A stretch of 64,000 nt of DNA from Phycisphaeraceae bacterium (GCA_019636655.1 JAHBXB010000001.1:62001-126000), one strand, 5' to 3'; shown: positions 1 through 64,000, counted from the first letter of the stretch. Notes: generated from the letters alone by a model not told the origin. Numbers and translations are program-made.

Positions 1-43
1 TTTTGCGATTGGCCCGGGCCGCGCGGCGGGGCGACAATAGCCG

Positions 44-871
44 ATGAGCAGCCTCCCCGACTTCGCCGCGCCGCCGCCGACCCCCAAACTCCCCGGTACC
101 GTCGTCGTCCGTGAAACCGCCGACGCCGTTGTGGACTCGATCGCCGCGGACCTGATGATTCACGCCATGTCGTGCGTCCGGGCGTTCGGCGACTTCCACC
201 TGGCGCTCTCGGGCGGGAAGACGCCGCTCCCCCTGTACCTCCGGATGATGTACGACCCTGCCTACCGCGCCTTCCCCTGGAACCGCACCCACCTGTGGAT
301 CGTTGATGAGCGACGCGTGCCCTTCGATGACGAGCGCAGTAACTTCAAGGCGATCAACGAGATCATCGGCGACCACTCCGACATCCCTCGCGAGCAGGTG
401 CACCCGATCTTCGCGATGGCCGACGACGCCGACGTGCGGTACGAGCGGGAACTTCAGGAGTGCCTCGCCTGGCGCGAGAAGGGGCACGACCGGCTCGACT
501 ACGTCCTGCTCGGGATGGGTCCGGACGCCCATACCGCCAGCCTGTTCCCGCACTCCCCCGCGCTGGTGGAGGAGCCGGAGCGCCCCCGGTTGGTGCGGAT
601 CAACTCCGGCCCCCGGGTGACCCCGCCGGACCGCGTGACCATGACGTTCCGGTTGATCAACGCCTCCCGGTTCGTTAGCGTGCTCGCGGTTGGTCCGGAA
701 AAGCAACCGACATTCGAGCGGGTCGTCAAGGCCGTTGGCGACGCCGCCGGTCCGGGCGGGCGTGAGGTCGTGCAGGAACTCCCGATCCTGGGCGTCCGGC
801 CGGTCGGCGGTGAGCTGCGGTGGTACCTCGATCACGCGGCCTGCCCGGCCGCGGCCCCCCGCGGTACGTAG
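44..871 (+). CDS. pgl: 6-phosphogluconolactonase
   Basis: Hydrolyses 6-phosphogluconolactone to 6-phosphogluconate in the oxidative pentose phosphate pathway, in the cytosol. The 275-residue protein has the family's landmarks: SGGKTP near residues 56-61, the VDERRVP segment near 87-93, and GMGPDAHTASLFP near 157-169, which holds the conserved G-x-D-x-H active-site region. Length is normal for the SOL/DevB family (about 230-270) with a short Pro-rich N-terminal extension. The ATG at 44 is the first in frame. A pseudouridine synthase follows 28 bases downstream in the same direction, but there is no zwf or gnd in the window. Only 43 bases precede it, so promoter and upstream partners cannot be judged. 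Confidence 0.93.
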   Translation: MSSLPDFAAPPPTPKLPGTVVVRETADAVVDSIAADLMIHAMSCVRAFGDFHLALSGGKTPLPLYLRMMYDPAYRAFPWNRTHLWIVDERRVPFDDERSNFKAINEIIGDHSDIPREQVHPIFAMADDADVRYERELQECLAWREKGHDRLDYVLLGMGPDAHTASLFPHSPALVEEPERPRLVRINSGPRVTPPDRVTMTFRLINASRFVSVLAVGPEKQPTFERVVKAVGDAAGPGGREVVQELPILGVRPVGGELRWYLDHAACPAAAPRGT

Positions 872-899
872 GGCCCCTCTCGGCGGCTACCGTGTCGCC

Positions 900-1697
900 A
901 TGGCCACACTCTCGGTAGAGCCCAACGACCAGGTGACCTTCCGCGCGTGCGTGGAGGACGAGCACCTGATCGTGGTCGAGAAGCGCAGCGGCTTGGCTAC
1001 GCAGCCGGGCCTGGGCCACGAGCGAGACACGCTCCTCAACGCCCTGTTCGCACGCTTCGGCTCCACGCTGCAGAACCTGGGAGCCTCGCGGGACTTCGGC
1101 CTGCTGCACCGCCTCGACAAGGACACGTCGGGCCTGCTCGTCGTCGCGCTCAGTGTGCGGGCCTACGACCTGCTCCGCGCGTCGTTCGAGGCACGCGAGG
1201 TCAGGAAGTTCTACTGGGCGCTGTGCGCCAAGCCGCCGAAGGAGCCCACCGGCCTCATCACACTGCCGCTGATCGAGTCGGGGGGGACGCGCGGCAAGCC
1301 GAAACTCTCGAGGGTGTCCCGCAGCCGCGACTCCAAGCCTGCCGCCACCGCCTACCGCGTGCTGCAGGCGTCGGATCGCGCCACACTCATCGAGTGCCGA
1401 CCGCTTACGGGCCGGCTCCACCAGGTCCGCGTGCACCTCGACGCCATCGGCTGCCCCATCCTGGGCGACGAGTTCTACGCGATCCCCGCGATCGCCGGAT
1501 CATCACCCCGCCTGGCCCTGCACGCCCACCGGCTCGCGTTCACCCACCCGATCACCCGCGAGGCCGTCGATGTACGCTCAAAGTGGCCGCATGATCTCAA
1601 GCCGCTCTTGAAGCGGATGAAGCTCGAGCGGCCGGATCAGGTTGCTCCGCCCGCGGGCCGTCCGGCGGACAGCTCCGATGACGCACCGCCGGAATGA
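900..1697 (+). CDS. RluA-family RNA pseudouridine synthase
   Basis: Predicted to isomerise specific uridines in rRNA or tRNA to pseudouridine. The 265-residue protein carries the RluA signature HRLDKDTSG at residues 70-78, with Asp73 as the expected catalytic aspartate, and the downstream TGRLHQVRVHL segment typical of the family. There is no N-terminal S4 RNA-binding domain, so it resembles the short RluA/TruC/RluA-like class rather than RluC/RluD. The frame stays open upstream to 690, but the ATG at 900 gives a protein starting directly at the catalytic domain and avoids overlap with pgl. It converges with hemW, with only 4 bases between the two stops. The exact target site cannot be told from sequence. 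Confidence 0.9.
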   Translation: MATLSVEPNDQVTFRACVEDEHLIVVEKRSGLATQPGLGHERDTLLNALFARFGSTLQNLGASRDFGLLHRLDKDTSGLLVVALSVRAYDLLRASFEAREVRKFYWALCAKPPKEPTGLITLPLIESGGTRGKPKLSRVSRSRDSKPAATAYRVLQASDRATLIECRPLTGRLHQVRVHLDAIGCPILGDEFYAIPAIAGSSPRLALHAHRLAFTHPITREAVDVRSKWPHDLKPLLKRMKLERPDQVAPPAGRPADSSDDAPPE

Positions 1698-1701
1698 CCG
1701 C

Positions 1702-3003
1702 CTATGGGGACGGGACCGCCCGCATCAGTTCCCCCGCGATCGCATCCGCAAACATGAATCCATCCTCGCTCAGGGTCCACCGCCCCGCCGTGTCCAGCAG
1801 GTGCCCCCGGGCGGCCACGCGGTTGGCGGCACCCCGTAGCGAAGACTCTCCGGCGGGATCGATCGCGCGAAGGTCCATAAGCAGGCCATCCGCATCGATC
1901 CCCTCGCGCAACCGGAGGCCCATCATGAGCCGCTCCCGGATGAGCCTCGCCGGATCAGCGGACTCGAAGTCGATCACGGGCGAGTGCCCGGTCGACGCCA
2001 GGTAATCGCCGAGGCGGGGCGTGTTCTTCCATCGCAGCGAACCCCCGCGCCGGTCGGTCGATGCGAGAACATGCGCCGAGGCGCTGGGACCCGCGGCGAG
2101 CCACTGCTCCTGCCGCCAGTACGCGAGGTTGTGCCGCGACTCGTGCCCGGGTCGAGCGAAGTTGCTGATCTCGTAGCGATCCAGTCCGGCGTCACGCAGG
2201 CGAGACCGCGTCAGGAGGCCCATGTCCGCTTCAAGGTCCTCATCGGCCTGTGCGAACGTGCCGGTGGCCAGCCGCGCGGTCATCGCGGTCCCCGGCTCGT
2301 AGGTCAGCGAGTAGCAGGAGAGGTGGTGCACCCCAAGCGCGAGCGCTCGATCAAGATCCCTGCTCCACTCCTCGAGCGTCTGGCCGGGGATCGCGTAGAT
2401 GAGATCGATCGACACGCGCCCGATCCCGGCCTCCCGCGCCAGCGTGGCGGCGCGCTCGACGTTGGCCGGGTCGTGCCACCGCTCCAGGGTCTTCAGGTGC
2501 ACCGGGTCAAACGACTGGGCCCCGATGCTGATCCGGTTCACACCGCCCGCTCGCAGCAACGCCATCTGCTCCGCGTGCGCCGTCTCGGGGTTGCATTCGA
2601 CCGTGAACTCTCCGATTCCGTCGTCAGCGCCGGCCGCCGAGCGCACGAGCGACAGGTCAAAGTGGTGATCGAGCGCCGCAAGGAGTCGCTCCCAGTACCG
2701 TGTTTGCAGCAGGGTCGGCGTTCCCCCGCCGACAAAGATCGTCCGGAGCGGGGCCCCGGCCGCGTGGGGCGCGAGGGCCGCGAGTTCGGCGACCAACCGG
2801 TCCGTAAACGCCCCCTGCCGGTCCTGTGTATCCACGATCGAGTAGAAGTCGCAGTAGTGACACTTGTGGAAGCAGAACGGAACATGGATGTAGAGCGACC
2901 GGACCGGTGGGCGCGGGGCCGCCAGGGCATCCGCGGGCTGTACGCCGGGAAATTGGGCGGTGTGGGTTTGCCGGGGCGTCGGGATGACGGTAAGGTGCGG
3001 CAT
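1702..3003 (-). CDS. hemW: HemW-like radical SAM protein (heme chaperone)
   Basis: Member of the coproporphyrinogen III oxidase-like radical SAM family; HemW is known as a heme-binding chaperone rather than an oxidase. The cysteine cluster CFHKCHYC (Cys44, Cys48, Cys51) would bind the [4Fe-4S] cluster, and VGGGTP at residues 91-96 is the usual SAM-binding glycine motif. The HemW-type C-terminal domain is present, and the total length of 433 is slightly longer than usual because of about 30 extra N-terminal residues before the LYIHVPFC strand. A true start further in is possible. It is divergent from the FHA gene at 3073, so the 69 bases between them must hold promoters for both. Confidence 0.88.
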   Translation of the reverse strand: MPHLTVIPTPRQTHTAQFPGVQPADALAAPRPPVRSLYIHVPFCFHKCHYCDFYSIVDTQDRQGAFTDRLVAELAALAPHAAGAPLRTIFVGGGTPTLLQTRYWERLLAALDHHFDLSLVRSAAGADDGIGEFTVECNPETAHAEQMALLRAGGVNRISIGAQSFDPVHLKTLERWHDPANVERAATLAREAGIGRVSIDLIYAIPGQTLEEWSRDLDRALALGVHHLSCYSLTYEPGTAMTARLATGTFAQADEDLEADMGLLTRSRLRDAGLDRYEISNFARPGHESRHNLAYWRQEQWLAAGPSASAHVLASTDRRGGSLRWKNTPRLGDYLASTGHSPVIDFESADPARLIRERLMMGLRLREGIDADGLLMDLRAIDPAGESSLRGAANRVAARGHLLDTAGRWTLSEDGFMFADAIAGELMRAVPSP

Positions 3004-3072
3004 CAGAATCGGCCCCCCGGGACCGATCCACGGCGGACGCGGAGCGGGGGCTTACGGAAGGATAGGTCTCGC

Positions 3073-3660
3073 GTGAAGATTTCCCTGGTGATGGTTCAAG
3101 CGGATGGGAAGGCGCGTGAGATCCCCCTGACGAGCCTTCCCGCCGCGATTGGGCGGGACGAAGCGGTCAAGATCCGCATTCCCATGGGCAGCGTCTCCCG
3201 GCGCCACTGCGAACTGGTCGAGGCCGACGACGAGCTGCTCGTTCGCGATCTCAAGTCGAGCAACGGAACGTACGTGAACGGCGAGCGCATCGAGGGTTCC
3301 CGGGAACTGGTTCCGGGGGACCTGCTCGCCGTCGGCCCGGTCGTGTTCGTGGTGCGGATCGATGGGCATCCCAAGGAGATCGACGCGGCGGATTCGTACG
3401 CCGCGGGAGCGGTCGCCGCGGAGGGAGAGGGCTTCGCCGGGGTTCCGTCCTGGGGCGGCTCGGAAGGCCCGAAGACCGCCGCGATGACCCCCACCGAGCC
3501 TCCGAAGAACCCGGTCGTGAAGGGTCCCACCGGGCAGCCCGCGCCCGGTCCGGCCAAGAAGAAGGACGATGACGACGACGAGGATGTCGACTTCAGCGAC
3601 CTTCTCGAGGGTCTGGACCTCGACGATGATGACGACGAGCCGCCGGCCAAGCCCAAGTGA
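3073..3660 (+). CDS. FHA-domain protein with acidic tail
   Basis: Forkhead-associated domain protein, expected to bind phosphothreonine peptides and so to read Ser/Thr kinase signalling. The 195-residue product has an N-terminal FHA domain at about residues 5-95 with the conserved GR (residues 27-28), SRRH (42-45) and SSNGTYVNG (62-70) motifs. The rest is low complexity: a Pro/Lys linker and then a strongly acidic stretch of Asp/Glu runs around residues 155-192. The GTG at 3073 is chosen because the protein then begins at the first beta strand (MKISLV); an ATG at 3091 is the alternative. No kinase gene is adjacent. The frame is open upstream antisense to hemW, which is a shadow. Confidence 0.85.
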   Translation: MKISLVMVQADGKAREIPLTSLPAAIGRDEAVKIRIPMGSVSRRHCELVEADDELLVRDLKSSNGTYVNGERIEGSRELVPGDLLAVGPVVFVVRIDGHPKEIDAADSYAAGAVAAEGEGFAGVPSWGGSEGPKTAAMTPTEPPKNPVVKGPTGQPAPGPAKKKDDDDDEDVDFSDLLEGLDLDDDDDEPPAKPK

Positions 3661-4047
3661 ACCCGCCGTCCGCGGCGTGCGCCAATCCGTGCACATGGTT
3701 CGCGCAGGAAAGCGGCGCTCGGGGAGGTAATCCGAGCGCCGCTGGTGATGTTGCCCCGACGCACCGAGGCAACTCGGGAAAGGCTCTTCGAGTTTCAGCG
3801 ACGACGCCGGTTTGGGCCGGTGTCCTCTTGCTTCCCTCTCGTTCCTGCCGCGCAACGCGTCCCGGGGAAACATGCGAAGGGCGTGCCAACCCGATGCGGC
3901 GACGCGAACCGGCCCTCCCGATTGGTGGTTGCCAGTGACCTGGTCGGGTGTGGCGGGCGGTGGCCACTGATGGCGGGCTCTGGTCACCTGGCTAGCCGCC
4001 CGGGCAACTCTCCCGTCGCGACGGATGGCACGCACTAGACTGGGCCC
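3661..4047. other. 387-base intergenic stretch
   Basis: No convincing gene. Small open frames here lack conserved motifs and homopolymeric compositional bias explains them. It contains a perfect 12-bp inverted repeat just after the FHA gene (3711-3743, listed separately). Further on, GGTGACC/GGTCACC and TGGCCAC words recur around 3930-3990 without forming a clear structure. A promoter for the M16 protease presumably lies in the last 100 bases but no clear hexamers stand out. Confidence 0.6.
3711..3743 (+). terminator. Perfect 12-bp hairpin after the FHA gene
   Basis: AGCGGCGCTCGG at 3711-3722 is exactly complementary to CCGAGCGCCGCT at 3732-3743, with a 9-base loop. It lies 50 bases past the FHA stop, where a terminator would be expected, but no U-run follows, so intrinsic termination is uncertain. 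Confidence 0.4.
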
Positions 4048-5277
4048 ATGGCTGTGACGTTTCACCACCGGACCCTGGACAACGGGCTCACCATCATCGC
4101 GGAGACCGAGCCGGGGGCGCACACCGCCGCGGCGGGGTTCTTCGTCAAGACCGGCGCCCGTGACGAGCGGTCGTCGCTGATGGGCGTGAGCCACTTCCTC
4201 GAGCACATGATGTTCAAGGGAACGCCGGGCCGATCCGCCGAGGAACTCAACCGGTCCTTCGACCGCATCGGGGCGCGCAACAACGCCTACACGTCGCACG
4301 AGATGACGTGCTTCTACGCCAGCGTCCTGCCCGAGGTCCTGCTCGGCAGCGGGGGGGCGGTGGATCTGATCTCCGACATGATGCGACCGGCGCTCCGGGA
4401 GGACGACTTCTCGACCGAGAAGAACGTCATCCTCGAAGAGATCGCGATGTACGACGACAACCCCATGTGGGTGATCTACGAGGCGGTCATGGCCGCTCAC
4501 TATGGTGATCATCCCCTGGGACACCGGGTGCTCGGCACCAACGAGACGATCGCGGCCCTGACGGCGGGTCAGATGCGGGAGTACTTTGAACGGCGGTACT
4601 CGCCGGACAACACCGTGGTCGCCCTGGCCGGGCGTCTGGACTTCGACGCGGCGGTCGATGCCATCGCGGAGCGGTGCGGCGGGTGGCGCCGCACCGGGAC
4701 CTCCCGGGATCCCGGCGATCTGCGGATGGCCGACCACGAGTTCACGCTCAGGCGTGACAAGGTCAACCGTGCGTACGCGATTATGGCGACGCCGGCGCCG
4801 GGCATGTCCGACGACCGCCGGTACGCCGCGAGCCTCGGCGCCCAGGTCCTCGGCGGCTCAGACAACAGCCGCCTCCACTGGGCCCTGGTCGAGACCGGCC
4901 TCGCCGACGAGGCCGAGGCGGGGCACGATGCGCGGGACGGAACCGGGGACTTCGTGGTCAGCGTGTCCTGCGATCCGGACCGGATCGACGAGGTGTGGGG
5001 CGAGGTGGAGCGGGCGGTCGCCTCGCTCTCCGAGTCCCTCACCGAGGACGACCTCGCGAAAATCCGCACCAAACTGGCGACGGGCATCACCGTCGCGGGC
5101 GAGCGGCCGGGGGGCCGGATGCAGCGCCTCGGGCGGCAGTGGACCTACCTGGGCCAGTACACCACGCTGGAGCAGGAACTGGAGCGGGTGAGCGCGGTCA
5201 CCGTACAGCAAGTCCGGGACGTACTTGCCGAGTATCCGTTCAGACCCAGGACTATCGGGCGGCTCATGCCCGCCTGA
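4048..5277 (+). CDS. M16 family zinc metallopeptidase
   Basis: Pitrilysin-type (inverzincin) peptidase similar to mitochondrial processing peptidase beta and bacterial PqqL/YmxG-like proteins. The inverted zinc motif HFLEH is at residues 49-53 (His49, Glu52 catalytic, His53) and the third ligand region NVILEEIAMYDDNP lies about 77 residues later (Glu130/131), so it should be active. The 409-residue length fits a single M16 core plus the inactive C-terminal half that forms one clam-shell. There is no signal peptide, implying a cytoplasmic enzyme. It stands alone with 10 bases to the convergent HDOD gene. The substrate is unknown. Confidence 0.92.
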   Translation: MAVTFHHRTLDNGLTIIAETEPGAHTAAAGFFVKTGARDERSSLMGVSHFLEHMMFKGTPGRSAEELNRSFDRIGARNNAYTSHEMTCFYASVLPEVLLGSGGAVDLISDMMRPALREDDFSTEKNVILEEIAMYDDNPMWVIYEAVMAAHYGDHPLGHRVLGTNETIAALTAGQMREYFERRYSPDNTVVALAGRLDFDAAVDAIAERCGGWRRTGTSRDPGDLRMADHEFTLRRDKVNRAYAIMATPAPGMSDDRRYAASLGAQVLGGSDNSRLHWALVETGLADEAEAGHDARDGTGDFVVSVSCDPDRIDEVWGEVERAVASLSESLTEDDLAKIRTKLATGITVAGERPGGRMQRLGRQWTYLGQYTTLEQELERVSAVTVQQVRDVLAEYPFRPRTIGRLMPA

Positions 5278-5286
5278 TCGCGAGGT

Positions 5287-6771
5287 CTACGCGGCCCGTG
5301 GGACCGGCGTGAAGACCCGGAGCGTGTTTCGTCCGGCGGAGGCGGCGGCCTGCACCGCCCGCTCGGCGTACGACAGGAACTGCGCCGCATCGCTGAACCG
5401 TGCGCCGCCGGCGGAGTCGAGGCACACCAGCCCGGCGCTGGTCGACACGCTGATCGACGACACCGCCGCCGTTCCCGGCGGGAAGACGAGCGGGACGCCG
5501 TGGATACGACGGCGTGCCGCCTCGGCCAGGCGAGTTGCTGCGACCGTGTTGGTGCCCGGCATGAGCGCCGCGAACCTACCGGTATCGAGCCTGTACAGCG
5601 TGCTGTCGGTCGACGCCAGGGCGTCCCCGAGCCGCCGCGCGAACTCGACCACCGTCGCGTCGCGCGTGGCGTCACCATGCCGCACGGTCAGTTCGTCGAG
5701 CCCATCAATGTCGAAGAGGGCCAGGGAGAGCGGCGGACCGCCGGACGTGCACTGCTCAAACGCGGCGATGAGGGTTCGGTCGAACGGGGTCCGGGTCGGG
5801 AGCCCGCTGACCGGGTCGGCATCGCCCCCATCAGTCGGCTCCTCCGCGTGCCCGGTGATCGTCAGCGAGAGGAGCCGCTGGCGTGCGCGGGCCAGGATCG
5901 CCTCGCCATCCGGCCCCTGGCCGGCGTCGAGGTGGAATAGCGCGGCGATCTCCTTTGAGACCTGTCCGACTTCTCGCAAGACGTCGTCGGCTTGTGCAGC
6001 GTTCAGCCGGAGCCACTGTTCGGCGCGGCCGTAGAAGCGTGTCAGCGGTCCCGCGGGCTCCTCTGCATCCAGAACGTCGCAGGCGATGTTGCCCAGGCCG
6101 ACGGCGAAGACAACCTCGGCATGCTCCCGCGGGGCCGCCGTCGGACGCTCGTGGTACTTGATCGGCATTACCAGGGACTCGGGGAGTCGCCAGCGCGAGG
6201 CGATCAGGGCGCCCACGTCGGCGTGCTGGATCTCGAACGCAGCAAGTTCGAGGCGGGCGAGTTTCCGGTGGTTGCCCGCGCATTGGGCGAGGACCTCGCG
6301 GTACGGCCGTCCAAGCCCGAGGTGCATCGCGACCATGCCCACGTCCTGCAGCAGCCCGCCGAGGAAGCACTCCTCCTCGCTGCCGATCTCCGCCGCCCGC
6401 GCGATGTGCTTCGCGGCGATTCCCGTGAGCAGGCCACGTCTCCAGTAGGCGCGGTAGTCAAAGTCGTCCGCGGCGGTCTTGGAGATCGCCCCGACCAGCG
6501 TGAAGCCGAGCGCCAGCGTCTTCACCGCGGTGAGGCCCAGGAGAACGATCGCCTGGTTGATGCTCGAGCACGGCTTGCTCAGTGCGTAGAACGACGAGTT
6601 GACCGTCCGGAGCACCTTCGCCGCGAGCGCCTGATCCCTCGTGATGATCTCGGCCAGGTCGGTGACCGCGACCTCGCGGTCCTGGGTCAGTTCGATGACG
6701 CGCAGGGCGACCGCCGGGAGGCTTGGAAGCCTCGGACATTCGAGCACCTGTTCCAGAACGTCCGGATTCAT
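5287..6771 (-). CDS. HDOD domain protein with degenerate GGDEF domain
   Basis: Regulatory protein of 494 residues. The N-terminal half (about residues 8-230) is an HDOD domain: LPSLPAVALRVIEL, then ITRDQALAAKVLRTVNSSFY and the INQAIVLLGL segment, typical of signalling proteins that resemble HD phosphodiesterases but lack the metal site. The C-terminal part (about 330-490) has a GGDEF-domain fold, recognisable by LALFDIDGLDELTVRHGD. The signature loop reads RLDTGRFAAL instead of R(Y/F)GGDEF, so cyclase activity is unlikely and it may be a nucleotide sensor. The start chosen is the ATG at 6771, because the 38 upstream codons are arginine-rich shadow sequence. It converges with the M16 gene. Confidence 0.86.
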   Translation of the reverse strand: MNPDVLEQVLECPRLPSLPAVALRVIELTQDREVAVTDLAEIITRDQALAAKVLRTVNSSFYALSKPCSSINQAIVLLGLTAVKTLALGFTLVGAISKTAADDFDYRAYWRRGLLTGIAAKHIARAAEIGSEEECFLGGLLQDVGMVAMHLGLGRPYREVLAQCAGNHRKLARLELAAFEIQHADVGALIASRWRLPESLVMPIKYHERPTAAPREHAEVVFAVGLGNIACDVLDAEEPAGPLTRFYGRAEQWLRLNAAQADDVLREVGQVSKEIAALFHLDAGQGPDGEAILARARQRLLSLTITGHAEEPTDGGDADPVSGLPTRTPFDRTLIAAFEQCTSGGPPLSLALFDIDGLDELTVRHGDATRDATVVEFARRLGDALASTDSTLYRLDTGRFAALMPGTNTVAATRLAEAARRRIHGVPLVFPPGTAAVSSISVSTSAGLVCLDSAGGARFSDAAQFLSYAERAVQAAASAGRNTLRVFTPVPRAA

Positions 6772-6905
6772 CGCGCTTCCGTGCCGCGTACTCGGCCGTG
6801 TGCTCGGTCTTTCACTGTCCGGCGCGGGGTTGCGCCGATCGATCCTTCTGTGCAGAAGATCGGCCCGGTGGTGCCGCGACTTCACGCGGGCGACAGGCCG
6901 AGGGC

Positions 6906-7640
6906 CTAGCGCGGCAGGTCGGGACCGAACACGAGCGCCGCGGTGGCGAGGTCACGTCCGAGAACGTACCTCAGGTACGCCGCGAGGAGCCGGCCGGCGC
7001 GATCAACGGTCTGGGGGTGAGCGTCCGTCGGCAGGCGCCCTTCGGCGTCGAGGCGTTCGAGGAGCGTCACCGTCTCCGCCCGCACGCTCCACACCGGGGA
7101 GCCGGTCGTCGGCGGGTCCCTGACAACGCCGCCATGGGCCGGGCTGAAGCGTCTCGTGCCACCCGGGCCCTGATCGTCATTACCGAGAACCGGGCGGTAT
7201 CCGGTTTCGACAAGGACGTTCCACTGAAACATCGCCAGCGCCGCTCGCGCTCCCGATGGCTCGTCCAGGGACCGCAGGCAGTCCACCGCCGAATCGAACA
7301 TGGCCGGGTGCGGGTCGCGATCGGTGACGCTGACCTGCACTACTTCAGCGATGTACATGCCGGCGTAGTACGCCGCGAGCGATCGGCGCACCGCGGCGAA
7401 CGTCTCGGCAAGGTCCCAAGCCGTCAGCAACACCAGGTCGGAACTGGGCTTGATGATGAGCGAGGCCTCGGCGCGGGTCAGCAGCTCGATACCGCCGCTG
7501 TAGGGCGCCTTGGGCCGCCTCGCCCCCTTGGCCAGGGCTCGGACAAGGCCGTGAGCCCGCGTGAACAGCGACACCGTCTGGCTGGTCTCGGACCAGTCCC
7601 AATGGCGAACGCACAGGGCATCATCGAGCACGGCGGGCAC
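6906..7640 (-). CDS. recO: DNA repair protein RecO
   Basis: RecO acts with RecF and RecR in loading RecA onto SSB-coated single-stranded DNA. The 244-residue protein shows the usual N-terminal OB-fold (DDALCVRHWDWSETSQTVSLFT, G-L-V-R-A-L-A-K-G-A-R-R at about 32-43) followed by the helical region with YYAGMYIAEVV near 90-100. The zinc-finger cysteines found in some RecO proteins are absent. Start is GTG at 7640. It lies upstream of and divergent from the FabZ-like gene, and downstream is the HDOD gene 134 bases away in the same direction. Family assignment rests on the N-terminal pattern and length. Confidence 0.82.
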   Translation of the reverse strand: MPAVLDDALCVRHWDWSETSQTVSLFTRAHGLVRALAKGARRPKAPYSGGIELLTRAEASLIIKPSSDLVLLTAWDLAETFAAVRRSLAAYYAGMYIAEVVQVSVTDRDPHPAMFDSAVDCLRSLDEPSGARAALAMFQWNVLVETGYRPVLGNDDQGPGGTRRFSPAHGGVVRDPPTTGSPVWSVRAETVTLLERLDAEGRLPTDAHPQTVDRAGRLLAAYLRYVLGRDLATAALVFGPDLPR

Positions 7641-7705
7641 GGATGGAGCATAGATGCGGGCGCGGGCGCCGCGCGGCGGAGCACGCTTTGGCGTATCCTC
7701 GGCCC

Positions 7706-8128
7706 ATGCACTTTGACCTCGTGGACTCGCTGATCGAACAGGCTGCCGACGGCAGCCGGATCGTCACGCTCAAGCAGGTGTCCGCCGCGGAGGAGTACCT
7801 CCAGGACCACTTCCCGGGCTTTCCCGTGCTGCCTGGGGTCATGATGGTGGAGTCGATGGTTCAGGCCGCCAGGAGGCTCCTGGAGACTTTTCCAGGGCAG
7901 GAGCGGATGGTGCTGGGCGGGGTCCGGGCATTGAAGTACGGCCGGTTTGTCCGTCCCGGCGAATCGCTCCGGGTCGAGGTGTCGGTCGTGAAGCGTGTGG
8001 AGGGGGTGGTCGAGTGCAAGGGGGAGGGGACCGTGGTCGTTCCCGGTGTGCCGGCTGCTGCTGATGCAGCGGTCGCCGTCTCAGGGCGGTTCTCGATGCG
8101 TCCGGTCCGGTTGGGAAGCGGCGACTAG
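7706..8128 (+). CDS. FabZ-like 3-hydroxyacyl-ACP dehydratase (first of block)
   Basis: Hotdog-fold protein of 140 residues, related to FabZ, predicted to dehydrate 3-hydroxyacyl-ACP to trans-2-enoyl-ACP. The active-site helix reads LQDHFPGFPVLPGVMMVESMVQ (His35, Glu49), keeping both catalytic residues. The ATG at 7706 is preferred over the open frame to 7643, which is antisense to recO's start. An extended acyl carrier protein follows at 8230 and a second FabZ-like gene at 8624, all in the same direction. The grouping suggests a dedicated acyl-ACP modification or lipid pathway rather than bulk fatty-acid synthesis, since no FabB/F/H/G/D is present here. Confidence 0.85.
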   Translation: MHFDLVDSLIEQAADGSRIVTLKQVSAAEEYLQDHFPGFPVLPGVMMVESMVQAARRLLETFPGQERMVLGGVRALKYGRFVRPGESLRVEVSVVKRVEGVVECKGEGTVVVPGVPAAADAAVAVSGRFSMRPVRLGSGD

Positions 8129-8229
8129 CCCGGATACGATGGACGCTGCCCGGAGCGGCTTGTATTGTATGGATAATGTTCGGCACTGTGCCGGCATGCT
8201 GGGGGCGGGCTGACACAGATTGGGGCCAC

Positions 8230-8616
8230 ATGACACGCGATGAGATCTTTGCGAAGGTTCAGGGGGTGCTGGTCGACGCGCTGGCTGTTGATGAGGATGA
8301 GGTCACGCCGGAGGCGTCCCTGACCAAGGACCTCGGGGCGGAATCGATCGATTTCCTGGACATCGTCTTCAAGCTCGAGCAGGCCTTCGGTTTCAAGATC
8401 CCGCAGGGCGAGTTGTTCCCCGAGAACGTGGCCCAGGATCCCAAGTACGTGCAGGGCGGCAAGGTGACGCCAGAGGGGATCGCCGCGATGAAGGCCCGCC
8501 TGCCGCACGTGGACTTCTCGTCCTTCGAGAAGGACCCGCAAGTCGCCCGCGTCGGCGACATCTTCACGGTCGACACGCTGGTCCGGTACGTCGAGCGCAA
8601 GCTGAACGCCAAGTAG
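8230..8616 (+). CDS. Acyl carrier protein with C-terminal insertion
   Basis: Carrier protein of 128 residues against 75-80 for a standard ACP. The phosphopantetheine site is GAESID with Ser39 as the attachment residue (DSL is replaced by ESI, as in several specialised ACPs). Helices I-III match (EIFAKVQGVLVDAL; FLDIVFKLEQAFGFKI). Between residues about 64 and 108 there is an insertion (FPENVAQDPKYVQGGKVTPE..) before the usual last helix, which reads VDTLVRYVERKL. The ATG at 8230 is chosen because the 18 upstream codons do not look like an ACP N-terminus. It is sandwiched between two FabZ-like dehydratases, its probable partners. A shared mRNA with the second one is likely (7-base gap). Confidence 0.9.
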   Translation: MTRDEIFAKVQGVLVDALAVDEDEVTPEASLTKDLGAESIDFLDIVFKLEQAFGFKIPQGELFPENVAQDPKYVQGGKVTPEGIAAMKARLPHVDFSSFEKDPQVARVGDIFTVDTLVRYVERKLNAK

Positions 8617-8623
8617 CGCGACC

Positions 8624-9160
8624 ATGCGATGGATGTGGATTGATCGCGTGATCGAGCTCGAGCCGCGCAAGCGGCTTGTCGCGATCAAGAACGTCTCGCT
8701 GGCCGAGGAGCACCTCCACGATCACTTCGCCGCGGACGAGTCGCGCGGCCTCCGGGCCCTGCCGGTCATGCCGGCGAGCCTGATCCTCGAGGGCATGGCC
8801 CAGGCGGCGGGGATCCTTGTCGGCCACTCCGAGGGGTTCCGCGAGAAGGTCATCCTGGCCAAGATCGGGCGGGCCGAACTCTCCCGGGATGCCGGCCCAG
8901 GGATGACCCTCCGGTATACCGCCGAGATCGAGCGGATGGACGGCGCCGGCGCGGCCACCAAGGGGCTCGTCGAACTGTTCGATCACGCCAACGCCGGCGC
9001 GGGGTACCGCGAGATCGGCCGCATCGAACTGATGTTCAGCCACCTGGACAACAACATGGGCGGCGCCGGGGCGAGCGGCGAGGCGTTCCCCAGTCACAAC
9101 TTCGTGTTCGGCGAACAGTTCAAGACGTTGCTGCGATCCAGCGGCATCGCCGTCGATTGA
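8624..9160 (+). CDS. FabZ-like 3-hydroxyacyl-ACP dehydratase (second of block)
   Basis: Second hotdog dehydratase of the block, 178 residues. The active-site helix is HDHFAADESRGLRALPVMP then ASLILEGMAQ, with His34 and Glu56 kept but about nine extra residues (AADESRGLR) inserted between them compared with canonical FabZ, where HFPG leads straight into P-V-M-P-G. The C-terminal 30 residues (NNMGGAGASGEAFPSHNFVF..) extend past the hotdog fold. It starts 7 bases after the ACP stop, so it is likely co-translated. The insertion may shape a different acyl tunnel; the substrate is unknown. Confidence 0.83.
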   Translation: MRWMWIDRVIELEPRKRLVAIKNVSLAEEHLHDHFAADESRGLRALPVMPASLILEGMAQAAGILVGHSEGFREKVILAKIGRAELSRDAGPGMTLRYTAEIERMDGAGAATKGLVELFDHANAGAGYREIGRIELMFSHLDNNMGGAGASGEAFPSHNFVFGEQFKTLLRSSGIAVD

Positions 9161-9181
9161 GTTCGCTCGTTCGCGCCGTTG

Positions 9182-9562
9182 CTACAGGCCGGCCATGTGG
9201 GCCGTGAGCTGCGCCAGGGCCATGACAATCGGGATCGACGAGATCGCCACGCCGACGACGGCGACACGCCTGGAGAGCGCCGGGCGGTGCATCGCGATGT
9301 ACTCGCAGATCAGCACCACCACGCAGACCACCGTGAACTTAAGCCCGATCAGGCCCCAATGCCCCGCCACGGCGAGCGCACGCTCCGCGATCGGGTTGAC
9401 CTCGGAACCGCCGAAGAACAGCACGATCCACGTCAGGATGACGTCGAGAGCGCCGACAAGCACGAGCCACACATACGGCTCGGCGTTGGCTACCGGCCTT
9501 ACCGGGCAGAGGCTCTGGGCTTTGGATTCCGGACGGACGGTGCCGGTCAGGTTGTGGGACAT
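9182..9562 (-). CDS. Small membrane protein, DUF5658-like
   Basis: 126-residue integral membrane protein of unknown function. After a polar N-terminus there are three to four hydrophobic segments: about residues 29-48 (YVWLVLVGALDVILTWIVLF), 64-86 (GLIGLKFTVVCVVVLICEYI) and 98-118 (VAVVGVAISSIPIVMALAQL). The D-x-x-L-T pattern in the first segment followed by E-x-N-P-I-A recalls DUF5658 membrane proteins. The ATG at 9562 (MSHNLTG) is preferred; the open frame continues upstream to 9847 but that part is low-quality and overlaps the aroDE 3' end. It converges with the FabZ-like gene. Confidence 0.65.
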   Translation of the reverse strand: MSHNLTGTVRPESKAQSLCPVRPVANAEPYVWLVLVGALDVILTWIVLFFGGSEVNPIAERALAVAGHWGLIGLKFTVVCVVVLICEYIAMHRPALSRRVAVVGVAISSIPIVMALAQLTAHMAGL

Positions 9563-9728
9563 GGACTCGACTCCGGAGGTACACACCGACAAGACCCCCG
9601 CGGGGGCGGTTCGGAAGCGACCGGCGTGTCGAGCGGCATCCGTGGCCGCAGCGACCGGAGGCCGTCGCTCCGCGTTCACTAGGGAATACGCCAAAAGTCC
9701 CAGGAGGTTCTTGGAATAATCCGGCCAT

Positions 9729-11393
9729 CTACGTGCGTGGCACGCGGACTGCTGCCCGCGCGATGCGGTCGAAAAGGTCGGCACAGCCGAGGCCGGTCGA
9801 CTCCGGAAACTGCATCGCCGCCTGGGCGGCGAGCATCGAGATTCCATCGATCACCGGGTGGCCAAGTGCCTGTGCCCGGGTCAGCCACGGCGTCCGGGCC
9901 GGGCTGTACACCAGGTCGAAGACGACGGCACGGCGAGAGCCATCCGGGAGCGCAGCGAGATCGAACGGGAATCCACCCGGGTCCGGTCCGCCGGTCATCC
10001 CGACACTCGTGCAGTTGATGATCGCATCGGGATCGAGCCGGGGAACGGCGCTCGCATCAACCGATTCCATGGTCGGCACTTCCGCGGCGCTCTCGGGTGC
10101 GATGGTTCGCAAGTCGTCGGCCAGCGCCTCAGCCCGGGCCCGAGTGCGGTTCACGACCGCGACCGAGCACCCCGCGAGCCGCAGCGCTGCGCCGACCGCT
10201 CGCGCCGACCCCCCGGCGCCGAGCAGCACCGCGCGGCGGATGGGGGCTCTCGCCAGCAGCCCGACCGCCGCAGGGCCGTCCGTGTTGAGCACCTCGCATC
10301 CGCTGGCCCGGCCGCCGGGGCCGCGCGCGATCCGCAGCGTGTTGGCGGCGCCGCAGAGATCGGCGAACCGGTCGATCTCCCATGCCCGCCCGGCTGCGCG
10401 CTCCTCGCGGGCGAGCCTCACGAGGTGGGACTTGTGCGGAAGGGTGACCGAGCATCCGGCGAGTCCGAGCCGCTCGTCGTCGATCAGCGCGAGCAGGGTC
10501 GCCTTGAAGTGCTCGTACTCCGGCGGGATCGGCAGTGGCAGGTAGACCGCGTCGGTTCGCTTCTCGGAGAACACGGAGTTGAACAGCAGCGGCGAGAGCG
10601 AGTGGGCGACCGGCCAGCCGACGACGCCGTACACCGCCGTCGTACGCCGGATCTCCCGGAATCGGTACAGCCTCAGCAAATCCTCGATCGTGGGCTGCCC
10701 CGGCGCGGTCGCCGAACTCTCTCGCAACGACGCAAACGTGAGAAACCCGCCGAACTTAGGCGCCAGGACCCGCGACATGAGCCCGAACTCACCCATCGCC
10801 AGCGCGATCGTCGGCCGCCCGGCGGAGTTGTCCGCGAGCACCTCGAACACCTCCAGGTTGTCCCTCAGCGATCTCGCGCGGTACGCGAACTTCACGACCG
10901 CCGCGGCGGGCTCGGCGCCCATGGCCAGCAGCCGCCGCGTCAGGTCCGAGGGTCGACCGGCGAGATCGTGCAGCGAGAGGACGAGCGATGTTCCCAGGTC
11001 CCGGACCTGCCCGGGATGCCCGACCGCCAGGTTGACCTTCTGCTTGAGGTTCGCCGAACGGACGTAGGTCGAGTATTCCACGTCCAGGAACCGCGGCGGG
11101 TGCGACCCCGGTCCCGTCGCAGCGCCCAGCGCCTCGAACAGCGCGATCCTCGCCGCATCATCCCCGTCGTAGTGACCCCCCTCGGCAACCGGCCGGCACG
11201 TCGCGATGCACGGGAGCGGGGACTCGCTCACAAGGCGGACGATCCGGGCAAAATCCAGCGGGTCATTTCCCCCGGAAAAGAACCCGTCGAGGCGCCACTC
11301 GACCAGGTCCGCGCCGGCGCGTTTCGCGGCCTGAGCATCGGCGAGTGCCGACGCCAAGTCTTCAACAACGATGGAGACGCACACCAGGGTCAC
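9729..11393 (-). CDS. aroDE: Fused type I 3-dehydroquinate dehydratase / shikimate dehydrogenase
   Basis: Bifunctional shikimate-pathway enzyme of 554 residues catalysing steps three and four. Residues 1-225 form a type I dehydroquinase with LSLHDL (His142) and AVVKFA (Lys168, Schiff-base lysine). From about residue 254 there is a shikimate dehydrogenase: GVVGWPVAHSLSP, SVTLPHKSHL (catalytic Lys in PHK), LNTDG, the NADP-binding LLGAGGSARAVG, and NCTSVGM. Such fusions are known from plants, chlamydiae and planctomycetes. The start is GTG at 11393 and overlaps the stop of the upstream YhiN-like gene by 4 bases (GTGA), implying translational coupling. Confidence 0.93.
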   Translation of the reverse strand: MTLVCVSIVVEDLASALADAQAAKRAGADLVEWRLDGFFSGGNDPLDFARIVRLVSESPLPCIATCRPVAEGGHYDGDDAARIALFEALGAATGPGSHPPRFLDVEYSTYVRSANLKQKVNLAVGHPGQVRDLGTSLVLSLHDLAGRPSDLTRRLLAMGAEPAAAVVKFAYRARSLRDNLEVFEVLADNSAGRPTIALAMGEFGLMSRVLAPKFGGFLTFASLRESSATAPGQPTIEDLLRLYRFREIRRTTAVYGVVGWPVAHSLSPLLFNSVFSEKRTDAVYLPLPIPPEYEHFKATLLALIDDERLGLAGCSVTLPHKSHLVRLAREERAAGRAWEIDRFADLCGAANTLRIARGPGGRASGCEVLNTDGPAAVGLLARAPIRRAVLLGAGGSARAVGAALRLAGCSVAVVNRTRARAEALADDLRTIAPESAAEVPTMESVDASAVPRLDPDAIINCTSVGMTGGPDPGGFPFDLAALPDGSRRAVVFDLVYSPARTPWLTRAQALGHPVIDGISMLAAQAAMQFPESTGLGCADLFDRIARAAVRVPRT

Positions 11394-12685
11394 GGCGCGA
11401 GTCTAGCGGCCGCGGGCGAGCCCGCGGCGCCGACCCCCGCCGCGTACCCGCTGGCCCACGCCCACTGGAAGTTGAACCCGCCGATCCGGCCGTCCACGTC
11501 CAGGATCTCGCCGCACAGGTGCAGCCCGGGGCAGATGCGTGATTCCATGGTGTCCAGGTGGATCTCGGACAGCGGCACGCCGCCCGCGGTAACCTCGGCG
11601 TGCACGAAGCCGCGGTCGCCGGTGATGGGGAGCCGGAGTTGCGTGACCGCATCGACCAGGGCCCGGCGTTTGTCGCGGGTGAGCGAGTGACCCGGCGCCG
11701 CGGGGTCGACACCCGCGATCCCGCAGAGGCATCGCGCCAGGCGGTCGGGGAGTGAGTGGGGGGGGAGCGAGAGCAGCCGCGCGGGGCTCGAGGCGTTCAG
11801 CGCCAGCAGTGCCGCGTCCATGGCCTCCGGTGTCTGCTCCGGCAGGAAGTTGATCACGAGCGTGGCCCCGGGGTCCGCCGCGCGCTGGTCGATGTAGTAG
11901 CGGGAGATATCGAGCACCGACGGGCCAGAGAGCCCAAAGTGTGTAAGCAGGGTCGAGTTGGTGAACGACACCAGCCGCTTGCCCGTCGATGAGCGGAGAT
12001 GCAGCGTTGCGGGCACCGCGATCCCCGAGAGCGAGCACAGCGGGTGGCTTGGCGGGAGCGTGAGCGGCACCAGCGCCGGGAACACCCGAGGCGTCAGCGA
12101 ATGGCCCAACGATCGCATCAACTCGTACCCATGGCCGTCCGATCCGGACTTGGGCAGCGACTTGCCCCCGGTCGCGAGGATGACCCGCCGGGCCGTGATC
12201 GAGTCCGTGGCGCCGTCGCCTTCGTGCCGCCGCAGGGCAAAGCCGCCATCAGATGCGACTACGGCCTCGACCCGCCACGGATGCCGGACGACCACGCCCG
12301 CCTCCGCCGCGGCTGCCAGCAGCGCCTCGAGCACGGTGCGTGCCCGGTCGGTCGTCGGGAAAAGCTTGCCGGTCGGCTCGCGCTTGAGTTCAACGCCGAG
12401 GTCGCCGAAAAACTCGACGGTCCGCGCAACGCCGAATCCGCGGAGCACCTTCTTGATCGCGTGCCTCGACGAGCCCGCGTATGCCGATTCATCAACGGCG
12501 TGGTGCGTGACGTTGCACCGGCCGCCCCCCGCGACCAGGATCTTGACGCCAAGAGCCTTAGCGCCGTCCAGCGCCACAACCCGGGGCGGCTCCTTGCGCC
12601 CTCGTGCAGTGCGGGCCGCCCAGATCGCCGCCATGAGGCCCGCAGCCCCGGCGCCCACCACGGCAATGTCGAACTGCTCAGGCAC
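11390..12685 (-). CDS. YhiN/HI0933-family flavoprotein
   Basis: Predicted FAD-dependent oxidoreductase of 431 residues, of the HI0933/YhiN family (aminoacetone oxidase-like annotation in databases; real substrate unknown). The N-terminal Rossmann dinucleotide motif is VGAGAAGLMAA, followed by the family-specific GGGRCNVTHH segment and a second ATGGKSLPKSGSDG motif. The C-terminus has LHLCGEILDVDGRIGGFNFQWAWASG, also diagnostic. Start is GTG at 12685. It is the upstream partner of aroDE with overlapping stop and start. No regulatory site is evident in the 33 bases to the next gene. Confidence 0.9.
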   Translation of the reverse strand: MPEQFDIAVVGAGAAGLMAAIWAARTARGRKEPPRVVALDGAKALGVKILVAGGGRCNVTHHAVDESAYAGSSRHAIKKVLRGFGVARTVEFFGDLGVELKREPTGKLFPTTDRARTVLEALLAAAAEAGVVVRHPWRVEAVVASDGGFALRRHEGDGATDSITARRVILATGGKSLPKSGSDGHGYELMRSLGHSLTPRVFPALVPLTLPPSHPLCSLSGIAVPATLHLRSSTGKRLVSFTNSTLLTHFGLSGPSVLDISRYYIDQRAADPGATLVINFLPEQTPEAMDAALLALNASSPARLLSLPPHSLPDRLARCLCGIAGVDPAAPGHSLTRDKRRALVDAVTQLRLPITGDRGFVHAEVTAGGVPLSEIHLDTMESRICPGLHLCGEILDVDGRIGGFNFQWAWASGYAAGVGAAGSPAAARLAP

Positions 12686-12718
12686 GCGACGAGGGTAGCA
12701 AAGGTCCGTCGGCCGAAG

Positions 12719-13702
12719 TCACGGCGCCGCGGCGGGCCTGCGGCGCCGACGCACCGCGAAAAGGGCCAGCGCGGGCAACGCCGCCGCGGGCGACGGAACT
12801 GGCGTCCCGCCGGCGCCCAGACCGAGCGTGCCGCTGAACCCGGCCGAGACGTTCGTCAGCGAGAGATCAAGCAGCAGGTTGGCGGTGCCGCCCTCGGGAA
12901 TGAGCGTCGGGATGTCAAAGGGAAGCCGCGGCAGCGCGAGGTCGGAATCAACCGAGTTCCCGATCTCGATCGGCTGCACCGAGTCGAGCGTCGCCCCACC
13001 ACCCGAGAGCAGGATCATTCCCTGCATTGGGAACGGCACCGCAGTAGCCCCCGTCGCCTCGAACGTGAGCCCAAGGAACGAGATCGTTGCCGACAGCGTG
13101 ATCATCGGGACAACCGTAAACGTGAACTCCCCAGGGTTGCCGGTGGCGGTCAGTGTGCCGGCGGGGCTCCAGCCGATCTGCGCGATCGAGAGCGCGGTCA
13201 CCGTGGCGGTCCGCAGCGGAAGCTGGACCGAGTTCCCGCCCGGGTACTCGGCGTCCGGTGCGCGGGTCCGGAACGGATCGCTGGCGAACTGGATACTTGC
13301 CGTCAGCGGCGCCAAGCCCGAGGCGATGAGGTTCGCGGCGAGCCCGCCCATGGTGAGCGTCCCCGCACCTGGGTCGAGCACCACGCCGAAGCCGCCCGCG
13401 ACGCTGGAGAGGATCGGATCGCCCATCTCCGACCCCAGTGTGGCGGGGACGGCGTTGTTCTCTCCGGGTCCGAACGGACCGACCAGGCCGGGCGTGGTGC
13501 GGGTCCCCGAGGGGTTCGTTACCGGGTCGTAGGCGCCGACCAGCGAGCCATGGCTCGAGATCGAGAACGAGGCGTTCGCGTTGAGGCCCGACGCGGAAGG
13601 GGAAACCGTGAACGCAAATGGCACGACATCACCCCTCGCGAGGGCCGTCACGGCCAGCACGCTTGTCGCGCCGATCAGGCTGTCTGTGACGCGGCGTCGC
13701 AT
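12719..13702 (-). CDS. Secreted protein with PEP-CTERM-like sorting tail
   Basis: 327-residue exported protein of unknown function. An N-terminal signal peptide (MRRRVTDSLIGATSVLAVTA, cleavage likely near ARG-DV) leads into a Gly/Thr/Ser/Pro-rich beta domain. The C-terminus is a tripartite sorting signal: a V-P-S-P motif, a hydrophobic AAALPALALFAV stretch, and a cluster of five arginines (VRRRRRPAAAP). This layout matches PEP-CTERM or related exosortase/rhombosortase-type signals, with VPSP in place of VPEP. The ATG at 13702 gives the signal peptide directly. No exosortase gene lies in the window. The upstream neighbour is prfA. Confidence 0.72.
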   Translation of the reverse strand: MRRRVTDSLIGATSVLAVTALARGDVVPFAFTVSPSASGLNANASFSISSHGSLVGAYDPVTNPSGTRTTPGLVGPFGPGENNAVPATLGSEMGDPILSSVAGGFGVVLDPGAGTLTMGGLAANLIASGLAPLTASIQFASDPFRTRAPDAEYPGGNSVQLPLRTATVTALSIAQIGWSPAGTLTATGNPGEFTFTVVPMITLSATISFLGLTFEATGATAVPFPMQGMILLSGGGATLDSVQPIEIGNSVDSDLALPRLPFDIPTLIPEGGTANLLLDLSLTNVSAGFSGTLGLGAGGTPVPSPAAALPALALFAVRRRRRPAAAP

Positions 13703-13827
13703 GGTCGTCCCCCGTGAGATCCAAGTATGCCGCGCACCATCCGCGCCGGCCAGTCGCGGTCGCGTCATTGGCTTGTCTTATCGGGCGGCCCGCTCCGCCC
13801 CGACCGATTGGCCGCGTCAGAGGCGGG

Positions 13828-14928
13828 TCAGAGCGCCCCGAGCCGGCGGGCGGTCTCCTGCTCGACCAGCGCGCTGTGCATGTCATCCATGTCGCCGGCC
13901 ATCACCTCGCGGAGCTTGTACTCGCCCGGAAGCCGCTCGTCGGCCACGATCCCCTCCTTGAAGCGGTACGTGCGGATCTTCTCGCTGCGGCCCCCTTCGC
14001 CGATCTGGCTGCGGCGTGCCTCGGCCCGCGCCGCGTGCTTCTTCTGCTGCTCCAGTTCGTAGATGCGGGCCAGCAGCAACCGGCGGGCCTTGTCGCGGTT
14101 CTGGTGCTGGCTCTTGCTCTCCTGCATCCGGACCTCGATCCCCGTCGGCTTGTGGAACAACTTGACCGCGGTCGCCACCTTGTTGACGTTCTGCCCGCCC
14201 GGTCCCTGCGCCGTCGTGACATCCTCGACGACGTCGTTCGCCCAGTCGATCTTGACGTCGACCTCCTCGGGCTCGGGAAGCACCGCCACGGTCGCCGTCG
14301 AGGTGTGGACGCGTCCCTGCGCCTCGGTGGCCGGGACCCTCTTTACCGAGTGCACCCCGGACTCGAACGCGAGGATGGACCACACCCCCTCGCCTCGGAC
14401 GTTCACCACGGCGCTGCGGACCCCGCTCACCGCGGGCTCGATGGAGAGTTCGAGCACTTCGAACGCCCATCCGCGCTTGGTCGCGAGCTTGGAGTACATG
14501 TCCAGCAGGTCCCGGGCCCAGAGCGACGCTTCGTCCCCCCCGGTCCCGGCGCGGAGCTCGAAGATGACAGAGCCGACGGCGTCGTCATCGGAACTCACCA
14601 GCCGCTTCTTGACCTGGTCCAGGATCGCCGCCGCGCGCGACTCGACCTGCGGCAACTCGTCCGCCGCGAGCGCAGCCAGGTCGCGGTCTCCGCCGTCATC
14701 GATAACCCCGCGCAGGTCCGAGGCCTCCGCCGCGAGTCGCCGGAACTCGCGGTAGGCCAGGACGACCTTCTCCAGGGCCGCCTTCTTCATCGCCGCCTCC
14801 CGGACGGCACGGTGATCGGCCATGATCGCCGGATCGTTCAGGCGAGATTCCCACTGCGCATGCTGCGACGCGAGCTCCTCGAGCTTCGACAGCAGGGCGG
14901 GCGGGATGGAATCCAGCAGCGACGGCAT
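13828..14928 (-). CDS. prfA: Peptide chain release factor 1
   Basis: Class I release factor that recognises UAA and UAG. The 366-residue protein has GGQ at residues 244-246 (context GPGGQNVNK) for peptidyl-tRNA hydrolysis and the RF1-type tripeptide PAT around residues 199-201 (RVPATEAQGRVHTS), rather than the SPF of RF2. Length and domain order are standard for RF1. No prmC (the methyltransferase for this Gln) is adjacent, although it often is in other bacteria; the methyltransferase-like genes at 17452 and 27797 do not look like PrmC. It is divergent from the ABC transporter operon. Confidence 0.96.
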   Translation of the reverse strand: MPSLLDSIPPALLSKLEELASQHAQWESRLNDPAIMADHRAVREAAMKKAALEKVVLAYREFRRLAAEASDLRGVIDDGGDRDLAALAADELPQVESRAAAILDQVKKRLVSSDDDAVGSVIFELRAGTGGDEASLWARDLLDMYSKLATKRGWAFEVLELSIEPAVSGVRSAVVNVRGEGVWSILAFESGVHSVKRVPATEAQGRVHTSTATVAVLPEPEEVDVKIDWANDVVEDVTTAQGPGGQNVNKVATAVKLFHKPTGIEVRMQESKSQHQNRDKARRLLLARIYELEQQKKHAARAEARRSQIGEGGRSEKIRTYRFKEGIVADERLPGEYKLREVMAGDMDDMHSALVEQETARRLGAL

Positions 14929-15027
14929 GGGCCCGGGATGATAGCGAAGCTAGAAAGGGGCCGGGCCGCGTGAAACCGGTATGATGCACCGCCGAACCAC
15001 TCTGAACGGCAGCACCGGAGCACCCGC

Positions 15028-16009
<982 letters not shown>

Positions 16010-16017
<8 letters not shown>

Positions 16018-17455
16018 AACCCTGTGCGTGGCGTGGCGGGAGTTCTGCTCCACGGTCTTCACCAAGGGCTACCTGCTCGGGGTGGTGATCCCTCCCGCGA
16101 TCATGGTCGTCGCCCTGATGATCATCCCTCTTCTGAAGAGCCTCCCCGGCCCGAGGGTCTCCGGCACGCTCGCCGTCGTCGACCACTCCGGAGCCGTCGC
16201 CGGCCGCATCGTCGAGAGGTTCTCCGCCGAAGGCCTCGCACAAGAGTCCGCCGAGCGAAAGGCCAGGACCGAGGAGCAGATCGCGGAGGGCGTCAAACAA
16301 CTCGGCCTCGACGCCGAGGCCTCCAAGCAGGCCAACGAGACCGCCTCCGCCGCCGCCGCGAAGCAGTCGGACGACGGCGCCCAGATCGCCGTCGAGGTGC
16401 TGAGCGCCGACACGCATCTCGATCCGATCCTCGAAGCCCTCAAGACGGCCAACCCGCGCGTTTCCCGCGGCGAAGAGTCCGATGGCCCCCGGAAGGAACG
16501 CATCGCCCTGGTCGTCATACCCGACGCCAGCGTGACCCCCGGCCCCGACGGGCAGTTCGCCGGGTTCGACCTCTTCGTCGCGTCGAAACTCGATTTCGAG
16601 GTCCAGCAGCGGCTGACCCAGCGCGTCCAGGGCGCCATCGTGGACACCCGCCTTGCCGCCGATCCGCGCCTCAGGGAGGCGCGGATCGACCCGGCGCAGG
16701 TCCGTCAGTTGCTCGAGCGGCCCAGGGCCGAGACCAAGGCGATGACCGCCTCCGGGGCCCAGAAGACCAGCGAGATCGCGTCGGTCCTCGTGCCCGCCGG
16801 GTTCATGCTCCTGCTGCTCATGTCCGTGATGACCGGGGGCCAATACCTGCTGACGACGACGATCGAGGAGAAGGGCAGCCGAGTGATGGAGGTCCTCCTG
16901 AGCGCCGTCTCCCCGTTGCAGCTGATGACCGGGAAGATCCTGGGCCAGATGGCCGCGAGCCTGCTGCTGCTGCTCGTCTACTCCGGGCTCATGATCGCAT
17001 CGCTGATCACATTCAGCCTGTACTACCTGCTCAATCCGATGAACGTTGTCTACCTCGTCATCTTCTTCTTCATCGCGTTCTTCACCATCGCGTCGTTCAT
17101 GGCCGCCGTCGGGAGTTCCGTCAACGAACTCCGCGAGGCGCAGACGCTGATGACGCCGGTGATGCTGGTCGTCATGACCCCATGGCTCCTCTGGATGCCC
17201 ATCAGCCGCGCTCCCAACTCGCTCTTTGCCACCATCATGTCCTTCATCCCCGTGCTGAACCCCTTCGTGATGGTGATCCGCCTCGCCGGCTCCGAGCCCG
17301 TGCCCGGCTGGCAGATCCCGCTCTCGATCGCCGTCGGCGTGGGAACCGCCTGCATCGCCGCGTGGGCCGCGGCCAAGGTCTTCCGCGTCGGCGTGCTGAT
17401 GTACGGCAAGCCGCCGAACCTCAAGACGCTCGCCAAATGGGTGCGCATGGCATGA
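16010..17455 (+). CDS. ABC-2 type permease (NatB-like)
   Basis: Membrane subunit partnering the ATPase at 15028. The 481-residue protein has one transmembrane helix near the N-terminus (GVVIPPAIMVVALMIIPLL, about 23-41), a large extracytoplasmic domain of about 200 residues, then five C-terminal membrane segments from about residue 258 to 465, as in ABC-2/NatB permeases. The EEKGSRVMEVLLSAVSPLQLMTGKILG stretch is the characteristic coupling region of the family. Start is GTG at 16010 inside the ATPase gene. Its stop overlaps the following methyltransferase start (ATGA), giving a three-gene coupled operon. Confidence 0.9.
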
Positions 17456-18273
17456 CCGCCCCGCCCGGGCGCCCCCGCCGCCTCGACCGGTTCGATCTCT
17501 ACGAGCTGTGCGCCCAGGCTCCCGACCAGGAGGCCCGCTTCCTCCACGCCGTCCACGGCGCCCGCCCCCGAGTCCTGCGCGACGACTTTGCCGGTCCCGG
17601 CGCCGTCGCCCGCGCCTGGACCCGCATCGTGCCCCGCGCCGGCGCGATCGCCGTGGACCTCGACCCCGAGCCGATGGCCAAGTGCCGCGCCTCCCCCGGC
17701 GTCGAGTGCCTGCGCGCCGACGCCACCCGCACCCGCCGCCGCGCCGATGTCATCGCCGCGTTCAACTTCGCCCTCTGCGAACTCTCCGACCGCGCCGCCC
17801 TGCTCCGATACCTCAAGAACGCCCGGGCGAGCCTGACCCCCCGCGGCGTCTTCGCCTGCGACCTCTACGGCGGCGCCGAGGCATACACGCCCGGCTCCTA
17901 CACCCGTCGCCTCCGGGGTCCCGCCGGTGAGCGGATCGAATACACCTGGACCCAGCGATCCGCGGACATCCTCACCGCCCGCGTCGTGAACACGATGACG
18001 TTCCGCCTCCGCGATCCCGGCTCCACACGGGACCGCGTTCTCAAGGATGCGTTCACCTACCGCTGGCGCCTGTGGACCATGGCCGAGGTCCGCGAGGCCA
18101 TGGCCGAAGCCGGCTTCCCGTCGACGGAGGTCTACGACCGCTACGCCGACGCGATCGACAGCCGCGGAGGCATGATCGTCCGCCCCGTCTCAAGCGGCCC
18201 CGAACTCGGCGACAACTGGGTCGTCTACATCGTCGCGCGTGCCCCCGCCCGTCCCCGGGTTGCCCGCGCGTAA
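17452..18273 (+). CDS. SAM-dependent methyltransferase (class I)
   Basis: Putative class I methyltransferase of 273 residues. The SAM-binding region is recognisable: LRDDFAGPGAVARAW corresponds to motif I, AIAVDLDPE to the acidic end of strand 2, and ADVIAAFNFALCELSD to motif IV, followed by a GVFACDLYGG strand. The domain continues to a VVYIVAR C-terminal strand. Its start is within the ABC permease stop (ATGA), so co-expression is expected, but a functional link to the transporter is not established. The substrate is unknown. Low G-richness in the third codon position matches the neighbours. Confidence 0.78.
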   Translation: MTAPPGRPRRLDRFDLYELCAQAPDQEARFLHAVHGARPRVLRDDFAGPGAVARAWTRIVPRAGAIAVDLDPEPMAKCRASPGVECLRADATRTRRRADVIAAFNFALCELSDRAALLRYLKNARASLTPRGVFACDLYGGAEAYTPGSYTRRLRGPAGERIEYTWTQRSADILTARVVNTMTFRLRDPGSTRDRVLKDAFTYRWRLWTMAEVREAMAEAGFPSTEVYDRYADAIDSRGGMIVRPVSSGPELGDNWVVYIVARAPARPRVARA

Positions 18274-18295
18274 CGCCCGCCGCGCCCGATTCCCC

Positions 18296-18332
18296 AAAAA
18301 GGCCGCGGGCCCCTGGTTTCCCAAGGGCCCGC
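18296..18332 (-). terminator. Intrinsic terminator of RNase P RNA
   Basis: Reading the minus strand, GCGGGCCCTTGG (18332-18321) pairs with CCAGGGGCCCGC (18316-18305) around a GAAA tetraloop, allowing one G-U or mismatch, and a run of five U follows after GGCC (18300-18296). It lies directly past the 3' end of the RNase P RNA. Confidence 0.85.
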
Positions 18333-18341
18333 GCTCGGTCG

Positions 18342-18788
18342 GTACGGGCTGTAAGCCGAGTTCTGTGCCCGCCGCCGGTTCCCGGTCCCGTGCTGATTGA
18401 CGGGGGCTCGGGCCCGGGCCTGACGGCGGCCGCGGCCATTTCTCTGGCCCCGGTGTTGCCACCGGGGTCGAGCGATCTACCCGCCGCCTTCCAGCCGGAC
18501 CGGCTGTCCCCGGTTGCCCGGAGCGGCGACTGCGTGACCTTGCACGCGGCGGGGTTTGCCGTGCCCCGGCTGTCGCCAGCCGGGCGGTGCGCTCTTACCG
18601 CACCTTTTCACCCTTGCCTGATCCCGGGTTGCCCCGGGCCATCGGCGGTTCAATCTCTGTGGCACTGTCCCGCGCCCGCACCGACGCGGACGGGTGGGGG
18701 TTACCCACCGCCGTGTCCTGCCGTGCTCGGACTTTCCTCCGGCGCGACCCGGTTGCCCGGACCGGCCGGCGGCCGCGTGCCCGCACCT
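18342..18788 (-). ncRNA. rnpB: RNase P RNA, bacterial class A
   Basis: Catalytic RNA of ribonuclease P, which removes the 5' leader of tRNA precursors. On the minus strand the universal 5' motif GGAGGAAAGTCCGAGC is at about 18741-18726, the canonical AGGGTGAAAAGGTGCGG then TAAGAGCGCACCG block is at about 18616-18586, and the 3' AACTCGGCTTACAGC motif is near 18364-18350. The ends were set by the P1 helix: GTGCGGGC (18786-18779) pairs with GCCCGTAC (18349-18342) with one G-U pair. Length of about 445 nt is within the range for class A RNAs, with GC-rich extensions. Ends are accurate to several bases only. It is followed by an intrinsic terminator and converges with the methyltransferase gene. 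Confidence 0.95.
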
Positions 18789-18846
18789 GCACCGCATCAT
18801 ACGGACGTCTCGCGCGCCGGGTTTGGAGGCGCGGTAGCATGCCGCG

Positions 18847-19956
18847 ATGGCCGCTCCCGCGACCAAACCGACCACCGTCGCCTGGCTCCAGCCGGAGCAG
18901 GTGCCGTTGGTCCGCGCCGCACTCGACGCCGCTGGCGTGCACCTCCTCGCGGCGGGGTGCCCCACGCCAGGTCGTTCCGGAGAGGTCGCCGAACTCCTCG
19001 GTCTTGACCCGGGCGATTCGGCCGCGGCCCCGAGCGACCTGCGATCGGCCCTCGCGACCACCGAGTGCTCGCTCATGCTCCTCGTCGCGCCGGGCGACTT
19101 CGCCGGCCGGGCCGATGGCAGCGTCGACGAAGAACTCGATTCCCTCCGCGCCGCGCGGGCCCGCGGCCTCAAGGTGGCCTCGCTCGAGCCGATCCCCTGC
19201 TCAGCGCTCCACCTGGCCAGCCCCGCCCTTGTCGGTGATACCCCCGGCGACGCGGTCGTCAGTTCTGAACTGGTCCGCTTCATCCCGCTCGCACGCCTCT
19301 CCTCTCCCATGCAGGCGGTCTCGGATGTCATGGATCACTTCGGCGAGATTCGCGCGATGGTGTTCGAATCCTGGTCCCGGCCGATCGAGGGCTCTCTCGG
19401 CGCCCGGGTGATGGACGCCATGGACACCATCCTGACACTCCTAGGCGAGCCCGAGTCCATCGACGCCGCCTACGTCTGGCCCGGCGCCCGCGCCACCTCG
19501 GGGACCGCGCTCCGCAAGATGAACGGCGAGTCCCTCCGCGGCCTCTCGGGCGACCTGACTGCCAATCTGCGGTTCGCCGACGGCCGATCCGCCTGCATCG
19601 CCGTCTCCGACAACGCCGGCCGGTGGGGACGGACCATCACGCTCATCGGGTCCCGCGGCCGGCTCCGTGTCTACGACGATGGACTGGAGTGGATCGGCCC
19701 CGACGGCTCCCGCGTCGATTCCTCCCGCGGCGTCGGCTCGGGCCGAGTGTCCCCCGAGCACGCACCCGGCGAGGGCCGCAGCGCCGCCATCATCGGCGAA
19801 GCGATCGAGCGGTATGTCTCCGGGCGGGAGGCCGCGCCCGCCCCGGTGAACTACCGGCGTGTGCTCGCGATGGCCGGCGCGGCGCTGCTGAGCGCTCGGA
19901 CAGGCGAGGGCGAGTCCCCCGCGACCATCCAGAAGATGGCGATGCTCCCGGCCTGA
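18847..19956 (+). CDS. Gfo/Idh/MocA-like protein, degenerate N-terminus
   Basis: 369-residue cytosolic protein. The C-terminal half resembles the substrate domain of Gfo/Idh/MocA oxidoreductases: DGRSACIAVSDNAGRWGRTITLIGSRGRLRVYDDGLEWIG is the typical pattern of a beta-sheet domain in which a sequence-like term tests the glycine-rich strand. The N-terminal half would be the Rossmann domain but has no clear GxGxxG. It may be a non-catalytic relative, as is frequent in planctomycetes. It is divergent from the RNase P RNA gene, with a 58-base gap holding its promoter. Function is unknown. Confidence 0.6.
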   Translation: MAAPATKPTTVAWLQPEQVPLVRAALDAAGVHLLAAGCPTPGRSGEVAELLGLDPGDSAAAPSDLRSALATTECSLMLLVAPGDFAGRADGSVDEELDSLRAARARGLKVASLEPIPCSALHLASPALVGDTPGDAVVSSELVRFIPLARLSSPMQAVSDVMDHFGEIRAMVFESWSRPIEGSLGARVMDAMDTILTLLGEPESIDAAYVWPGARATSGTALRKMNGESLRGLSGDLTANLRFADGRSACIAVSDNAGRWGRTITLIGSRGRLRVYDDGLEWIGPDGSRVDSSRGVGSGRVSPEHAPGEGRSAAIIGEAIERYVSGREAAPAPVNYRRVLAMAGAALLSARTGEGESPATIQKMAMLPA

Positions 19957-19979
19957 TTCCCCCACGCCTCGCGGCGGGG

Positions 19980-20420
19980 TCAGCCCCGCGTGATGTACTC
20001 CTCGAGCGTCGTGATCGTGCGCACCAGCGCCTCGGCTTCGGCCACGTTGAGATCGCCGATCGAGACCATGCCGATCAACCGGCCCCCATCCACCACCGGC
20101 ACGTGCCGGATCCGGCGCTCCCGCATCGTGCCGCGAAGCTCCGAGACCGGCGACTCCAGCGAGCAGCACAGCACGGGCGTGGTCATGACCGCGGACACCG
20201 GCGTCGCCGCGGGATCGAGGGCCATCGCAACGACCCGCGTAAGCACGTCCCGCTCGGTGATGATCCCCGCGGGCTTGTCAGCCTCCGCGACGACCAGCGA
20301 CCCGATCCGATGCTGGTTCATCACCTTCGCCGCCTGCAGCACATTCGCCGCGGGTGAGATCGTTACCAGGCTCGGTTTTGATGCATCCTTCTGCCGCAGG
20401 ATCTCGCGCACGGTCGACAT
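19980..20420 (-). CDS. Tandem CBS domain protein
   Basis: 146-residue protein made of two CBS motifs, a Bateman module that usually binds adenosine nucleotides. The first covers about residues 12-65 (ISPAANVLQAAKVMNQHRIGSLVVA..IITERDVL) and the second about 75-130 (MTTPVLCCSLESPVSELRGTM..IRHVPVVDGGRLIGMVSIGDL). There is no fused enzyme domain. The ATG at 20420 is supported by an AAGGAG ribosome binding site 8 bases upstream; the longer frame to 20600 is not. A TAGAAT -10-like hexamer lies at 20463-20458 on the minus strand. It is divergent from elbB. Confidence 0.9.
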   Translation of the reverse strand: MSTVREILRQKDASKPSLVTISPAANVLQAAKVMNQHRIGSLVVAEADKPAGIITERDVLTRVVAMALDPAATPVSAVMTTPVLCCSLESPVSELRGTMRERRIRHVPVVDGGRLIGMVSIGDLNVAEAEALVRTITTLEEYITRG

Positions 20421-20603
20421 GGTTGTGTCTCCTTGTCGTCGAGCAAACTGCTGTCCCATTCTAGTATGCGTTCTCAGGGATCGGTTTGGTAGCGAAAACC
20501 CTGAATATCGCTGATACTCGTGGAGCGGTGAGGCGAGCATGGCCGCGGCAACGCCGCATACCCTGTCTACGGGAGTGCGCGGGGGACCGCCGGAGGCCAT
20601 CCA

Positions 20604-21302
20604 ATGTCCACCGATTCATCAACCGTTGCCGTGGTCCTCGCCGGCTCCGGATTCCTCGACGGTTCCGAGATCCACGAGGCCGTCTCGTGCCTCATCCACC
20701 TCAGCCGCCACGGCGCGAGCGTGCGCTGCTTCGCCCCCGACAAGACCGCCCCAACCGTCAACCACCTCACCGGCAAGCCCGCCGGTGATTCGAGGAACGT
20801 CCTCGTCGAATCCGCCCGCATCGCCCGCGGCAAGATCGAGCCGCTCTCGGCGCTCGACCCATCCGCCTTCGATGCCGTCGTCTTCCCCGGCGGCTTCGGC
20901 GCGGCGAAGAACCTCTGCACCTTCGCCGAGAAGGGAGCCTCCTGCGACGTGGACCCCGAGGTTGCCCGAATTGTCAAGCAGTTCCACGCCGCGGGCAAGC
21001 CGGTCGGCATGTGCTGCATCGCCCCGGTGATCGCCGCGCGGGTTCTGGGCACGAAGGCGGGCGGCCCCGGCGTCGCCGTCACGATCGGCGACGACTCGGG
21101 AGCCGCCTCGGCGATCACCGCGATGGGGAGCCGGCACGAGCCCCGCCCCGTTCACCAGGCGTGCATCGATGAGGCGAACAGCGTCATCACCGCGCCCGCG
21201 TACATGTACGGGTCGGCTCCTGTCCACGAGGTGTACGAGGGCATCGGCGAGATGATCGACAACGTGATCGCCCGCATAGCGCCCGCCAGGGCCGTTCGGT
21301 AG
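20604..21302 (+). CDS. elbB: ElbB-like DJ-1/PfpI family glyoxalase
   Basis: 232-residue protein of the DJ-1/PfpI superfamily, closest in pattern to ElbB (isoprenoid biosynthesis-associated, with glyoxalase activity reported for the family). Characteristic segments are VVLAGSGFLDGSEIHEAV at residues 9-26, FDAVVFPGGFGAAKNLC around 89-105 and GKPVGMCCIAPVIAA around 131-145, where Cys136 or Cys137 takes the nucleophile elbow position, and the C-terminal APAYMYGSAPVHEVYEGIGEM. Length matches ElbB (about 217). It is divergent from the CBS gene; the next gene downstream is a permease 129 bases away. Confidence 0.9.
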   Translation: MSTDSSTVAVVLAGSGFLDGSEIHEAVSCLIHLSRHGASVRCFAPDKTAPTVNHLTGKPAGDSRNVLVESARIARGKIEPLSALDPSAFDAVVFPGGFGAAKNLCTFAEKGASCDVDPEVARIVKQFHAAGKPVGMCCIAPVIAARVLGTKAGGPGVAVTIGDDSGAASAITAMGSRHEPRPVHQACIDEANSVITAPAYMYGSAPVHEVYEGIGEMIDNVIARIAPARAVR

Positions 21303-21431
21303 CGACAAAGAGCGGCCGCACGGTGCGCCCCGGCATGACTTTGCGGGTAGCATCGTTCTGATCGACCCGGTCCGGATGGGCGTCGTCAGCGCGGTTGGCC
21401 GCGCGACCCGGCCCGGGCGTTTCCAGGGGCG

Positions 21432-23438
21432 TTGAGTCGTCTGATGCTGGTCACCCAACGACGCCCACGCGACCTGCACTGGTACCACGCGGGTCCGCTC
21501 CTCTTCGGTGACTGGGGAACCAGCCGCCTCTACGTCCTCGGCCTCGCGTTCTTCTACGCCGGTCACGCCTCCCTGATGTACCTCGCGGCGATCAGCCTTC
21601 TCATGATCGCCGTCGCGTGGGCGTACACGGTGGTCTGCCGGTGTTTCCCCGATGGCGGCGGCGTCTACGCCGCGGCGAAGCAGGTGGACCCGACCCTCGC
21701 CGTCGTCGGCTCGACCCTCCTGCTCTGCGGCTACATCATCACTGTCGTCATCTCGCTCGTGGAGGCGTTCCACTACTTCGGCATCGGCCATGGCGGCATC
21801 GGCGGCGGCACCACCGTGGTGCTGTGGCTCTCGGTCTTCGCGGTCCTCGCGCTCGGCGGAGTCAACTGGCTTGGAGCCAAGAGCGCCGGCACCTTCGCCG
21901 CCGTTGCCGCCATCGTCGCCCTCGCCGCGTCGGGCATCATCGCCCTCCTTTGCCTCCCCTACGTCCCCGCGGGCCTCAGCCGATTCACCCTTTCGACCGG
22001 GCACGGTCCCTGGATGTCCTGGGTCGTCTTCACCAAGATCTGCCTCGCCATGGCCGGCGTCGAAGCCGTCGCGAACATGGCCGGGTTGATGAAAGAGCCC
22101 GTCGGCCGCACCGCCCGCCGCACCATCTGGCCCGTCGCAGCCGAGGTCGTGATCTTCAATCTCCTCTTCGGCGTCGCCCTCGCCGGTCTCAGCGGCCTCG
22201 CCGCCAAGCACGTCCCCGACTGGTCGGTCTACCAGGCCTCTGGCGGCCCGATCCCCGCCGACGTGCAGGCCTACCGCGATACCGGCATGAAGGTGCTCGC
22301 CATCGAGGCGGGTTCCCACTGGCTCGGCGACTCCGCCGGCCTCGCGGTCGGACGCGGCGCCGCCGTCGTCTTCGGCCTGCTCCTCATCTCCGCCGCGAAC
22401 ACCGCGATCATGGCGATGGTCTCAGTCCTCTACTCCCTCGGGCACGACCGCGAACTGCCCCGTGGCCTCACCACGCTGAACTACCCCGGCGTTCCCTGGG
22501 TCGCCCTCGTCGTCTCGTGCGGGGTCTGCATCGCCGTGCTCGTCCTCGAGCGGGACGTCGCCCGCCTCGCCGATATGTACGTCATCGGCGTCTGCGGCGC
22601 GGTGACCACCAACATCCTCTGCTGCGCGTTCAACCAAAGGCTCGAGGTCTCCTCGCGCGAGCGCGCCGGTCTCTGGGCCCTCGGTCTCTTCCTGCTCGCC
22701 ATCACCCTCACCATCACCGTCAGCAAGCCCCAGGCGACCCTCTTCGCCGGGTCCACCGTCGGCCTCGTCCTCATCTCCCGATGGGTCGTGCGGCTCAGGG
22801 CCCGCCGCCTCGCCCTCGCCGCGCCCGTCGTCGAGCCCGCCCACGGCTGGCTCGAGGAACTCCGGCGCGAGATCGCCCCGATCGATCCCGCCAAGCCCCG
22901 CATCATGCTCGCGGCCCGCGGCCGCGGCCAGGCCGAGTTCGCGGTCGACCTCGCGCGCCGCCGCGGTGCCACCCTCTTCGTCATGTACGTCCGGACCCTC
23001 AGGCTCATGGACGTCGTCCCGGGCGCCGTCCCCAAGGTCGAGGACGATCCCCAGGCCCTCCAGAGCCTCGGCAGCGTCGCGGCCCTGGCCCGCAGCGTTC
23101 GAGTCCCCGTTGTGCCGATCTACGTCTGCGCCACCGACGTCGCCGCGGAGATCCTCGACTACACCGTCACCTTCGGTTGCGACACCCTGGTGATGGGCAA
23201 GACCAAGCGCCGCGCCTTCGCCCGCGCCCTCGAGGGCGATGTCATCACGCGGGTCGTCCAGCACCTCCCCAGCGAGGTAGCGCTCATCACCCGCGAGGAC
23301 TCCCCGCACCTCCTCACCCTCGCGCCCACCCTCGACGCCGCCACCCCGCCCGCGCCCGGCGCCGACGCTCAGCCCACGAACGGCACACCGCGCCCCGCCT
23401 CGCCGCATCCCGAGCCGCCCGCATCCGGCGCGACCTGA
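21432..23438 (+). CDS. APC-type amino acid permease with C-terminal stress-protein-like domain
   Basis: 668-residue membrane transporter. The N-terminal 460 residues have about 12 hydrophobic segments and the APC superfamily outline, beginning LFGDWGTSRLYVLGLAFFY and including GGGVYAAAKQV, resembling amino acid permeases. The segment from about residue 485 to 620 (PRIMLAARGRGQAEFAVDLARRRGATLFVMYVR.. VMGKTKRRAFARALEGDVITRVVQHLP) looks like a cytoplasmic universal-stress-protein (UspA) domain, as in some permeases. The C-terminus is a Pro-rich tail. The start is uncertain: TTG at 21432 or ATG at 21444. The transported substrate cannot be told. Confidence 0.85.
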   Translation: MSRLMLVTQRRPRDLHWYHAGPLLFGDWGTSRLYVLGLAFFYAGHASLMYLAAISLLMIAVAWAYTVVCRCFPDGGGVYAAAKQVDPTLAVVGSTLLLCGYIITVVISLVEAFHYFGIGHGGIGGGTTVVLWLSVFAVLALGGVNWLGAKSAGTFAAVAAIVALAASGIIALLCLPYVPAGLSRFTLSTGHGPWMSWVVFTKICLAMAGVEAVANMAGLMKEPVGRTARRTIWPVAAEVVIFNLLFGVALAGLSGLAAKHVPDWSVYQASGGPIPADVQAYRDTGMKVLAIEAGSHWLGDSAGLAVGRGAAVVFGLLLISAANTAIMAMVSVLYSLGHDRELPRGLTTLNYPGVPWVALVVSCGVCIAVLVLERDVARLADMYVIGVCGAVTTNILCCAFNQRLEVSSRERAGLWALGLFLLAITLTITVSKPQATLFAGSTVGLVLISRWVVRLRARRLALAAPVVEPAHGWLEELRREIAPIDPAKPRIMLAARGRGQAEFAVDLARRRGATLFVMYVRTLRLMDVVPGAVPKVEDDPQALQSLGSVAALARSVRVPVVPIYVCATDVAAEILDYTVTFGCDTLVMGKTKRRAFARALEGDVITRVVQHLPSEVALITREDSPHLLTLAPTLDAATPPAPGADAQPTNGTPRPASPHPEPPASGAT

Positions 23439-23487
23439 CCCCGCTCCGCCCCCGCGCCCCGACCAGCGCCGGCGGATAGTGTTGCCG

Positions 23488-25962
23488 ATGAGCAGGGATG
23501 TTGAGACCTGGGCGGAGCCCGCCGTGCCGGATTCGATGCCCAACCCGCCACAACCCGACGACGATCCGGTGCTCCAGGGCCTCACCGAGGCCCAGCGCAG
23601 CGCCGTCGTCTGCACCGAGGGCCCGCTGCTCGTGCTCGCCGGCCCCGGCTCTGGAAAGACCCGGGTCATCACCCGGCGCATCGCCTACCTCGTCGCCTGC
23701 GGTATCCCGGCGTGGCAGATCCTCGCCCTGACCTTCACGAACAAGGCCGCGGGCGAGATGCGCGAGCGCGTCCACCAGATGCTCGGCGACGGCCCCGCCT
23801 CACGCGGCCTCACCGTCACCACCTTCCACTCCCTCTGCGCCCGCCTCCTCCGGCGCTTCGCCGAGATCGCCGCCCTCCCCGGCCTCAAGCCCGACTACGC
23901 CATCTACGACGCGGCCGACCAGTCCGCCCTCATGAAGAAGGTCATCTCCGACCTCGGCCTCAACACCGCCAACTTCCCCCCGCGCAGCGTCCTCGCCCGC
24001 ATCAGCACCGCCAAGAACGACCTGCTCGACGCCGAGGCCTTCACCCGCACCGCCGGGGACTTCTCCTCCCGGTCCGTCGCCAAGATCTACACCGCCTATG
24101 AGGCGTCGCTCCGGCGCGCGGGCGCGGTCGATTTCGACGACCTCCTGCTCCTGACCGCCCAGATGCTCAAGACCAGCGCCGCCGTCCGCGACGCCTGCCG
24201 CGACCGCTGGCGATACCTCCTCATCGATGAATACCAGGACACCAACCGCGCCCAGTTCGTCATCGCCTCGCTGCTGGCCGGCGAAGTGGGCGGTGGGGGG
24301 GCGGGCGAGGCGGAAGCCGCCGCGACAGCCGCCGAGCCCGCCGCCTCCACCCGCCGCGGCCCCAACATCTGCGTCGTCGGCGATCCCGACCAGTCGATCT
24401 ACGGCTGGCGCGGCGCCGACATCGCCAACATCCTCCAGTTCGAAGAGCAGTACCCCGGCGCCGCGGTGATCGCCCTGGGCGAGAACTTCCGCTCCACCAA
24501 GTCCATCCTCGCCGCCGCCGACGCCCTCATCCGCCACAACCGCCGCCGCAAGCACAAGGACCTCTTCACCGCCCGCGCCCAGGGCGACAAGATCGAGGTC
24601 GTCCTCTGCCGCGACGAGCACCACGAGGCCCGCCTCGTCGTCGATTGGCTCCGCGAACGCCGCGCCGATTCCGCCGCCGCGTGGAAGGACTGCGCCGTCT
24701 TCTACCGCACCAACGCCCTCTCCCGCGTCCTCGAAGACCAGATGCGCGCAGCCGGCGTCCCCTACGTCATCGCCCGCGGCACCGCCTTCTACCAGCGAGA
24801 AGAGGTCAAGAACGCTCTTGCCTACCTCCGTGTCGTCGCCAACCCCGCCGACGGCGTCTCCCTCGGCCGAGTCATCAACACCCCGTCCCGCGGCATCGGC
24901 GACGCCACCTGGGTCCGCGTCGAGGCCGCCGCCACCGACTCTGGTTCCACCGCCATGCGGGCCCTCCGCGACGTCGCCTCCGGCAACGCGGCCGCCGTCG
25001 GCGTCGACGTCGGCGCCCGCGCACAGAACGCCATCCGCAAGTTCCTCGACATGATCGACGGCTGGACCGGCTCCGGATCCTTCATGGGCTCCGACGTCGC
25101 CTCCTCCCTCTCCGACCTCGTCGAACGCGTCATCCGCGAGTCCGGCCTCGAAGCCATGTACAAGGCCGGCCGCACCGATACCGACGAGGAACGCCTCGAA
25201 AACCTCGCCGAACTCGTCTCCTCCGCCGCGGAGTTCGAACAGACCTACGACCCCACCGCCGACCCCGCCAACGAGATCGCCGTCACCCCCGCCTCCCCCT
25301 CCGCCGCCGACGACCGCCCATCCCTCTCCGCCCCGATGCCCCCCTTGCTCGCCCTCCTCCGGGCCTACCTCGAGCAGGTCACCCTCGTCGCCGATGCCGA
25401 CGCCATCGACCCCGCCCAGGGCGCGGTGACCCTCATGACCCTCCACGCCGCGAAGGGCCTGGAGTTCCCCGCCGTCGCCATGGTCGGCCTCGAAGAGGGC
25501 TGCCTCCCCCACATGCGCAGCAACGAGAGCGACGCCGAACTCGAAGAAGAACGCCGCCTCTGCTTCGTAGGCATCACCCGCGCCATGCAGCGCCTGCTCA
25601 TCACCTCCGCCCGCTACCGCACCGTGCGCGGCATCGGCGAGCGCACCATCCCCAGCCGCTTCCTCGACGAACTCCCGCGCGAGTACATCGCCGTCTCCGA
25701 CCAGGCCGACCCCGGCGCCTGGGACGACTCGGCCGACCACGACTCGTTCTCCGATTCCCCGCGCCCCTCCCGCGCCCCTTCCTCCGCCCAGCCCACCGTC
25801 GCCGGCCTCAAGGCCGGCGCCATGGTTGCCCACCCCCAGTTCGGCGTCGGCCGCGTCGAGTCCATCGTCCCCGGCGCCAACGCCCGCGCCACCGTCAGTT
25901 TCCGCGATGTCGGCCGCAAGACCCTCGTCCTCGAATACGCCCGGCTCAAGGTCATCGGATGA
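23488..25962 (+). CDS. pcrA: UvrD/PcrA-type DNA helicase
   Basis: Superfamily I 3'-5' DNA helicase acting in repair and replication-conflict resolution. In 824 residues: Walker A LAGPGSGKTRVITRR, motif Ia LTFTNKAAGEM, motif II LLIDEYQDTN, motif III VVGDPDQSIYGWRGAD, motif IV LGENFRSTKSIL, motif V MTLHAAKGLEFPAVAM and motif VI CFVGITRAMQRLLI. The C-terminal 30 residues (GAMVAHPQFGVGRVESI..) form the Tudor-like domain of PcrA that contacts RNA polymerase. An Ala/Gly-rich insertion of about 25 residues lies between motifs II and III. The ATG at 23488 is chosen over GTG at 23479. The truncated globin follows with an ATGA overlap. Confidence 0.95.
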   Translation: MSRDVETWAEPAVPDSMPNPPQPDDDPVLQGLTEAQRSAVVCTEGPLLVLAGPGSGKTRVITRRIAYLVACGIPAWQILALTFTNKAAGEMRERVHQMLGDGPASRGLTVTTFHSLCARLLRRFAEIAALPGLKPDYAIYDAADQSALMKKVISDLGLNTANFPPRSVLARISTAKNDLLDAEAFTRTAGDFSSRSVAKIYTAYEASLRRAGAVDFDDLLLLTAQMLKTSAAVRDACRDRWRYLLIDEYQDTNRAQFVIASLLAGEVGGGGAGEAEAAATAAEPAASTRRGPNICVVGDPDQSIYGWRGADIANILQFEEQYPGAAVIALGENFRSTKSILAAADALIRHNRRRKHKDLFTARAQGDKIEVVLCRDEHHEARLVVDWLRERRADSAAAWKDCAVFYRTNALSRVLEDQMRAAGVPYVIARGTAFYQREEVKNALAYLRVVANPADGVSLGRVINTPSRGIGDATWVRVEAAATDSGSTAMRALRDVASGNAAAVGVDVGARAQNAIRKFLDMIDGWTGSGSFMGSDVASSLSDLVERVIRESGLEAMYKAGRTDTDEERLENLAELVSSAAEFEQTYDPTADPANEIAVTPASPSAADDRPSLSAPMPPLLALLRAYLEQVTLVADADAIDPAQGAVTLMTLHAAKGLEFPAVAMVGLEEGCLPHMRSNESDAELEEERRLCFVGITRAMQRLLITSARYRTVRGIGERTIPSRFLDELPREYIAVSDQADPGAWDDSADHDSFSDSPRPSRAPSSAQPTVAGLKAGAMVAHPQFGVGRVESIVPGANARATVSFRDVGRKTLVLEYARLKVIG

Positions 25963-26342
25963 CCGACCTCCTCGACACCCGCGTCTACGCCATCGTCGGA
26001 GAAGACGGCTTCGCCCGCCTCGTCGCCGCCTTCTACCGCCGCGTCGCCCTCGATGATCTCCTCGGCCCCATGTACCCGCGCCACGACATGGCCGGCGCCG
26101 AACTCCGCCTCCGCGAGTTCCTCATCGGCCGCTTCGGCGGTCCCCAGCGCTACGTCGAGCGCCGCGGCCACCCGCGGCTCCGCGCCCGCCACGCCCCGTT
26201 CCACATCGACCAGGCCGCCCGCGACCGCTGGGTCTCGCTCATGGAGCAGGCCATCGACGAATCCGCCCTCCCGCCCGACGCCGCGGCCCCGCTCCGCCGC
26301 TTCTTCCACGAGGCCGCGACGTTCATGATCAACGCCCAATAG
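25959..26342 (+). CDS. Truncated haemoglobin, group II (trHbO-like)
   Basis: 127-residue 2-on-2 globin. The proximal haem ligand is His78 in the RHAPFHI motif, followed by ARDRWVSLMEQA, both typical of group II truncated globins (trHbO). FYRR near residue 25 supplies the B10/CD1-side aromatic residues, and GPMYP matches the start of helix E region. Relatives bind O2 or NO, or detoxify peroxide. Its start overlaps the helicase stop by 4 bases (ATGA), so expression is coupled to pcrA, an unusual pairing. No dedicated promoter is seen. Confidence 0.92.
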   Translation: MTDLLDTRVYAIVGEDGFARLVAAFYRRVALDDLLGPMYPRHDMAGAELRLREFLIGRFGGPQRYVERRGHPRLRARHAPFHIDQAARDRWVSLMEQAIDESALPPDAAAPLRRFFHEAATFMINAQ

Positions 26343-26374
26343 CCCGCCGCGCCCCCGCCGCCCCCCCGCCCCGC

Positions 26375-27511
26375 CTACCTCACCCGCTCGAGTCTCACCT
26401 TCGAGTTCGAGAGCATGCTCATTTCCGTCCCCAGCGCCGATCCATCGATCGACACCTGCGAATCCGTCGTCATCTCCTTGAGCTGCCCCAGCGCCGTGTC
26501 CCAGACATACCGCCCCTTGTAGCCCGACTCCTTCACCTGCGTCTTCCCCTGCCCCCCCGCGGCCGCGCTCCCAGGCTCGATCCGCCCCGAGATGTCCACC
26601 ACCGCCTGCGACGCGTTCGCCGACCGCAGCGTGTGGACCGTCGTCATCTGAAAACTCCCCAGCGGCGTGTTCCCCAGCCGGTCCCTGTTCGTCCACGATT
26701 CCCCCACCCGCGCAAACCCGGAGTGCCCCGGCGACGACACCAGCCAGTCCAGCGGCCCGCCGCCGCCTCCCGGCGCCGCTCCGCCGCCCGCCCCAGGAAT
26801 ACCCCCCGGCAGCCCCGGTATCGCCCCGATGTTCCCGCCCCCCGACAGCCCCGCCGGCGACGACACGTTCGTCACGTTCCCCTTCGAATCGATCGTCATC
26901 GTCACCACCGACCCCGCGATCCCCTGCATCGCGTTGGCCAGGAGTTCATCGTCATCCATGTCCGCGATCGCAGGCATCCCCCCGGGACCGGTCTGCCCCG
27001 GCTTCGTGCTCCGCTTCGGCTTGGTCGAGTCGTACTTCGCCTTGATCCCATCCGCGATCAGTTCGCACCGCACCGTCTCGTACACCAGTTCCACCGTCGT
27101 CCCCGAATCCGCCGCCTCCCTCACCCGCATCAGCAGCCCGATCTCCTGCGTCATCTCCTGCGACTGCTCCAGGTCCGGCATCTGCGCCGACGTCACCTCG
27201 TTCTTGCTCGTCATCTTCAGCCGATACCGGATCTGCTGTCCGCTCTTGAACCGCGGCCGCAGGTCCACCTCCCCCGCTCGACCATCCCCCTTGGTCCCGC
27301 CCCCCGGCGCGGCCGGCGAAGGCGTCCCCGTTGCGGGCCCGCTCGGCGACGGTGTACCCGGCGCCGGAGTGCTCGGTGACGGCACGCTCGGCGAAGGCGC
27401 CCCCGGCGGCGGTGACGACGGCGACGGCAGCCCGCCCCCCGTCGGCTGCCCAACCGCGACCACGCCCACACAGAGCACAAGCCCCGCGACACCAATCGCG
27501 TTGTACTTCAT
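26375..27511 (-). CDS. Secreted protein, DUF6263-like, with Pro/Ser-rich linker
   Basis: 378-residue exported protein of unknown function. An N-terminal signal peptide (MKYNAIGVAGLVLCVGVVAV-GQ) is followed by a Gly/Pro/Ser/Thr repeat linker from about residue 25 to 75 with the recurring unit P-S-P-x-x-P, then a folded region: PRFKSGQQIRYRLKM, LLMRVREAADSGTTVELVYETVRCEL, MTIDSKGNVTNV and SFQMTTVHTLRSANA, as in DUF6263-type proteins of planctomycetes. A second Gly-rich loop (GGGAAPGGGGG) sits inside. The ATG at 27511 is used; the frame is open further but that part is antisense shadow of the methyltransferase. It is divergent from the methyltransferase at 27797. Confidence 0.8.
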   Translation of the reverse strand: MKYNAIGVAGLVLCVGVVAVGQPTGGGLPSPSSPPPGAPSPSVPSPSTPAPGTPSPSGPATGTPSPAAPGGGTKGDGRAGEVDLRPRFKSGQQIRYRLKMTSKNEVTSAQMPDLEQSQEMTQEIGLLMRVREAADSGTTVELVYETVRCELIADGIKAKYDSTKPKRSTKPGQTGPGGMPAIADMDDDELLANAMQGIAGSVVTMTIDSKGNVTNVSSPAGLSGGGNIGAIPGLPGGIPGAGGGAAPGGGGGPLDWLVSSPGHSGFARVGESWTNRDRLGNTPLGSFQMTTVHTLRSANASQAVVDISGRIEPGSAAAGGQGKTQVKESGYKGRYVWDTALGQLKEMTTDSQVSIDGSALGTEMSMLSNSKVRLERVR

Positions 27512-27796
27512 CGCAGCCTCCAATCCGGCAGCCGTAAGCGTTCCGCGGCCAACATACCCGCCCACCAACCGCGGCTGCCCATCAACTCCGGCGCCATCAA
27601 CTCGGCATTGTTCGGACCATCCCGCCCGCGAGTCGAGCGCGACCCACACCCGCCCCCACCAGTTTGGACGCCCGCCGACCCCTCCGTGTGAGCCCAACCC
27701 GCGAAACCCGGCCCATATTCTCACCCTTCCCGCACCCCGCGCCACCACCTCCCACGCACCCCCGGCCCCAAATCCACCCCCGCCTATCCTGCCCCC

Positions 27797-28642
27797 ATGT
27801 CCGTCCTCAAGGAATACGTCCTCGGCACCGGCCGCGACGAACTCGAACGCCTCGGCCTCCAGCACCGCCTCTGGTCCGACGCCGCCCACACCCTCTGGCG
27901 GCTCGCCGGCGTCCGCCCCGGCATGCGCATCCTCGACGTCGGCTCCGGTCCCGGCTTCGCCACCTTTGACCTCGCCCTCCTCGTCGGCGCCCGCGGCCAC
28001 GTCCACGCCATCGACGAGTCCGAGCCCTTCATCGAGCACATCGCCGCCCAGGCCGCCGCCCGCTCCATGCCCTGGATCACCGCCTCCCGCGCCGACGTCC
28101 ACGCCCTCGATTCCGCCCCCGGCAACACCAGCGTCCCCGACCACGCCCCCTTCGACCTCGCCTTCGCCCGCTGGGTCCTCTGCTTCGTGAAGGATCCCGC
28201 CGCCGTCGTCCGCGGCGTCGCCCGCTCCCTTAAGCCCGGCGGCGCCTTCATGATCCACGACTACCACAACTACGAGGCGATGCGAGTCGCCCCCCGCGGC
28301 GACGCCTTCGCCAAGGCCGTCCGCGCCACCGGCGCCTCCTGGCGCGCCCGCGGCGGCGACCCGGACGTCATGGGCCGCATCGGCCTGCTCTGCCGCGATG
28401 CCGGCCTGCACATCGAGCACCTCGCCGTCCACCAGCGCCTCTGCCGCCCCGGCGATTCCATGTGGGCCTGGCCCGAAACCTTCTGGTCCAACTTCCTCCC
28501 CGTCCTCGTCAAGATGGGCCTGCTCACCGAGTCCGACCGCGCCGCCTGGCACGCCGAATGGGCCGACCTCTCCCGCTCCCCCGACACCTTCATCACCCTC
28601 CCCGCCGTCTACGAAGTCATCGCCCGCAAGCCCGTAGCCTAA
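27797..28642 (+). CDS. SAM-dependent methyltransferase
   Basis: 281-residue class I methyltransferase. Motif I is LDVGSGPGFATFDLA (about 50-64), followed by strand 2 HVHAIDESEPF and the motif-IV region APFDLAFARWVLCFVKDPAAVVRGVARSLKPGGAFMIHDY, which is standard for small-molecule or lipid methyltransferases. The C-terminus is a helical lid. Strong C-richness in the third codon position. The ATG at 27797 is the first in frame. It is divergent from the DUF6263-like gene and followed by the low-GC insertion starting right at its stop. Substrate is unknown. Confidence 0.88.
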   Translation: MSVLKEYVLGTGRDELERLGLQHRLWSDAAHTLWRLAGVRPGMRILDVGSGPGFATFDLALLVGARGHVHAIDESEPFIEHIAAQAAARSMPWITASRADVHALDSAPGNTSVPDHAPFDLAFARWVLCFVKDPAAVVRGVARSLKPGGAFMIHDYHNYEAMRVAPRGDAFAKAVRATGASWRARGGDPDVMGRIGLLCRDAGLHIEHLAVHQRLCRPGDSMWAWPETFWSNFLPVLVKMGLLTESDRAAWHAEWADLSRSPDTFITLPAVYEVIARKPVA

Positions 28643-28650
28643 AACCTATT
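28641..28650 (+). repeat. Left copy of near-direct repeat bounding low-GC segment
   Basis: AAAACCTATT, just at the end of the methyltransferase gene. A near copy (AAAACCCTATT) lies at 29780-29790, so the pair brackets the low-GC segment. Short enough to be chance. Confidence 0.3.
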
Positions 28651-28762
28651 CAAGAAGCACCTCATTCGAGTACCATAGAAATGAGACGCGAAGTGTGATC
28701 CCAACGGGCACTTGGTAGTTGTCGACGCTAGGGCCTGCGGAGAATTTTGATTGCCGAGCACC

Positions 28763-29533
28763 ATGCCATCTTCACGCGAGTTTCTCGGCACAGTCGCTCG
28801 ACTCAGGGATGCTGCGGTGGCGGCGCTTCGGAATCGAGATGCGCTCGATGGCATTAGCAGTAACGCAAACTGGTTCCACCAGGTACGCGTGTCGCTCGCG
28901 AGAAGCAAATCAGATTTGCTGAAATCAATACCTGATGATCACAGTAGAGATATATTCAGTTCCAAACTTACCATGATGCTAGAGCCACTAGTATCGATCT
29001 CGACGAAGTACACGGCTGTTGAACGCGTAAATGCCGTACGCAGCATTGAACTACTGCTGAGCACCGATTATCCTTCACTGTTGGCGGTTGAAACAGTTGG
29101 TCATCCGAACTCGGAGCAGGTTCTTCCTATGTCGGTTGTCAGTGGCACGAGGGGTTATATCGAATCTCTGGCTGCACAGGCGAACGGCAGCTACGAGCAG
29201 CAGTGGTTTGATGCCACGGCCTTAATAATGCGAAGGTTGGTTGAAGTGCTGGCGTTGGACATTCTAGAGCGACATGAGAGTCTTGCTGCATTGTGTGGAA
29301 GCAACGGCAGGCTCCCTCAGTTTTCTGATATCATTGAAGCTGTTTGTTCGGATTCGAGGTGGATGCTCAATAAGCAAACCGTAGACGTGATCGAGTCGGT
29401 CAGGGATCTTGGTAATCTCGCTGCCCACCAACGGCGATTCAATGTCCGGAAACCAGATGTTGACTCCATTCGGCCGCGATTCAGGCTCGCAATCGAGGAA
29501 CTCATTCATCTCGCCCGTTACGATGGGAAGTGA
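28763..29533 (+). CDS. Hypothetical protein of foreign appearance, DUF4145-like C-terminus
   Basis: 256-residue protein not recognised in its N-terminal half. The C-terminal part (from about 205) reads VIESVRDLGNLAAHQRRF..IRPRFRLAIEELIHLARY, a helical pattern like the DUF4145 domain that is often found in restriction, defence or transposon-linked proteins; the match is by eye only. The gene is markedly lower in GC (about 50%) than its flanks, uses AT-rich codons (AGA, ATA, TTG, TTA), and is preceded by an AT-rich leader, all signs of horizontal transfer. ATG at 28763; TTG at 28751 is possible. No integrase or transposase is present. The next gene is 292 bases away. Confidence 0.7.
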   Translation: MPSSREFLGTVARLRDAAVAALRNRDALDGISSNANWFHQVRVSLARSKSDLLKSIPDDHSRDIFSSKLTMMLEPLVSISTKYTAVERVNAVRSIELLLSTDYPSLLAVETVGHPNSEQVLPMSVVSGTRGYIESLAAQANGSYEQQWFDATALIMRRLVEVLALDILERHESLAALCGSNGRLPQFSDIIEAVCSDSRWMLNKQTVDVIESVRDLGNLAAHQRRFNVRKPDVDSIRPRFRLAIEELIHLARYDGK

Positions 29534-29779
29534 CAGCTCTTGCGTCCTTGGGAGCGGCGCGAATTGGGAGCTGCCTAGTGGCCCGATAACTCGGCACGCG
29601 TTTGAGACGTTCCGATGCATCCGCGCTGCGGGACGTGCATTGACGACACAGGGTGACTCAGAATCTGATCAGGCGCCAATTATGGCCGAGAGGATCTCCC
29701 TTCGCCCCAACAGTCCAAGAACCCCATGCGCAACCCCATCCCCAGCCTCCATTTGCGATAGTTTCTCTAAATTCCTATC

Positions 29780-29790
29780 AAAACCCTATT
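29780..29790 (+). repeat. Right copy of near-direct repeat bounding low-GC segment
   Basis: AAAACCCTATT, matching the left copy at 28641-28650 apart from one inserted C. It overlaps the -35 region of the promoter for the next gene. Confidence 0.3.
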
Positions 29791-29816
29791 GACACACCGT
29801 CAAAAACCCGTATCCT
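29789..29816 (+). promoter_or_regulatory. Sigma-70-like promoter, almost leaderless
   Basis: TTGACA at 29789-29794, 16-base spacer, TATCCT at 29811-29816. The -35 is a perfect consensus and is inside an AT-rich patch in an otherwise GC-rich region. The ATG of the next gene at 29826 is only 9 bases past the -10, so the transcript would have a leader of a few bases or none. Confidence 0.6.
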
Positions 29817-29825
29817 GACCTAGTC

Positions 29826-30539
29826 ATGCTCAACCTCCCCTCCTCCTTCAACCCCTCCCCCGACCTCGCGGCCAAGATCCTCGACTCCGTCACCGACCCC
29901 ACCCTCACCCTCCGCGACGTCGCGGACCTCCATCACACCTCCGTCGAGGCCCTCGTCCTCTGGTTCGCCGAGCCCGAGATCGCCGAGCGATTAGATCACA
30001 TCGAATCCACCATCGCCCGCCGCACCCGCATCGTCGCCTCCAACTTCCTCCCCGCGGCGACCATCGCCCTCGGCCGCTCCATCGACGAGCACAACTCAGA
30101 CGAATCCCACTTCCCCGTCCGCCCCGGCGACCAGCGCGGCCTCGAACTCCGCCGCCGTTCCAGAGAGACCGCCCGCCGCGCCACCGCCCTCCTGCTTCGC
30201 CTCGCCAACTTCACCCCCGGCCCCCGCCGCTACATCTACACACCACGTCCAACTCCCGCACCATCCTCAACTCCCATTCCCACCAGTCCGGCTCCCTCTG
30301 TCTCCTCCTCAGCGCCCGATGCCCCCGTTCCGTGCTCCTCCACCTCCCCCGCATCCTCTCCCTCCTCTTCTCCTTCCGCGCGTGATCCCCAACCTCTCCA
30401 CGATTCCCCGCACCCAACCGCCGCACCCACGCCTCTTCCTGCACGGCGCGGCGCCGCTCCGCATTCCCCCGAACCCACCTTCGCATCTCCACCTCGCCGC
30501 TCAACGTCCCTCCTCGCGCCCGCAATCGACTCCACCTAG
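29826..30539 (+). CDS. Putative HTH protein with Pro/Ser-rich C-terminal half
   Basis: 237 residues. The N-terminal 130 residues are mostly helical: DPTLTLRDVADLHHTSVEALVLWFAEPEIAERLDHIES looks like a helix-turn-helix (residues about 22-60, T-L-R-D-V-A-x-x-H-x-T-S-V-E-A-L), followed by a basic helix-rich part with GLELRRRSRETARRATALLLRLANF. From about residue 140 to the end it is almost only Pro, Ser, Ala, Thr and Arg, a low-complexity tail that may be a real disordered region or an artefact of C-rich composition. A strong promoter lies directly in front. The role is unknown; DNA binding is inferred. Confidence 0.6.
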   Translation: MLNLPSSFNPSPDLAAKILDSVTDPTLTLRDVADLHHTSVEALVLWFAEPEIAERLDHIESTIARRTRIVASNFLPAATIALGRSIDEHNSDESHFPVRPGDQRGLELRRRSRETARRATALLLRLANFTPGPRRYIYTPRPTPAPSSTPIPTSPAPSVSSSAPDAPVPCSSTSPASSPSSSPSARDPQPLHDSPHPTAAPTPLPARRGAAPHSPEPTFASPPRRSTSLLAPAIDST

Positions 30540-30694
30540 CCCCTGCCACAACGGCAGCCGCCGGGCCCCGCCGCAGTCCACAAACCCGCGCCACACGCTC
30601 CCACGCCACCACAACCCGGCACCCGGGTTGCCCAACCATTGGTGTCGCGGCGGGCGCGGTGGGTGTGTGGCATGATGCTCTGGGAGACCCCGGT

Positions 30695-31486
30695 ATGTTC
30701 TTCTTCAAGGCCCGAAAACGCCGGAGGCTCCGCGAGCAGCCATTCCCCGCCGAGTGGGCCGCCATCATTTCCCGCCGCGTCCCCGCCTACCGCCGCCTCA
30801 GCCCCGCCGACCGGGACGAACTCCACGGCCACATCGGCGTCTTCCTCGATGAGAAACGCTTCGAGGGGTGCGCCGGGCTCGAGATCACCGACGAGATCCG
30901 CCTGACCATCGCCGCGCAGGCCTGCATGCTCCTGCTGCACCGCGACACCGACTACTACCCCCGGCTCGACACCATCCTCGTCTACCCGCACCGCTACCTC
31001 GTCAAGCAGGTCCGCCAGGGCCCCGGCGGGGTCGTCACCGAGGAATACGCCATGCGCCTCGGCGAGTCCTGGCAGGGCGCCGCCGCGCCCCACTCGGGCG
31101 GCCCGGTCGTCCTCAGTTGGGACGATGTCCTCGGCGGCGCGGCCGACGCCGCCGACGGCGCCAACGTCGTCTACCACGAGTTCGCCCACCAACTCGACGC
31201 CGAGTCCGGCGCCGTCGAGGGCGCCCCCGCCCTGGAGGGGCACGGCGCCTACGCCGCCTGGGCCCGCATCCTGGGCGCCGAGTTCAACGACCTCCGCCGC
31301 GACCTCTCCCTCCACCGCCCGACGATCCTCTCCAACTACGCCGCGACCAGCCCGGCCGAGTTCTTCGCCGTCGCCACGGAAGTCTTCTTTGAACGTCCCG
31401 ACGCCCTCCGCGCCCGCCACCCCGCCCTGTACCGCCAACTCGCCGACTACTTCCGCCAGGACCCCGCCGCCGCCGCCGACAACTGA
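30695..31486 (+). CDS. mtfA: MtfA-like zinc metallopeptidase
   Basis: 263-residue member of the MtfA (M90) peptidase family; in enterobacteria MtfA binds the Mlc repressor and influences glucose uptake. The catalytic motif HEFAH is at residues 161-165 in VVYHEFAHQLD and the gluzincin-type third ligand region SPAEFFAVATEVFFE is at about 222-238. The N-terminal basic stretch KARKRRRLRE is usual for the family. ATG at 30695 avoids the upstream residues that belong to the non-coding leader. It converges with the small gene at 31487, with a zero-base gap. No Mlc/PTS gene is in the window. Confidence 0.9.
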   Translation: MFFFKARKRRRLREQPFPAEWAAIISRRVPAYRRLSPADRDELHGHIGVFLDEKRFEGCAGLEITDEIRLTIAAQACMLLLHRDTDYYPRLDTILVYPHRYLVKQVRQGPGGVVTEEYAMRLGESWQGAAAPHSGGPVVLSWDDVLGGAADAADGANVVYHEFAHQLDAESGAVEGAPALEGHGAYAAWARILGAEFNDLRRDLSLHRPTILSNYAATSPAEFFAVATEVFFERPDALRARHPALYRQLADYFRQDPAAAADN

Positions 31487-31762
31487 TCACTTCCTCGGCG
31501 AGCACACCTCGTTCACGATCGCCGCGAGTTTCTCGACACTCCCCGAGGCCACCGCATGCTCTACCTTCGCAGGATCCGCCCCGGCCTTGACCAGCAGCTC
31601 GTGCGATCGCTGCCAGAGCTTGTCCGCCGCCTTCCCCGGCTTGGCGAGGTACAGGTCCGAGAGCGTCTCCTGCAGTTTCTGCACCGTCAGCGTGTCGAGG
31701 TGCTCGTAGTACCGCTTGACGATCCCCTGCTGGTACCGCGACAGGTGCTGTCCCTTCGCCAT
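31487..31762 (-). CDS. Small helical protein of unknown function
   Basis: 91-residue hypothetical protein. It is predicted to be all helical and charged: MAKGQHLSRYQQGIVKRYYEH then DTLTVQKLQETLSDLYLA, with a second helix pair WQRSHELLVKAG and VEHAVASGSVEKLAAIV. The start is set at the internal ATG (31762) since the MAKGQHLS opening is a natural start; ATG at 31774 would add four residues. A small acidic/basic soluble protein with no known domain by eye. It is convergent with mtfA and divergent from the AhpD-like gene. Confidence 0.72.
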   Translation of the reverse strand: MAKGQHLSRYQQGIVKRYYEHLDTLTVQKLQETLSDLYLAKPGKAADKLWQRSHELLVKAGADPAKVEHAVASGSVEKLAAIVNEVCSPRK

Positions 31763-31839
31763 GTCCGCCTCCATGCTCGGCGCGTGCGCGCGGACTTAGC
31801 ATAGCCGGCGCCGCTGACGGCGCCCCAAGGAGCCTCCGG

Positions 31840-32184
31840 ATGCCCCGATTCTCCGACCGCCTCGCGCAGACCACGGCCCAGATGAAGCAGCTCGCCGCCC
31901 ACATCCCCGAGACCACCGGCGCGTTCACCGCGCTGCACCGCGCCGCCGGCGCCGAGGGGGCGCTCAGCCCCAAGGTCAAGGAGATGATCGCGCTGGGCAT
32001 CGCAATCTCGACGCACTGCGACGGCTGCATCGCGTTCCACGTGAAGTCCGCGATCAAGAAGGGCGCGACCAAGCAGGAGCTCGCCGAAACGATCGGCGTC
32101 GCGATCCAGATGGGCGGCGGCCCGGCGACGGTGTACGGCGGAGACGCCTGGAGCGCCGTCGAGGAGTTCAGCGCCCCGGCCTGA
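31840..32184 (+). CDS. Carboxymuconolactone decarboxylase/AhpD-like protein
   Basis: 114-residue AhpD-like protein. The redox motif is CDGC at residues 60-63 in the context ALGIAISTHCDGCIAFHVKSA with His67, the pattern of AhpD-type alkylhydroperoxidase and carboxymuconolactone decarboxylase family members. Such proteins reduce peroxides through a dithiol and often act alone in bacteria lacking the full AhpCF system. Start ATG at 31840 has GGAGCC 10 bases upstream. No AhpC or lipoamide gene is adjacent. Function in peroxide stress is inferred from the motif. Confidence 0.9.
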   Translation: MPRFSDRLAQTTAQMKQLAAHIPETTGAFTALHRAAGAEGALSPKVKEMIALGIAISTHCDGCIAFHVKSAIKKGATKQELAETIGVAIQMGGGPATVYGGDAWSAVEEFSAPA

Positions 32185-32195
32185 CCGCGGCCAGA

Positions 32196-32375
32196 TCAGC
32201 GCAAAACGATGTACAGCGCGTGGAGCAGGCCGGGGATGTAGAACAGGAGGCACAGCACGATATTGAGGATCAACTGCCCCCCGATTCCCTCTTTCAGCCC
32301 GACGGCCAGCGGCGGGATGAGGATCGCGATGATCACCAGCAGCAGTTTGTTGGTCTCGTCGATGTTCGAGGGCAT
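32196..32375 (-). CDS. YqaE/Pmp3 family small membrane protein
   Basis: 59-residue membrane protein with two hydrophobic segments, LLLVIIAILIPPLAVGL (about 11-27) and LILNIVLCLLFYIPGLLHALYIVL (about 35-58), joined by KEGIGGQ. The PPLAV..G and N-I-x-L-x-L-L-x-Y-x-P-G-x-x-H-A patterns are the hallmark of the UPF0057/Pmp3/YqaE family, linked in other organisms to membrane potential and osmotic or cold stress. The ATG is at 32375. It converges with the AhpD-like gene. Confidence 0.93.
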   Translation of the reverse strand: MPSNIDETNKLLLVIIAILIPPLAVGLKEGIGGQLILNIVLCLLFYIPGLLHALYIVLR

Positions 32376-32395
32376 GTGGGCCTCCGTGGGGCATT

Positions 32396-33661
32396 CTACT
32401 GCCCGCCCCGCTGCACCGCATCGAACGCCATGACGACCTGCGAGCCGTAGATCGGGTAGTCGATGTGGCACCGGTGGCCGCGGAACCGGGCGGGGTCCAG
32501 CCGCATCGTCTCCATGACGTGCCGCACGAGGTCGGTGTAGCGGCCGATGTCCGGCGAGCGGAAACGCGAGGCGCCCGAGCCGAGCGGCTCGATCGACTCG
32601 AGCATCTCCATCCGGTCGATGTCGCGGGCCGGGTTGTTCACATCCGCCACGCCCTCGAAGGCCGTGTCGTAGATCAGGAGCGAGGGGGACTGGGCGGGGT
32701 AGAGGTCCTCGTGGACCAGCACATCGAACTGCAGCAGCACCGCGGGGGTCATGATCTCCGCGAAGAAGTACCCCTTGCGCTGCACGCCGGCCGGCACGAA
32801 CCGCTTGAGCTCGGCGATGTTGACCTCGGCGAAGAACAGGTCCACGGCCGACCGCGCGCCGAAGCCGTGGTCCGCCAGCGAGTAGTGCACGACCTCGCCG
32901 ACGCGGCGGACGTCCATCCGCGGCGGGGGCTGCGAACAGAAGCCATCGAGCAGCAGCGTGCGCGGGCTCTCGATCTCCTGCCCATCGAGCGTGACCGGGC
33001 GGCGGGCCGAGGGCTCGACGGACATCCGGCGGGTGGCGAGTTTGACGGGCGCCCCGGGACGGACGCGGTGGAGGCCGGTCAGGCCGTTGATCCAGACCAC
33101 GTCGATGTGCTCGCCGTCGGGCGAGGGGCTGAGCACGACCGTCGCGACGATCGCCTCGGTCTGCACGCCCTTGAGCTGGCTCATTGCCTTGAACGCGGAC
33201 TGCTTGCGGCGCAGTTCGAACTCGCGCCGGGCTTCGGGGATCCACGCGCTGAGCATCGCGTCCAGCAGGCTGCGGTCGCCGATGTGGTCGCGGATCAGGG
33301 CCTCGAACCGGTCGATCGCGCGGAGGGCGTCGGCGGCGGTCTCGTTGGAGACCCCGCGCTTGGCCGCGGCCTTGACGACCCGCCGGAGCGGGTCGGGCCC
33401 CGGCATTCGGTAGGCGACGCTGATCGGGTCCTCGCTCCTGGTGGCCTTGAGGACGCGGCTGGCGAGGACCTTGTCGACGCCGAGCGACCGGGCGAGGGAC
33501 TGGGGGCCCTTGATGGCGCGCGGGAGGGCGTCGAGAACCTCGCGGATCCGGACCAGGAGTTCGGACCCGACCGAGGTGACCTCCCCCTCGAGCCAGGCGG
33601 AATCGTGATCGGCTTCCGCGGTGTTGCCGGCAGCGACTCGGGATGGACTGGAATACTCCAT
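32396..33661 (-). CDS. Putative DNA-binding protein of planctomycete type
   Basis: 421-residue protein. The N-terminal region (residues 25-80) has a helix-turn-helix-like pattern: LPRAIKGPQSLARSLGVDKVLASRVLKATRS, followed by DPISVAYRMPGPDPLRRVVKAAAKRGV. The remainder is a mixed alpha/beta region with no recognised enzyme motif (VDVVWINGLTG, FCSQPPPRMDVRR..VHYSLADHGFGARSAVDLFFAEVNI). It may sense a ligand through the large C-terminal part. ATG at 33661. A promoter is at 33704-33676. It is divergent from the dockerin protein gene over a 249-base AT-rich region with a palindrome, which could be an operator for it; autoregulation is a guess. Confidence 0.65.
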   Translation of the reverse strand: MEYSSPSRVAAGNTAEADHDSAWLEGEVTSVGSELLVRIREVLDALPRAIKGPQSLARSLGVDKVLASRVLKATRSEDPISVAYRMPGPDPLRRVVKAAAKRGVSNETAADALRAIDRFEALIRDHIGDRSLLDAMLSAWIPEARREFELRRKQSAFKAMSQLKGVQTEAIVATVVLSPSPDGEHIDVVWINGLTGLHRVRPGAPVKLATRRMSVEPSARRPVTLDGQEIESPRTLLLDGFCSQPPPRMDVRRVGEVVHYSLADHGFGARSAVDLFFAEVNIAELKRFVPAGVQRKGYFFAEIMTPAVLLQFDVLVHEDLYPAQSPSLLIYDTAFEGVADVNNPARDIDRMEMLESIEPLGSGASRFRSPDIGRYTDLVRHVMETMRLDPARFRGHRCHIDYPIYGSQVVMAFDAVQRGGQ

Positions 33662-33675
33662 AATATACACCAAAC

Positions 33676-33704
33676 AGAGTAATGAAAATCGGCCCTGGTG
33701 TCAA
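33676..33704 (-). promoter_or_regulatory. Candidate promoter for the HTH-like gene
   Basis: On the minus strand TTGACA at 33704-33699, 17-base spacer, then TACTCT at 33681-33676. The -35 is a perfect consensus and the -10 poor. The start codon at 33661 is only 15 bases downstream, leaving a very short leader. Confidence 0.45.
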
Positions 33705-33728
33705 CAGCATACAGCACTGCGCTGCCAG

Positions 33729-33758
33729 TTGCCGCCGCGATCCAAGAAATCGTATAAA
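33729..33758 (+). promoter_or_regulatory. Candidate promoter for the dockerin protein gene
   Basis: TTGCCG at 33729-33734, 18-base spacer, TATAAA at 33753-33758, followed by the palindrome at 33758-33772 where transcription would start. The gene begins at 33911, so the leader would be about 145 bases. Confidence 0.4.
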
Positions 33759-33772
33759 GTTTCCGGGAAACT
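33758..33772 (+). promoter_or_regulatory. Palindrome, candidate operator
   Basis: AGTTTCC-G-GGAAACT, a perfect 7-bp inverted repeat with a single central base, overlapping the end of the candidate -10 hexamer. It lies in the AT-rich region between two divergent genes, one of which encodes a putative DNA-binding protein. Confidence 0.4.
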
Positions 33773-33910
33773 CTATTGCAGCGATGGAACTGCGCGGTAT
33801 GGTGTCCGTATCCAGAGGGCGATTGGTCGCCGTGAGTTGTTGGTGAGGGGCGGCGGATATCGCGAAACACAGGTGGCACGGATCAACCACAAGTCAACAA
33901 GGAGACGGAC

Positions 33911-34771
33911 ATGGGGATGATGCGAATGGGCGTGGCGGGGGTGGTGGCCGCGGGGTGTATGGCGGGCGCGGCGAGCGCGCAGGTGCTGATCAACGAGGGA
34001 TTCGAGAACTCGTCGACATCGGGGTGGACGGTGAACGGCGCGACGGACACGCTGCCCGGGGGCAACCCCGGGGACTACCTCTCGCTTCCTTACCTGGACT
34101 TCTGGGGGATCACGCTCCGGACGGACGAGCCCGGCAACCCGGCACTGGGAGATCTGACGCAATACCCCGGCCTGCGCTTCCGCGTGGACATGCGGACGTT
34201 CCAGGCGAACAACTTCTTCGGTGACCCGCTCGACACCTCGGCGTTTCCGCTGGTCCTCGAGTTTGTGAACACATCCGACGGTGGGTACCGCACCGTGTAC
34301 TTCGTCGGAGACGCCGTGCCCGGCACGGGCGACGGCTGGGTGACCTACGAGTTCGTGGTGCCGAACCCGAGCCAGGCGGCGCTCCCACCGGGATGGGGCG
34401 GCACCGGGGATGAGGATCCTGAGACGTTCGAGCCGATCCTGCCGGCGGGGTGGACGTACTCGATGGTGCTGTCGGATGTGAGTGAGACGAGGATCACGAC
34501 GTTCCAGCCGGGGTATTTCTACAGCGCCAACTTCTGGGAGGTCGGGTTCGACAACCTGCTTGTTGAGGTGGTCACGCCGACGTGCCCGGCGGACGCGGAC
34601 GGGAACGGCGTGATCGAGCCGGCGGACGTCGCGACGTTCATCAACAGTTGGTTCAGCGGCGTGACGAACGGAACGCTCGACGGCGACTTTGACGGCAACG
34701 GCGCCGTGGAGCCCACGGATATCGCGGTGTTCATCTCGGCATGGCTCTCGGCCCTCTCCGGCGGGTGCTGA
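33911..34771 (+). CDS. Secreted protein with C-terminal GC-type dockerin domain
   Basis: 286-residue exported protein. Signal peptide MGMMRMGVAGVVAAGCMAGAASA with likely cleavage before QVL. The middle region is a beta-rich domain of unknown function (INEGFENSSTSGWTVNGATD.. a jelly-roll-like opening often seen in carbohydrate-binding or adhesin modules). The C-terminal about 60 residues are two dockerin-type calcium-binding repeats, DADGNGVIEPADVATFINSW and DFDGNGAVEPTDIAVFISAW, preceded by a Cys and ending in GGC. This is the GC-type dockerin tail of Phycisphaerae, where the two cysteines flank the repeats and it serves surface anchoring. SD AGGAG lies 8 bases upstream of ATG 33911. An intrinsic terminator follows. 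Confidence 0.85.
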   Translation: MGMMRMGVAGVVAAGCMAGAASAQVLINEGFENSSTSGWTVNGATDTLPGGNPGDYLSLPYLDFWGITLRTDEPGNPALGDLTQYPGLRFRVDMRTFQANNFFGDPLDTSAFPLVLEFVNTSDGGYRTVYFVGDAVPGTGDGWVTYEFVVPNPSQAALPPGWGGTGDEDPETFEPILPAGWTYSMVLSDVSETRITTFQPGYFYSANFWEVGFDNLLVEVVTPTCPADADGNGVIEPADVATFINSWFSGVTNGTLDGDFDGNGAVEPTDIAVFISAWLSALSGGC

Positions 34772-34800
34772 TCGGTCCCAGCGCCACGTCGTGCGCGAAC

Positions 34801-34835
34801 GAGCCCGGCGGGTGCTCCGCCGGGCTCGCTTTTTT
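34801..34835 (+). terminator. Intrinsic terminator after the dockerin protein
   Basis: GAGCCCGGCGG (34801-34811), loop GTGCT, CCGCCGGGCTC (34817-34827), then GC and six T (34830-34835). A perfect 11-bp stem with a U-run, 30 bases past the stop. Confidence 0.93.
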
Positions 34836-34995
34836 GCGGCCTTGCAATATCCACCCGTCCATCGGGGTTTGGGAAGGAGTGGGGTAGCGGAAGGGCCGGT
34901 TGCCGGCCCGTACTATCAGCCGCTTCCCCGAACCTTGCGTGCCCAGCGAGCCGTGTGGCCGCGATGGGCGACCGACCGCCTTGATGGAGCCGCCG

Positions 34996-36054
34996 ATGAG
35001 CCGTGCGCACCTGTTGGTAGTCTGCTGTGGCCTTGCGATCTTCACCGGAGCGCCGCTCGCGGCGGCCATGCCGAGCGAGCGTGCCCCGTCGGCGGTTTCC
35101 GACGATCTGCCGAGTGTCGACGACGTGCTGGGTAAGGCGATGGCCGCGGCCGGCGGGCAGGATGCGATCGACAAGATCGAGACCATTCACACGAAGGCGA
35201 CATTCGGCCTGAACCCTCAGAACGTCGAAATAGAGACGTACTGGTCCCGGTCGGGCGGCCGTCTCACCATCGCCAAGATGGAGTTCGGTGACGTTATTCG
35301 GGGCACCGACGGCAAGACACCGTGGATCAAGACTCCAGTGGGGTACGTTCTCGCGACGACTCCGGAGGATGTTCAGCAGATCAACGGCTCCGCCGGGATG
35401 CACATGATGATGATCGATCCCAAGTCGTTCGTGAAGGAGGAGTTGAGCCGGATCGCGGTAGCCGGGACGGCGAACTTCAACGGGCGGGAGTGCTACAAGC
35501 TCGCGTACACGAAGAAGACGGGGCAGGATGGGACGATGTTCTTCGACAAGGAGACGGCGCTGCCGGTCGGGTTCGAGCAGACGCAGCGGGTCGGCACGAC
35601 GACCATCACGCTGGAGGACTGGAAGACCATCAACGGCGTCAAGTTCTTTCACCTCATCAAGATGAACTCGCCGACGGCCCGCACCGCCAGTGGCGAACGG
35701 GTGGAGGGCACAAGCGAGATCAAGATGACGCTTGTCGAGGTGAACAACGTCGACCCGAAGGTCTTCGAACTCCCCGACGAGGTGAAGTCGGCCAGCACCG
35801 ACAAGGCGGACGGTGTGGAGAAGCCCAAGGCCGCGGCTGCTCCCCAGATCAAGCTCGAGGACCTCACGCCGGAGCATCAGGCCGAGGCCAAGGAGATGCT
35901 CGAGAACATCAGCAAGGCCCCGATCGACACGATCCGCAAGAGCCTGGTCGGCATCGAGACCGGGGTCAGTTTCATGCCCGAGGGGCCTGACAAGAAGAAG
36001 CTTCAGTACGTCGCCCAGGAACTGAAGGCCGAACTCGCCAAGCGGGGCGGCTGA
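34996..36054 (+). CDS. LolA-like exported protein
   Basis: 352-residue exported protein. After a signal peptide (MSRAHLLVVCCGLAIFTGAPLAAAM) there is a DVLGKAMAAAGGQDAIDKIETIHTKATF opening and a long beta-sheet domain (WSRSGGRLTIAKMEFGDVIRGTDGKTPWIK.., VAGTANFNGRECYKLAYTKKTG, TTITLEDWKTINGVKFFHLIKM), the arrangement of LolA/LppX-like or outer membrane lipoprotein-sorting type proteins. The last 90 residues (after KPKAAAAP) form a helical tail (LTPEHQAEAKEMLENISKAPIDTIRKSLVGIETG). ATG at 34996 gives the best signal peptide; ATG at 34984 is possible. Function is unknown. A GH13 gene follows 67 bases later. Confidence 0.75.
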   Translation: MSRAHLLVVCCGLAIFTGAPLAAAMPSERAPSAVSDDLPSVDDVLGKAMAAAGGQDAIDKIETIHTKATFGLNPQNVEIETYWSRSGGRLTIAKMEFGDVIRGTDGKTPWIKTPVGYVLATTPEDVQQINGSAGMHMMMIDPKSFVKEELSRIAVAGTANFNGRECYKLAYTKKTGQDGTMFFDKETALPVGFEQTQRVGTTTITLEDWKTINGVKFFHLIKMNSPTARTASGERVEGTSEIKMTLVEVNNVDPKVFELPDEVKSASTDKADGVEKPKAAAAPQIKLEDLTPEHQAEAKEMLENISKAPIDTIRKSLVGIETGVSFMPEGPDKKKLQYVAQELKAELAKRGG

Positions 36055-36121
36055 GTCTTCGCCCGGTAGTAGACCTATCGATTCTCAGGCCCTGGTCCCG
36101 GCGCGGGCGAAGAATGTGTCC

Positions 36122-37801
36122 ATGCGCAGCCACACCACGCGGATGCTGATTGCCGGCGCGTGCCTTTACGCCGCGGCGGTTCAGTTCACACTCGGCCAGG
36201 CCACGACCAACCCCAGCGCGGCGGTTCCGCCCACGCAGGCCGCGGGGGAGCGGTTCCGCGGGCCGGTGCGGGAGGGGTGGTGGAACGACGCGGTGTTCTA
36301 CGAGGTCTTTGTGCGTTCGTTCTACGACTCGCGCGAGGGTCCGCTTGCCAACGACGGCGTCGGCGACCTCCGCGGGCTGATCGCCCGACTGGACTACCTG
36401 AACGACGGCAACCCGGCGACCACCACCGACCTGGGCGTGACCGGCATCTGGCTCATGCCGATCACGGAATCGCCGAGTTACCACGGTTACGACACGACCG
36501 ACTACCTCACGATCGACCGCGAGTACGGCACCAACGAGGACTTCAAGGTCCTGATCGCGGAGTGCCACAAGCGGGGGATACGGGTCATCATCGACCTGGT
36601 GCTCAACCACTGCTCGAACCGGCACGAGTGGTTCCGGCTCGCGGCGGACCCGGGCGATCCGCACCACGACTGGTTCATCTGGTCCGACTCTGACCCGGGT
36701 TATCGCGGGCCATGGAACCAGAAGGTGTGGCACCCGCTGACAGACCGGTCGGCGGGCGGGCCGTACTTCTACGGCTGCTTCAGCCGGCAGATGCCGGACC
36801 TCAACTACGCGAATCCGGCGGTGACCGCGGAGATGAACCGCACGATCGCGTACTGGCTCGACGACATGGGGGCCGACGGGTTCCGCCTGGACGCCATCCG
36901 CCACCTGATCGAGAACGGGCCGAACCAGGACAACACGCCGCAGACGCACGACTGGCTCCGCGGGTTCTACACGTTCTACAAGGCCCGCAACCCCGAGGCG
37001 TTCACGGTCGGCGAGGTGTGGTCGACGACGGATGTGATCTCGACGTACGTCGGCGACCAGATGGACACGTCGTTCGAGTTCCAGTTGGCGCAGGCGGTGA
37101 TGGACGCCGCGAACACCGGCGACGCTGCGCCGCTGGCCAGGGCCGCGGCGGGGACGTGGGCGGCGTTTCCGCGCAACCAGTTCGCGACGTTTCTGACTAA
37201 TCACGACCAGGCGCGAGTGATGACGGTGTTCAAGGGGGACGAGTCCAAGGCCCGGCTCGCCGCGGGGCTGCTGCTGACGTTGCCGGGGATTCCGTTCATC
37301 TACTACGGGGAGGAGATCGGGATGAGCGGCGACAAACCGGATGAGTGGATTCGGACGCCGATGCAGTGGGACGGCTCGGCGAACGCGGGGTTCGCCGCGG
37401 CGGGGGTGACGCCGTGGGAGCGTCTCAACGCCGACGCGGAGACACGGAACGTCAAGGGGCAGGAGGGGGAGACGGGATCGCTGCTGGGGCTGTACCAGAA
37501 GTTGACCCGGCTGCGGCTGGACCATGCGGCCCTGCGACGGGGTGAGTTCGAGGTGGTGCCGTCGGGCTCGCCGCGGGTGCTGGCGTTCCGGAGGTGGATG
37601 GGGGACGAGCAGTTCCTGGTGATCGCGAACCTCGGCGCGGAACCGGTGAGCGGCTACAGGCTGGAACTGGGCGAGGGAATCGCGGACCGGCTGAAGGAAG
37701 CGGGAGCGGTAGAGGTGCTGCACGGCGAGCCGGTAGCGTCGGGAGGGGAGCCGATCGCGAGGTTGGCGCCGAGGTCGGTGTATGTGGTCAGGGTGCCGTA
37801 G
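36122..37801 (+). CDS. Secreted GH13 alpha-glucan hydrolase/transferase
   Basis: 559-residue alpha-amylase family (GH13) enzyme with a signal peptide (MRSHTTRMLIAGACLYAAAV). The catalytic (beta/alpha)8 motifs are present: VIIDLVLNHCSN (region I, His), GFRLDAIRH (region II, Asp nucleophile), FTVGEVWST (region III, Glu) and FLTNHDQAR (region IV, Asp). GEEIGMSGDKPDEWIRTPMQWDG and the following part resemble trehalose synthase or oligo-1,6-glucosidase-type members. A beta-domain closes the C-terminus. ATG at 36122 follows a GTG at 36116. Exported location suggests breakdown of alpha-glucans outside or in the periplasm. Exact specificity is not predictable. Confidence 0.92.
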   Translation: MRSHTTRMLIAGACLYAAAVQFTLGQATTNPSAAVPPTQAAGERFRGPVREGWWNDAVFYEVFVRSFYDSREGPLANDGVGDLRGLIARLDYLNDGNPATTTDLGVTGIWLMPITESPSYHGYDTTDYLTIDREYGTNEDFKVLIAECHKRGIRVIIDLVLNHCSNRHEWFRLAADPGDPHHDWFIWSDSDPGYRGPWNQKVWHPLTDRSAGGPYFYGCFSRQMPDLNYANPAVTAEMNRTIAYWLDDMGADGFRLDAIRHLIENGPNQDNTPQTHDWLRGFYTFYKARNPEAFTVGEVWSTTDVISTYVGDQMDTSFEFQLAQAVMDAANTGDAAPLARAAAGTWAAFPRNQFATFLTNHDQARVMTVFKGDESKARLAAGLLLTLPGIPFIYYGEEIGMSGDKPDEWIRTPMQWDGSANAGFAAAGVTPWERLNADAETRNVKGQEGETGSLLGLYQKLTRLRLDHAALRRGEFEVVPSGSPRVLAFRRWMGDEQFLVIANLGAEPVSGYRLELGEGIADRLKEAGAVEVLHGEPVASGGEPIARLAPRSVYVVRVP

Positions 37802-37884
37802 AGAAGGCCACATCGGCGCGGCGAATCGCACGCATCAGTGTGAATACCGAGGATCGACTTGGGGCGGTGTGCGGGCGACTGAAG

Positions 37885-39132
37885 TTACCCAACGGCTGCG
37901 CACACCTTCTTCGCCGCGTCCGTCAGGTCCGTCGCGGCCTGCATCGTGGGGATGTCCTTCCTCGCATCGTTCAGGATCTTGCGGCCGGCCTCGACGTTGG
38001 TGCCCTCGAGGCGGACCACCAGCGGCACTCTGAAGCCCTTGCTGCCGTCGGCGTTCTTGTGCCCCTTGGCGGCGTTGACGATCCCCTGGGCGATGGTGTC
38101 GCACCTCATGATGCCGCCGAAGATGTTGACCATGACGCCCTTGACGGCGGGGTCTGAGAGGATGATGCCGAACGCCTCGGTCACGGCCTCTTCGGAGGCG
38201 CCGCCGCCGACATCGAGGAAGTTCGCGGGCTCGCCGCCGTGGAGCTTGATGATGTCCATGGTCGCCATCGCGAGGCCGGCGCCGTTCACGAGGCAGCCGA
38301 TGGTGCCGTCGAGGGCGATGTAGGAGAGGCCGAAGCGGCGGGCGCGCATCTCTGCGGGATTCTCCTCGGAGGGGTCGAACATCGCTGCGATGTCGGCGTG
38401 ACGGAAGGTGGCGTTGTCGTCGAAGTTGAACTTGGCGTCGATCGCGAGGACCTGGCCGTCGGGGTGGTCGGGGGTCGCGGGGGTGATGATCAGCGGGTTG
38501 ATCTCGGCGAGGGAGCAGTCCTTCTCCTCGAAGAGGCGGGCGAGGCCGAGCATGATGCCGACGGCCTGGGGGACCTGCTTGCCGCGGAAGCCGACTTCAA
38601 AGGCGACGCGCCGGGCCTGGTGGGGCTGGAGGCCGAGGAGGGGGTGGAGGGGCTCGGTGATGATCGCCTCGGGGGTGTCGTGGGCGACCTGCTCGATCTC
38701 GACGCCGCCCTCGCGGGAAGCGATGAGGACGTTGCGCCGGGTCTTGCGGTCGGTGGTGATGGCGAGGTAGAACTCCTCGCGGGCTCCGGGGGCGCCGCCG
38801 CGGCGCTCGGCGATATCAACGCCGGCGGCGATGAGGAGTTTCTTGACCTCGAGGCCCTCGGGGGGCGTCTGCGGCGACTTCATGCGGTTGGTGAGCATGA
38901 AGCGGGCGGCCTGGGTAGCCTCATCGGCGGAGTTCACGAGTTTGACGAAGCCGGCCTTGCCGCGCCCGCCAGCGTGGACCTGAGCCTTGATCACGGCGAG
39001 GGGGGACTTCGCGGAGGTAGCGGCCTTGTACGCGGCGGCGGCGTCGTCGACGGTCTCGATCATCTGACCGGGGGGGACGGGCACGCCGGCGGAGCGGAGA
39101 AGGTCGCGGGCCTGGTATTCGTGGATCTTCAT
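37885..39132 (-). CDS. sucC: Succinyl-CoA ligase beta subunit
   Basis: Beta subunit of succinyl-CoA synthetase (TCA cycle), forming succinate and ATP or GTP with SucD. The 415-residue protein opens [22 protein letters not shown], and has the ATP-grasp features [13 protein letters not shown] and the downstream [36 protein letters not shown] and [10 protein letters not shown]. Length is slightly over the 388 of E. coli owing to insertions such as [10 protein letters not shown]. sucD is not adjacent, which is unusual because sucC and sucD normally pair. It is divergent from the hypothetical gene at 39376. Confidence 0.95.
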
Positions 39133-39375
39133 ATGGTGCGGCGGGGGCAGTGGGTGATGGTGGGGAATTCGATGAGGGCGATAGTAGGGGAGCGGAGGGC
39201 GGGGATCGGGCCGGTGCGGACGGTTTTCGGCCCTGCGGGCTCGCGGCGGCGGGGGCGTGGAATCTCAAGGAGGCGTGACGGAAGAAGTGGCACCGGGCAT
39301 CTGGGTGTCGGTAGCACCAGTGACGAGTGGGATGGCCGCAGGAGTGTGGAAGTGGGAAGTCGATCGGAACCCACG

Positions 39376-39966
39376 ATGAGCGATTTTGGCCAGGCTCGCG
39401 ATGGGTCGAGGTCGCAGACGTGGCTGCTCATCATCGCCGGGGTGGTGGTGGGGATCACCCTCGGGGCGGCGGTGTGGGGAATCGGGTCGGTGCGTGGGCG
39501 CGAGGCGCAGGAGGCTTCGGCCAGTGCGCCGGCTTCGGCGGCCTTGGAGTTGCCAGTTGCCGCGGAGCGAGCCGAGGCGCCGGCGTGGCCGGTGGCGGAG
39601 TGGCTCGCGCGGGCCGGGGGGTTCCGCACCTCGATTGGCTCGGTCGTTCGTTCCGCGATGGACCGATTCGGGTCGGCCTTCGGTGTGGCGGCGATGCTGG
39701 GCAAGGCGATTGGGGGCGTGGCGGAGTTGGCGATGGTGGGGCCGGGTGTGGGTGACGAGGTGCTCGAGAGGGGTGTTGCTGGTGGTGGGGGTGTGACACC
39801 GGTTTCGGCGGCGACACCTGTGGCGCGAAGGGTGCGCATCGGGGCGGAGCCGGCGTGGGTGCCGCGTTCGGCGCGGGCTCCGGTGGGGGCGCGGATGGTG
39901 ATTGTCGAGGTCACCTGCGAGGCGAGTGCCGTGGTGCGGTCGCCACAGCCGCCGCTGCCGGGGTGA
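39376..39966 (+). CDS. Hypothetical single-pass membrane protein
   Basis: 196-residue protein of unknown function. After a short polar N-terminus, TWLLIIAGVVVGITLGAAVWGIGSV (about 15-39) is a transmembrane or signal-anchor helix. The rest is Ala/Gly/Val/Pro-rich with no recognised motif (GFRTSIGSVVRSAMDRFGSAFGVAAMLGKAIGGVAELAMVGPGVG) and the last part (MVIVEVTCEASAVV) may be a beta strand. Strongly G-rich third positions on this strand fit a real gene, but the open frame is longer upstream and the start at ATG 39376 is not firm. It precedes atpD by 125 bases; a link with the ATP synthase is only positional. Confidence 0.5.
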   Translation: MSDFGQARDGSRSQTWLLIIAGVVVGITLGAAVWGIGSVRGREAQEASASAPASAALELPVAAERAEAPAWPVAEWLARAGGFRTSIGSVVRSAMDRFGSAFGVAAMLGKAIGGVAELAMVGPGVGDEVLERGVAGGGGVTPVSAATPVARRVRIGAEPAWVPRSARAPVGARMVIVEVTCEASAVVRSPQPPLPG

Positions 39967-40001
39967 GGCGGGGGGTGTTGAACAGGCTGGCCGATGGGTA
40001 A

Positions 40002-41531
<1,530 letters not shown>

Positions 41532-41557
41532 TCCGGCTTCGAGTTCACGACCAACGA

Positions 41558-41583
41558 CCCCCGGCCCCGGCCGGGGGTTTTTT
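41558..41583 (+). terminator. Intrinsic terminator after atpD
   Basis: CCCCCGGC (41558-41565), loop CCCG, GCCGGGGG (41570-41577), then six T (41578-41583). It lies 27 bases past the atpD stop, showing that atpD is the last gene of its transcript. Confidence 0.92.
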
Positions 41584-41633
41584 GTTGTCAGCGGCGCCGG
41601 TCCGAGCCGGATGGCCGTGATCTATGCTCAGCC

Positions 41634-42155
41634 ATGAACGATCAGGCCCGTGATGACAGCGTCTTCATCTCCACCGACCGATCACTTCTCGATCTTGAGG
41701 CGATCCATGCGGCGCTCGCGAGGTCGTACTGGTCGCCTGGGATCCCCAGCGACATCGTTCGGCGCGCTGTGGCGGGGTCTCTCCCGTTTGGCGTCTACGA
41801 CCGGCTGGTCCCGCGTCCCGCGCGCCCGGATCTGCCGGCCCAGGTCGGTTTCGCCAGAGTCATCACCGATGCGGCGACGTACGCCTACCTCTCGGATGTG
41901 TACATCCTGGAGTCTCACCGCGGCGGCGGGCTGGGTGTGCGACTGATAGGGGCTGTCCTTGCTCATCCCGATCTCCGGGGGCTGCGGCGCATCGCGCTGA
42001 TGACGCGAGATGCACAGACCCTGTACGAACGCTTCGGCTTCAGGCACACCGAAGACCCGTCGCGGTACATGGAGATCGTCAATCGCGAGGTCTATTCACC
42101 CGCCGCGGCTCCGCCAGTGGGACCGGCAGGGGCCGCTACAGCGTCATCCCCGTGA
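41634..42155 (+). CDS. GNAT family N-acetyltransferase
   Basis: 173-residue acetyltransferase. The core opens VFISTDRSLLDLEAIHAALARSYWSPGIP and includes the acetyl-CoA binding V-Y-I-L-E-S-H-R-G-G-G-L-G-V-R-L (motif A, R/Q-x-x-G-x-G/A form as RGGGLG) and the C-terminal ALMTRDAQTLYERFGF. This form with the FGF ending is like the single-domain GNATs acting on small molecules. Start ATG at 41634, 50 bases past the atpD terminator. Its 3' end overlaps the convergent FabZ-like gene by 20 bases. The substrate is unknown. Confidence 0.9.
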   Translation: MNDQARDDSVFISTDRSLLDLEAIHAALARSYWSPGIPSDIVRRAVAGSLPFGVYDRLVPRPARPDLPAQVGFARVITDAATYAYLSDVYILESHRGGGLGVRLIGAVLAHPDLRGLRRIALMTRDAQTLYERFGFRHTEDPSRYMEIVNREVYSPAAAPPVGPAGAATASSP

Positions 42156-42675
42156 TCTGGGCTTCGAAGGCCAGTTTGCCCCCGGAAGCGCCCTGGATGC
42201 GGCTGCTGAACCGGCGGGGCGTGAAGCGGATTTCCTCGCAGAGGAGGAGCAGGTCCTGGCCCGGCGAGACCGGGTTGCGGAACGACGCATCGTCGATCCC
42301 GATGAACGCGGCGATGCGAGGTTCGGGGAATCGGGCGTTATACAGGTAGGACGCGAGCTGGGCGCCGGCCTCGAGCATGAGCACCCCGGGCATCAGCGGG
42401 CGCTCGGGGAAGTGCCCTGGGACCCAGAACTCGTCGTCGCGGACGTGCTTGAGCGCCACGCCGCGCCTCAGGTCCTCGCTCTGCCAGACAATCCAGTCCA
42501 GCAGCGCCATCTCGCCCCGGTGGGGGTTGTACTTGGCGATGTCGTCGCGCGAGAGAATCCGCCCCGACATGTCGATGCCGGCCAGGTCAAACAACAACGG
42601 CTTCCCGCCGGCGGAGGCGGTCTCCGTGCCGGGGGCACCGGTGGGCCGGGAGTGGGGGGCGTGGGACGTGGTCAT
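42136..42675 (-). CDS. FabZ-like 3-hydroxyacyl-ACP dehydratase (third copy)
   Basis: 179-residue hotdog-fold dehydratase, the third FabZ relative in the window. The helix is VPGHFPERPLMPGVLMLEAGAQ with His and Glu conserved (about His95 and Glu109), and this copy is closest to canonical FabZ (PGHFP..P-L-M-P-G). A 35-residue N-terminal extension precedes the usual start (LLFDLAGIDMSGRILSRDDIAKYNPHRGEMALLDWIV, the last part being FabZ-like). The Hc1-like gene precedes it by 17 bases on the same strand. It overlaps the GNAT 3' end by 20 bases. Confidence 0.87.
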   Translation of the reverse strand: MTTSHAPHSRPTGAPGTETASAGGKPLLFDLAGIDMSGRILSRDDIAKYNPHRGEMALLDWIVWQSEDLRRGVALKHVRDDEFWVPGHFPERPLMPGVLMLEAGAQLASYLYNARFPEPRIAAFIGIDDASFRNPVSPGQDLLLLCEEIRFTPRRFSSRIQGASGGKLAFEAQITGMTL

Positions 42676-42692
42676 AAGGGGCTAGTAGCGGC

Positions 42693-42878
42693 TTACTTCT
42701 GGTCGGGCTGCTGCTCGCGCTTCTCCAGAATGGCCTTTCGGATGTCCTGGGCGAGGTTCTTCACGTCCTGCATCACGGAGCGCACGCGAGTCCCCGCGGC
42801 CTTGTTGCCGCCCTCGGCCTTGCGCACATCTTCCTCGATGTCTGCCAGCATCTGCTTCATCTGCTCGTATTGCTGCAC
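42693..42878 (-). CDS. Hc1-like mini-histone (histone H1 family)
   Basis: 61-residue protein similar by eye to the N-terminal domain of chlamydial histone-like protein Hc1: MKQMLADIEEDVRKAEGGNKAAGTRVRSVMQDVKNLAQDIRK against the Hc1 pattern with E/D-x-x-K-A-E-x-G-N-K-A-A-x-x-R-V-R. The basic Lys/Ala-rich DNA-compacting tail of Hc1 is absent, so it may act as an oligomerising or modulatory module. GTG start at 42878 is supported by an upstream GAAAGG with 7-base spacing. It is followed by the third FabZ-like gene. Too short and GTG-started, it is easily missed. Nucleoid role is inferred. Confidence 0.78.
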   Translation of the reverse strand: MQQYEQMKQMLADIEEDVRKAEGGNKAAGTRVRSVMQDVKNLAQDIRKAILEKREQQPDQK

Positions 42879-42997
42879 GGCTGGACCTTTCAATAGTTCC
42901 TGCCAAGACGACCGCCCCAAGGGCGATGCACACCAGACGAGTATACGGCGGTTCGTGGTCGGGCGTTGGCAGGGCCGGAAACGGTTCTTTGCACGTG

Positions 42998-44101
42998 CTA
43001 ATGGCGCGGGATCAAGGGCAGCAGGCGTTCCAGGGTCTCCAGGGCGGTCTTGATGTACCTCGGGTGCCCCTCTCGCTGCAGGTACGCGGGTGCCGTCGCG
43101 GCCATGAGCACGCGGCGGACGTTCGCCAGCAGTTGGTGGTCCTCTTCCGGGCCGTGGTGCATGCCCAGTTCCTTGCGGAACTTGTTGAGGGCCGTGACCG
43201 GCTTGACGCCGTGCAGCATCTCCGGCTTCCCCCAGTACAGCCTTTCGAGGTAGCACGCATCCTCGACCCAGTGCCCGGCGTGCACGAGGGCCAGATCCAG
43301 CAGCACGCACGGGCTGTCTCCGTTGCCCGCCGCGGCATGGCCGTTCCCGGCGGCGGCGCGGCGCATGGCGTTGCCGGGGTGCAGATCGCCGTGGCACCAG
43401 GAGTTGATGGGGCGGGAGTCCCAGATCACGGTCAGGCGCGGCAGTGCGCGGTGCACGTCCTTGAGGACGGCGTTCCAATGCTGGGGGTTCTCAATGGCGT
43501 GGGTGCCGTGGGGGCCTTGCGCCTGCTTGAGCGCTTCGCGGGCCTTGTGCAGGACCGCTTCCCAATCCGGCTGGGGCGGGGGTTTGCCCGGCGGCTTGAT
43601 ACGCGATGACAGCAGGTACCACCGTGCCGCAGCGCGGAGCAGGTCCAGCACGCCGGCTTCCGAGAGCCCGTGGTTCAGCGGCTGGCCCTCCAGGCGTTCG
43701 ACAACGATCCACGCGAGGTCGTACCCGCCCAGTTCCTGCCCTGATGCGAAGACGCGCGGTGTGGGCAGGTGCCGCTCGGGCTGATCGCCGCCGAGCGCCG
43801 AGGCGTGCTCGGCGACTCCGGTGGTCCATACGTACTCGGCGGGGCCCACGGGGAGCTTCACGACGACCGGCACGCCGCCGCCATCGGGATCGCTGAACTC
43901 CGCGAAGCCGGTCGAGGCGCCCCCGGCCTGCCACGTCGACTTGAACCACTGGATCCCCGAGAGGCGGTCGCGGCACGCGGCGCGGAGCGCCGGTTCGAGC
44001 AGCGCGGCGAGATCGCCGCTGCCGTTGCCCTGGGCGGGGTGGGCGTCGGCATGATGGGCGTGATGAGTGTCGGAATCGCCTGGAGATGGCTGAGCGACCA
44101 T
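42998..44101 (-). CDS. APH-fold kinase-like protein
   Basis: 367-residue protein of the aminoglycoside phosphotransferase/choline kinase-like superfamily. The catalytic loop is WCHGDLHPGNAM (Brenner motif H-x-D-x-x-x-x-N), followed about 28 residues later by VLLDLALVHAGHWVEDACYLERLYW where the metal-binding Asp of the DxD/DFG-like position is L-L-D. The N-terminal lobe has the VKLPVG lysine. It is not a recognised aminoglycoside resistance gene; homologues act on small molecules or thioredoxin-like targets. GNG-rich insertion AAAGNGHAAAGNG lies after the catalytic loop. It lies 105 bases downstream of rsmA in the same direction. Confidence 0.82.
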   Translation of the reverse strand: MVAQPSPGDSDTHHAHHADAHPAQGNGSGDLAALLEPALRAACRDRLSGIQWFKSTWQAGGASTGFAEFSDPDGGGVPVVVKLPVGPAEYVWTTGVAEHASALGGDQPERHLPTPRVFASGQELGGYDLAWIVVERLEGQPLNHGLSEAGVLDLLRAAARWYLLSSRIKPPGKPPPQPDWEAVLHKAREALKQAQGPHGTHAIENPQHWNAVLKDVHRALPRLTVIWDSRPINSWCHGDLHPGNAMRRAAAGNGHAAAGNGDSPCVLLDLALVHAGHWVEDACYLERLYWGKPEMLHGVKPVTALNKFRKELGMHHGPEEDHQLLANVRRVLMAATAPAYLQREGHPRYIKTALETLERLLPLIPRH

Positions 44102-44205
44102 GCTCGCAGCCCTCGGCTGGAAGACCTACCACAAGATACCCCGGGCCCCAACCGGCGTCGAGGCCGTGGCTGCGAAATCGTCGGCGGATCTCTGCCCCGT
44201 GCCGC

Positions 44206-45075
44206 TCAGGGGGCCGGGGGCGGACCCCGGTGTGCGATCCGGCGCAGGGACTCGATCTGCTCGATGCTGAGTTGCTCGGCGCGGGCGCTGGGCGACACGC
44301 CCTCGGGCCAGGGGCCGGCGATCGTCACCCCGGCGGCGCTCAAGAGCGACCCGAGTTGCTTGCGGCGCTGGGCGAAGATGACGCGGCAGAACTCCGACAG
44401 CCCGGCGGGATCCGACGTGCGTGGGGCTTCGGAGCGTTCCAGCAGCACCATCGTGCTCGTCACCTCCGGCCGTGGCCAGAAGCACTCGCGCGGCAGGGTG
44501 GCGATGCGGGTGACACGGGCGAGCGATTGTGCAATGACCGTGAGCCCGCCGTATTCCTTGGTTCCGGGCTTGGCGAGCAGCCGGTCGGCCACTTCGCGCT
44601 GGATCGTCACCCCCATCGTGCTGCACGCGGGGTGGTCCAGCAGAAGAGTGGTGAGCAGCGGCGTTGCGGCGCCGTAGGGGAGGTTGGCGACGAGCCGGAA
44701 CCCGCGCCCCGCGGCGAGCCGGCGGAGGACCGATCGGACGGCTTCGCTCAGCTCCCGCTCCTTCGACAGGCAATCGGCGTGGACGACGGTGAGGCGCTCG
44801 CCGCCGGGGATCTCGTGGGCTCGCTCGGCGAGGATCGCGCTGAGGTGGTCGTCGAGCTCGCAGGCCACGACGTCGCACCCGCGGGAGAGCAGTTCCTCGG
44901 TCAGCGTCCCGGTGCCGGGGCCCACCTCGAGCACGAGATCGCCGGGCTTGACGCCGCAGGCGTCGACCAGTTTGCGGATGAGGTTCTGATCGATCAGGAA
45001 GTTCTGGCCGAGCGACTTCTTGGGCGTCAGGCCGTGGGTCTCGAGCACCTGCTTGATCTGCGCGAGCGTCTGCAT
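44206..45075 (-). CDS. rsmA: 16S rRNA A1518/A1519 dimethyltransferase
   Basis: RsmA/KsgA dimethylates two adjacent adenosines in helix 45 of 16S rRNA during 30S assembly. The 289-residue protein has the diagnostic KKSLGQNFLID opening (residues 19-29), VLEVGPGTGTLTEELL (motif I), ACELDDHL, HADCL and the NLPYG (motif IV NxPY) segment. The C-terminal domain is present. It lies directly downstream of the HAD phosphatase with a 3-base gap, so it is probably part of the same transcript. Loss of this family gives kasugamycin resistance in other bacteria. Confidence 0.96.
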   Translation of the reverse strand: MQTLAQIKQVLETHGLTPKKSLGQNFLIDQNLIRKLVDACGVKPGDLVLEVGPGTGTLTEELLSRGCDVVACELDDHLSAILAERAHEIPGGERLTVVHADCLSKERELSEAVRSVLRRLAAGRGFRLVANLPYGAATPLLTTLLLDHPACSTMGVTIQREVADRLLAKPGTKEYGGLTVIAQSLARVTRIATLPRECFWPRPEVTSTMVLLERSEAPRTSDPAGLSEFCRVIFAQRRKQLGSLLSAAGVTIAGPWPEGVSPSARAEQLSIEQIESLRRIAHRGPPPAP

Positions 45076-45078
45076 GGG

Positions 45079-45963
45079 CTACCACCGCCCCGCGAGGATC
45101 TCGCCGATCGCGTGGGCCACGCCGTCGCGGGTGTTCGGGAGGGTGTGCCGCTTTGCCGCGGATTTGACCTCCTCGATCGCGTTGCCCATCGCGATCCCCA
45201 GCGCCGCGTGGGCGATCATCGGGATGTCGTTCACCTGGTCGCCGATCGCCGCGATCGATCCGAGCGGGATCCCCCGCTGGGCGGCGAACCAGGAGATCGC
45301 GGTCCACTTCGACACCCGCGGATCGAAGAGTTCGAGGATCAGGGCGACCTCGGCCGGGTCGGTGATGTCCGACCCGGGCATCACGGCGGGGAAATAGTGC
45401 AGGACGGCGCGGTCGCGGAAGGCCTCGCGGATTCGCGCGGCCGCCGCGGCGGACCGATGGCCCGGGGCGCAGAGACCGACGCGGACGGTGTGCTCCGGGT
45501 GCTCGTCTTCGTCGAGCGAGGTGGCGTGCCTCACGGCCACGCCCAGTGCCTCGAACCACCATCTCGTGACCGGGTCGAGGCTCGCGCCGTCGGGGGTGAT
45601 GACGAAGTAGTCGTACCCCGCCGCGTGCCGGTCCTTGAGCACGAGGGCGGCGTGTCCGTCGCCGGTGATGTGGTCAACGGCCGCTCGGACCAGGTCTCGC
45701 TCCATCGGGAAGCGGTGCAGCGTCGAACTCGTGCGCGGGCAGGCCAGCATCGAGCCGCCGGCGATGACCACGGGGTCGTCCTGCTCGATCCGGTCAAGGA
45801 CGTGCCGGCATTCGACCAAGCCGCGACCGGTGCAGACCAAGACCGTGATACCGGCGTGGCGCGCTGCGCGGACTGCCTCAACGTTGGCCCTCGATACGTT
45901 GCCCGACGGGTCGAGCAGCGTGCCGTCAAGATCCAGGGCCAGCAGGCGGTAGGGGGTGGACAT
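45079..45963 (-). CDS. HAD superfamily hydrolase (Cof-like)
   Basis: 294-residue haloacid dehalogenase-type phosphatase of the Cof/YidA subfamily (type IIB). Motif I is LLALDLDGTLLDPSG (nucleophile Asp10, Asp12), motif II is VLVCTGRG, and motif III/IV is AAIGDQVNDIPMIAHA (D-x-x-N-D). A cap domain is inserted between motifs II and III. ATG at 45963 matches the natural start MSTPYRLLALDLDG; the longer frame to 46134 is shadow of the upstream gene. It overlaps the preceding zinc-ribbon gene by 38 bases and leads into rsmA. Substrates are probably sugar or nucleotide phosphates. Confidence 0.9.
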   Translation of the reverse strand: MSTPYRLLALDLDGTLLDPSGNVSRANVEAVRAARHAGITVLVCTGRGLVECRHVLDRIEQDDPVVIAGGSMLACPRTSSTLHRFPMERDLVRAAVDHITGDGHAALVLKDRHAAGYDYFVITPDGASLDPVTRWWFEALGVAVRHATSLDEDEHPEHTVRVGLCAPGHRSAAAAARIREAFRDRAVLHYFPAVMPGSDITDPAEVALILELFDPRVSKWTAISWFAAQRGIPLGSIAAIGDQVNDIPMIAHAALGIAMGNAIEEVKSAAKRHTLPNTRDGVAHAIGEILAGRW

Positions 45964-46225
45964 CGCGGTTGAGCGTAGCCGCCGCGTGGCGTTGCGCCCC
46001 CGGCTCGGGGCGGGCGCCGCACTCGGGGCATTCGTCGGATGTGAGCCCCGTGAGGTCGTACCCGCACGATTGGCAGCAGCCTTCTGGCGGGTGGCGCCAG
46101 CAGTACCACGCGGCGCACGGCCCGGCGATGGCAATAACCACGGCCGAGTCCGGCATGTAGAGCAGCATGAGGATGCAGACCCCGGTTCCGGCGATGGCGC
46201 GCCTCATGGGGACCGACATTGGCAT
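45926..46225 (-). CDS. Small zinc-ribbon membrane protein
   Basis: 99-residue protein. Hydrophobic segments at about residues 7-20 and 24-43 (AIAGTGVCILMLLYMPDSAVVIAIAGPCAAWYC) are followed by a zinc ribbon with two CxxC pairs, C-Q-S-C-G-Y-D-L-T-G-L-T-S-D-E-C-P-E-C-G. This CGYDLTG..CPECG module is abundant in planctomycete proteins and its function is unknown. The C-terminal 30 residues are disordered. The coding end overlaps the start of the HAD gene by 38 bases, so either the two are coupled or the true stop of the functional part is earlier. Confidence 0.72.
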   Translation of the reverse strand: MPMSVPMRRAIAGTGVCILMLLYMPDSAVVIAIAGPCAAWYCWRHPPEGCCQSCGYDLTGLTSDECPECGARPEPGAQRHAAATLNRDVHPLPPAGPGS

Positions 46226-46342
46226 GCCATAAGCCTACCACGCGATTGACGCAGAAACCCCGAGTTTCCAGACCCCGATCAACTCGGCCTGCCCCGCCGC
46301 CGATACCCCAGTTGGGTCCGTTTGACATCAACGAGAGCAGCC

Positions 46343-46795
46343 ATGACGTCCGGTAACGAACATTTGGTCGTCCGTCAGCATGACCGGCATGAGTGCCAGG
46401 TCGCCGTTGAGGTTGCGGTTTCGTCGGAGCACGCTCGCAAGGTGGTGCTCTCACGGACCGTGGGGGATGGCGCTGGCACGATTCAGGTGACCATGGTTGA
46501 CATCAGTTCGGGCGGGCTCGGGCTCTCGTCGAACGTCTTCCTCCCCAAGGGGTGTCACCTCGACGTCCGCCTGATACGAGCCGACGACCAGGCCGGCGGA
46601 TCGAAGTCCGCCCGGACGATCTTCGAGACCCGCGTGCGGATCCAGCGCACGGCGATGGTCGACAAGTCGCCTACGTACTACATCGGGACGGCGTTCATCA
46701 GCGACGATCCCGTCGAGGAATCCCAGCGCCGGGCGCTGATGGAGCAGATCCGAAACGGCGCGCTCTCGGCGGGAGAGGCGGGTGCGCATGTTTAG
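46343..46795 (+). CDS. PilZ domain protein
   Basis: 150-residue protein with a PilZ fold, a candidate c-di-GMP receptor. The N-terminal RxxxR-type motif is RQHDRHECQVAVEV (R12, R16) and the second motif is V-D-I-S-S-G-G-L-G-L (D/NxSxxG form), so the c-di-GMP ligand residues are preserved. ATG at 46343. It is the first gene of the secretion/pilus-like set and its end overlaps the start of the GspE-like ATPase by 8 bases, suggesting direct control of the assembly ATPase by c-di-GMP. That control is inferred. Confidence 0.88.
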   Translation: MTSGNEHLVVRQHDRHECQVAVEVAVSSEHARKVVLSRTVGDGAGTIQVTMVDISSGGLGLSSNVFLPKGCHLDVRLIRADDQAGGSKSARTIFETRVRIQRTAMVDKSPTYYIGTAFISDDPVEESQRRALMEQIRNGALSAGEAGAHV

Positions 46796-48509
46796 CCACG
46801 ATGAGTTCGTGATCGCGATGCTCGTCGAGGACGGGCGGCTGGACCGGGCCCGCGCGGAGGATGTCGCGCGGCACGCCCTGGAGAAGAAGGTCGGCAAGTC
46901 GCAGGCGGTCATCGACCTGGGGATCGTGCCCGCGAGGGACGTGACGATCACGCGGGCCGCCATCGCCGAGTGTCCGTTTGTTGATCTTGATCAGTTTGAA
47001 ACGGATATCAGCAACGCCTCTCGCCTGCCGCGGACAGTGGCCGAGGGGCTCGAGGCGTTCCCGCTGTTCGAGCTCGGGGACCTGACGACCGTCGGCATGG
47101 CCGACCCGCTGGACCTCAAGGCGGTCGATCAGCTCCGCGCCCTGCTCAAGACCGACATCGAGCCGGTGCTCTGCGAGCCCGGCGCGCTGGCCAAGCTGAT
47201 CGCGAGCGCCTACTCGCTGCACGCGGGCGGTGACACGCGTCTCTCGCCCGCCGTGCAGGCCGCGAGCCTGACCACGGGCGACGAGCCGATCGTCGCCGCG
47301 GTGAACCAGATCATCGCCCAGGCGGTGATGGAGAACGCGAGCGACATCCACATCGGGCCCGACGAGTCGTCGCTGCACCTGCGCTTCCGCGTGGACGGGG
47401 CGCTGCACCCGCGCCAGGGGCCGCCGCTGTCGGCGCACCTCGGGTTGGTGCAGCGTCTCAAGGTGATGGCCAACCTGGACCTCACTGTGACGCGCCGGCC
47501 GCAGGACGGCAAGTTCCGTTTCACGCATGCCGACCGGGCGGTGGATATCCGGCTGAGCATCATCCCGACGGTGTGCGGCGAGAACGTCGTCATGCGGCTC
47601 CTGGCCTCGGGCGGCACGATCAAGGGATTCGCTGAGCTGGGGCTGCCGCCGGCGATCACCACCCAGTTCGAGTCCGCGATCGAGCACCCGCACGGCATGA
47701 TCCTGGTCACGGGCCCGACCGGCTCGGGAAAGACGACGACGCTCTACACGGCCATCAAGCGGCTCAACAGCCCTGACGTCAACGTCATGACGATCGAGGA
47801 CCCGGTCGAGATCCGGCTCCCGATGGTCCGCCAGATCCAGGTCCACAGCGAGATCGGCATGACCTTCGCGGGGGCGCTGCGTTCGATCCTGCGGCAGGAC
47901 CCGGACGTGGTGCTCGTGGGCGAGATCCGCGACGAGGAGACCGCCCGCATCGCGGTGCAGGCCGCGCTCACCGGCCACCTGGTGCTCAGCACGCTGCACA
48001 CCAACGATGCGCCCGGCGCGATCGCGCGGCTGCGCGACTTCGGTCTCCCGGCCTTCGCCATCAACTCGGCGCTGCTGTGCGTGGTCGCCCAGCGGCTGGT
48101 GCGGCGCGTCTGCCAGCACTGCGCCGCACCCGACCATCCCACGCCGCTCGTGCTCGCCCGCTTCGGGCTCAGCCCCGACAAGGCCAGTTTCCAGCGCGGC
48201 GCCGGGTGCGGACGCTGCAGCAGCACCGGCTACCGCGGCCGCATCGGCGTGTACGAGATGCTCGACATGGGCATCCCCGTGCAGAAGGCGATCGACAAGG
48301 GCGCGACCACGATCCAGATCAAGCAGGCCGCCGAGTCGTGCGGCTACCGCCCGATGTGGTTCGACGGCCTGGAGAAGGCACAGCTCGGTCACACCACGCT
48401 CGAAGAGGTGTCCCGCGTCGTCGCGCTCGAACTCTCCGGCGAGGACGCCGGGTCCGCCGACCACGCCGCGCATCACCCGGACGGCACCGCAGGGAGGCTC
48501 AGCGCATGA
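46788..48509 (+). CDS. gspE: GspE/PilB-type secretion ATPase
   Basis: Assembly ATPase of a type II secretion or type IV pilus-like system. In 573 residues: an N-terminal domain of the T2SSE_N/MshEN type (FVIAMLVEDGRLDRARAED..), then the ATPase core with Walker A GPTGSGKTT at residues about 309-317, Asp box IEDPVE, Walker B VLVGEIRDEET and His box HLVLSTLHTNDAPGA. A tetracysteine zinc motif CQHC (about 442-445) and CGRC follows, as in GspE/PilB. ATG at 46788; a GTG at 46782 is possible. The stop overlaps the GspF start (ATGA). The nucleotide-binding N-terminus might bind c-di-GMP as in MshE, but the motif is incomplete. Confidence 0.95.
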   Translation: MFSHDEFVIAMLVEDGRLDRARAEDVARHALEKKVGKSQAVIDLGIVPARDVTITRAAIAECPFVDLDQFETDISNASRLPRTVAEGLEAFPLFELGDLTTVGMADPLDLKAVDQLRALLKTDIEPVLCEPGALAKLIASAYSLHAGGDTRLSPAVQAASLTTGDEPIVAAVNQIIAQAVMENASDIHIGPDESSLHLRFRVDGALHPRQGPPLSAHLGLVQRLKVMANLDLTVTRRPQDGKFRFTHADRAVDIRLSIIPTVCGENVVMRLLASGGTIKGFAELGLPPAITTQFESAIEHPHGMILVTGPTGSGKTTTLYTAIKRLNSPDVNVMTIEDPVEIRLPMVRQIQVHSEIGMTFAGALRSILRQDPDVVLVGEIRDEETARIAVQAALTGHLVLSTLHTNDAPGAIARLRDFGLPAFAINSALLCVVAQRLVRRVCQHCAAPDHPTPLVLARFGLSPDKASFQRGAGCGRCSSTGYRGRIGVYEMLDMGIPVQKAIDKGATTIQIKQAAESCGYRPMWFDGLEKAQLGHTTLEEVSRVVALELSGEDAGSADHAAHHPDGTAGRLSA

Positions 48510-49708
48510 GCACGATCGCGTTCGAATACACCGCACTCGAGAAGTCCGGCGTCAAGCGCCGGGGCGTGCTCCGCGCCGGCAGCAAGGCCGACGCCCTCCG
48601 CCAGGTCGCCGCGCTGGATCTCACGCCCGTCCGCATCAAGCAGGTGCGGGAGGTCGTCCGCGCCCGAGGCCGGACCATCCGCGTCAAGGACATCGCGCAC
48701 TTCACGTACCAGTTCAGCGTTCTCATGGGCGCCCGCATCCCGATCGGAGAGGGCCTGCTCTCCATCGCCCAGCAGGAGACCAACGCCAAGCTCCGCGAGG
48801 TCATTACCGACATCGCCACGCGCATCGAGGCCGGCGAGCAGATCGCCAACGCGATGACGCATCACCACAAGGTCTTCGGCGAGTTGTACATCCAGACGAT
48901 CCGCGCCGCCGAGCGCACGGGCAACCTCGTGCCCGTGCTGGAGCACCTCTCGGAGCTGCTCGAGCGCCAGCGGGAAAGCCAGCAGCAGGTCCGGTCGGCC
49001 CTCATGTACCCCACCTGCGTCGTCGTCGTCCTGGTCCTGGCTGTCACGTTCCTGATCGGCGTGGTCATCCCCAAGTTCGCCAAGATGTTCGCCTCCAAGG
49101 GGCAGCAGCTCCCGATCTTCACGCGCATCCTCATGGCGGTCGGCGAGTCCATGCAGGCCTACTGGTGGGCCTACCTCGGTGCCGCCGTGGCGGGCGTGTT
49201 CATGATCAAGTTCGCCTGGAATCGCCCGCGGGGCCGGAACTTCATCGAGGCCATCTTCCACCGCATCCCGATCATCAAGGACATCCTCGTCGGCGCGGCG
49301 ATGAGCCGCTTCACGCGAGTCCTGGGCCTAGGCGTGCAGTCGGGCGTCGGCCTGATCGACTCGATCGAACTGGCTTCCAACGCCTCCGGACGCCCCGCGC
49401 TGCTCCGCGACGGCCAGCGCATCGCCGAACAGGTCCGCACCGGCGGACGGCTCAGGGACGTCCTGGCTGTCTGCGGTTATATTCCCAACTTCGCAAAGCG
49501 CATGCTCAGCGCGGGCGAGGAGTCGGGCGACGTCCCCAAGATGTGCCAGCTCATCGCCCGCCACTACGAGCGGGAGACTGCACACCTGACCAAGAACATC
49601 GGCACGGTCATCGAGCCCGTGCTCATCGTGCTCATCGCCGGCGTCGTGCTGGTCGTCGCCCTCGCGATCTTCCTGCCGATGTGGGACATGGTCAAGCTGG
49701 TGAGCTAG
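48506..49708 (+). CDS. gspF: GspF/PilC-type inner-membrane platform protein
   Basis: Polytopic platform that couples ATPase rotation to pseudopilus assembly. The 400-residue protein has two T2SSF domains; the first (about 65-190) includes QFSVLMGARIPIGEGLLSIAQQE and the second (about 270-395) FTRVLGLGVQSGVGLIDSIELAS and AGEESGDVPKMCQLIARHYE. Membrane helices are near residues 172-190 (CVVVVLVLAVTFLIGVVIP), 214-232 and 372-392. Length is typical for GspF. It is coupled to gspE by an ATGA overlap. An inverted repeat lies after the stop. Confidence 0.95.
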   Translation: MSTIAFEYTALEKSGVKRRGVLRAGSKADALRQVAALDLTPVRIKQVREVVRARGRTIRVKDIAHFTYQFSVLMGARIPIGEGLLSIAQQETNAKLREVITDIATRIEAGEQIANAMTHHHKVFGELYIQTIRAAERTGNLVPVLEHLSELLERQRESQQQVRSALMYPTCVVVVLVLAVTFLIGVVIPKFAKMFASKGQQLPIFTRILMAVGESMQAYWWAYLGAAVAGVFMIKFAWNRPRGRNFIEAIFHRIPIIKDILVGAAMSRFTRVLGLGVQSGVGLIDSIELASNASGRPALLRDGQRIAEQVRTGGRLRDVLAVCGYIPNFAKRMLSAGEESGDVPKMCQLIARHYERETAHLTKNIGTVIEPVLIVLIAGVVLVVALAIFLPMWDMVKLVS

Positions 49709-50013
49709 ACCCGTCCAGGCACCACGACCCCTTGTTGCAGGAGAGCGGACGCCCCGACGCGTCCGCTCTCATTCCCATGCGCCCGCCGCGGCCCCAAGCC
49801 GGCTGCGCGTGAAGCCTGAGCGCCTGTGCCGCGGAGTCCGTCTATGACGCTCTGGCGCTCTGGGGCTGGTCGGCGCTGCACCGAAACGCTCATGAAGGCC
49901 AGTCTCCTGTCGGATACATACACGGCGGGTGCCACGATCGCAATCGTCCGTTGCAACCACGCATTCCCGTTGTCGGAAGACTCGAGCCCCGCCGGGGCCG
50001 GAAAGGAGCCAAG
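49709..50013 (+). other. 305-base intergenic stretch in front of pseudopilins
   Basis: No gene seen. It holds the strong inverted repeat at 49741-49770 (separate entry), a small GCCCC/GGGGC hairpin (49986-49998) next to the ribosome binding site, and a GGAAAGGAG Shine-Dalgarno at 50000-50008. Its role is probably to end the gspEF transcript and carry the promoter for abundant pseudopilin expression, which would need more product than the ATPase. AT-richer words such as GGATACATAC (49915-49924) may be a -10 but no clear pair was found. Confidence 0.55.
49741..49776 (+). terminator. Hairpin after gspF
   Basis: GAGAGCGGACGC (49741-49752), loop CCCGAC, GCGTCCGCTCTC (49759-49770), a perfect 12-bp stem. 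The following ATTCCC is only weakly U-rich. It may partly stop transcription between the motor genes and the pseudopilin genes. Confidence 0.7.
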
Positions 50014-50496
50014 ATGGATCTCGTGCTGAATCGGGGGAACAAGAACCGGGCGTTTACGCTGATCGAGCTCATCGTTGTGATCGTCGTTCTGGCGATCCTC
50101 AGCGGCATCGCCATCCCCAAGTACATTGACTACACGGCCAACGCCAAGGCGTCCTCCTGCAAGGGCACGCTCGGCGGCGTTCGCTCCGCGATCGCCAACT
50201 TCTATGCGAACCGCGCCGCCAACGGCACGGCCGCGTACCCCACCGTGGGCGAGATGAACACCTTTGGTTCGACCGGCGTGATGCAGGAAGCCATCCCGGC
50301 CAACCCCTATATCTCGACCACGACCCTGGTCAGCGGCACCAGCATCCCGACCAATGCGTACGTCATCGCGGGCACCTTCCCGGCGCCCCCGACGCTCCCC
50401 CCGGTCGAGACCACCGCGACCGGCGGCTGGCGCTACGACGCGACCAACGGCCGCTTCTGGGCCAACAGCAACACCGTCGGCGAGAACGCCTGGTAA
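50014..50496 (+). CDS. Major pseudopilin A (GspG/PilA-like)
   Basis: 160-residue type II secretion/type IV pilin-like subunit. The prepilin signature is N-R-A followed by FTLIELIVVIVVLAILSGIAIPKY, with cleavage expected after Ala13 (Ala rather than the usual Gly at -1), Phe14 becoming residue +1 and Glu18 at +5. The long hydrophobic helix is the filament core. The C-terminal domain has one conserved region ending GRFWANSNTVGENAW. A strong SD (AAAGGAG) is 5 bases before ATG 50014. The next gene is a close paralogue. Confidence 0.93.
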   Translation: MDLVLNRGNKNRAFTLIELIVVIVVLAILSGIAIPKYIDYTANAKASSCKGTLGGVRSAIANFYANRAANGTAAYPTVGEMNTFGSTGVMQEAIPANPYISTTTLVSGTSIPTNAYVIAGTFPAPPTLPPVETTATGGWRYDATNGRFWANSNTVGENAW

Positions 50497-50531
50497 TCAC
50501 TCGCAGGCGGGTCGCCGATCCGATGCAATCG

Positions 50532-50570
50532 ACCCGCCGGTGGTAACGCGCCGGCGGGTTCTTTCTTTCC
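50532..50570 (+). terminator. Hairpin with U-rich tail between the two major pseudopilins
   Basis: ACCCGCCGG (50532-50540) pairs with CCGGCGGGT (50551-50559) around a 10-base loop, followed by TTCTTTCTTTCC. It sits 36 bases past pseudopilin A and could attenuate read-through so that A is made in excess of the downstream genes. Confidence 0.7.
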
Positions 50571-50641
50571 TGATAGCCGTCTCTGCTCCACGTGGCAAGT
50601 GGGGCTGGGGCAAGCGAAACGATCGAGACCAGCGAGACCTC

Positions 50642-51082
50642 ATGACGACCTGCTCCCGCATCCCGACGAGCGCCCGCAGGGCATTCACACTGATCGAGCT
50701 GATCGTGGTGATCGTCGTCCTCGCGATCCTCTCGGGCGTCGCGATCCCCAAGTACCTTGACTACTCCGCCTCGGCCAAGGCCTCCTCCTGCCGTGCTACC
50801 CTCGGCGCTGCGCGCTCCGCCATCACCAACTACATCGCCCAGTCGGGTTTGAACGGCGCCGCGACGCCCCCCGCCCTGGTCACGTTCCAGACCCTCGGCG
50901 GCGTCATGAACGAGCCGCTCCCCGCCAATCCCTACATGGCCTCCAGCGAGATCGCCGCCGCCACCTACCCCGCGAGTCCCGCAACGCCGCCTCCGGTCAG
51001 CGGGTCCCACGGCTGGAACTATGACCCCGCCTCCGGCCGCTTCTGGGCCAACAGCGACACCGTCGGAGAAAACACGTGGTAG
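50642..51082 (+). CDS. Major pseudopilin B (GspG/PilA-like)
   Basis: 146-residue paralogue of pseudopilin A. Cleavage is expected after Ala14 (S-A-R-R-A before FTLIELIVVIVVLAILSGVAIPKY) with Glu19 at +5. The C-terminus is NYDPASGRFWANSDTVGENTW, almost identical in pattern to A's. The two genes differ mainly in the middle loop (NYIAQSGLNGAATPPALVTF..). ATG at 50642. Its stop overlaps the GspH-like start by 7 bases. Together they may be two filament components or a duplicated substrate. Confidence 0.9.
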   Translation: MTTCSRIPTSARRAFTLIELIVVIVVLAILSGVAIPKYLDYSASAKASSCRATLGAARSAITNYIAQSGLNGAATPPALVTFQTLGGVMNEPLPANPYMASSEIAAATYPASPATPPPVSGSHGWNYDPASGRFWANSDTVGENTW

Positions 51083-51606
51083 CCGCCACTCATGCCGCAT
51101 CCCGCCGCCGCGCCTTCACCCTCGTCGAGATGATCGCGGTGATGGTCGTTGTCTCGGTGGTCGCGGCCGTGGCGATCCCGTCGTTCTCCTCGATCGCAGG
51201 GACCCGCCAGATCGCCGCCGCGAGGCTCCTGCTCCGAGACCTTACCTACGCCCGCGAGCGGGCGATCGCCACGGGCACCCGCGTCTGGGTCGTCTTCTCC
51301 GTCAGCGGCAACTCGTACTCCGTGCTCGCCGAGAACCCGGCCGCCCCCGGCCGGGCCGGCGCCGCCATCATCCCCGACCCGTCGGCCCCGAACCGCACCT
51401 ACCAGCAACTGCTCAACACCGGCGAGTTCTCCGGGGTCCAGATCGTCAGCGCCGCGTTCGACAGCCAGGTCGAGGTCGGGTTCGACTGGTGCGGCCGGCC
51501 GCTCAACACCACCTCCGCGTTCCTCGCCGCGAACGGCGTCGTCACCCTCACCGGCTCCAAGACCGTCACCGTGCAGGCCCGAACCGGGCTGTGCACCATG
51601 CCCTGA
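51076..51606 (+). CDS. GspH-like minor pseudopilin
   Basis: 176-residue minor pseudopilin. Signature R-R-R-A before FTLVEMIAVMVVVSVVAAVAIPSF, cleavage after Ala13 and Glu18 at +5. The following ARLLLRDLTYARERAIATGTRVWVVF is the typical start of the GspH/FimT C-terminal domain, with an RAIA-x-x-G-x-x-V pattern. A pair of cysteines (Cys at about 137 and near the C-terminus in TGLCTMP) may form a disulphide. Start is GTG at 51076, overlapping pseudopilin B by 7 bases. Confidence 0.9.
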   Translation: MVAATHAASRRRAFTLVEMIAVMVVVSVVAAVAIPSFSSIAGTRQIAAARLLLRDLTYARERAIATGTRVWVVFSVSGNSYSVLAENPAAPGRAGAAIIPDPSAPNRTYQQLLNTGEFSGVQIVSAAFDSQVEVGFDWCGRPLNTTSAFLAANGVVTLTGSKTVTVQARTGLCTMP

Positions 51607-51613
51607 GGCCACC

Positions 51614-52063
51614 ATGGTCCCCCGCGCCCCCGCACGCACATCCCGCCGCTCACCCGCCCGCCGCGGGTTCACGCTGATCGAGGCGATCGCCTCGATGGTC
51701 ATTCTCGGCATCGCGCTCCCGCCCATGCTCTGGGCCGTTCGCCAGGAGCACCGCAACCGCATCTCGCCCCTCTACGCCTCCAAGGCCCGCTGGCTTGCGA
51801 CCGAGAAACTCGAGGACATCATCGCCGACCGCCACAGCACCACCCGCGGCTACGCCTACCTGACCGCCGGCAACTACCCCGCCGAGGCCACCATCAGCGG
51901 CTACCCGGGCTTCTCGCGCTCCGTCGCTCTCGTCGAAACCGGTCCGGACCTCGCCACCGCCGGCACGGGCTACATGAAAGTCACCGTCTCCGTCACCTGG
52001 ACCGACTCCACCGGGACGTCGCGGACCCTGCCGGTCAGCACCGTCCTCACGGATTACAACTGA
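51614..52063 (+). CDS. GspI/PilV-like minor pseudopilin
   Basis: 149-residue minor pseudopilin. Signature A-R-R-G before FTLIEAIASMVILGIALPPML, with Gly18 at -1 and Glu23 at +5. The ASKARWLATEKLEDIIADRH part is similar to the GspI/PilV helix, and the C-terminus ends in a beta-strand-rich region with VTVSVTWTDSTGTSRTLPVSTVL. ATG at 51614, 8 bases after the GspH-like stop. With the GspJ- and GspK-like products it would form the pseudopilus tip. Confidence 0.85.
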   Translation: MVPRAPARTSRRSPARRGFTLIEAIASMVILGIALPPMLWAVRQEHRNRISPLYASKARWLATEKLEDIIADRHSTTRGYAYLTAGNYPAEATISGYPGFSRSVALVETGPDLATAGTGYMKVTVSVTWTDSTGTSRTLPVSTVLTDYN

Positions 52064-52071
52064 GCCACCCG

Positions 52072-52647
52072 ATGAACCGCCCCGCCCGCAATCGCCGCAC
52101 GCACCCACGCGCCGCCCGCCGCCGCGCCGGCTACACGCTGGTCGAGGCCATCGTGGCCATCGTGATCGTCGCGCTCCTCGGCTCGGTCGCCTCCACCATG
52201 ATCTTCGAGTCCATCAAGGGCTACCGCGACGCGGCTGTCCGCGGCCAGATCCACCAGAACGTCTCCGCCGCCGCCGATCGCCTCACCAGGTCGCTGTGGA
52301 GCATCAACCGCGACACCTCCGCCTCGGTCGTCGCCCCCGCGATTTCATCGGTCGCCCCGTCGGCAATGACCTTCAACTCCAACTGGAGCCTTTCGCTCTC
52401 CGGCGGCCAGTTGCTCCTCAGCGAGAACGGCCAGACCGCAACCCCGCTGGTCCACAATGTCTCCGCGTTCTCCATCCAGTGCTACGACGAGTCCAACAAC
52501 GCCCTAGGCGCCACGCTCAGCGGCGCGGCCACGCAGGGCATCCGCCGGATCCAGATGCAGATCACCGTCACCGAGCATGGTCTCAGCGAGACGATCCGGA
52601 TGAAGGTCTATCTGCGAAGCACCATGAAGGGAGCGGCCATCGGATGA
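52072..52647 (+). CDS. GspJ/PilW-like minor pseudopilin
   Basis: 191-residue minor pseudopilin. An unusually long, strongly basic pre-sequence (about 20 residues rich in Arg) ends in R-R-R-A-G before YTLVEAIVAIVIVALLGSVAST, with Gly20 at -1 and Glu25 at +5. The mature C-terminus carries a beta-rich domain (VHNVSAFSIQCYDESNNAL.., IRRIQMQITVTEHGLSETIRMKVYLRS) of the GspJ/PilW type. Its stop overlaps the next start (ATGA). Confidence 0.82.
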   Translation: MNRPARNRRTHPRAARRRAGYTLVEAIVAIVIVALLGSVASTMIFESIKGYRDAAVRGQIHQNVSAAADRLTRSLWSINRDTSASVVAPAISSVAPSAMTFNSNWSLSLSGGQLLLSENGQTATPLVHNVSAFSIQCYDESNNALGATLSGAATQGIRRIQMQITVTEHGLSETIRMKVYLRSTMKGAAIG

Positions 52648-53054
52648 GAACCCTGAGGCCCATCCCAGCCGCCCGCCGCCGAGCCCGCCACCGGGGCTCG
52701 ATTGGTCTGGCCATGGTCATCGTGCTCATCATCGTTCAGCTCACTGTCATCGGTGTCGTTACTACCGGTGTGCGCGAGCAGGACATCACCATCCAGCGGC
52801 TCGATACCCTGCGGGCCTTCTACGCCGCCGAGGGCGGCATGAACATGGCCATCCGCGAGATGATGAACAACGTCGACGAGGACGGCGACGGCGTCATCGG
52901 CACCATCAGCGACGACGGCAACGCCGCGAACGACCCCGCGCTCGCCGCGGCCCGCTTGGTCGTCACCAAGTCGATCTCCGGTCCCCAGATCACCCTCACC
53001 AGCCAGGGCCGCTCCGGCATCGCCCGGCGCAAAGCCCAGGCGGTGCTCCAGTAG
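52644..53054 (+). CDS. PilX/GspK-like protein lacking Glu+5
   Basis: 136-residue protein with a prepilin-like N-terminus: H-R-G before SIGLAMVIVLIIVQLTVIGVVTTG. Gly18 could be the -1 residue, but there is no Glu at +5 (Ala instead), as in PilX-type minor pilins. After the helix, FYAAEGGMNMAIREMMNNVDEDGDG is the pattern of PilX/GspK N-terminal domains (A-E-G-x-x-x-A), and DEDGDGVIG may bind calcium. The domain is much shorter than GspK (about 300). It is the last pseudopilin-like gene before the beta-helix pair. Confidence 0.75.
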   Translation: MRTLRPIPAARRRARHRGSIGLAMVIVLIIVQLTVIGVVTTGVREQDITIQRLDTLRAFYAAEGGMNMAIREMMNNVDEDGDGVIGTISDDGNAANDPALAAARLVVTKSISGPQITLTSQGRSGIARRKAQAVLQ

Positions 53055-53073
53055 GCCCGCCGGAGGACCAGCA

Positions 53074-54354
53074 ATGACCAGCGTCCGCGCCAGTCTGCCA
53101 TGGATCCTCGCCGCCGCGGCGATGCTCGCGGCCGCTTCTGCCGCCGACGCCACGACCTACTTTGTCCGCAAGACCGGTTCGGACAGCAACAGCGGGACGT
53201 CGAAGAACGCGGCCTGGCGGACCGTCGACAAGGCCGCCACCGTTGCCTCCGCCGGCGACATCGTCTACGTCGGCGCCGGCACCTACTCCGAGCAGGTCTC
53301 GCCCGACAAGGACGGCACCGTCGGCTCGCGGATCCGCTACATCGCCGATGTGAACGGCACCTACACCGGCGATTCGGGGGCCGTCATCGTGCAGGCCCCC
53401 AACGGCAAGAACGCGCTCTCGCTCGACAACGCCGACTACACCGAGTTCACCGGCTTCCAGTTCGTCGGTTCGACCGGAAAGGACGCCGTCATCTGGAAGA
53501 AGGCAGTGGGGGGGCTCCTTGATTCCTGCATCATCCGCGACAGCCCCAAGGACGGCATCGACATCGACGACGCCACCCTCACGATCACCAATTGCACCAT
53601 CTACAACACCAAGAACCACGGCGTCATCGCATCGGGATCCACCTCGGTCATCACCATCACCGACTCGGTCATCCGTGACTGCGGCAACAACGCCATCGAC
53701 CTCAACACCTCCTGCACCGTCTCCGTCGCCGGCTGCTCCCTCTACAACAACAAGGACGCCATCAACATCTCCGGTGCGGTGAGCGCCACCGTCCGTTCCA
53801 CGCAGATCTTCACCTCGATCAACGGCATCTGGCTCGCCGGTAACTGCACATTCTCTGCCGCCAACTGCCTGATCCACACCATGTCCGGTGATGCTGTCCG
53901 CCTGGAGAACAAGAGCGGCATCAACGCCTCCTTCTGGCACCTCACCGCGTACGGCATCTCGGGCAACGCCTTCTATATGCGCAACGGCGCCGCCACCATC
54001 AAGAACTGCATCGTCTCGACCTGCTCCGGCCGCGGGCTGTACGTCACCGGCGGCTCGCTCATCCACTCTCACAACATCCTGCACAACATCGCCGCCGGCG
54101 CTTACTCGGGCACTTCCTCCGCCGTCGGGGAAACCACGGCCGACCCCAAGTTCGTCTGGACCGGCATCGACTTTCATCTCTCCGCCTCCTCGCCCGCGAT
54201 CAACACGGGAACCAGCGCCAGCCCGGTGACCACGGCCGACCTCGGCGGCTCGGTGCGCCCCCAGGGTGGCGGGTGGGACATCGGCTGCTACGAGTTCGGC
54301 GCCGGCGGCACCCCGACCCCCAAACTGGTCAGTTGGACGGAGATCGAGCCATAA
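53074..54354 (+). CDS. Secreted right-handed beta-helix protein A
   Basis: 426-residue exported protein with a signal peptide (about residues 1-27, cleavage near ADA-TTY). The mature part opens TTYFVRKTGSDSNSGTSKNAAWRTVDKA..AGDIVYVGAGTYSE, a DUF1565-like start, followed by about ten parallel beta-helix coils (e.g. DNADYTEFTGFQFVGST; DATLTITNCTIYNT; NTSCTVSVAGCSLYNN) as in pectate-lyase-fold proteins. The end is RPQGGGWDIGCYEFG then a short linker and LVSWTEIEP. SD GGAGG lies upstream of ATG 53074. It is paralogous to the next gene, and both sit inside the secretion operon. Confidence 0.88.
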   Translation: MTSVRASLPWILAAAAMLAAASAADATTYFVRKTGSDSNSGTSKNAAWRTVDKAATVASAGDIVYVGAGTYSEQVSPDKDGTVGSRIRYIADVNGTYTGDSGAVIVQAPNGKNALSLDNADYTEFTGFQFVGSTGKDAVIWKKAVGGLLDSCIIRDSPKDGIDIDDATLTITNCTIYNTKNHGVIASGSTSVITITDSVIRDCGNNAIDLNTSCTVSVAGCSLYNNKDAINISGAVSATVRSTQIFTSINGIWLAGNCTFSAANCLIHTMSGDAVRLENKSGINASFWHLTAYGISGNAFYMRNGAATIKNCIVSTCSGRGLYVTGGSLIHSHNILHNIAAGAYSGTSSAVGETTADPKFVWTGIDFHLSASSPAINTGTSASPVTTADLGGSVRPQGGGWDIGCYEFGAGGTPTPKLVSWTEIEP

Positions 54355-54360
54355 ACCTCT

Positions 54361-54379
54361 TGCATCGCTTTCAGCTTCG
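54361..54379 (+). repeat. Post-stop motif after beta-helix gene A
   Basis: TGCATCGCTTTCAGCTTCG, beginning 6 bases after the stop. A near copy lies after the second beta-helix gene (55628-55647). Confidence 0.45.
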
Positions 54380-54416
54380 CCCCCAGCGCATGTCCCCGGT
54401 CACCGGAGAACCTCGC

Positions 54417-55613
54417 ATGATCCGCTCCCGCGTCTCCCTCATCGGCGTCGTCGTCCTCGCGCTCGCCGCCCAGGCCGCCCAGGCCACGACCTACTTCGTC
54501 CGAGTCACCGGCAACGACGCCAGCGCCGGCACCGCGCCGGCGACGGCCTTCCGCACTATCACCAAGGCGATGGCCGTGGCGGGTGCCGGCGACACGGTTT
54601 ACATCGGCGCCGGCACCTACGCGGCGGCTCTCTCCGCAAGCAAGTCGGGAACCGCTGTAGCACCCATCATTTTCGCCGCCGACCTCGACGGCTCGCGCAC
54701 CGGCGACGCCGGCGCGGTCATCGCCACCGCTGCTGGAAAAAGCGTCCTCACCATCAAGAACCAGGATTATCTCACCTACCTGGACATCGAGTTCCGATCC
54801 GGGACTGAAGGGGTGAGCATCCAGAACAGCGACGGCACGACGCTTCTGCGGTGCACCGTTCGCAACTGCACGGGCGATGCCGTCTCCGTCACCAACTCGG
54901 GCAGCATCATCGGCACGATCACGGTCGACGGGTGCACCATCACGAACTGCAGCGGCTCAGGCCTGGTTGTGAATCAGAACGCCACGGTCGTCGTGCGCGA
55001 CACGTCGTTCTCCTCGCTGTCCGGCGGCATGTCGCTGCTCTGGCCCAACTCCTCTCTGAACGTCAATCGCTGCATCCTCAGTTCGATCAGCGGCCGCGCG
55101 GTGAACATCGACCGTGGTGTCGCCAGGCTCTCCAACATCCTCGCGGTCTCCTGCGCGGCCATGGGCGTTCGGGTCGGCTCCCACTCGTCGGTTGACGTCA
55201 AGATGGTGAACACCACCATCGCCGCCGTCTCCGGGCCCGCCGTGAAGCAAGAGGGTGGCGTGTTTGTCATGCATAACGTCGTCGTCGCCGGCTCAACCAC
55301 CGGCTTCCAGCGCACCGGCGGCACCACCACCCACAGCCACAACCTCTACTACAACTGCCCGACGACCTATTCCGGCGTCTCCGCCGGATCGTCCGACCTC
55401 ATCGCCGATCCCAAGTTCGCCGGCCTGGGTGACTATCGCCCTCTGACCGACTCCCCCGCCGTCGATTCGGGTTTCGATGCGTCTTCGCTCACCGCCACCG
55501 ACCTCGACCGCAAGCCGCGTCCCCTCGGCGGTGGCTGGGATCGCGGCTGCTACGAGTTCGGCACCGTGCCGTCGCTCCGAATCCTGCAGTGGAACGAGAT
55601 CGAGCCCAACTGA
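54417..55613 (+). CDS. Secreted right-handed beta-helix protein B
   Basis: 398-residue paralogue of protein A. Signal peptide MIRSRVSLIGVVVLALAAQAAQA, then TTYFVRVTGNDASAGTAPATAFRTITKA..AGDTVYIGAGTYAA and about nine helix coils. The C-terminus matches A: PLGGGWDRGCYEFG, linker, and ILQWNEIEPN. The shared ending W-(T/N)-E-I-E-P, with different linkers, suggests a functional tail. ATG at 54417 is preceded by GGAGAACC; ATG at 54390 is a weaker alternative. It is likely a tandem duplication with A, since a flanking motif is also repeated. Confidence 0.88.
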   Translation: MIRSRVSLIGVVVLALAAQAAQATTYFVRVTGNDASAGTAPATAFRTITKAMAVAGAGDTVYIGAGTYAAALSASKSGTAVAPIIFAADLDGSRTGDAGAVIATAAGKSVLTIKNQDYLTYLDIEFRSGTEGVSIQNSDGTTLLRCTVRNCTGDAVSVTNSGSIIGTITVDGCTITNCSGSGLVVNQNATVVVRDTSFSSLSGGMSLLWPNSSLNVNRCILSSISGRAVNIDRGVARLSNILAVSCAAMGVRVGSHSSVDVKMVNTTIAAVSGPAVKQEGGVFVMHNVVVAGSTTGFQRTGGTTTHSHNLYYNCPTTYSGVSAGSSDLIADPKFAGLGDYRPLTDSPAVDSGFDASSLTATDLDRKPRPLGGGWDRGCYEFGTVPSLRILQWNEIEPN

Positions 55614-55627
55614 GCGAAGGCCGGTCC

Positions 55628-55647
55628 TGCAATCGGTTTCAGTTTCG
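55628..55647 (+). repeat. Post-stop motif after beta-helix gene B
   Basis: TGCAATCGGTTTCAGTTTCG, beginning 14 bases after the stop, matching the sequence at 54361-54379 at most positions with one inserted base. Confidence 0.45.
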
Positions 55648-55833
55648 TTCAATCCCTCAATCAAGGGTGATCCGTTCTCCGGCTGCGCCCCCGGTCCGGG
55701 GCTGGGGATCTCACGGAATGCCTTGGCATCTGCTTCCTCTAGCGCAACCAACGAAAGGCCCCCTCCGATCAGGCCGATAGCGCCAGGTACGCACTTCTCT
55801 CGCTCGACTGGTACCGCTCCCCGAAGGCATGCC

Positions 55834-57534
55834 ATGAAGACCACCAACACTCGTGCGAAGTCCGCGATTGTCGAGATCTCGCCCTCGCGTCTCGAGGTGT
55901 CGGTGTTCTCCAGCGGCAAGCCCGCCATTCACACGTTCTTCCTTGACCAGTCCGAGTGGGGCGACAACTGGCCCGGCGTTCTCCGCGGCCTCTCCGACCC
56001 TCTTGCTAACCTCGTCCAGCAGTCTGGTCTCGTGGGCGCAGCGCCCACCGTCGTGTACGTCGCGCCCACCTCTGCCGTCGGCGTCTTCTCCTGCCCCGCC
56101 TCCGCCGGCAAGGCTTCCGCGGCGACCTCCGCGATGCTCGGTCTTGCCGGCGTCTGCCCGTTCCCGCTGGAGGGCCAGCCCTCCGGTGTCCGGCACCTCG
56201 GCACCGACAAGCCCGGCGCCGACGGCGCCGCCGGAGTCCAGGTTCACAATCTCGGCGCCGCCGACACCGATGCCTCGGTCCAGGCCATCGCCGACCTTTG
56301 CGGCCGCGCCGGCCTTGCTCCGATCTGCTTCATCCCCGCCGCGGCCGCCGCGACCGCCGATGCCGTCCGCCTTGCCCTGGAGGCCTCGGCCAAAGGCGGC
56401 GTCCACGCCGTGTTCTGGCTCGGCACGCAGGTCTCGGTGCTCGCCGTGGCCAACGCCGGCCGCCTCCGCCTCGTCCGCAACCCCTCGCTGGGCACCGACC
56501 TCTTCGTCGAGGCCCTGATCCGCCCGATCCGCGCCCGATCCAGCGACAGCCAGCCGCCGCGCGACGCCGTCACCCTTACCCGCGACCAGGCCCGTGAACT
56601 GCTCGCCCGCGCCGGCATCCCGGCCGCGGAGCAGGTCGTCGACGAGGCCCGGGGCATTCATGGCGCCGGCCTGCTCCCGCTGATGCAGCCCGTCCTGCAG
56701 CGGCTGAGCGTCGAGGTCAAGCAGTCCCTTCGTTTCGGTCTCGAGGATGCGGAGCGCGAGGCCCTCAGCCTCTCGCTCGCCGGACCCGGGTCGCTTCTCC
56801 CCAATCTCCCGCAGACTCTCGCGCGCCAGACCGGCCTCTCGCTCGGCGCCGAACAGACCTCCAGCGACCGCGATGCCCACGGCCTCGCCGCGGCGGTCCG
56901 CGCCGGCGAGTCGGTTCTGCCCATCCTCCGCCCGTTCTCAATGGAACAGGCCTCGACGTTCCGCACCACGCGGCGCACCGTCTGGGTCGGCCTAGCCGCC
57001 GCCGCCGCGGTGGTTGCCGCCGACATCGGCACCTCCTGGATGGCCCTGAGCCACGCCAACGAGCGAGTCACCCAGCTCAAGAACCAGGTCGCCCGCGATT
57101 CCGCCACCACGCCGGAGCAGGTCGCGGCGGAAGCCGCCCGCGAGAAAGTCCTCGCCCTCAGGGAGGCTATCTCCACGCAGATGGGCGACAAGGTCGACTG
57201 GAGCGCCTTCCTGACTCTTCTCGCAGACACCACCCCCGAGAACATCCGCTTCTCCAGCGTTGAGGTCGGCTTCTCCGGCCGCCGCGCCTGCACCCTCACC
57301 GGCTACCTCGATGGCGCTTCGGGCGCCGAGGCTGCTTCGGCCCTGCAGGCGTACATGTCCAGCCTGGCAGCCGTTCCACTCGTCGCCAACGTCTCCCTGG
57401 GCACCACCCAGCGGAGCCAGCGCGACGGCCGACCGGTCCAGCAGTTCGAACTCTCCGTCCTGCTCCTGGGCCTGCCGTCCAACACCGTGATAAGCGACAA
57501 GGACGCCGGCCAGATCTCCGCCGGCGAGCGGTGA
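55834..57534 (+). CDS. GspL-like protein (PilM-like ASKHA domain plus PilN-like domain)
   Basis: 566-residue assembly protein. The N-terminal about 370 residues resemble an actin-like ASKHA (PilM/GspL cytoplasmic) domain, opening SAIVEISPSRLEVSVFSSG and containing HAVFWLGTQVSVLAVANAGRLRLVRNPSLGTDLFVE. A single membrane helix, VWVGLAAAAAVVAADIGTSWMAL, is near residues 386-408, followed by a periplasmic PilN/GspL-type domain with a coiled coil (ANERVTQLKNQVARDSATTPEQVAAEAAREKVLALREAI) and the ferredoxin-like part. This domain order (ASKHA, helix, PilN fold) is that of GspL. ATG at 55834. It starts the second half of the operon after a 220-base gap. Confidence 0.82.
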   Translation: MKTTNTRAKSAIVEISPSRLEVSVFSSGKPAIHTFFLDQSEWGDNWPGVLRGLSDPLANLVQQSGLVGAAPTVVYVAPTSAVGVFSCPASAGKASAATSAMLGLAGVCPFPLEGQPSGVRHLGTDKPGADGAAGVQVHNLGAADTDASVQAIADLCGRAGLAPICFIPAAAAATADAVRLALEASAKGGVHAVFWLGTQVSVLAVANAGRLRLVRNPSLGTDLFVEALIRPIRARSSDSQPPRDAVTLTRDQARELLARAGIPAAEQVVDEARGIHGAGLLPLMQPVLQRLSVEVKQSLRFGLEDAEREALSLSLAGPGSLLPNLPQTLARQTGLSLGAEQTSSDRDAHGLAAAVRAGESVLPILRPFSMEQASTFRTTRRTVWVGLAAAAAVVAADIGTSWMALSHANERVTQLKNQVARDSATTPEQVAAEAAREKVLALREAISTQMGDKVDWSAFLTLLADTTPENIRFSSVEVGFSGRRACTLTGYLDGASGAEAASALQAYMSSLAAVPLVANVSLGTTQRSQRDGRPVQQFELSVLLLGLPSNTVISDKDAGQISAGER

Positions 57535-57541
57535 ACCGCCA

Positions 57542-58207
57542 ATGAACGACCCCTCCCGTCAGATCGGCATCGAACTGTTCCTCGGCGTCGCCGCGTGCGT
57601 GGCTGCTGCCACCATCCTGGTGGACCCGCTGCACAAGAAGATCGTCGCGGCCAACGACGAGGCGACCCGCCTCGTCGCCTTCACCGGCCCGGGCGCCGCC
57701 GGTCCCATCATCCCAGCCGACCGCGCCGCCGAGGTGCTCGCCAACTCCCAGCGCCAACTCGCCCAGATCGCGAAGCAGGGCGAGGCCGTCCGTGACAAGG
57801 CCGCCCTCTACACCAGCCTCATGTCCGCCGCCGAGCGGCACTCGATCAAGGTTGACCAGGTCCAGCCCGCGAACTCCTCCAAGCCCACCGGCTCCGCCAA
57901 CAAGAACGCGCCGCTCCCACCCCCGATGGCTCCGGGCGTCTGGGCCTCCGCTCCCGCCCCCGCGACCATCGACGTCCGCGGCGAGTCGACGATCTTCCTC
58001 ATGACCGCCGAGGGAGCCTACGGCAATCTCACCGCGTTCCTCCGCGAACTCCAGGACGGCGGCGGCCTCCTCCGCATCCGCTCCGTCCGCCTCGACCCGG
58101 TCCAGAACTCCAACCCGCCCCTGCTCAGGGCCATGATCGAGACCGAGCACTTCACCTTTGAGATCGCTCAGCCCACCGTGGCCGCGGGCGCGGAGGGCAA
58201 CCCATGA
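57542..58207 (+). CDS. GspM/PilO-like assembly protein
   Basis: 221-residue inner-membrane protein. A single N-terminal membrane helix (about 9-28, ELFLGVAACVAAATILVDPL) is followed by a coiled-coil region (AADRAAEVLANSQRQLAQIAKQGEAVRDKAALYTSLM) and a small ferredoxin-like domain (IFLMTAEGAYGNLTAFLRELQDGGGLLRIRSVRLD), matching GspM/PilO. It lies 7 bases after the GspL-like gene and overlaps the next gene (ATGA). A Pro/Ala linker splits the two parts. Confidence 0.78.
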   Translation: MNDPSRQIGIELFLGVAACVAAATILVDPLHKKIVAANDEATRLVAFTGPGAAGPIIPADRAAEVLANSQRQLAQIAKQGEAVRDKAALYTSLMSAAERHSIKVDQVQPANSSKPTGSANKNAPLPPPMAPGVWASAPAPATIDVRGESTIFLMTAEGAYGNLTAFLRELQDGGGLLRIRSVRLDPVQNSNPPLLRAMIETEHFTFEIAQPTVAAGAEGNP

Positions 58208-58737
58208 AGATCCACTCCACTACGGGCCGCCGCCTCCTGGTCCTCGGCGCCCTCGTCGGCCCTGTCATTTTGTTCCAGTCGGCGAGGTTCCTGATGAGCA
58301 CCCCCCAGGCGCCCTCCGCCGCCAACGCGACGACGACCGCCGCCCCCGCTCCCGCGGCGCCGGCTCGCGGCCCCGCCGCGCTGAGCCCCGAGCAGACCCG
58401 CGCGATCGAGTGGCTCGCCAAGCAGCCCGAGCGGCCCTCCCGATCCCCGATGGAGGCCCCGCTGCGCAAGGTCGTCGTCGACGACGAGCCCGTCGAGGTC
58501 GTCGCCGAGGCGCCGACGCCCCCGCCGCCCGCGGCCCCGGGCCTCCCGCCCCTCACCCTCTCGCTCATCATGAACAGCCGCGGCGAGTCCGTCGCCATCC
58601 TCAGCGGCAAGACCTACCGCAAGGGCGACGAGGTCGCCTCAGGCTGGAAGGTCGACAAGATCGACCACGACGCATGGTCGGTCACGCTCCGCCATCCCGA
58701 CGGTCGCTCGGCCGAGATCAACGCCGTCAAGCGATAG
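58204..58737 (+). CDS. GspC/PilP-like protein
   Basis: 177-residue protein with an N-terminal membrane helix (about 9-28, RLLVLGALVGPVILFQSARFL), a Pro/Ala-rich periplasmic linker and a C-terminal HR-like domain: LTLSLIMNSRGESVAILSGKTYRKGDEVASGWKVDKIDHDAWSVTLRHPDG. The pattern 'L-x-G-I-x-x-...-A-I-x-x-x-G-x-x-x-x-G-x-x-V-x-x-x-x-V-x-x-I-x-x-x-x-V-x-L' of GspC/PilP secretin-contacting domains is recognisable. In known systems this domain meets the secretin. Since no secretin is in the window, its partner must be encoded elsewhere. It ends the operon. Confidence 0.72.
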   Translation: MKIHSTTGRRLLVLGALVGPVILFQSARFLMSTPQAPSAANATTTAAPAPAAPARGPAALSPEQTRAIEWLAKQPERPSRSPMEAPLRKVVVDDEPVEVVAEAPTPPPPAAPGLPPLTLSLIMNSRGESVAILSGKTYRKGDEVASGWKVDKIDHDAWSVTLRHPDGRSAEINAVKR

Positions 58738-58743
58738 CCTGGG

Positions 58744-60924
58744 TCAGCGCCCGGGTTTCGCCCCCGGTGTCGCTCCGCCGGGCACGGTGTAGTTCACCCC
58801 GAGCTGGTCGAACAGGAACCCGTACACATCCACGTCCTGCTCGATGCGCTCGCTCAGCGACGAGCCGATCCCGTGCCCCGACGTCGCGCTCGTCCGCAGC
58901 AGCACCGGGTTCGACGACGCCGCCTGCAGCGCCGCCGTGAACTTCCGCGAGTGCATCGGGTCCACCCGCGGGTCGTTCGCCCCGGTCAGCATCAGGATCG
59001 GCGGGAGGTCCTTCCCGGCCGTGACGTGCTGGTACGGCGAATACGCCGCCAGTGCGCGGAACTGCTCGGGGTCCTTCACGGTCCCGAACTCCGTCACGTT
59101 GAACGCCCCGTTCGGCGAGAGCTCCACCCGCAGCATGTCGTAGATCCCGACGTGCGACACGCACACGCCGAACAACTCCGGGTGCTGCGTCATCAGCGCG
59201 CCCATTAGCAGTCCGCCGTTGCTCCCGCCCATGATCGCCAGCTTCTTCGGCGAGGTGTACCCCGCCTCCTCCAGCCGCCGGCAGCACGCCGCGAAGTCGT
59301 CGAACACGTTCTGCTTCTTCGTCAGGTTCCCCTCGCGGTGCCACTGGTCCCCATACTCGCCGCCGCCCCGCAGGTGCGCCACCGCGAAGACCCCGCCTTG
59401 CTCCAGCCACACCTTCCGCACCGCCCGGAAGTTCGGCGAGATGCTCACGCCGTACCCGCCGTACCCCCACAGGATCGTGGGGTTGTTCCCGTCCAGCTTC
59501 GTCCCCTTTCGCATCAGGATGGTCATCGGCACCTTCGTCCCGTCCTTCGAGACCGCCGTCTCCCGCACGACCTCGCAGTCCGCGAAACTCACCGGCGAGG
59601 TCGACGCCAGCGCCGTCTTCCTCAGGTCGCCGTTCTTCGGGTTGAACCGGTACCACGCCGCGGGCTCCAGCATGGACTCGTTGTGGATCAGCACCTCGTC
59701 CCCGTCCGTCGCGACCACGTGGTCCACCGACGACACCGGCAGCACCGTCGGCGACAACTCGGGCATCCCCAGCCGGTTGAACACCCGCACCCGGTTCGGC
59801 CCGCCCACCTGGTCGATCAGGTACAGCCGGTTCTTCGTCACCACGATCCCGATCTTGTCCGAGAACAACGTCTCGATGTTCGCATCCGGCGCCTCGGGCA
59901 CGATCTCCACCGCGTCCTTCAGCGACCCGGTCAGCGGCATCGTGATGATCTTGCCCTTCGGGGCCCCGTTGCGGGAGACGAAGTACACATCCCCGTTTCC
60001 TCCCAGCGACCCGTGAACCACCTTGTCCTTGAACCCCGTCAACTGCTTCCACGACCCATCGGGGAACCGCACGAAGTGCGAGAACTCCCCCCCGTCCCCG
60101 TCCTGCACCGTCGCCAGCACGTTCTTCCCGTCCTTGGACGTCTCCAGGTTGATCTCCGCGATCCTCGGGAAGTCCTTGCCGATCTCGTACCGGTCCTCTT
60201 CCGTCTTCCCGCCCAGCGGGTGGAAGTAGACCTGGGTGTAGAAGTCCATGTCCTCCGCCGCCCGCTCATTCCCGCGCGGGTACCGCGTGTACCAGAATCC
60301 CGAGCCGTCCGCCGCCCACGCCAGGTCCCCGCCCGCCGTGCCGCCGTTCACGCGCGGCACCACCGAGCCCACCGGCTTGCCCGTCGCCACGTCGAACACG
60401 TGCACATCACCCGCCTCCGAGCCCCCCTGCGACATCGACACCGCCAGCAGCTTCCCGTCCGCCGACGGCCGGTACCAGTCGATCGCCGTCAGCCCCTTCG
60501 TGTCGATGACATTCGGATCGACCACCACCCGCTCGGTCTCCGGCCGGTCCGCCGACTCCATCACCACGATGAACGGCTGCTGCTTCGGCGGCTGGTGCTT
60601 GAGCACAAACAGCTTCCCGCCCGCCGCGTGCAGCTCCGTGTGCCGCACCGTGTCCGACGACGACAGGTCCGTGATCCGCGCCCGGATTGCCTCGATGTTC
60701 GGCAGGTGATCCAGCACGCTCCGCGCATACTCGTTCTGCGCATCGCTCCACGCCCGCACCGCCGGATCCTCCCAGTTCTCCAGCCACTGGTACTCGTCCA
60801 CCACCTTTACGCCGTGGTACTCGTTCGTCACCGGCTTCTTTGCCGTCTCCGGCGGCGCGCCCAGGGCAACCATCGAAACCGCGCCCGCGGCGCACACGCC
60901 AAACATCCGGCTGATCGTCATCAC
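58744..60924 (-). CDS. Prolyl oligopeptidase family serine peptidase (S9A)
   Basis: 726-residue serine peptidase cleaving after proline. The N-terminal about 23 residues (MMTISRMFGVCAAGAVSMVALGA) look like a signal peptide, so it would be exported. A beta-propeller domain occupies the middle. The alpha/beta-hydrolase catalytic domain has IMGGSNGGLLMGA (Ser near residue 566), LTGANDPRVDPMHSRKF (Asp near 646) and SGHGIGSS (His near 681), all conserved. The frame is on the minus strand, convergent with the secretion operon (6-base gap), so it is a separate unit. Confidence 0.93.
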   Translation of the reverse strand: MMTISRMFGVCAAGAVSMVALGAPPETAKKPVTNEYHGVKVVDEYQWLENWEDPAVRAWSDAQNEYARSVLDHLPNIEAIRARITDLSSSDTVRHTELHAAGGKLFVLKHQPPKQQPFIVVMESADRPETERVVVDPNVIDTKGLTAIDWYRPSADGKLLAVSMSQGGSEAGDVHVFDVATGKPVGSVVPRVNGGTAGGDLAWAADGSGFWYTRYPRGNERAAEDMDFYTQVYFHPLGGKTEEDRYEIGKDFPRIAEINLETSKDGKNVLATVQDGDGGEFSHFVRFPDGSWKQLTGFKDKVVHGSLGGNGDVYFVSRNGAPKGKIITMPLTGSLKDAVEIVPEAPDANIETLFSDKIGIVVTKNRLYLIDQVGGPNRVRVFNRLGMPELSPTVLPVSSVDHVVATDGDEVLIHNESMLEPAAWYRFNPKNGDLRKTALASTSPVSFADCEVVRETAVSKDGTKVPMTILMRKGTKLDGNNPTILWGYGGYGVSISPNFRAVRKVWLEQGGVFAVAHLRGGGEYGDQWHREGNLTKKQNVFDDFAACCRRLEEAGYTSPKKLAIMGGSNGGLLMGALMTQHPELFGVCVSHVGIYDMLRVELSPNGAFNVTEFGTVKDPEQFRALAAYSPYQHVTAGKDLPPILMLTGANDPRVDPMHSRKFTAALQAASSNPVLLRTSATSGHGIGSSLSERIEQDVDVYGFLFDQLGVNYTVPGGATPGAKPGR

Positions 60925-61018
60925 GGCGGAACCTCCTTCGGGTGAAGAGTGGATTCAATCCTAGAGCCCCACCAGGCCCACGCCCGCCGCGCTTGGTCCA
61001 TCTGGTACGCTGTCCCGC

Positions 61019-62305
61019 GTGACCCAGGCCCCCGCCCAAACCCCCGGCTCGGCCCGCATCCTCGTTGTCGACGACAACGAGATGAACCGCGACATGCTCT
61101 CGCGCCGTCTCATCAAGGCCGGTTACAGCGTCGAGACCGCCCCGGACGGCCAGTCCGCCCTCGCCCTGCTCCTGCCATCCAGCCCCCCACCCGGCCTCGA
61201 TGGGCAGCCCGATCCCATTCAGGGGTTCGATCTTGTTCTCCTCGACGTCATGATGGCCGGCATCGACGGCTTCGAGGTGCTCCGCCGCCTCCGCGAACAC
61301 CACCCCGCCACCGCCCTCCCGGTCATCATGGCCACCGCTAAGGACCAGCGAGACGACATCGTCCGCGCCTTCGACCTGGGCGCCAGCGACTACGTCACCA
61401 AGCCCATCGACTTCGCCGTCGCCCACGCCCGCGTTCGAACCCAGCTCGACCTCAAGCGCAGCGTCGACCGCATCCTCGCCCTGGAACGCAGCCTCCAGGC
61501 CCGCAACGCCGACCTGGATCGTGCCAACCAGCGCATGCGCGGCGAACTCCAGATGGCCGCCCGCGTCCAGCAGGCCCTCCTCCCCGCCTCGCTCCCCGTG
61601 CTCCCGACCGCATCGTTCGCCTGGACCTACCGCCCCTGCGAGGAACTCGGTGGCGACATCCTCGGCGTCCTCGACCTTGATGATTCCCACGTCGGCCTTT
61701 ACCTCCTCGATGTCTCCGGCCACGGCGTCCCCGCCGCCCTCCTCTCGGTCACCCTCAGCCGCATCCTCGCGACCGTCCCCGGCGTCGAGTCCCTCACCAT
61801 CCGCCGGCGGCACGACGGCGGCTTCGAGCCCGTGCCCCCCGCCGCGGTCGTCTCCGAACTCAACCGCCGCTTTCCGATGGACGATTCGACCCTGCAGTAC
61901 TTCACGCTCTTTTACGGCGTTCTCAATGTCACCGACGGCTCGCTCCGCTTCGTCTGCGCCGGCCACCCCCCCCCGATCCTGATCCCCCGAGACGGACCCG
62001 GCCGAACCATCGACGGCTCCGACCACGCCGTCGGCTGGTTCCCCGACACCGTCTTCCAGGAGCGATCCGTCCGCCTCGCGCCGGGCGACCGATTGATCCT
62101 TTATTCCGATGGCATCTCCGAGGCGGCCAACCTCGCTGGTCGGGCTTTCGGCACGCCCGGCGTCCTCAGCACCCTTGATGCCTCCCGCAACTCCCCCCTC
62201 AAGCATGCCCTTGACGACATGGTCCGCGCCGCCTCCGGCGCCTCCGATCGGCCGTTTCGGGACGATGTCTCGGCCCTCGGGGTCGCCTTCACCGGCTCCG
62301 CCTGA
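61019..62305 (+). CDS. Receiver-PP2C protein (RsbU-like phosphatase)
   Basis: 428-residue response regulator. Residues 12-145 form a receiver domain: ARILVVDDNEMNRDMLSRRL and phosphoacceptor Asp76 (LVLLDVMMAG), with Lys in ASDYVTKPID. A coiled-coil linker (DRILALERSLQARNADLDRANQRM) leads to a PP2C/SpoIIE phosphatase domain from about 185: VQQALLPASLPVL, then EELGGDILGVL (metal Asp) and LDVSGHGVPAALLS, and the C-terminal DDVSALGVAF with the second metal Asp. Relatives dephosphorylate anti-sigma antagonists. Start is GTG at 61019. Co-directional with the next two signalling genes. Confidence 0.92.
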   Translation: MTQAPAQTPGSARILVVDDNEMNRDMLSRRLIKAGYSVETAPDGQSALALLLPSSPPPGLDGQPDPIQGFDLVLLDVMMAGIDGFEVLRRLREHHPATALPVIMATAKDQRDDIVRAFDLGASDYVTKPIDFAVAHARVRTQLDLKRSVDRILALERSLQARNADLDRANQRMRGELQMAARVQQALLPASLPVLPTASFAWTYRPCEELGGDILGVLDLDDSHVGLYLLDVSGHGVPAALLSVTLSRILATVPGVESLTIRRRHDGGFEPVPPAAVVSELNRRFPMDDSTLQYFTLFYGVLNVTDGSLRFVCAGHPPPILIPRDGPGRTIDGSDHAVGWFPDTVFQERSVRLAPGDRLILYSDGISEAANLAGRAFGTPGVLSTLDASRNSPLKHALDDMVRAASGASDRPFRDDVSALGVAFTGSA

Positions 62306-62386
62306 TCGCCCATGCCCATGACGGCCATCGAATAGACTCCGCATCGTGGAGCCACCGCGCCCGCGGCCGCCCAGGAGCCGTCACCC

Positions 62387-62770
62387 GTGCCCAGACTCCT
62401 GATCGTCGAGGACAACGAAGCCAACCGCGACATGCTCTCGCGCCGGCTGACCCGCCGCGGCTACGAGGTCATCATGGCCGCCGATGGCCAGCAGGGTGTC
62501 GACACCGCCTCCTCCGCCCGCCCCGATCTGATTCTCATGGACCTCAGCCTCCCCGTCCTCGACGGCTGGGAGGCCACGCGGCGACTCAAGGCCAACCCCG
62601 CCACCGCGGCCATCCCGGTCATCGCACTCACCGCCCACGCCCTCGAGACCGACCGCACCCGGGCCATGGAAGCGGGATGCAACGACTACGACACCAAGCC
62701 CGTCGACCTCGAACGCCTCGTCGCCAAGATCGAGGCCCTCCTTGGCCGCCCGTCCCAACCCTCGTCCTGA
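62387..62770 (+). CDS. Stand-alone receiver (CheY/DivK-like)
   Basis: 127-residue single-domain response regulator. LLIVEDNEANRDMLSRRLTRRGYEV (acidic pair E8, D9), phosphoacceptor Asp52 in LILMDLSLPVLDGW, T in VIALTAHAL and Lys in DTKPVD. The first helix is nearly the same as that of the receiver-PP2C protein upstream (EDNE-x-NRDMLSRRL), so the two receivers likely share a kinase partner. Start is GTG at 62387. The haem-type sensor follows 33 bases downstream. Confidence 0.93.
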   Translation: MPRLLIVEDNEANRDMLSRRLTRRGYEVIMAADGQQGVDTASSARPDLILMDLSLPVLDGWEATRRLKANPATAAIPVIALTAHALETDRTRAMEAGCNDYDTKPVDLERLVAKIEALLGRPSQPSS

Positions 62771-62803
62771 TCCTGTCCCGCACCGAAGAACACGAGGCCC
62801 TCC

Positions 62804-64000
62804 ATGCCGATCCGAGCCCTCATGCTCCTGCTTCTCCTCGTCGCGTTTGTCGCCGGCGGCGTCGTCGGCTGGAACCGGATCTCGGAGGCGATGCAGGCCA
62901 ACGCCCAGCGCCAGGTCGTCTCCAAGGCCGAGATCCTCCTCCAGACCATGATCGGCGTCCGCGACTACACCACCAACAACGTCAACCTCCACCTCAAGCC
63001 CCTCCTCGCAGCAGAGCCCGAGTTCATCAAGGAGACGGTCCCGGGCTACTCCGCGCGAGAGGTTTTCGAGAACTTCCGCAACGGTAAGCCCGAGTACAGC
63101 GCCTTCCTCTTCAAGGAAGCGACGATCAACGCCACCAACGAGCGCAACGAGGCCAACCCCTTCGAGCGAGAGATCGTCCAGGAGTTCCGGAAGCAGGTCG
63201 CCGAGCACGAGGCCGACCCCGCCGTCCCCCTCGCGCCCACCAGCGGATTCCACATCGATCCGGACACCGGTGAGGACGTCTTCTACATCGCTCAGCCCAT
63301 CGTCATCAAGGAACGGTCCTGCCTGGAGTGCCACACCACCCCGGACATGGCCCCCGCCAGCCAGATCCGCACCTACGGCCCGGACCGCGGCATGGGCTGG
63401 AACCTCGGCGATGTCATCGGCGCCCGCATCGTCTACGTCCCCGCGAAGCAGGTCGTTGAAGCCGGCGTTCGCACCGCCCGCAACGTCATGCTGATCTTCA
63501 TCAGCACGTTCGGCCTCATGATCACCATGATCATGTTCGTCCTGGGCCGCCGGGTCGTCCGCCCTTTGCGGCACCTGGCCGGAGCCGTCGCCCGGGTCGG
63601 CAAGGGCGACCTCCCGCCCAGCACCCGCATCTCCACCCAGGATCCCATCCTCGCCCGCTCCGCCCGCCGCGGCGACGAACTGGGCACCCTCGTCGCCGGC
63701 TTCGACTCCATGGCCCAACAGGTCGGCGCCCGCGAGGATGACCTCCGCCGGGCCCGCGCCGCCTCCGAGCAGCGAGAGGTCTATTTCCGATCCGTGATCG
63801 AGCAGTCCTCCGACGCCGTGCTGATCGTCGCCCCCGACGGCGAGATCCGCTACGTCAGCCCCGCGATCACCTCCATGCTCGGCCGCTCTCCCGACGAACT
63901 CATCGGCACATCCGCCTTCGACCTGGTCCACCCCGACGACCGCCCGGCCGCCCGCGAGTCGCACGAGCGAGTCATCAAGCTCGGCGTCAGCCCCATTGTC
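62804..64000 (+). CDS. Membrane sensor with CxxCH haem-type domain, HAMP and PAS (partial)
   Basis: The first 399 residues of a longer protein cut by the window end. A first membrane helix (MPIRALMLLLLLVAFVAGGVVG) precedes a periplasmic domain of the Tll0287/DUF3365 type that contains KERSCLECHTTPD near residue 172, a CxxCH haem-binding motif. A second helix (NVMLIFISTFGLMITMIMFVL, about 227-247) is followed by a HAMP domain (RRVVRPLRHLAGAVARVGKGDL) and a PAS domain (YFRSVIEQSSDAVLIVAPDGEIRYVSPAITSML). A histidine kinase domain is expected beyond the end but is not seen. ATG at 62804. Sensing of redox state or gas via haem is inferred. Confidence 0.85.
   Translation, partial: MPIRALMLLLLLVAFVAGGVVGWNRISEAMQANAQRQVVSKAEILLQTMIGVRDYTTNNVNLHLKPLLAAEPEFIKETVPGYSAREVFENFRNGKPEYSAFLFKEATINATNERNEANPFEREIVQEFRKQVAEHEADPAVPLAPTSGFHIDPDTGEDVFYIAQPIVIKERSCLECHTTPDMAPASQIRTYGPDRGMGWNLGDVIGARIVYVPAKQVVEAGVRTARNVMLIFISTFGLMITMIMFVLGRRVVRPLRHLAGAVARVGKGDLPPSTRISTQDPILARSARRGDELGTLVAGFDSMAQQVGAREDDLRRARAASEQREVYFRSVIEQSSDAVLIVAPDGEIRYVSPAITSMLGRSPDELIGTSAFDLVHPDDRPAARESHERVIKLGVSPIV

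Follow-up and report, generated by a model that had tools for sequence, protein, structure and literature searches.

In Myxococcus, PilY1 is encoded together with FimU, PilV, PilW and PilX, and in AlphaFold-Multimer models the eight C-terminal residues of PilY1.3 (LQNVYELP), like those of PilY1.1, form a strand added to PilX (PMC11046646). C-terminal strand addition of PilY1 to PilX was seen again in four complexes, and the pilY1 gene is found alongside fimU, pilV, pilW and pilX in clusters of minor pilins (PMC13190605). A preprint cited in that work (Ellison et al., 2026) concerns, by its title, β-strand complementation in tip initiation complexes. In the modular pilins PilB and PilC of S. 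sanguinis, adhesin-type modules such as PA14 are grafted on a minor pilin (PMC8179133), and in the MSHA pilus, with its ATPase MshE, MshQ is a putative non-pilin adhesin (PMC7096442).

The operon examined here (46343-58737, plus strand; Table 1) lies in a 64,000-nucleotide stretch of Phycisphaeraceae DNA, the whole of which is referred to as the window. A sequence-only reading had listed its genes, on one strand and in a given order with no secretin; family matches and profiles built across orthologues bore this out in full, except that the gene called GspL-like, which is present, is better described as a fusion of PilM and PilN. The gene order is PilZ-E-F-pilins-H-I-J-X-(slot)-PilMN-PilO-PilP, where the slot holds two genes for right-handed β-helix proteins in the window. 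The gene directly after the operon (58747-60924) is on the opposite strand. N-methylation motifs were found in five pilins: the two major-like ones and the GspH-, GspI- and GspJ-like ones. The PilX/GspK-like gene gave no family match of its own in the family profile search; its product lacks Glu5 and has an EF-hand-like DEDGDG loop, and a PilX profile matched nearly all orthologous operons as well as the N-terminus of PilX-PA14-DUF7305 proteins (see below). The identities of PilO/GspM and PilP/GspC come mainly from position and from cross-orthologue profiles. For the PilM-N-O-P alignment complex as a whole, in which M and N are fused, single-protein matches were weak, and the assignment follows from profiles and from an order kept in about 57 genomes. 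A GspE scan yielded 17 orthologous loci in Phycisphaerales, and a profile search of 397 genomes of the class, with the GspI/PilV-like minor pilin as operon marker, gave 78 matches, about 60 of which were read. Homologous gene orders, which the sequence-only reading had proposed to look for in other Planctomycetota, recurred in about 57 orthologous operons; the arrangement is therefore not due to chance.

Table 1. Features of the operon, with positions counted from the first letter of the window.
Feature	Position	Strand	Evidence
PilZ-domain protein (probable c-di-GMP receptor)	46343..46795	+	Pfam PF07238 1.1e-5; operon's first gene in orthologues
Extension ATPase GspE/PilB, MshEN N-domain (c-di-GMP-binding type)	46782..48509	+	PF00437 (T2SSE) 3e-125; PF05157 9e-16
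Platform protein GspF/PilC	48506..49708	+	PF00482 (T2SSF) 5.7e-54
Major pilin 1	50014..50496	+	N_methyl 1.9e-8
Major pilin 2, paralogue closely similar to pilin 1	50642..51082	+	N_methyl 5.4e-7
GspH/FimU-like minor pilin	51076..51606	+	PF12019 3.3e-5
GspI/PilV-like minor pilin	51614..52063	+	N_methyl; 38-69% identity over 11 orthologues
GspJ/PilW-like minor pilin	52072..52647	+	N_methyl; TIGR01711 weak
PilX/GspK-like cap pilin	52644..53054	+	cross-orthologue profile; EF-hand_1 0.016
β-helix tip protein 1 (putative)	53074..54354	+	signal peptide; PF13229 3e-26; choice-of-anchor Q aa 367-408
W-x-E tail of protein 1, ...PKLVSWTEIEP	54319..54351	+	motif match
β-helix tip protein 2 (putative)	54417..55613	+	PF13229 1e-12; choice-of-anchor Q; alternative start 54390
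W-x-E tail of protein 2, RILQWNEIEPN	55578..55610	+	motif match
PilM-PilN fusion (GspL-like)	55834..57534	+	PilN 7e-4, pilM 5e-4 (weak); kept in orthologues
PilO/GspM-like	57542..58207	+	T2SSM 0.1; cross-orthologue profile
PilP/GspC-like	58204..58737	+	T2SSB 0.027; cross-orthologue profile

By the tests run, the machine is of the type IV pilus type rather than a T2SS, with its secretin probably supplied elsewhere. The top NCBIfam match of the extension ATPase was TIGR02538 (pilB, 520 bits, under that model's cut-off), and T2SS membership was rejected on a TIGR02533 score of 499.7 against a cut-off of 630 and on the lack of gspD in the locus. Type IVa features are present, namely the PilB-type ATPase, the PilC platform and a major pilin with a class III signal; among the many GspE-type ATPases of the genome, three genes outside the operon belong to the PilT/PilU family of retraction ATPases, above the curated cut-off. 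As the sequence-only reading had suggested, the outer-membrane exit appears to be encoded elsewhere: the window genome (3.66 Mb, 8 contigs) holds six secretin domains outside the operon and one prepilin peptidase match, the two components it had advised looking for.

The absence of a secretin from the operon is real, and the reading took it as the mark of a distinct system; that part did not hold. When the orthologous loci of the window's order were searched with the window genome's secretins, none was found adjoining the operon. In the sister family f7, a secretin gene (about 620-780 residues) lies directly 3' of pilP in 13 operons, and in the GspE tree the f7 operons are the sister of all other operons, so in the lineage that leads to the window the secretin was either lost or exchanged for another. 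The missing secretin is thus a derived state, a rearrangement (an outcome that the sequence-only reading had provided for) and not a founding feature, and a system founded without one was rejected. The closest window-genome relatives of the f7 operon secretin show only about 33% identity to it in the secretin domain, and a tree of this domain placed no orthologue of it in the window genome; the PilQ-like gene of that genome (C1:1021k) is present in G013 too, which lacks the operon. For these two reasons none of the window genome's secretins could be named as the partner.

Between pilX and pilMN lies a slot for cargo genes. About 37 of the orthologous operons carry nothing there, with about 450-600 bases from the end of the J gene to MN; where the slot is occupied, its content varies: two β-helix proteins in the window, one in each of L036, L094, L096 and L097, one FG-GAP protein in L050, and two propeller-like proteins in L051 (fold named by eye, as neither had a Pfam match; the second is truncated by the contig end). 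The L048 slot holds a β-helix protein, a second PilX and a β-helix/FG-GAP protein, giving two pilX genes for two tail proteins; the content of the L037 slot was not read with confidence. In six operons (L039, L042, L043, L047, L102, L103), PilX carries PA14 and DUF7305 as an extension of its own chain. The window's smallest well-supported group in the GspE tree (13 members) brings β-helix, PA14-fusion, empty and PilX-less states together, showing that slot content turns over fast. The β-helix genes were rejected as a constant part of the operon, given the empty slots and the unrelated folds in others. The sequence-only reading had cast the pair as a dedicated component, possibly a surface one: support was found for a surface or tip role, none for a fixed place in the operon. 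Relatives keeping the operon without these genes, which it had named as counting against it, do so when taken alone, but this is offset by several empty-slot genomes that carry tail proteins at another locus and by same-family genomes without the operon, in which no such protein was detected. The conserved feature is not the β-helix, it is a short C-terminal W-x-E tail together with a PilX-like partner.

The motif [VILM]xWxE was present within the last 20 residues of all complete non-pilin slot proteins (10/10), whose tails read KLVSWTEIEP, RILQWNEIEPN, SVLRWTEVDPR, RLVQWREIDRPQR, RLVEWREVGVQRE, QLVRWREIER, IIVRWREKQSY, KMVKWQEIPPGY, QILQWTEVDPMVP and RVVSWQEVKP. Among the other predicted proteins from the same loci and the window genome, 2/1257 matched, one being an L051 slot protein, which leaves a background of about 1/1256; random sequences with the composition of these proteins gave an expected rate of 0.002 per protein. 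Once stripped of their tails, the slot proteins, taken together with tail proteins from outside the slot and two of the PilX fusions, formed four BLAST groups, the β-helix and FG-GAP proteins merging in one via chimeras. The PilX fusions keep the tail in cis (SILSWTD in L042 and L043, LLTWGE in L047, the Trp in L039 and L102), so that the tail Trp is present in 5/6 of them and lost in L103. PilX-DUF7305 proteins of other planctomycetes often have such tails (YKIVSWREVN, YEIISWSEIN, VRMWRESA, RLYWRDL), and in L239, L293 and L294 further GspK-like pilins have LTWREL or LTWEDL close to their C-terminus. The motif is not always terminal: in four proteins (G185, G189, G347, G392) another 50-80 residues come after the motif or a variant close to it (RRIARWREANQE, RRVITWRTTDQ, RRVLLWGEMTHD and HRRLARWRESNQR, respectively). 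Taken together, the slot position, the non-pilin, Sec-type and variable nature of the slot proteins, and a constant tail, short, aromatic/acidic and strand-like, that elsewhere is part of PilX itself lead us to the explanation we consider the best, that the β-helix pair are probably PilY1-like tip proteins that would attach to PilX by a C-terminal strand. The presence in the window of one pilX for two tail proteins counts against this docking, as do the loss of the Trp in L103 and the proteins in which the motif is not terminal.

The two β-helix proteins are 37% identical. In an AlphaFold model of protein 1, residues of about 28-320 form a confident β-helix (pLDDT mostly >80), and residues 376-426, including the tail, are disordered in this lone monomer model. 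In the model of the L042 PilX-PA14-DUF7305 fusion, pilin head and tail were of low confidence and no docking of the tail was seen. The nearest solved folds to protein 1, with modest TM-scores, were PL9 pectate/rhamnogalacturonan lyases, GH136 lacto-N-biosidases and PL6 alginate lyases, and the PDB profile matches of the β-helix were local only; these folds make a glycan-binding or glycan-cutting role plausible. Enzymes of this kind would also suit a T2SS-like secretion pseudopilus, in which the β-helix proteins would be released substrates, possibly polysaccharide lyases, and the tail a secretion signal read by PilX/GspK; the resemblance of the PilM-PilN fusion to GspL and the presence of the H/I/J/K set are in line with this. 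We consider it unlikely, however, as GspE scores best as PilB (with both equivalog scores under their cut-offs), a distinct T2SS-like cluster that includes a gspD-like gene lies elsewhere in the genome (C1:1.16-1.18 Mb), and PilX-DUF7305 pilins, whose release is not possible, carry this tail as part of their own chain.

A choice-of-anchor Q domain (NF041518) precedes the tail in both proteins (37.7 bits in protein 1, 27.2 bits in protein 2). In a scan of the order, many members of this family end in dockerin-like repeats or PEP-CTERM; neither anchor follows the domain in the window pair, which has the W-x-E tail instead. Off-slot tail genes adjoin an Hsp70 gene in G341, G291, G264, G282, G383 and G347 (the neighbouring Hsp70 was confirmed by Pfam in two genomes) and lie at other places in G096, G276 and G344. 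The tail's place behind this domain, and the adjacency of some tail genes to Hsp70 and not to pilins, would fit a general-purpose anchor to the surface, comparable to dockerin or PEP-CTERM, that serves a non-PilX receptor and is linked to pilus operons only secondarily. In the scan of the order, every choice-of-anchor Q protein with the W-x-E tail outside the slot came from a genome that has the operon with nothing in its slot, and was encoded at another locus. Two tail-ending profiles were run on 44 same-family genomes, 28 with and 16 without the operon, whose status was set independently by GspF, in exact agreement with GspI. Matches reaching the tail were obtained in 13/28 operon-positive versus 0/16 operon-negative genomes (Fisher p = 0.0007, without correction for relatedness; one genus supplies six of the 16 negatives), although the choice-of-anchor part of the profile did find matches in 9/16 operon-negative genomes. 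About half of the operon-positive f1 genomes gave no detected tail protein with these profiles, which cover only two architectures. A tail built into PilX-type pilins, together with its lack of detection in the 16 operon-negative genomes, makes a generic anchor distinctly improbable in our judgement. If the β-helix genes had entered a conserved operon as mere passengers and did nothing for the filament, the many empty slots and the differences in content among close relatives would be accounted for; this is hardly credible, since insertions of different kinds share one rare tail and genomes with an empty slot still encode tail proteins at other loci.

For PilY1-like tip proteins docked on PilX, the following scheme may be proposed. 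The operon would make a type IVa-like filament responsive to c-di-GMP, a control suggested by the PilZ and MshEN domains only. The β-helix proteins would reach the periplasm by Sec, where the C-terminal W-x-E tail would add as a β-strand to the PilX-like cap pilin; PilX and the H/I/J pilins would form the initiation complex, and the filament would extend through a secretin encoded elsewhere and present a carbohydrate-binding-type β-helix at its tip. In relatives, the same plug would carry FG-GAP, propeller-like, LamG/β-helix or PA14 bodies, or be fused to PilX. What the comparisons show directly is that the operon is kept, that slot content turns over, that the tail is shared, that PilX fusions exist and that tail proteins co-occur with the operon; from this we infer the strand addition to PilX, the tip location, the type of ligand and the secretin used. 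A wider proposal, which we put forward tentatively and hold with less assurance than the role of the pair itself, is that the W-x-E strand may be a portable plug, by which any Sec-exported carrier becomes a tip protein, in trans or fused to PilX, with its genes spread across loci and folds. If so, PilY1 would represent a single instance of a more general plug-in arrangement for tip proteins. It suggests that non-pilin tip proteins can be swapped without a change of the machine, the ten-residue tail alone having to be kept; the tail would explain adhesin-like genes inside pilus operons or far away, would allow tip proteins to be recognised by sequence in phyla that lack PilY1, and would make the proposed strand addition to PilX testable from sequence alone.

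Among known systems, the T2SS resembles the operon in its GspE/F/H/I/J/K/L/M-like parts and differs in that the operon lacks gspD and has separate PilO and PilP. MSHA shares a putative non-pilin adhesin and, through the MshEN-type ATPase and PilZ, the suggested c-di-GMP control, but the window operon has no MshL-type secretin. The PilX-PA14-DUF7305 versions are like the modular pilins; in the window, in contrast, the module is a separate polypeptide with its tail in trans. The PilY1/PilC tip adhesins of Myxococcus, Pseudomonas and Neisseria resemble the pair in gene position after pilX in a minor pilin cluster and in being large Sec-exported proteins with variable domains, whereas the constant part of the window pair is only the W-x-E tail of about ten residues. 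The PilY1 propeller (PF05567) had no match in either β-helix protein or in 246 planctomycete genomes, a search in which 14 control genomes were silent too. By analogy, the pair would work like PilY1 without being a member of its family, the propeller being absent, and the preprint of Ellison et al. (2026), as far as its title tells, extends the same strand principle across diverse type IV filaments. What is of interest here is the W-x-E tail, which may be portable.

The frame encoding a giant secretin in the window's own genome (G000; locus L018) carries 29 Secretin_N stretches and a single, C-terminal secretin domain. Comparable frames of 3,580–5,073 codons were found in six further genomes (G002, G264, G107, G344, G032 and G013), two of which lack the pilus operon. 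The channel formed by such a protein would be tall and would fit a very deep periplasm.

Secretin, pilin and pilus-like loci of G000 (C, contig; L, locus)
Feature	Location	Strand	Remark
Giant secretin	C3:31-41 kb = L018:3-10247	+	single open frame, ~3,900 codons
PilX-like pilin	window 52644-53054		EF-hand-like loop DEDGDG
Further pilus-like cluster, split	C3:280k (L026)		
Further pilus-like cluster, split	C4:258k (L024)		
Further pilus-like cluster, split	C1:1021k (L021)		

The split clusters include GspE/PilM/N/O-type genes without a secretin, and also a PilQ-like secretin with pilins, without an adjoining ATPase.

Within the operon, the PilX-like pilin's loop was kept when the pilX–pilMN slot was filled and in operons of the sister family f7; it has been lost from most slot-empty f1 operons. 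Both pilX and the slot gene were absent from four operons (L038, L040, L093, L104). Genome G374 has a distinct minor pilin cluster including pilX on another contig (L098), near which a protein ends in RITSWQAVQPSP. At six loci in slot-empty genomes (L239, L240, L243, L248, L291, L295), an Hsp70/DnaK-like gene adjoins proteins whose W-x-E tail is terminal or near-terminal.
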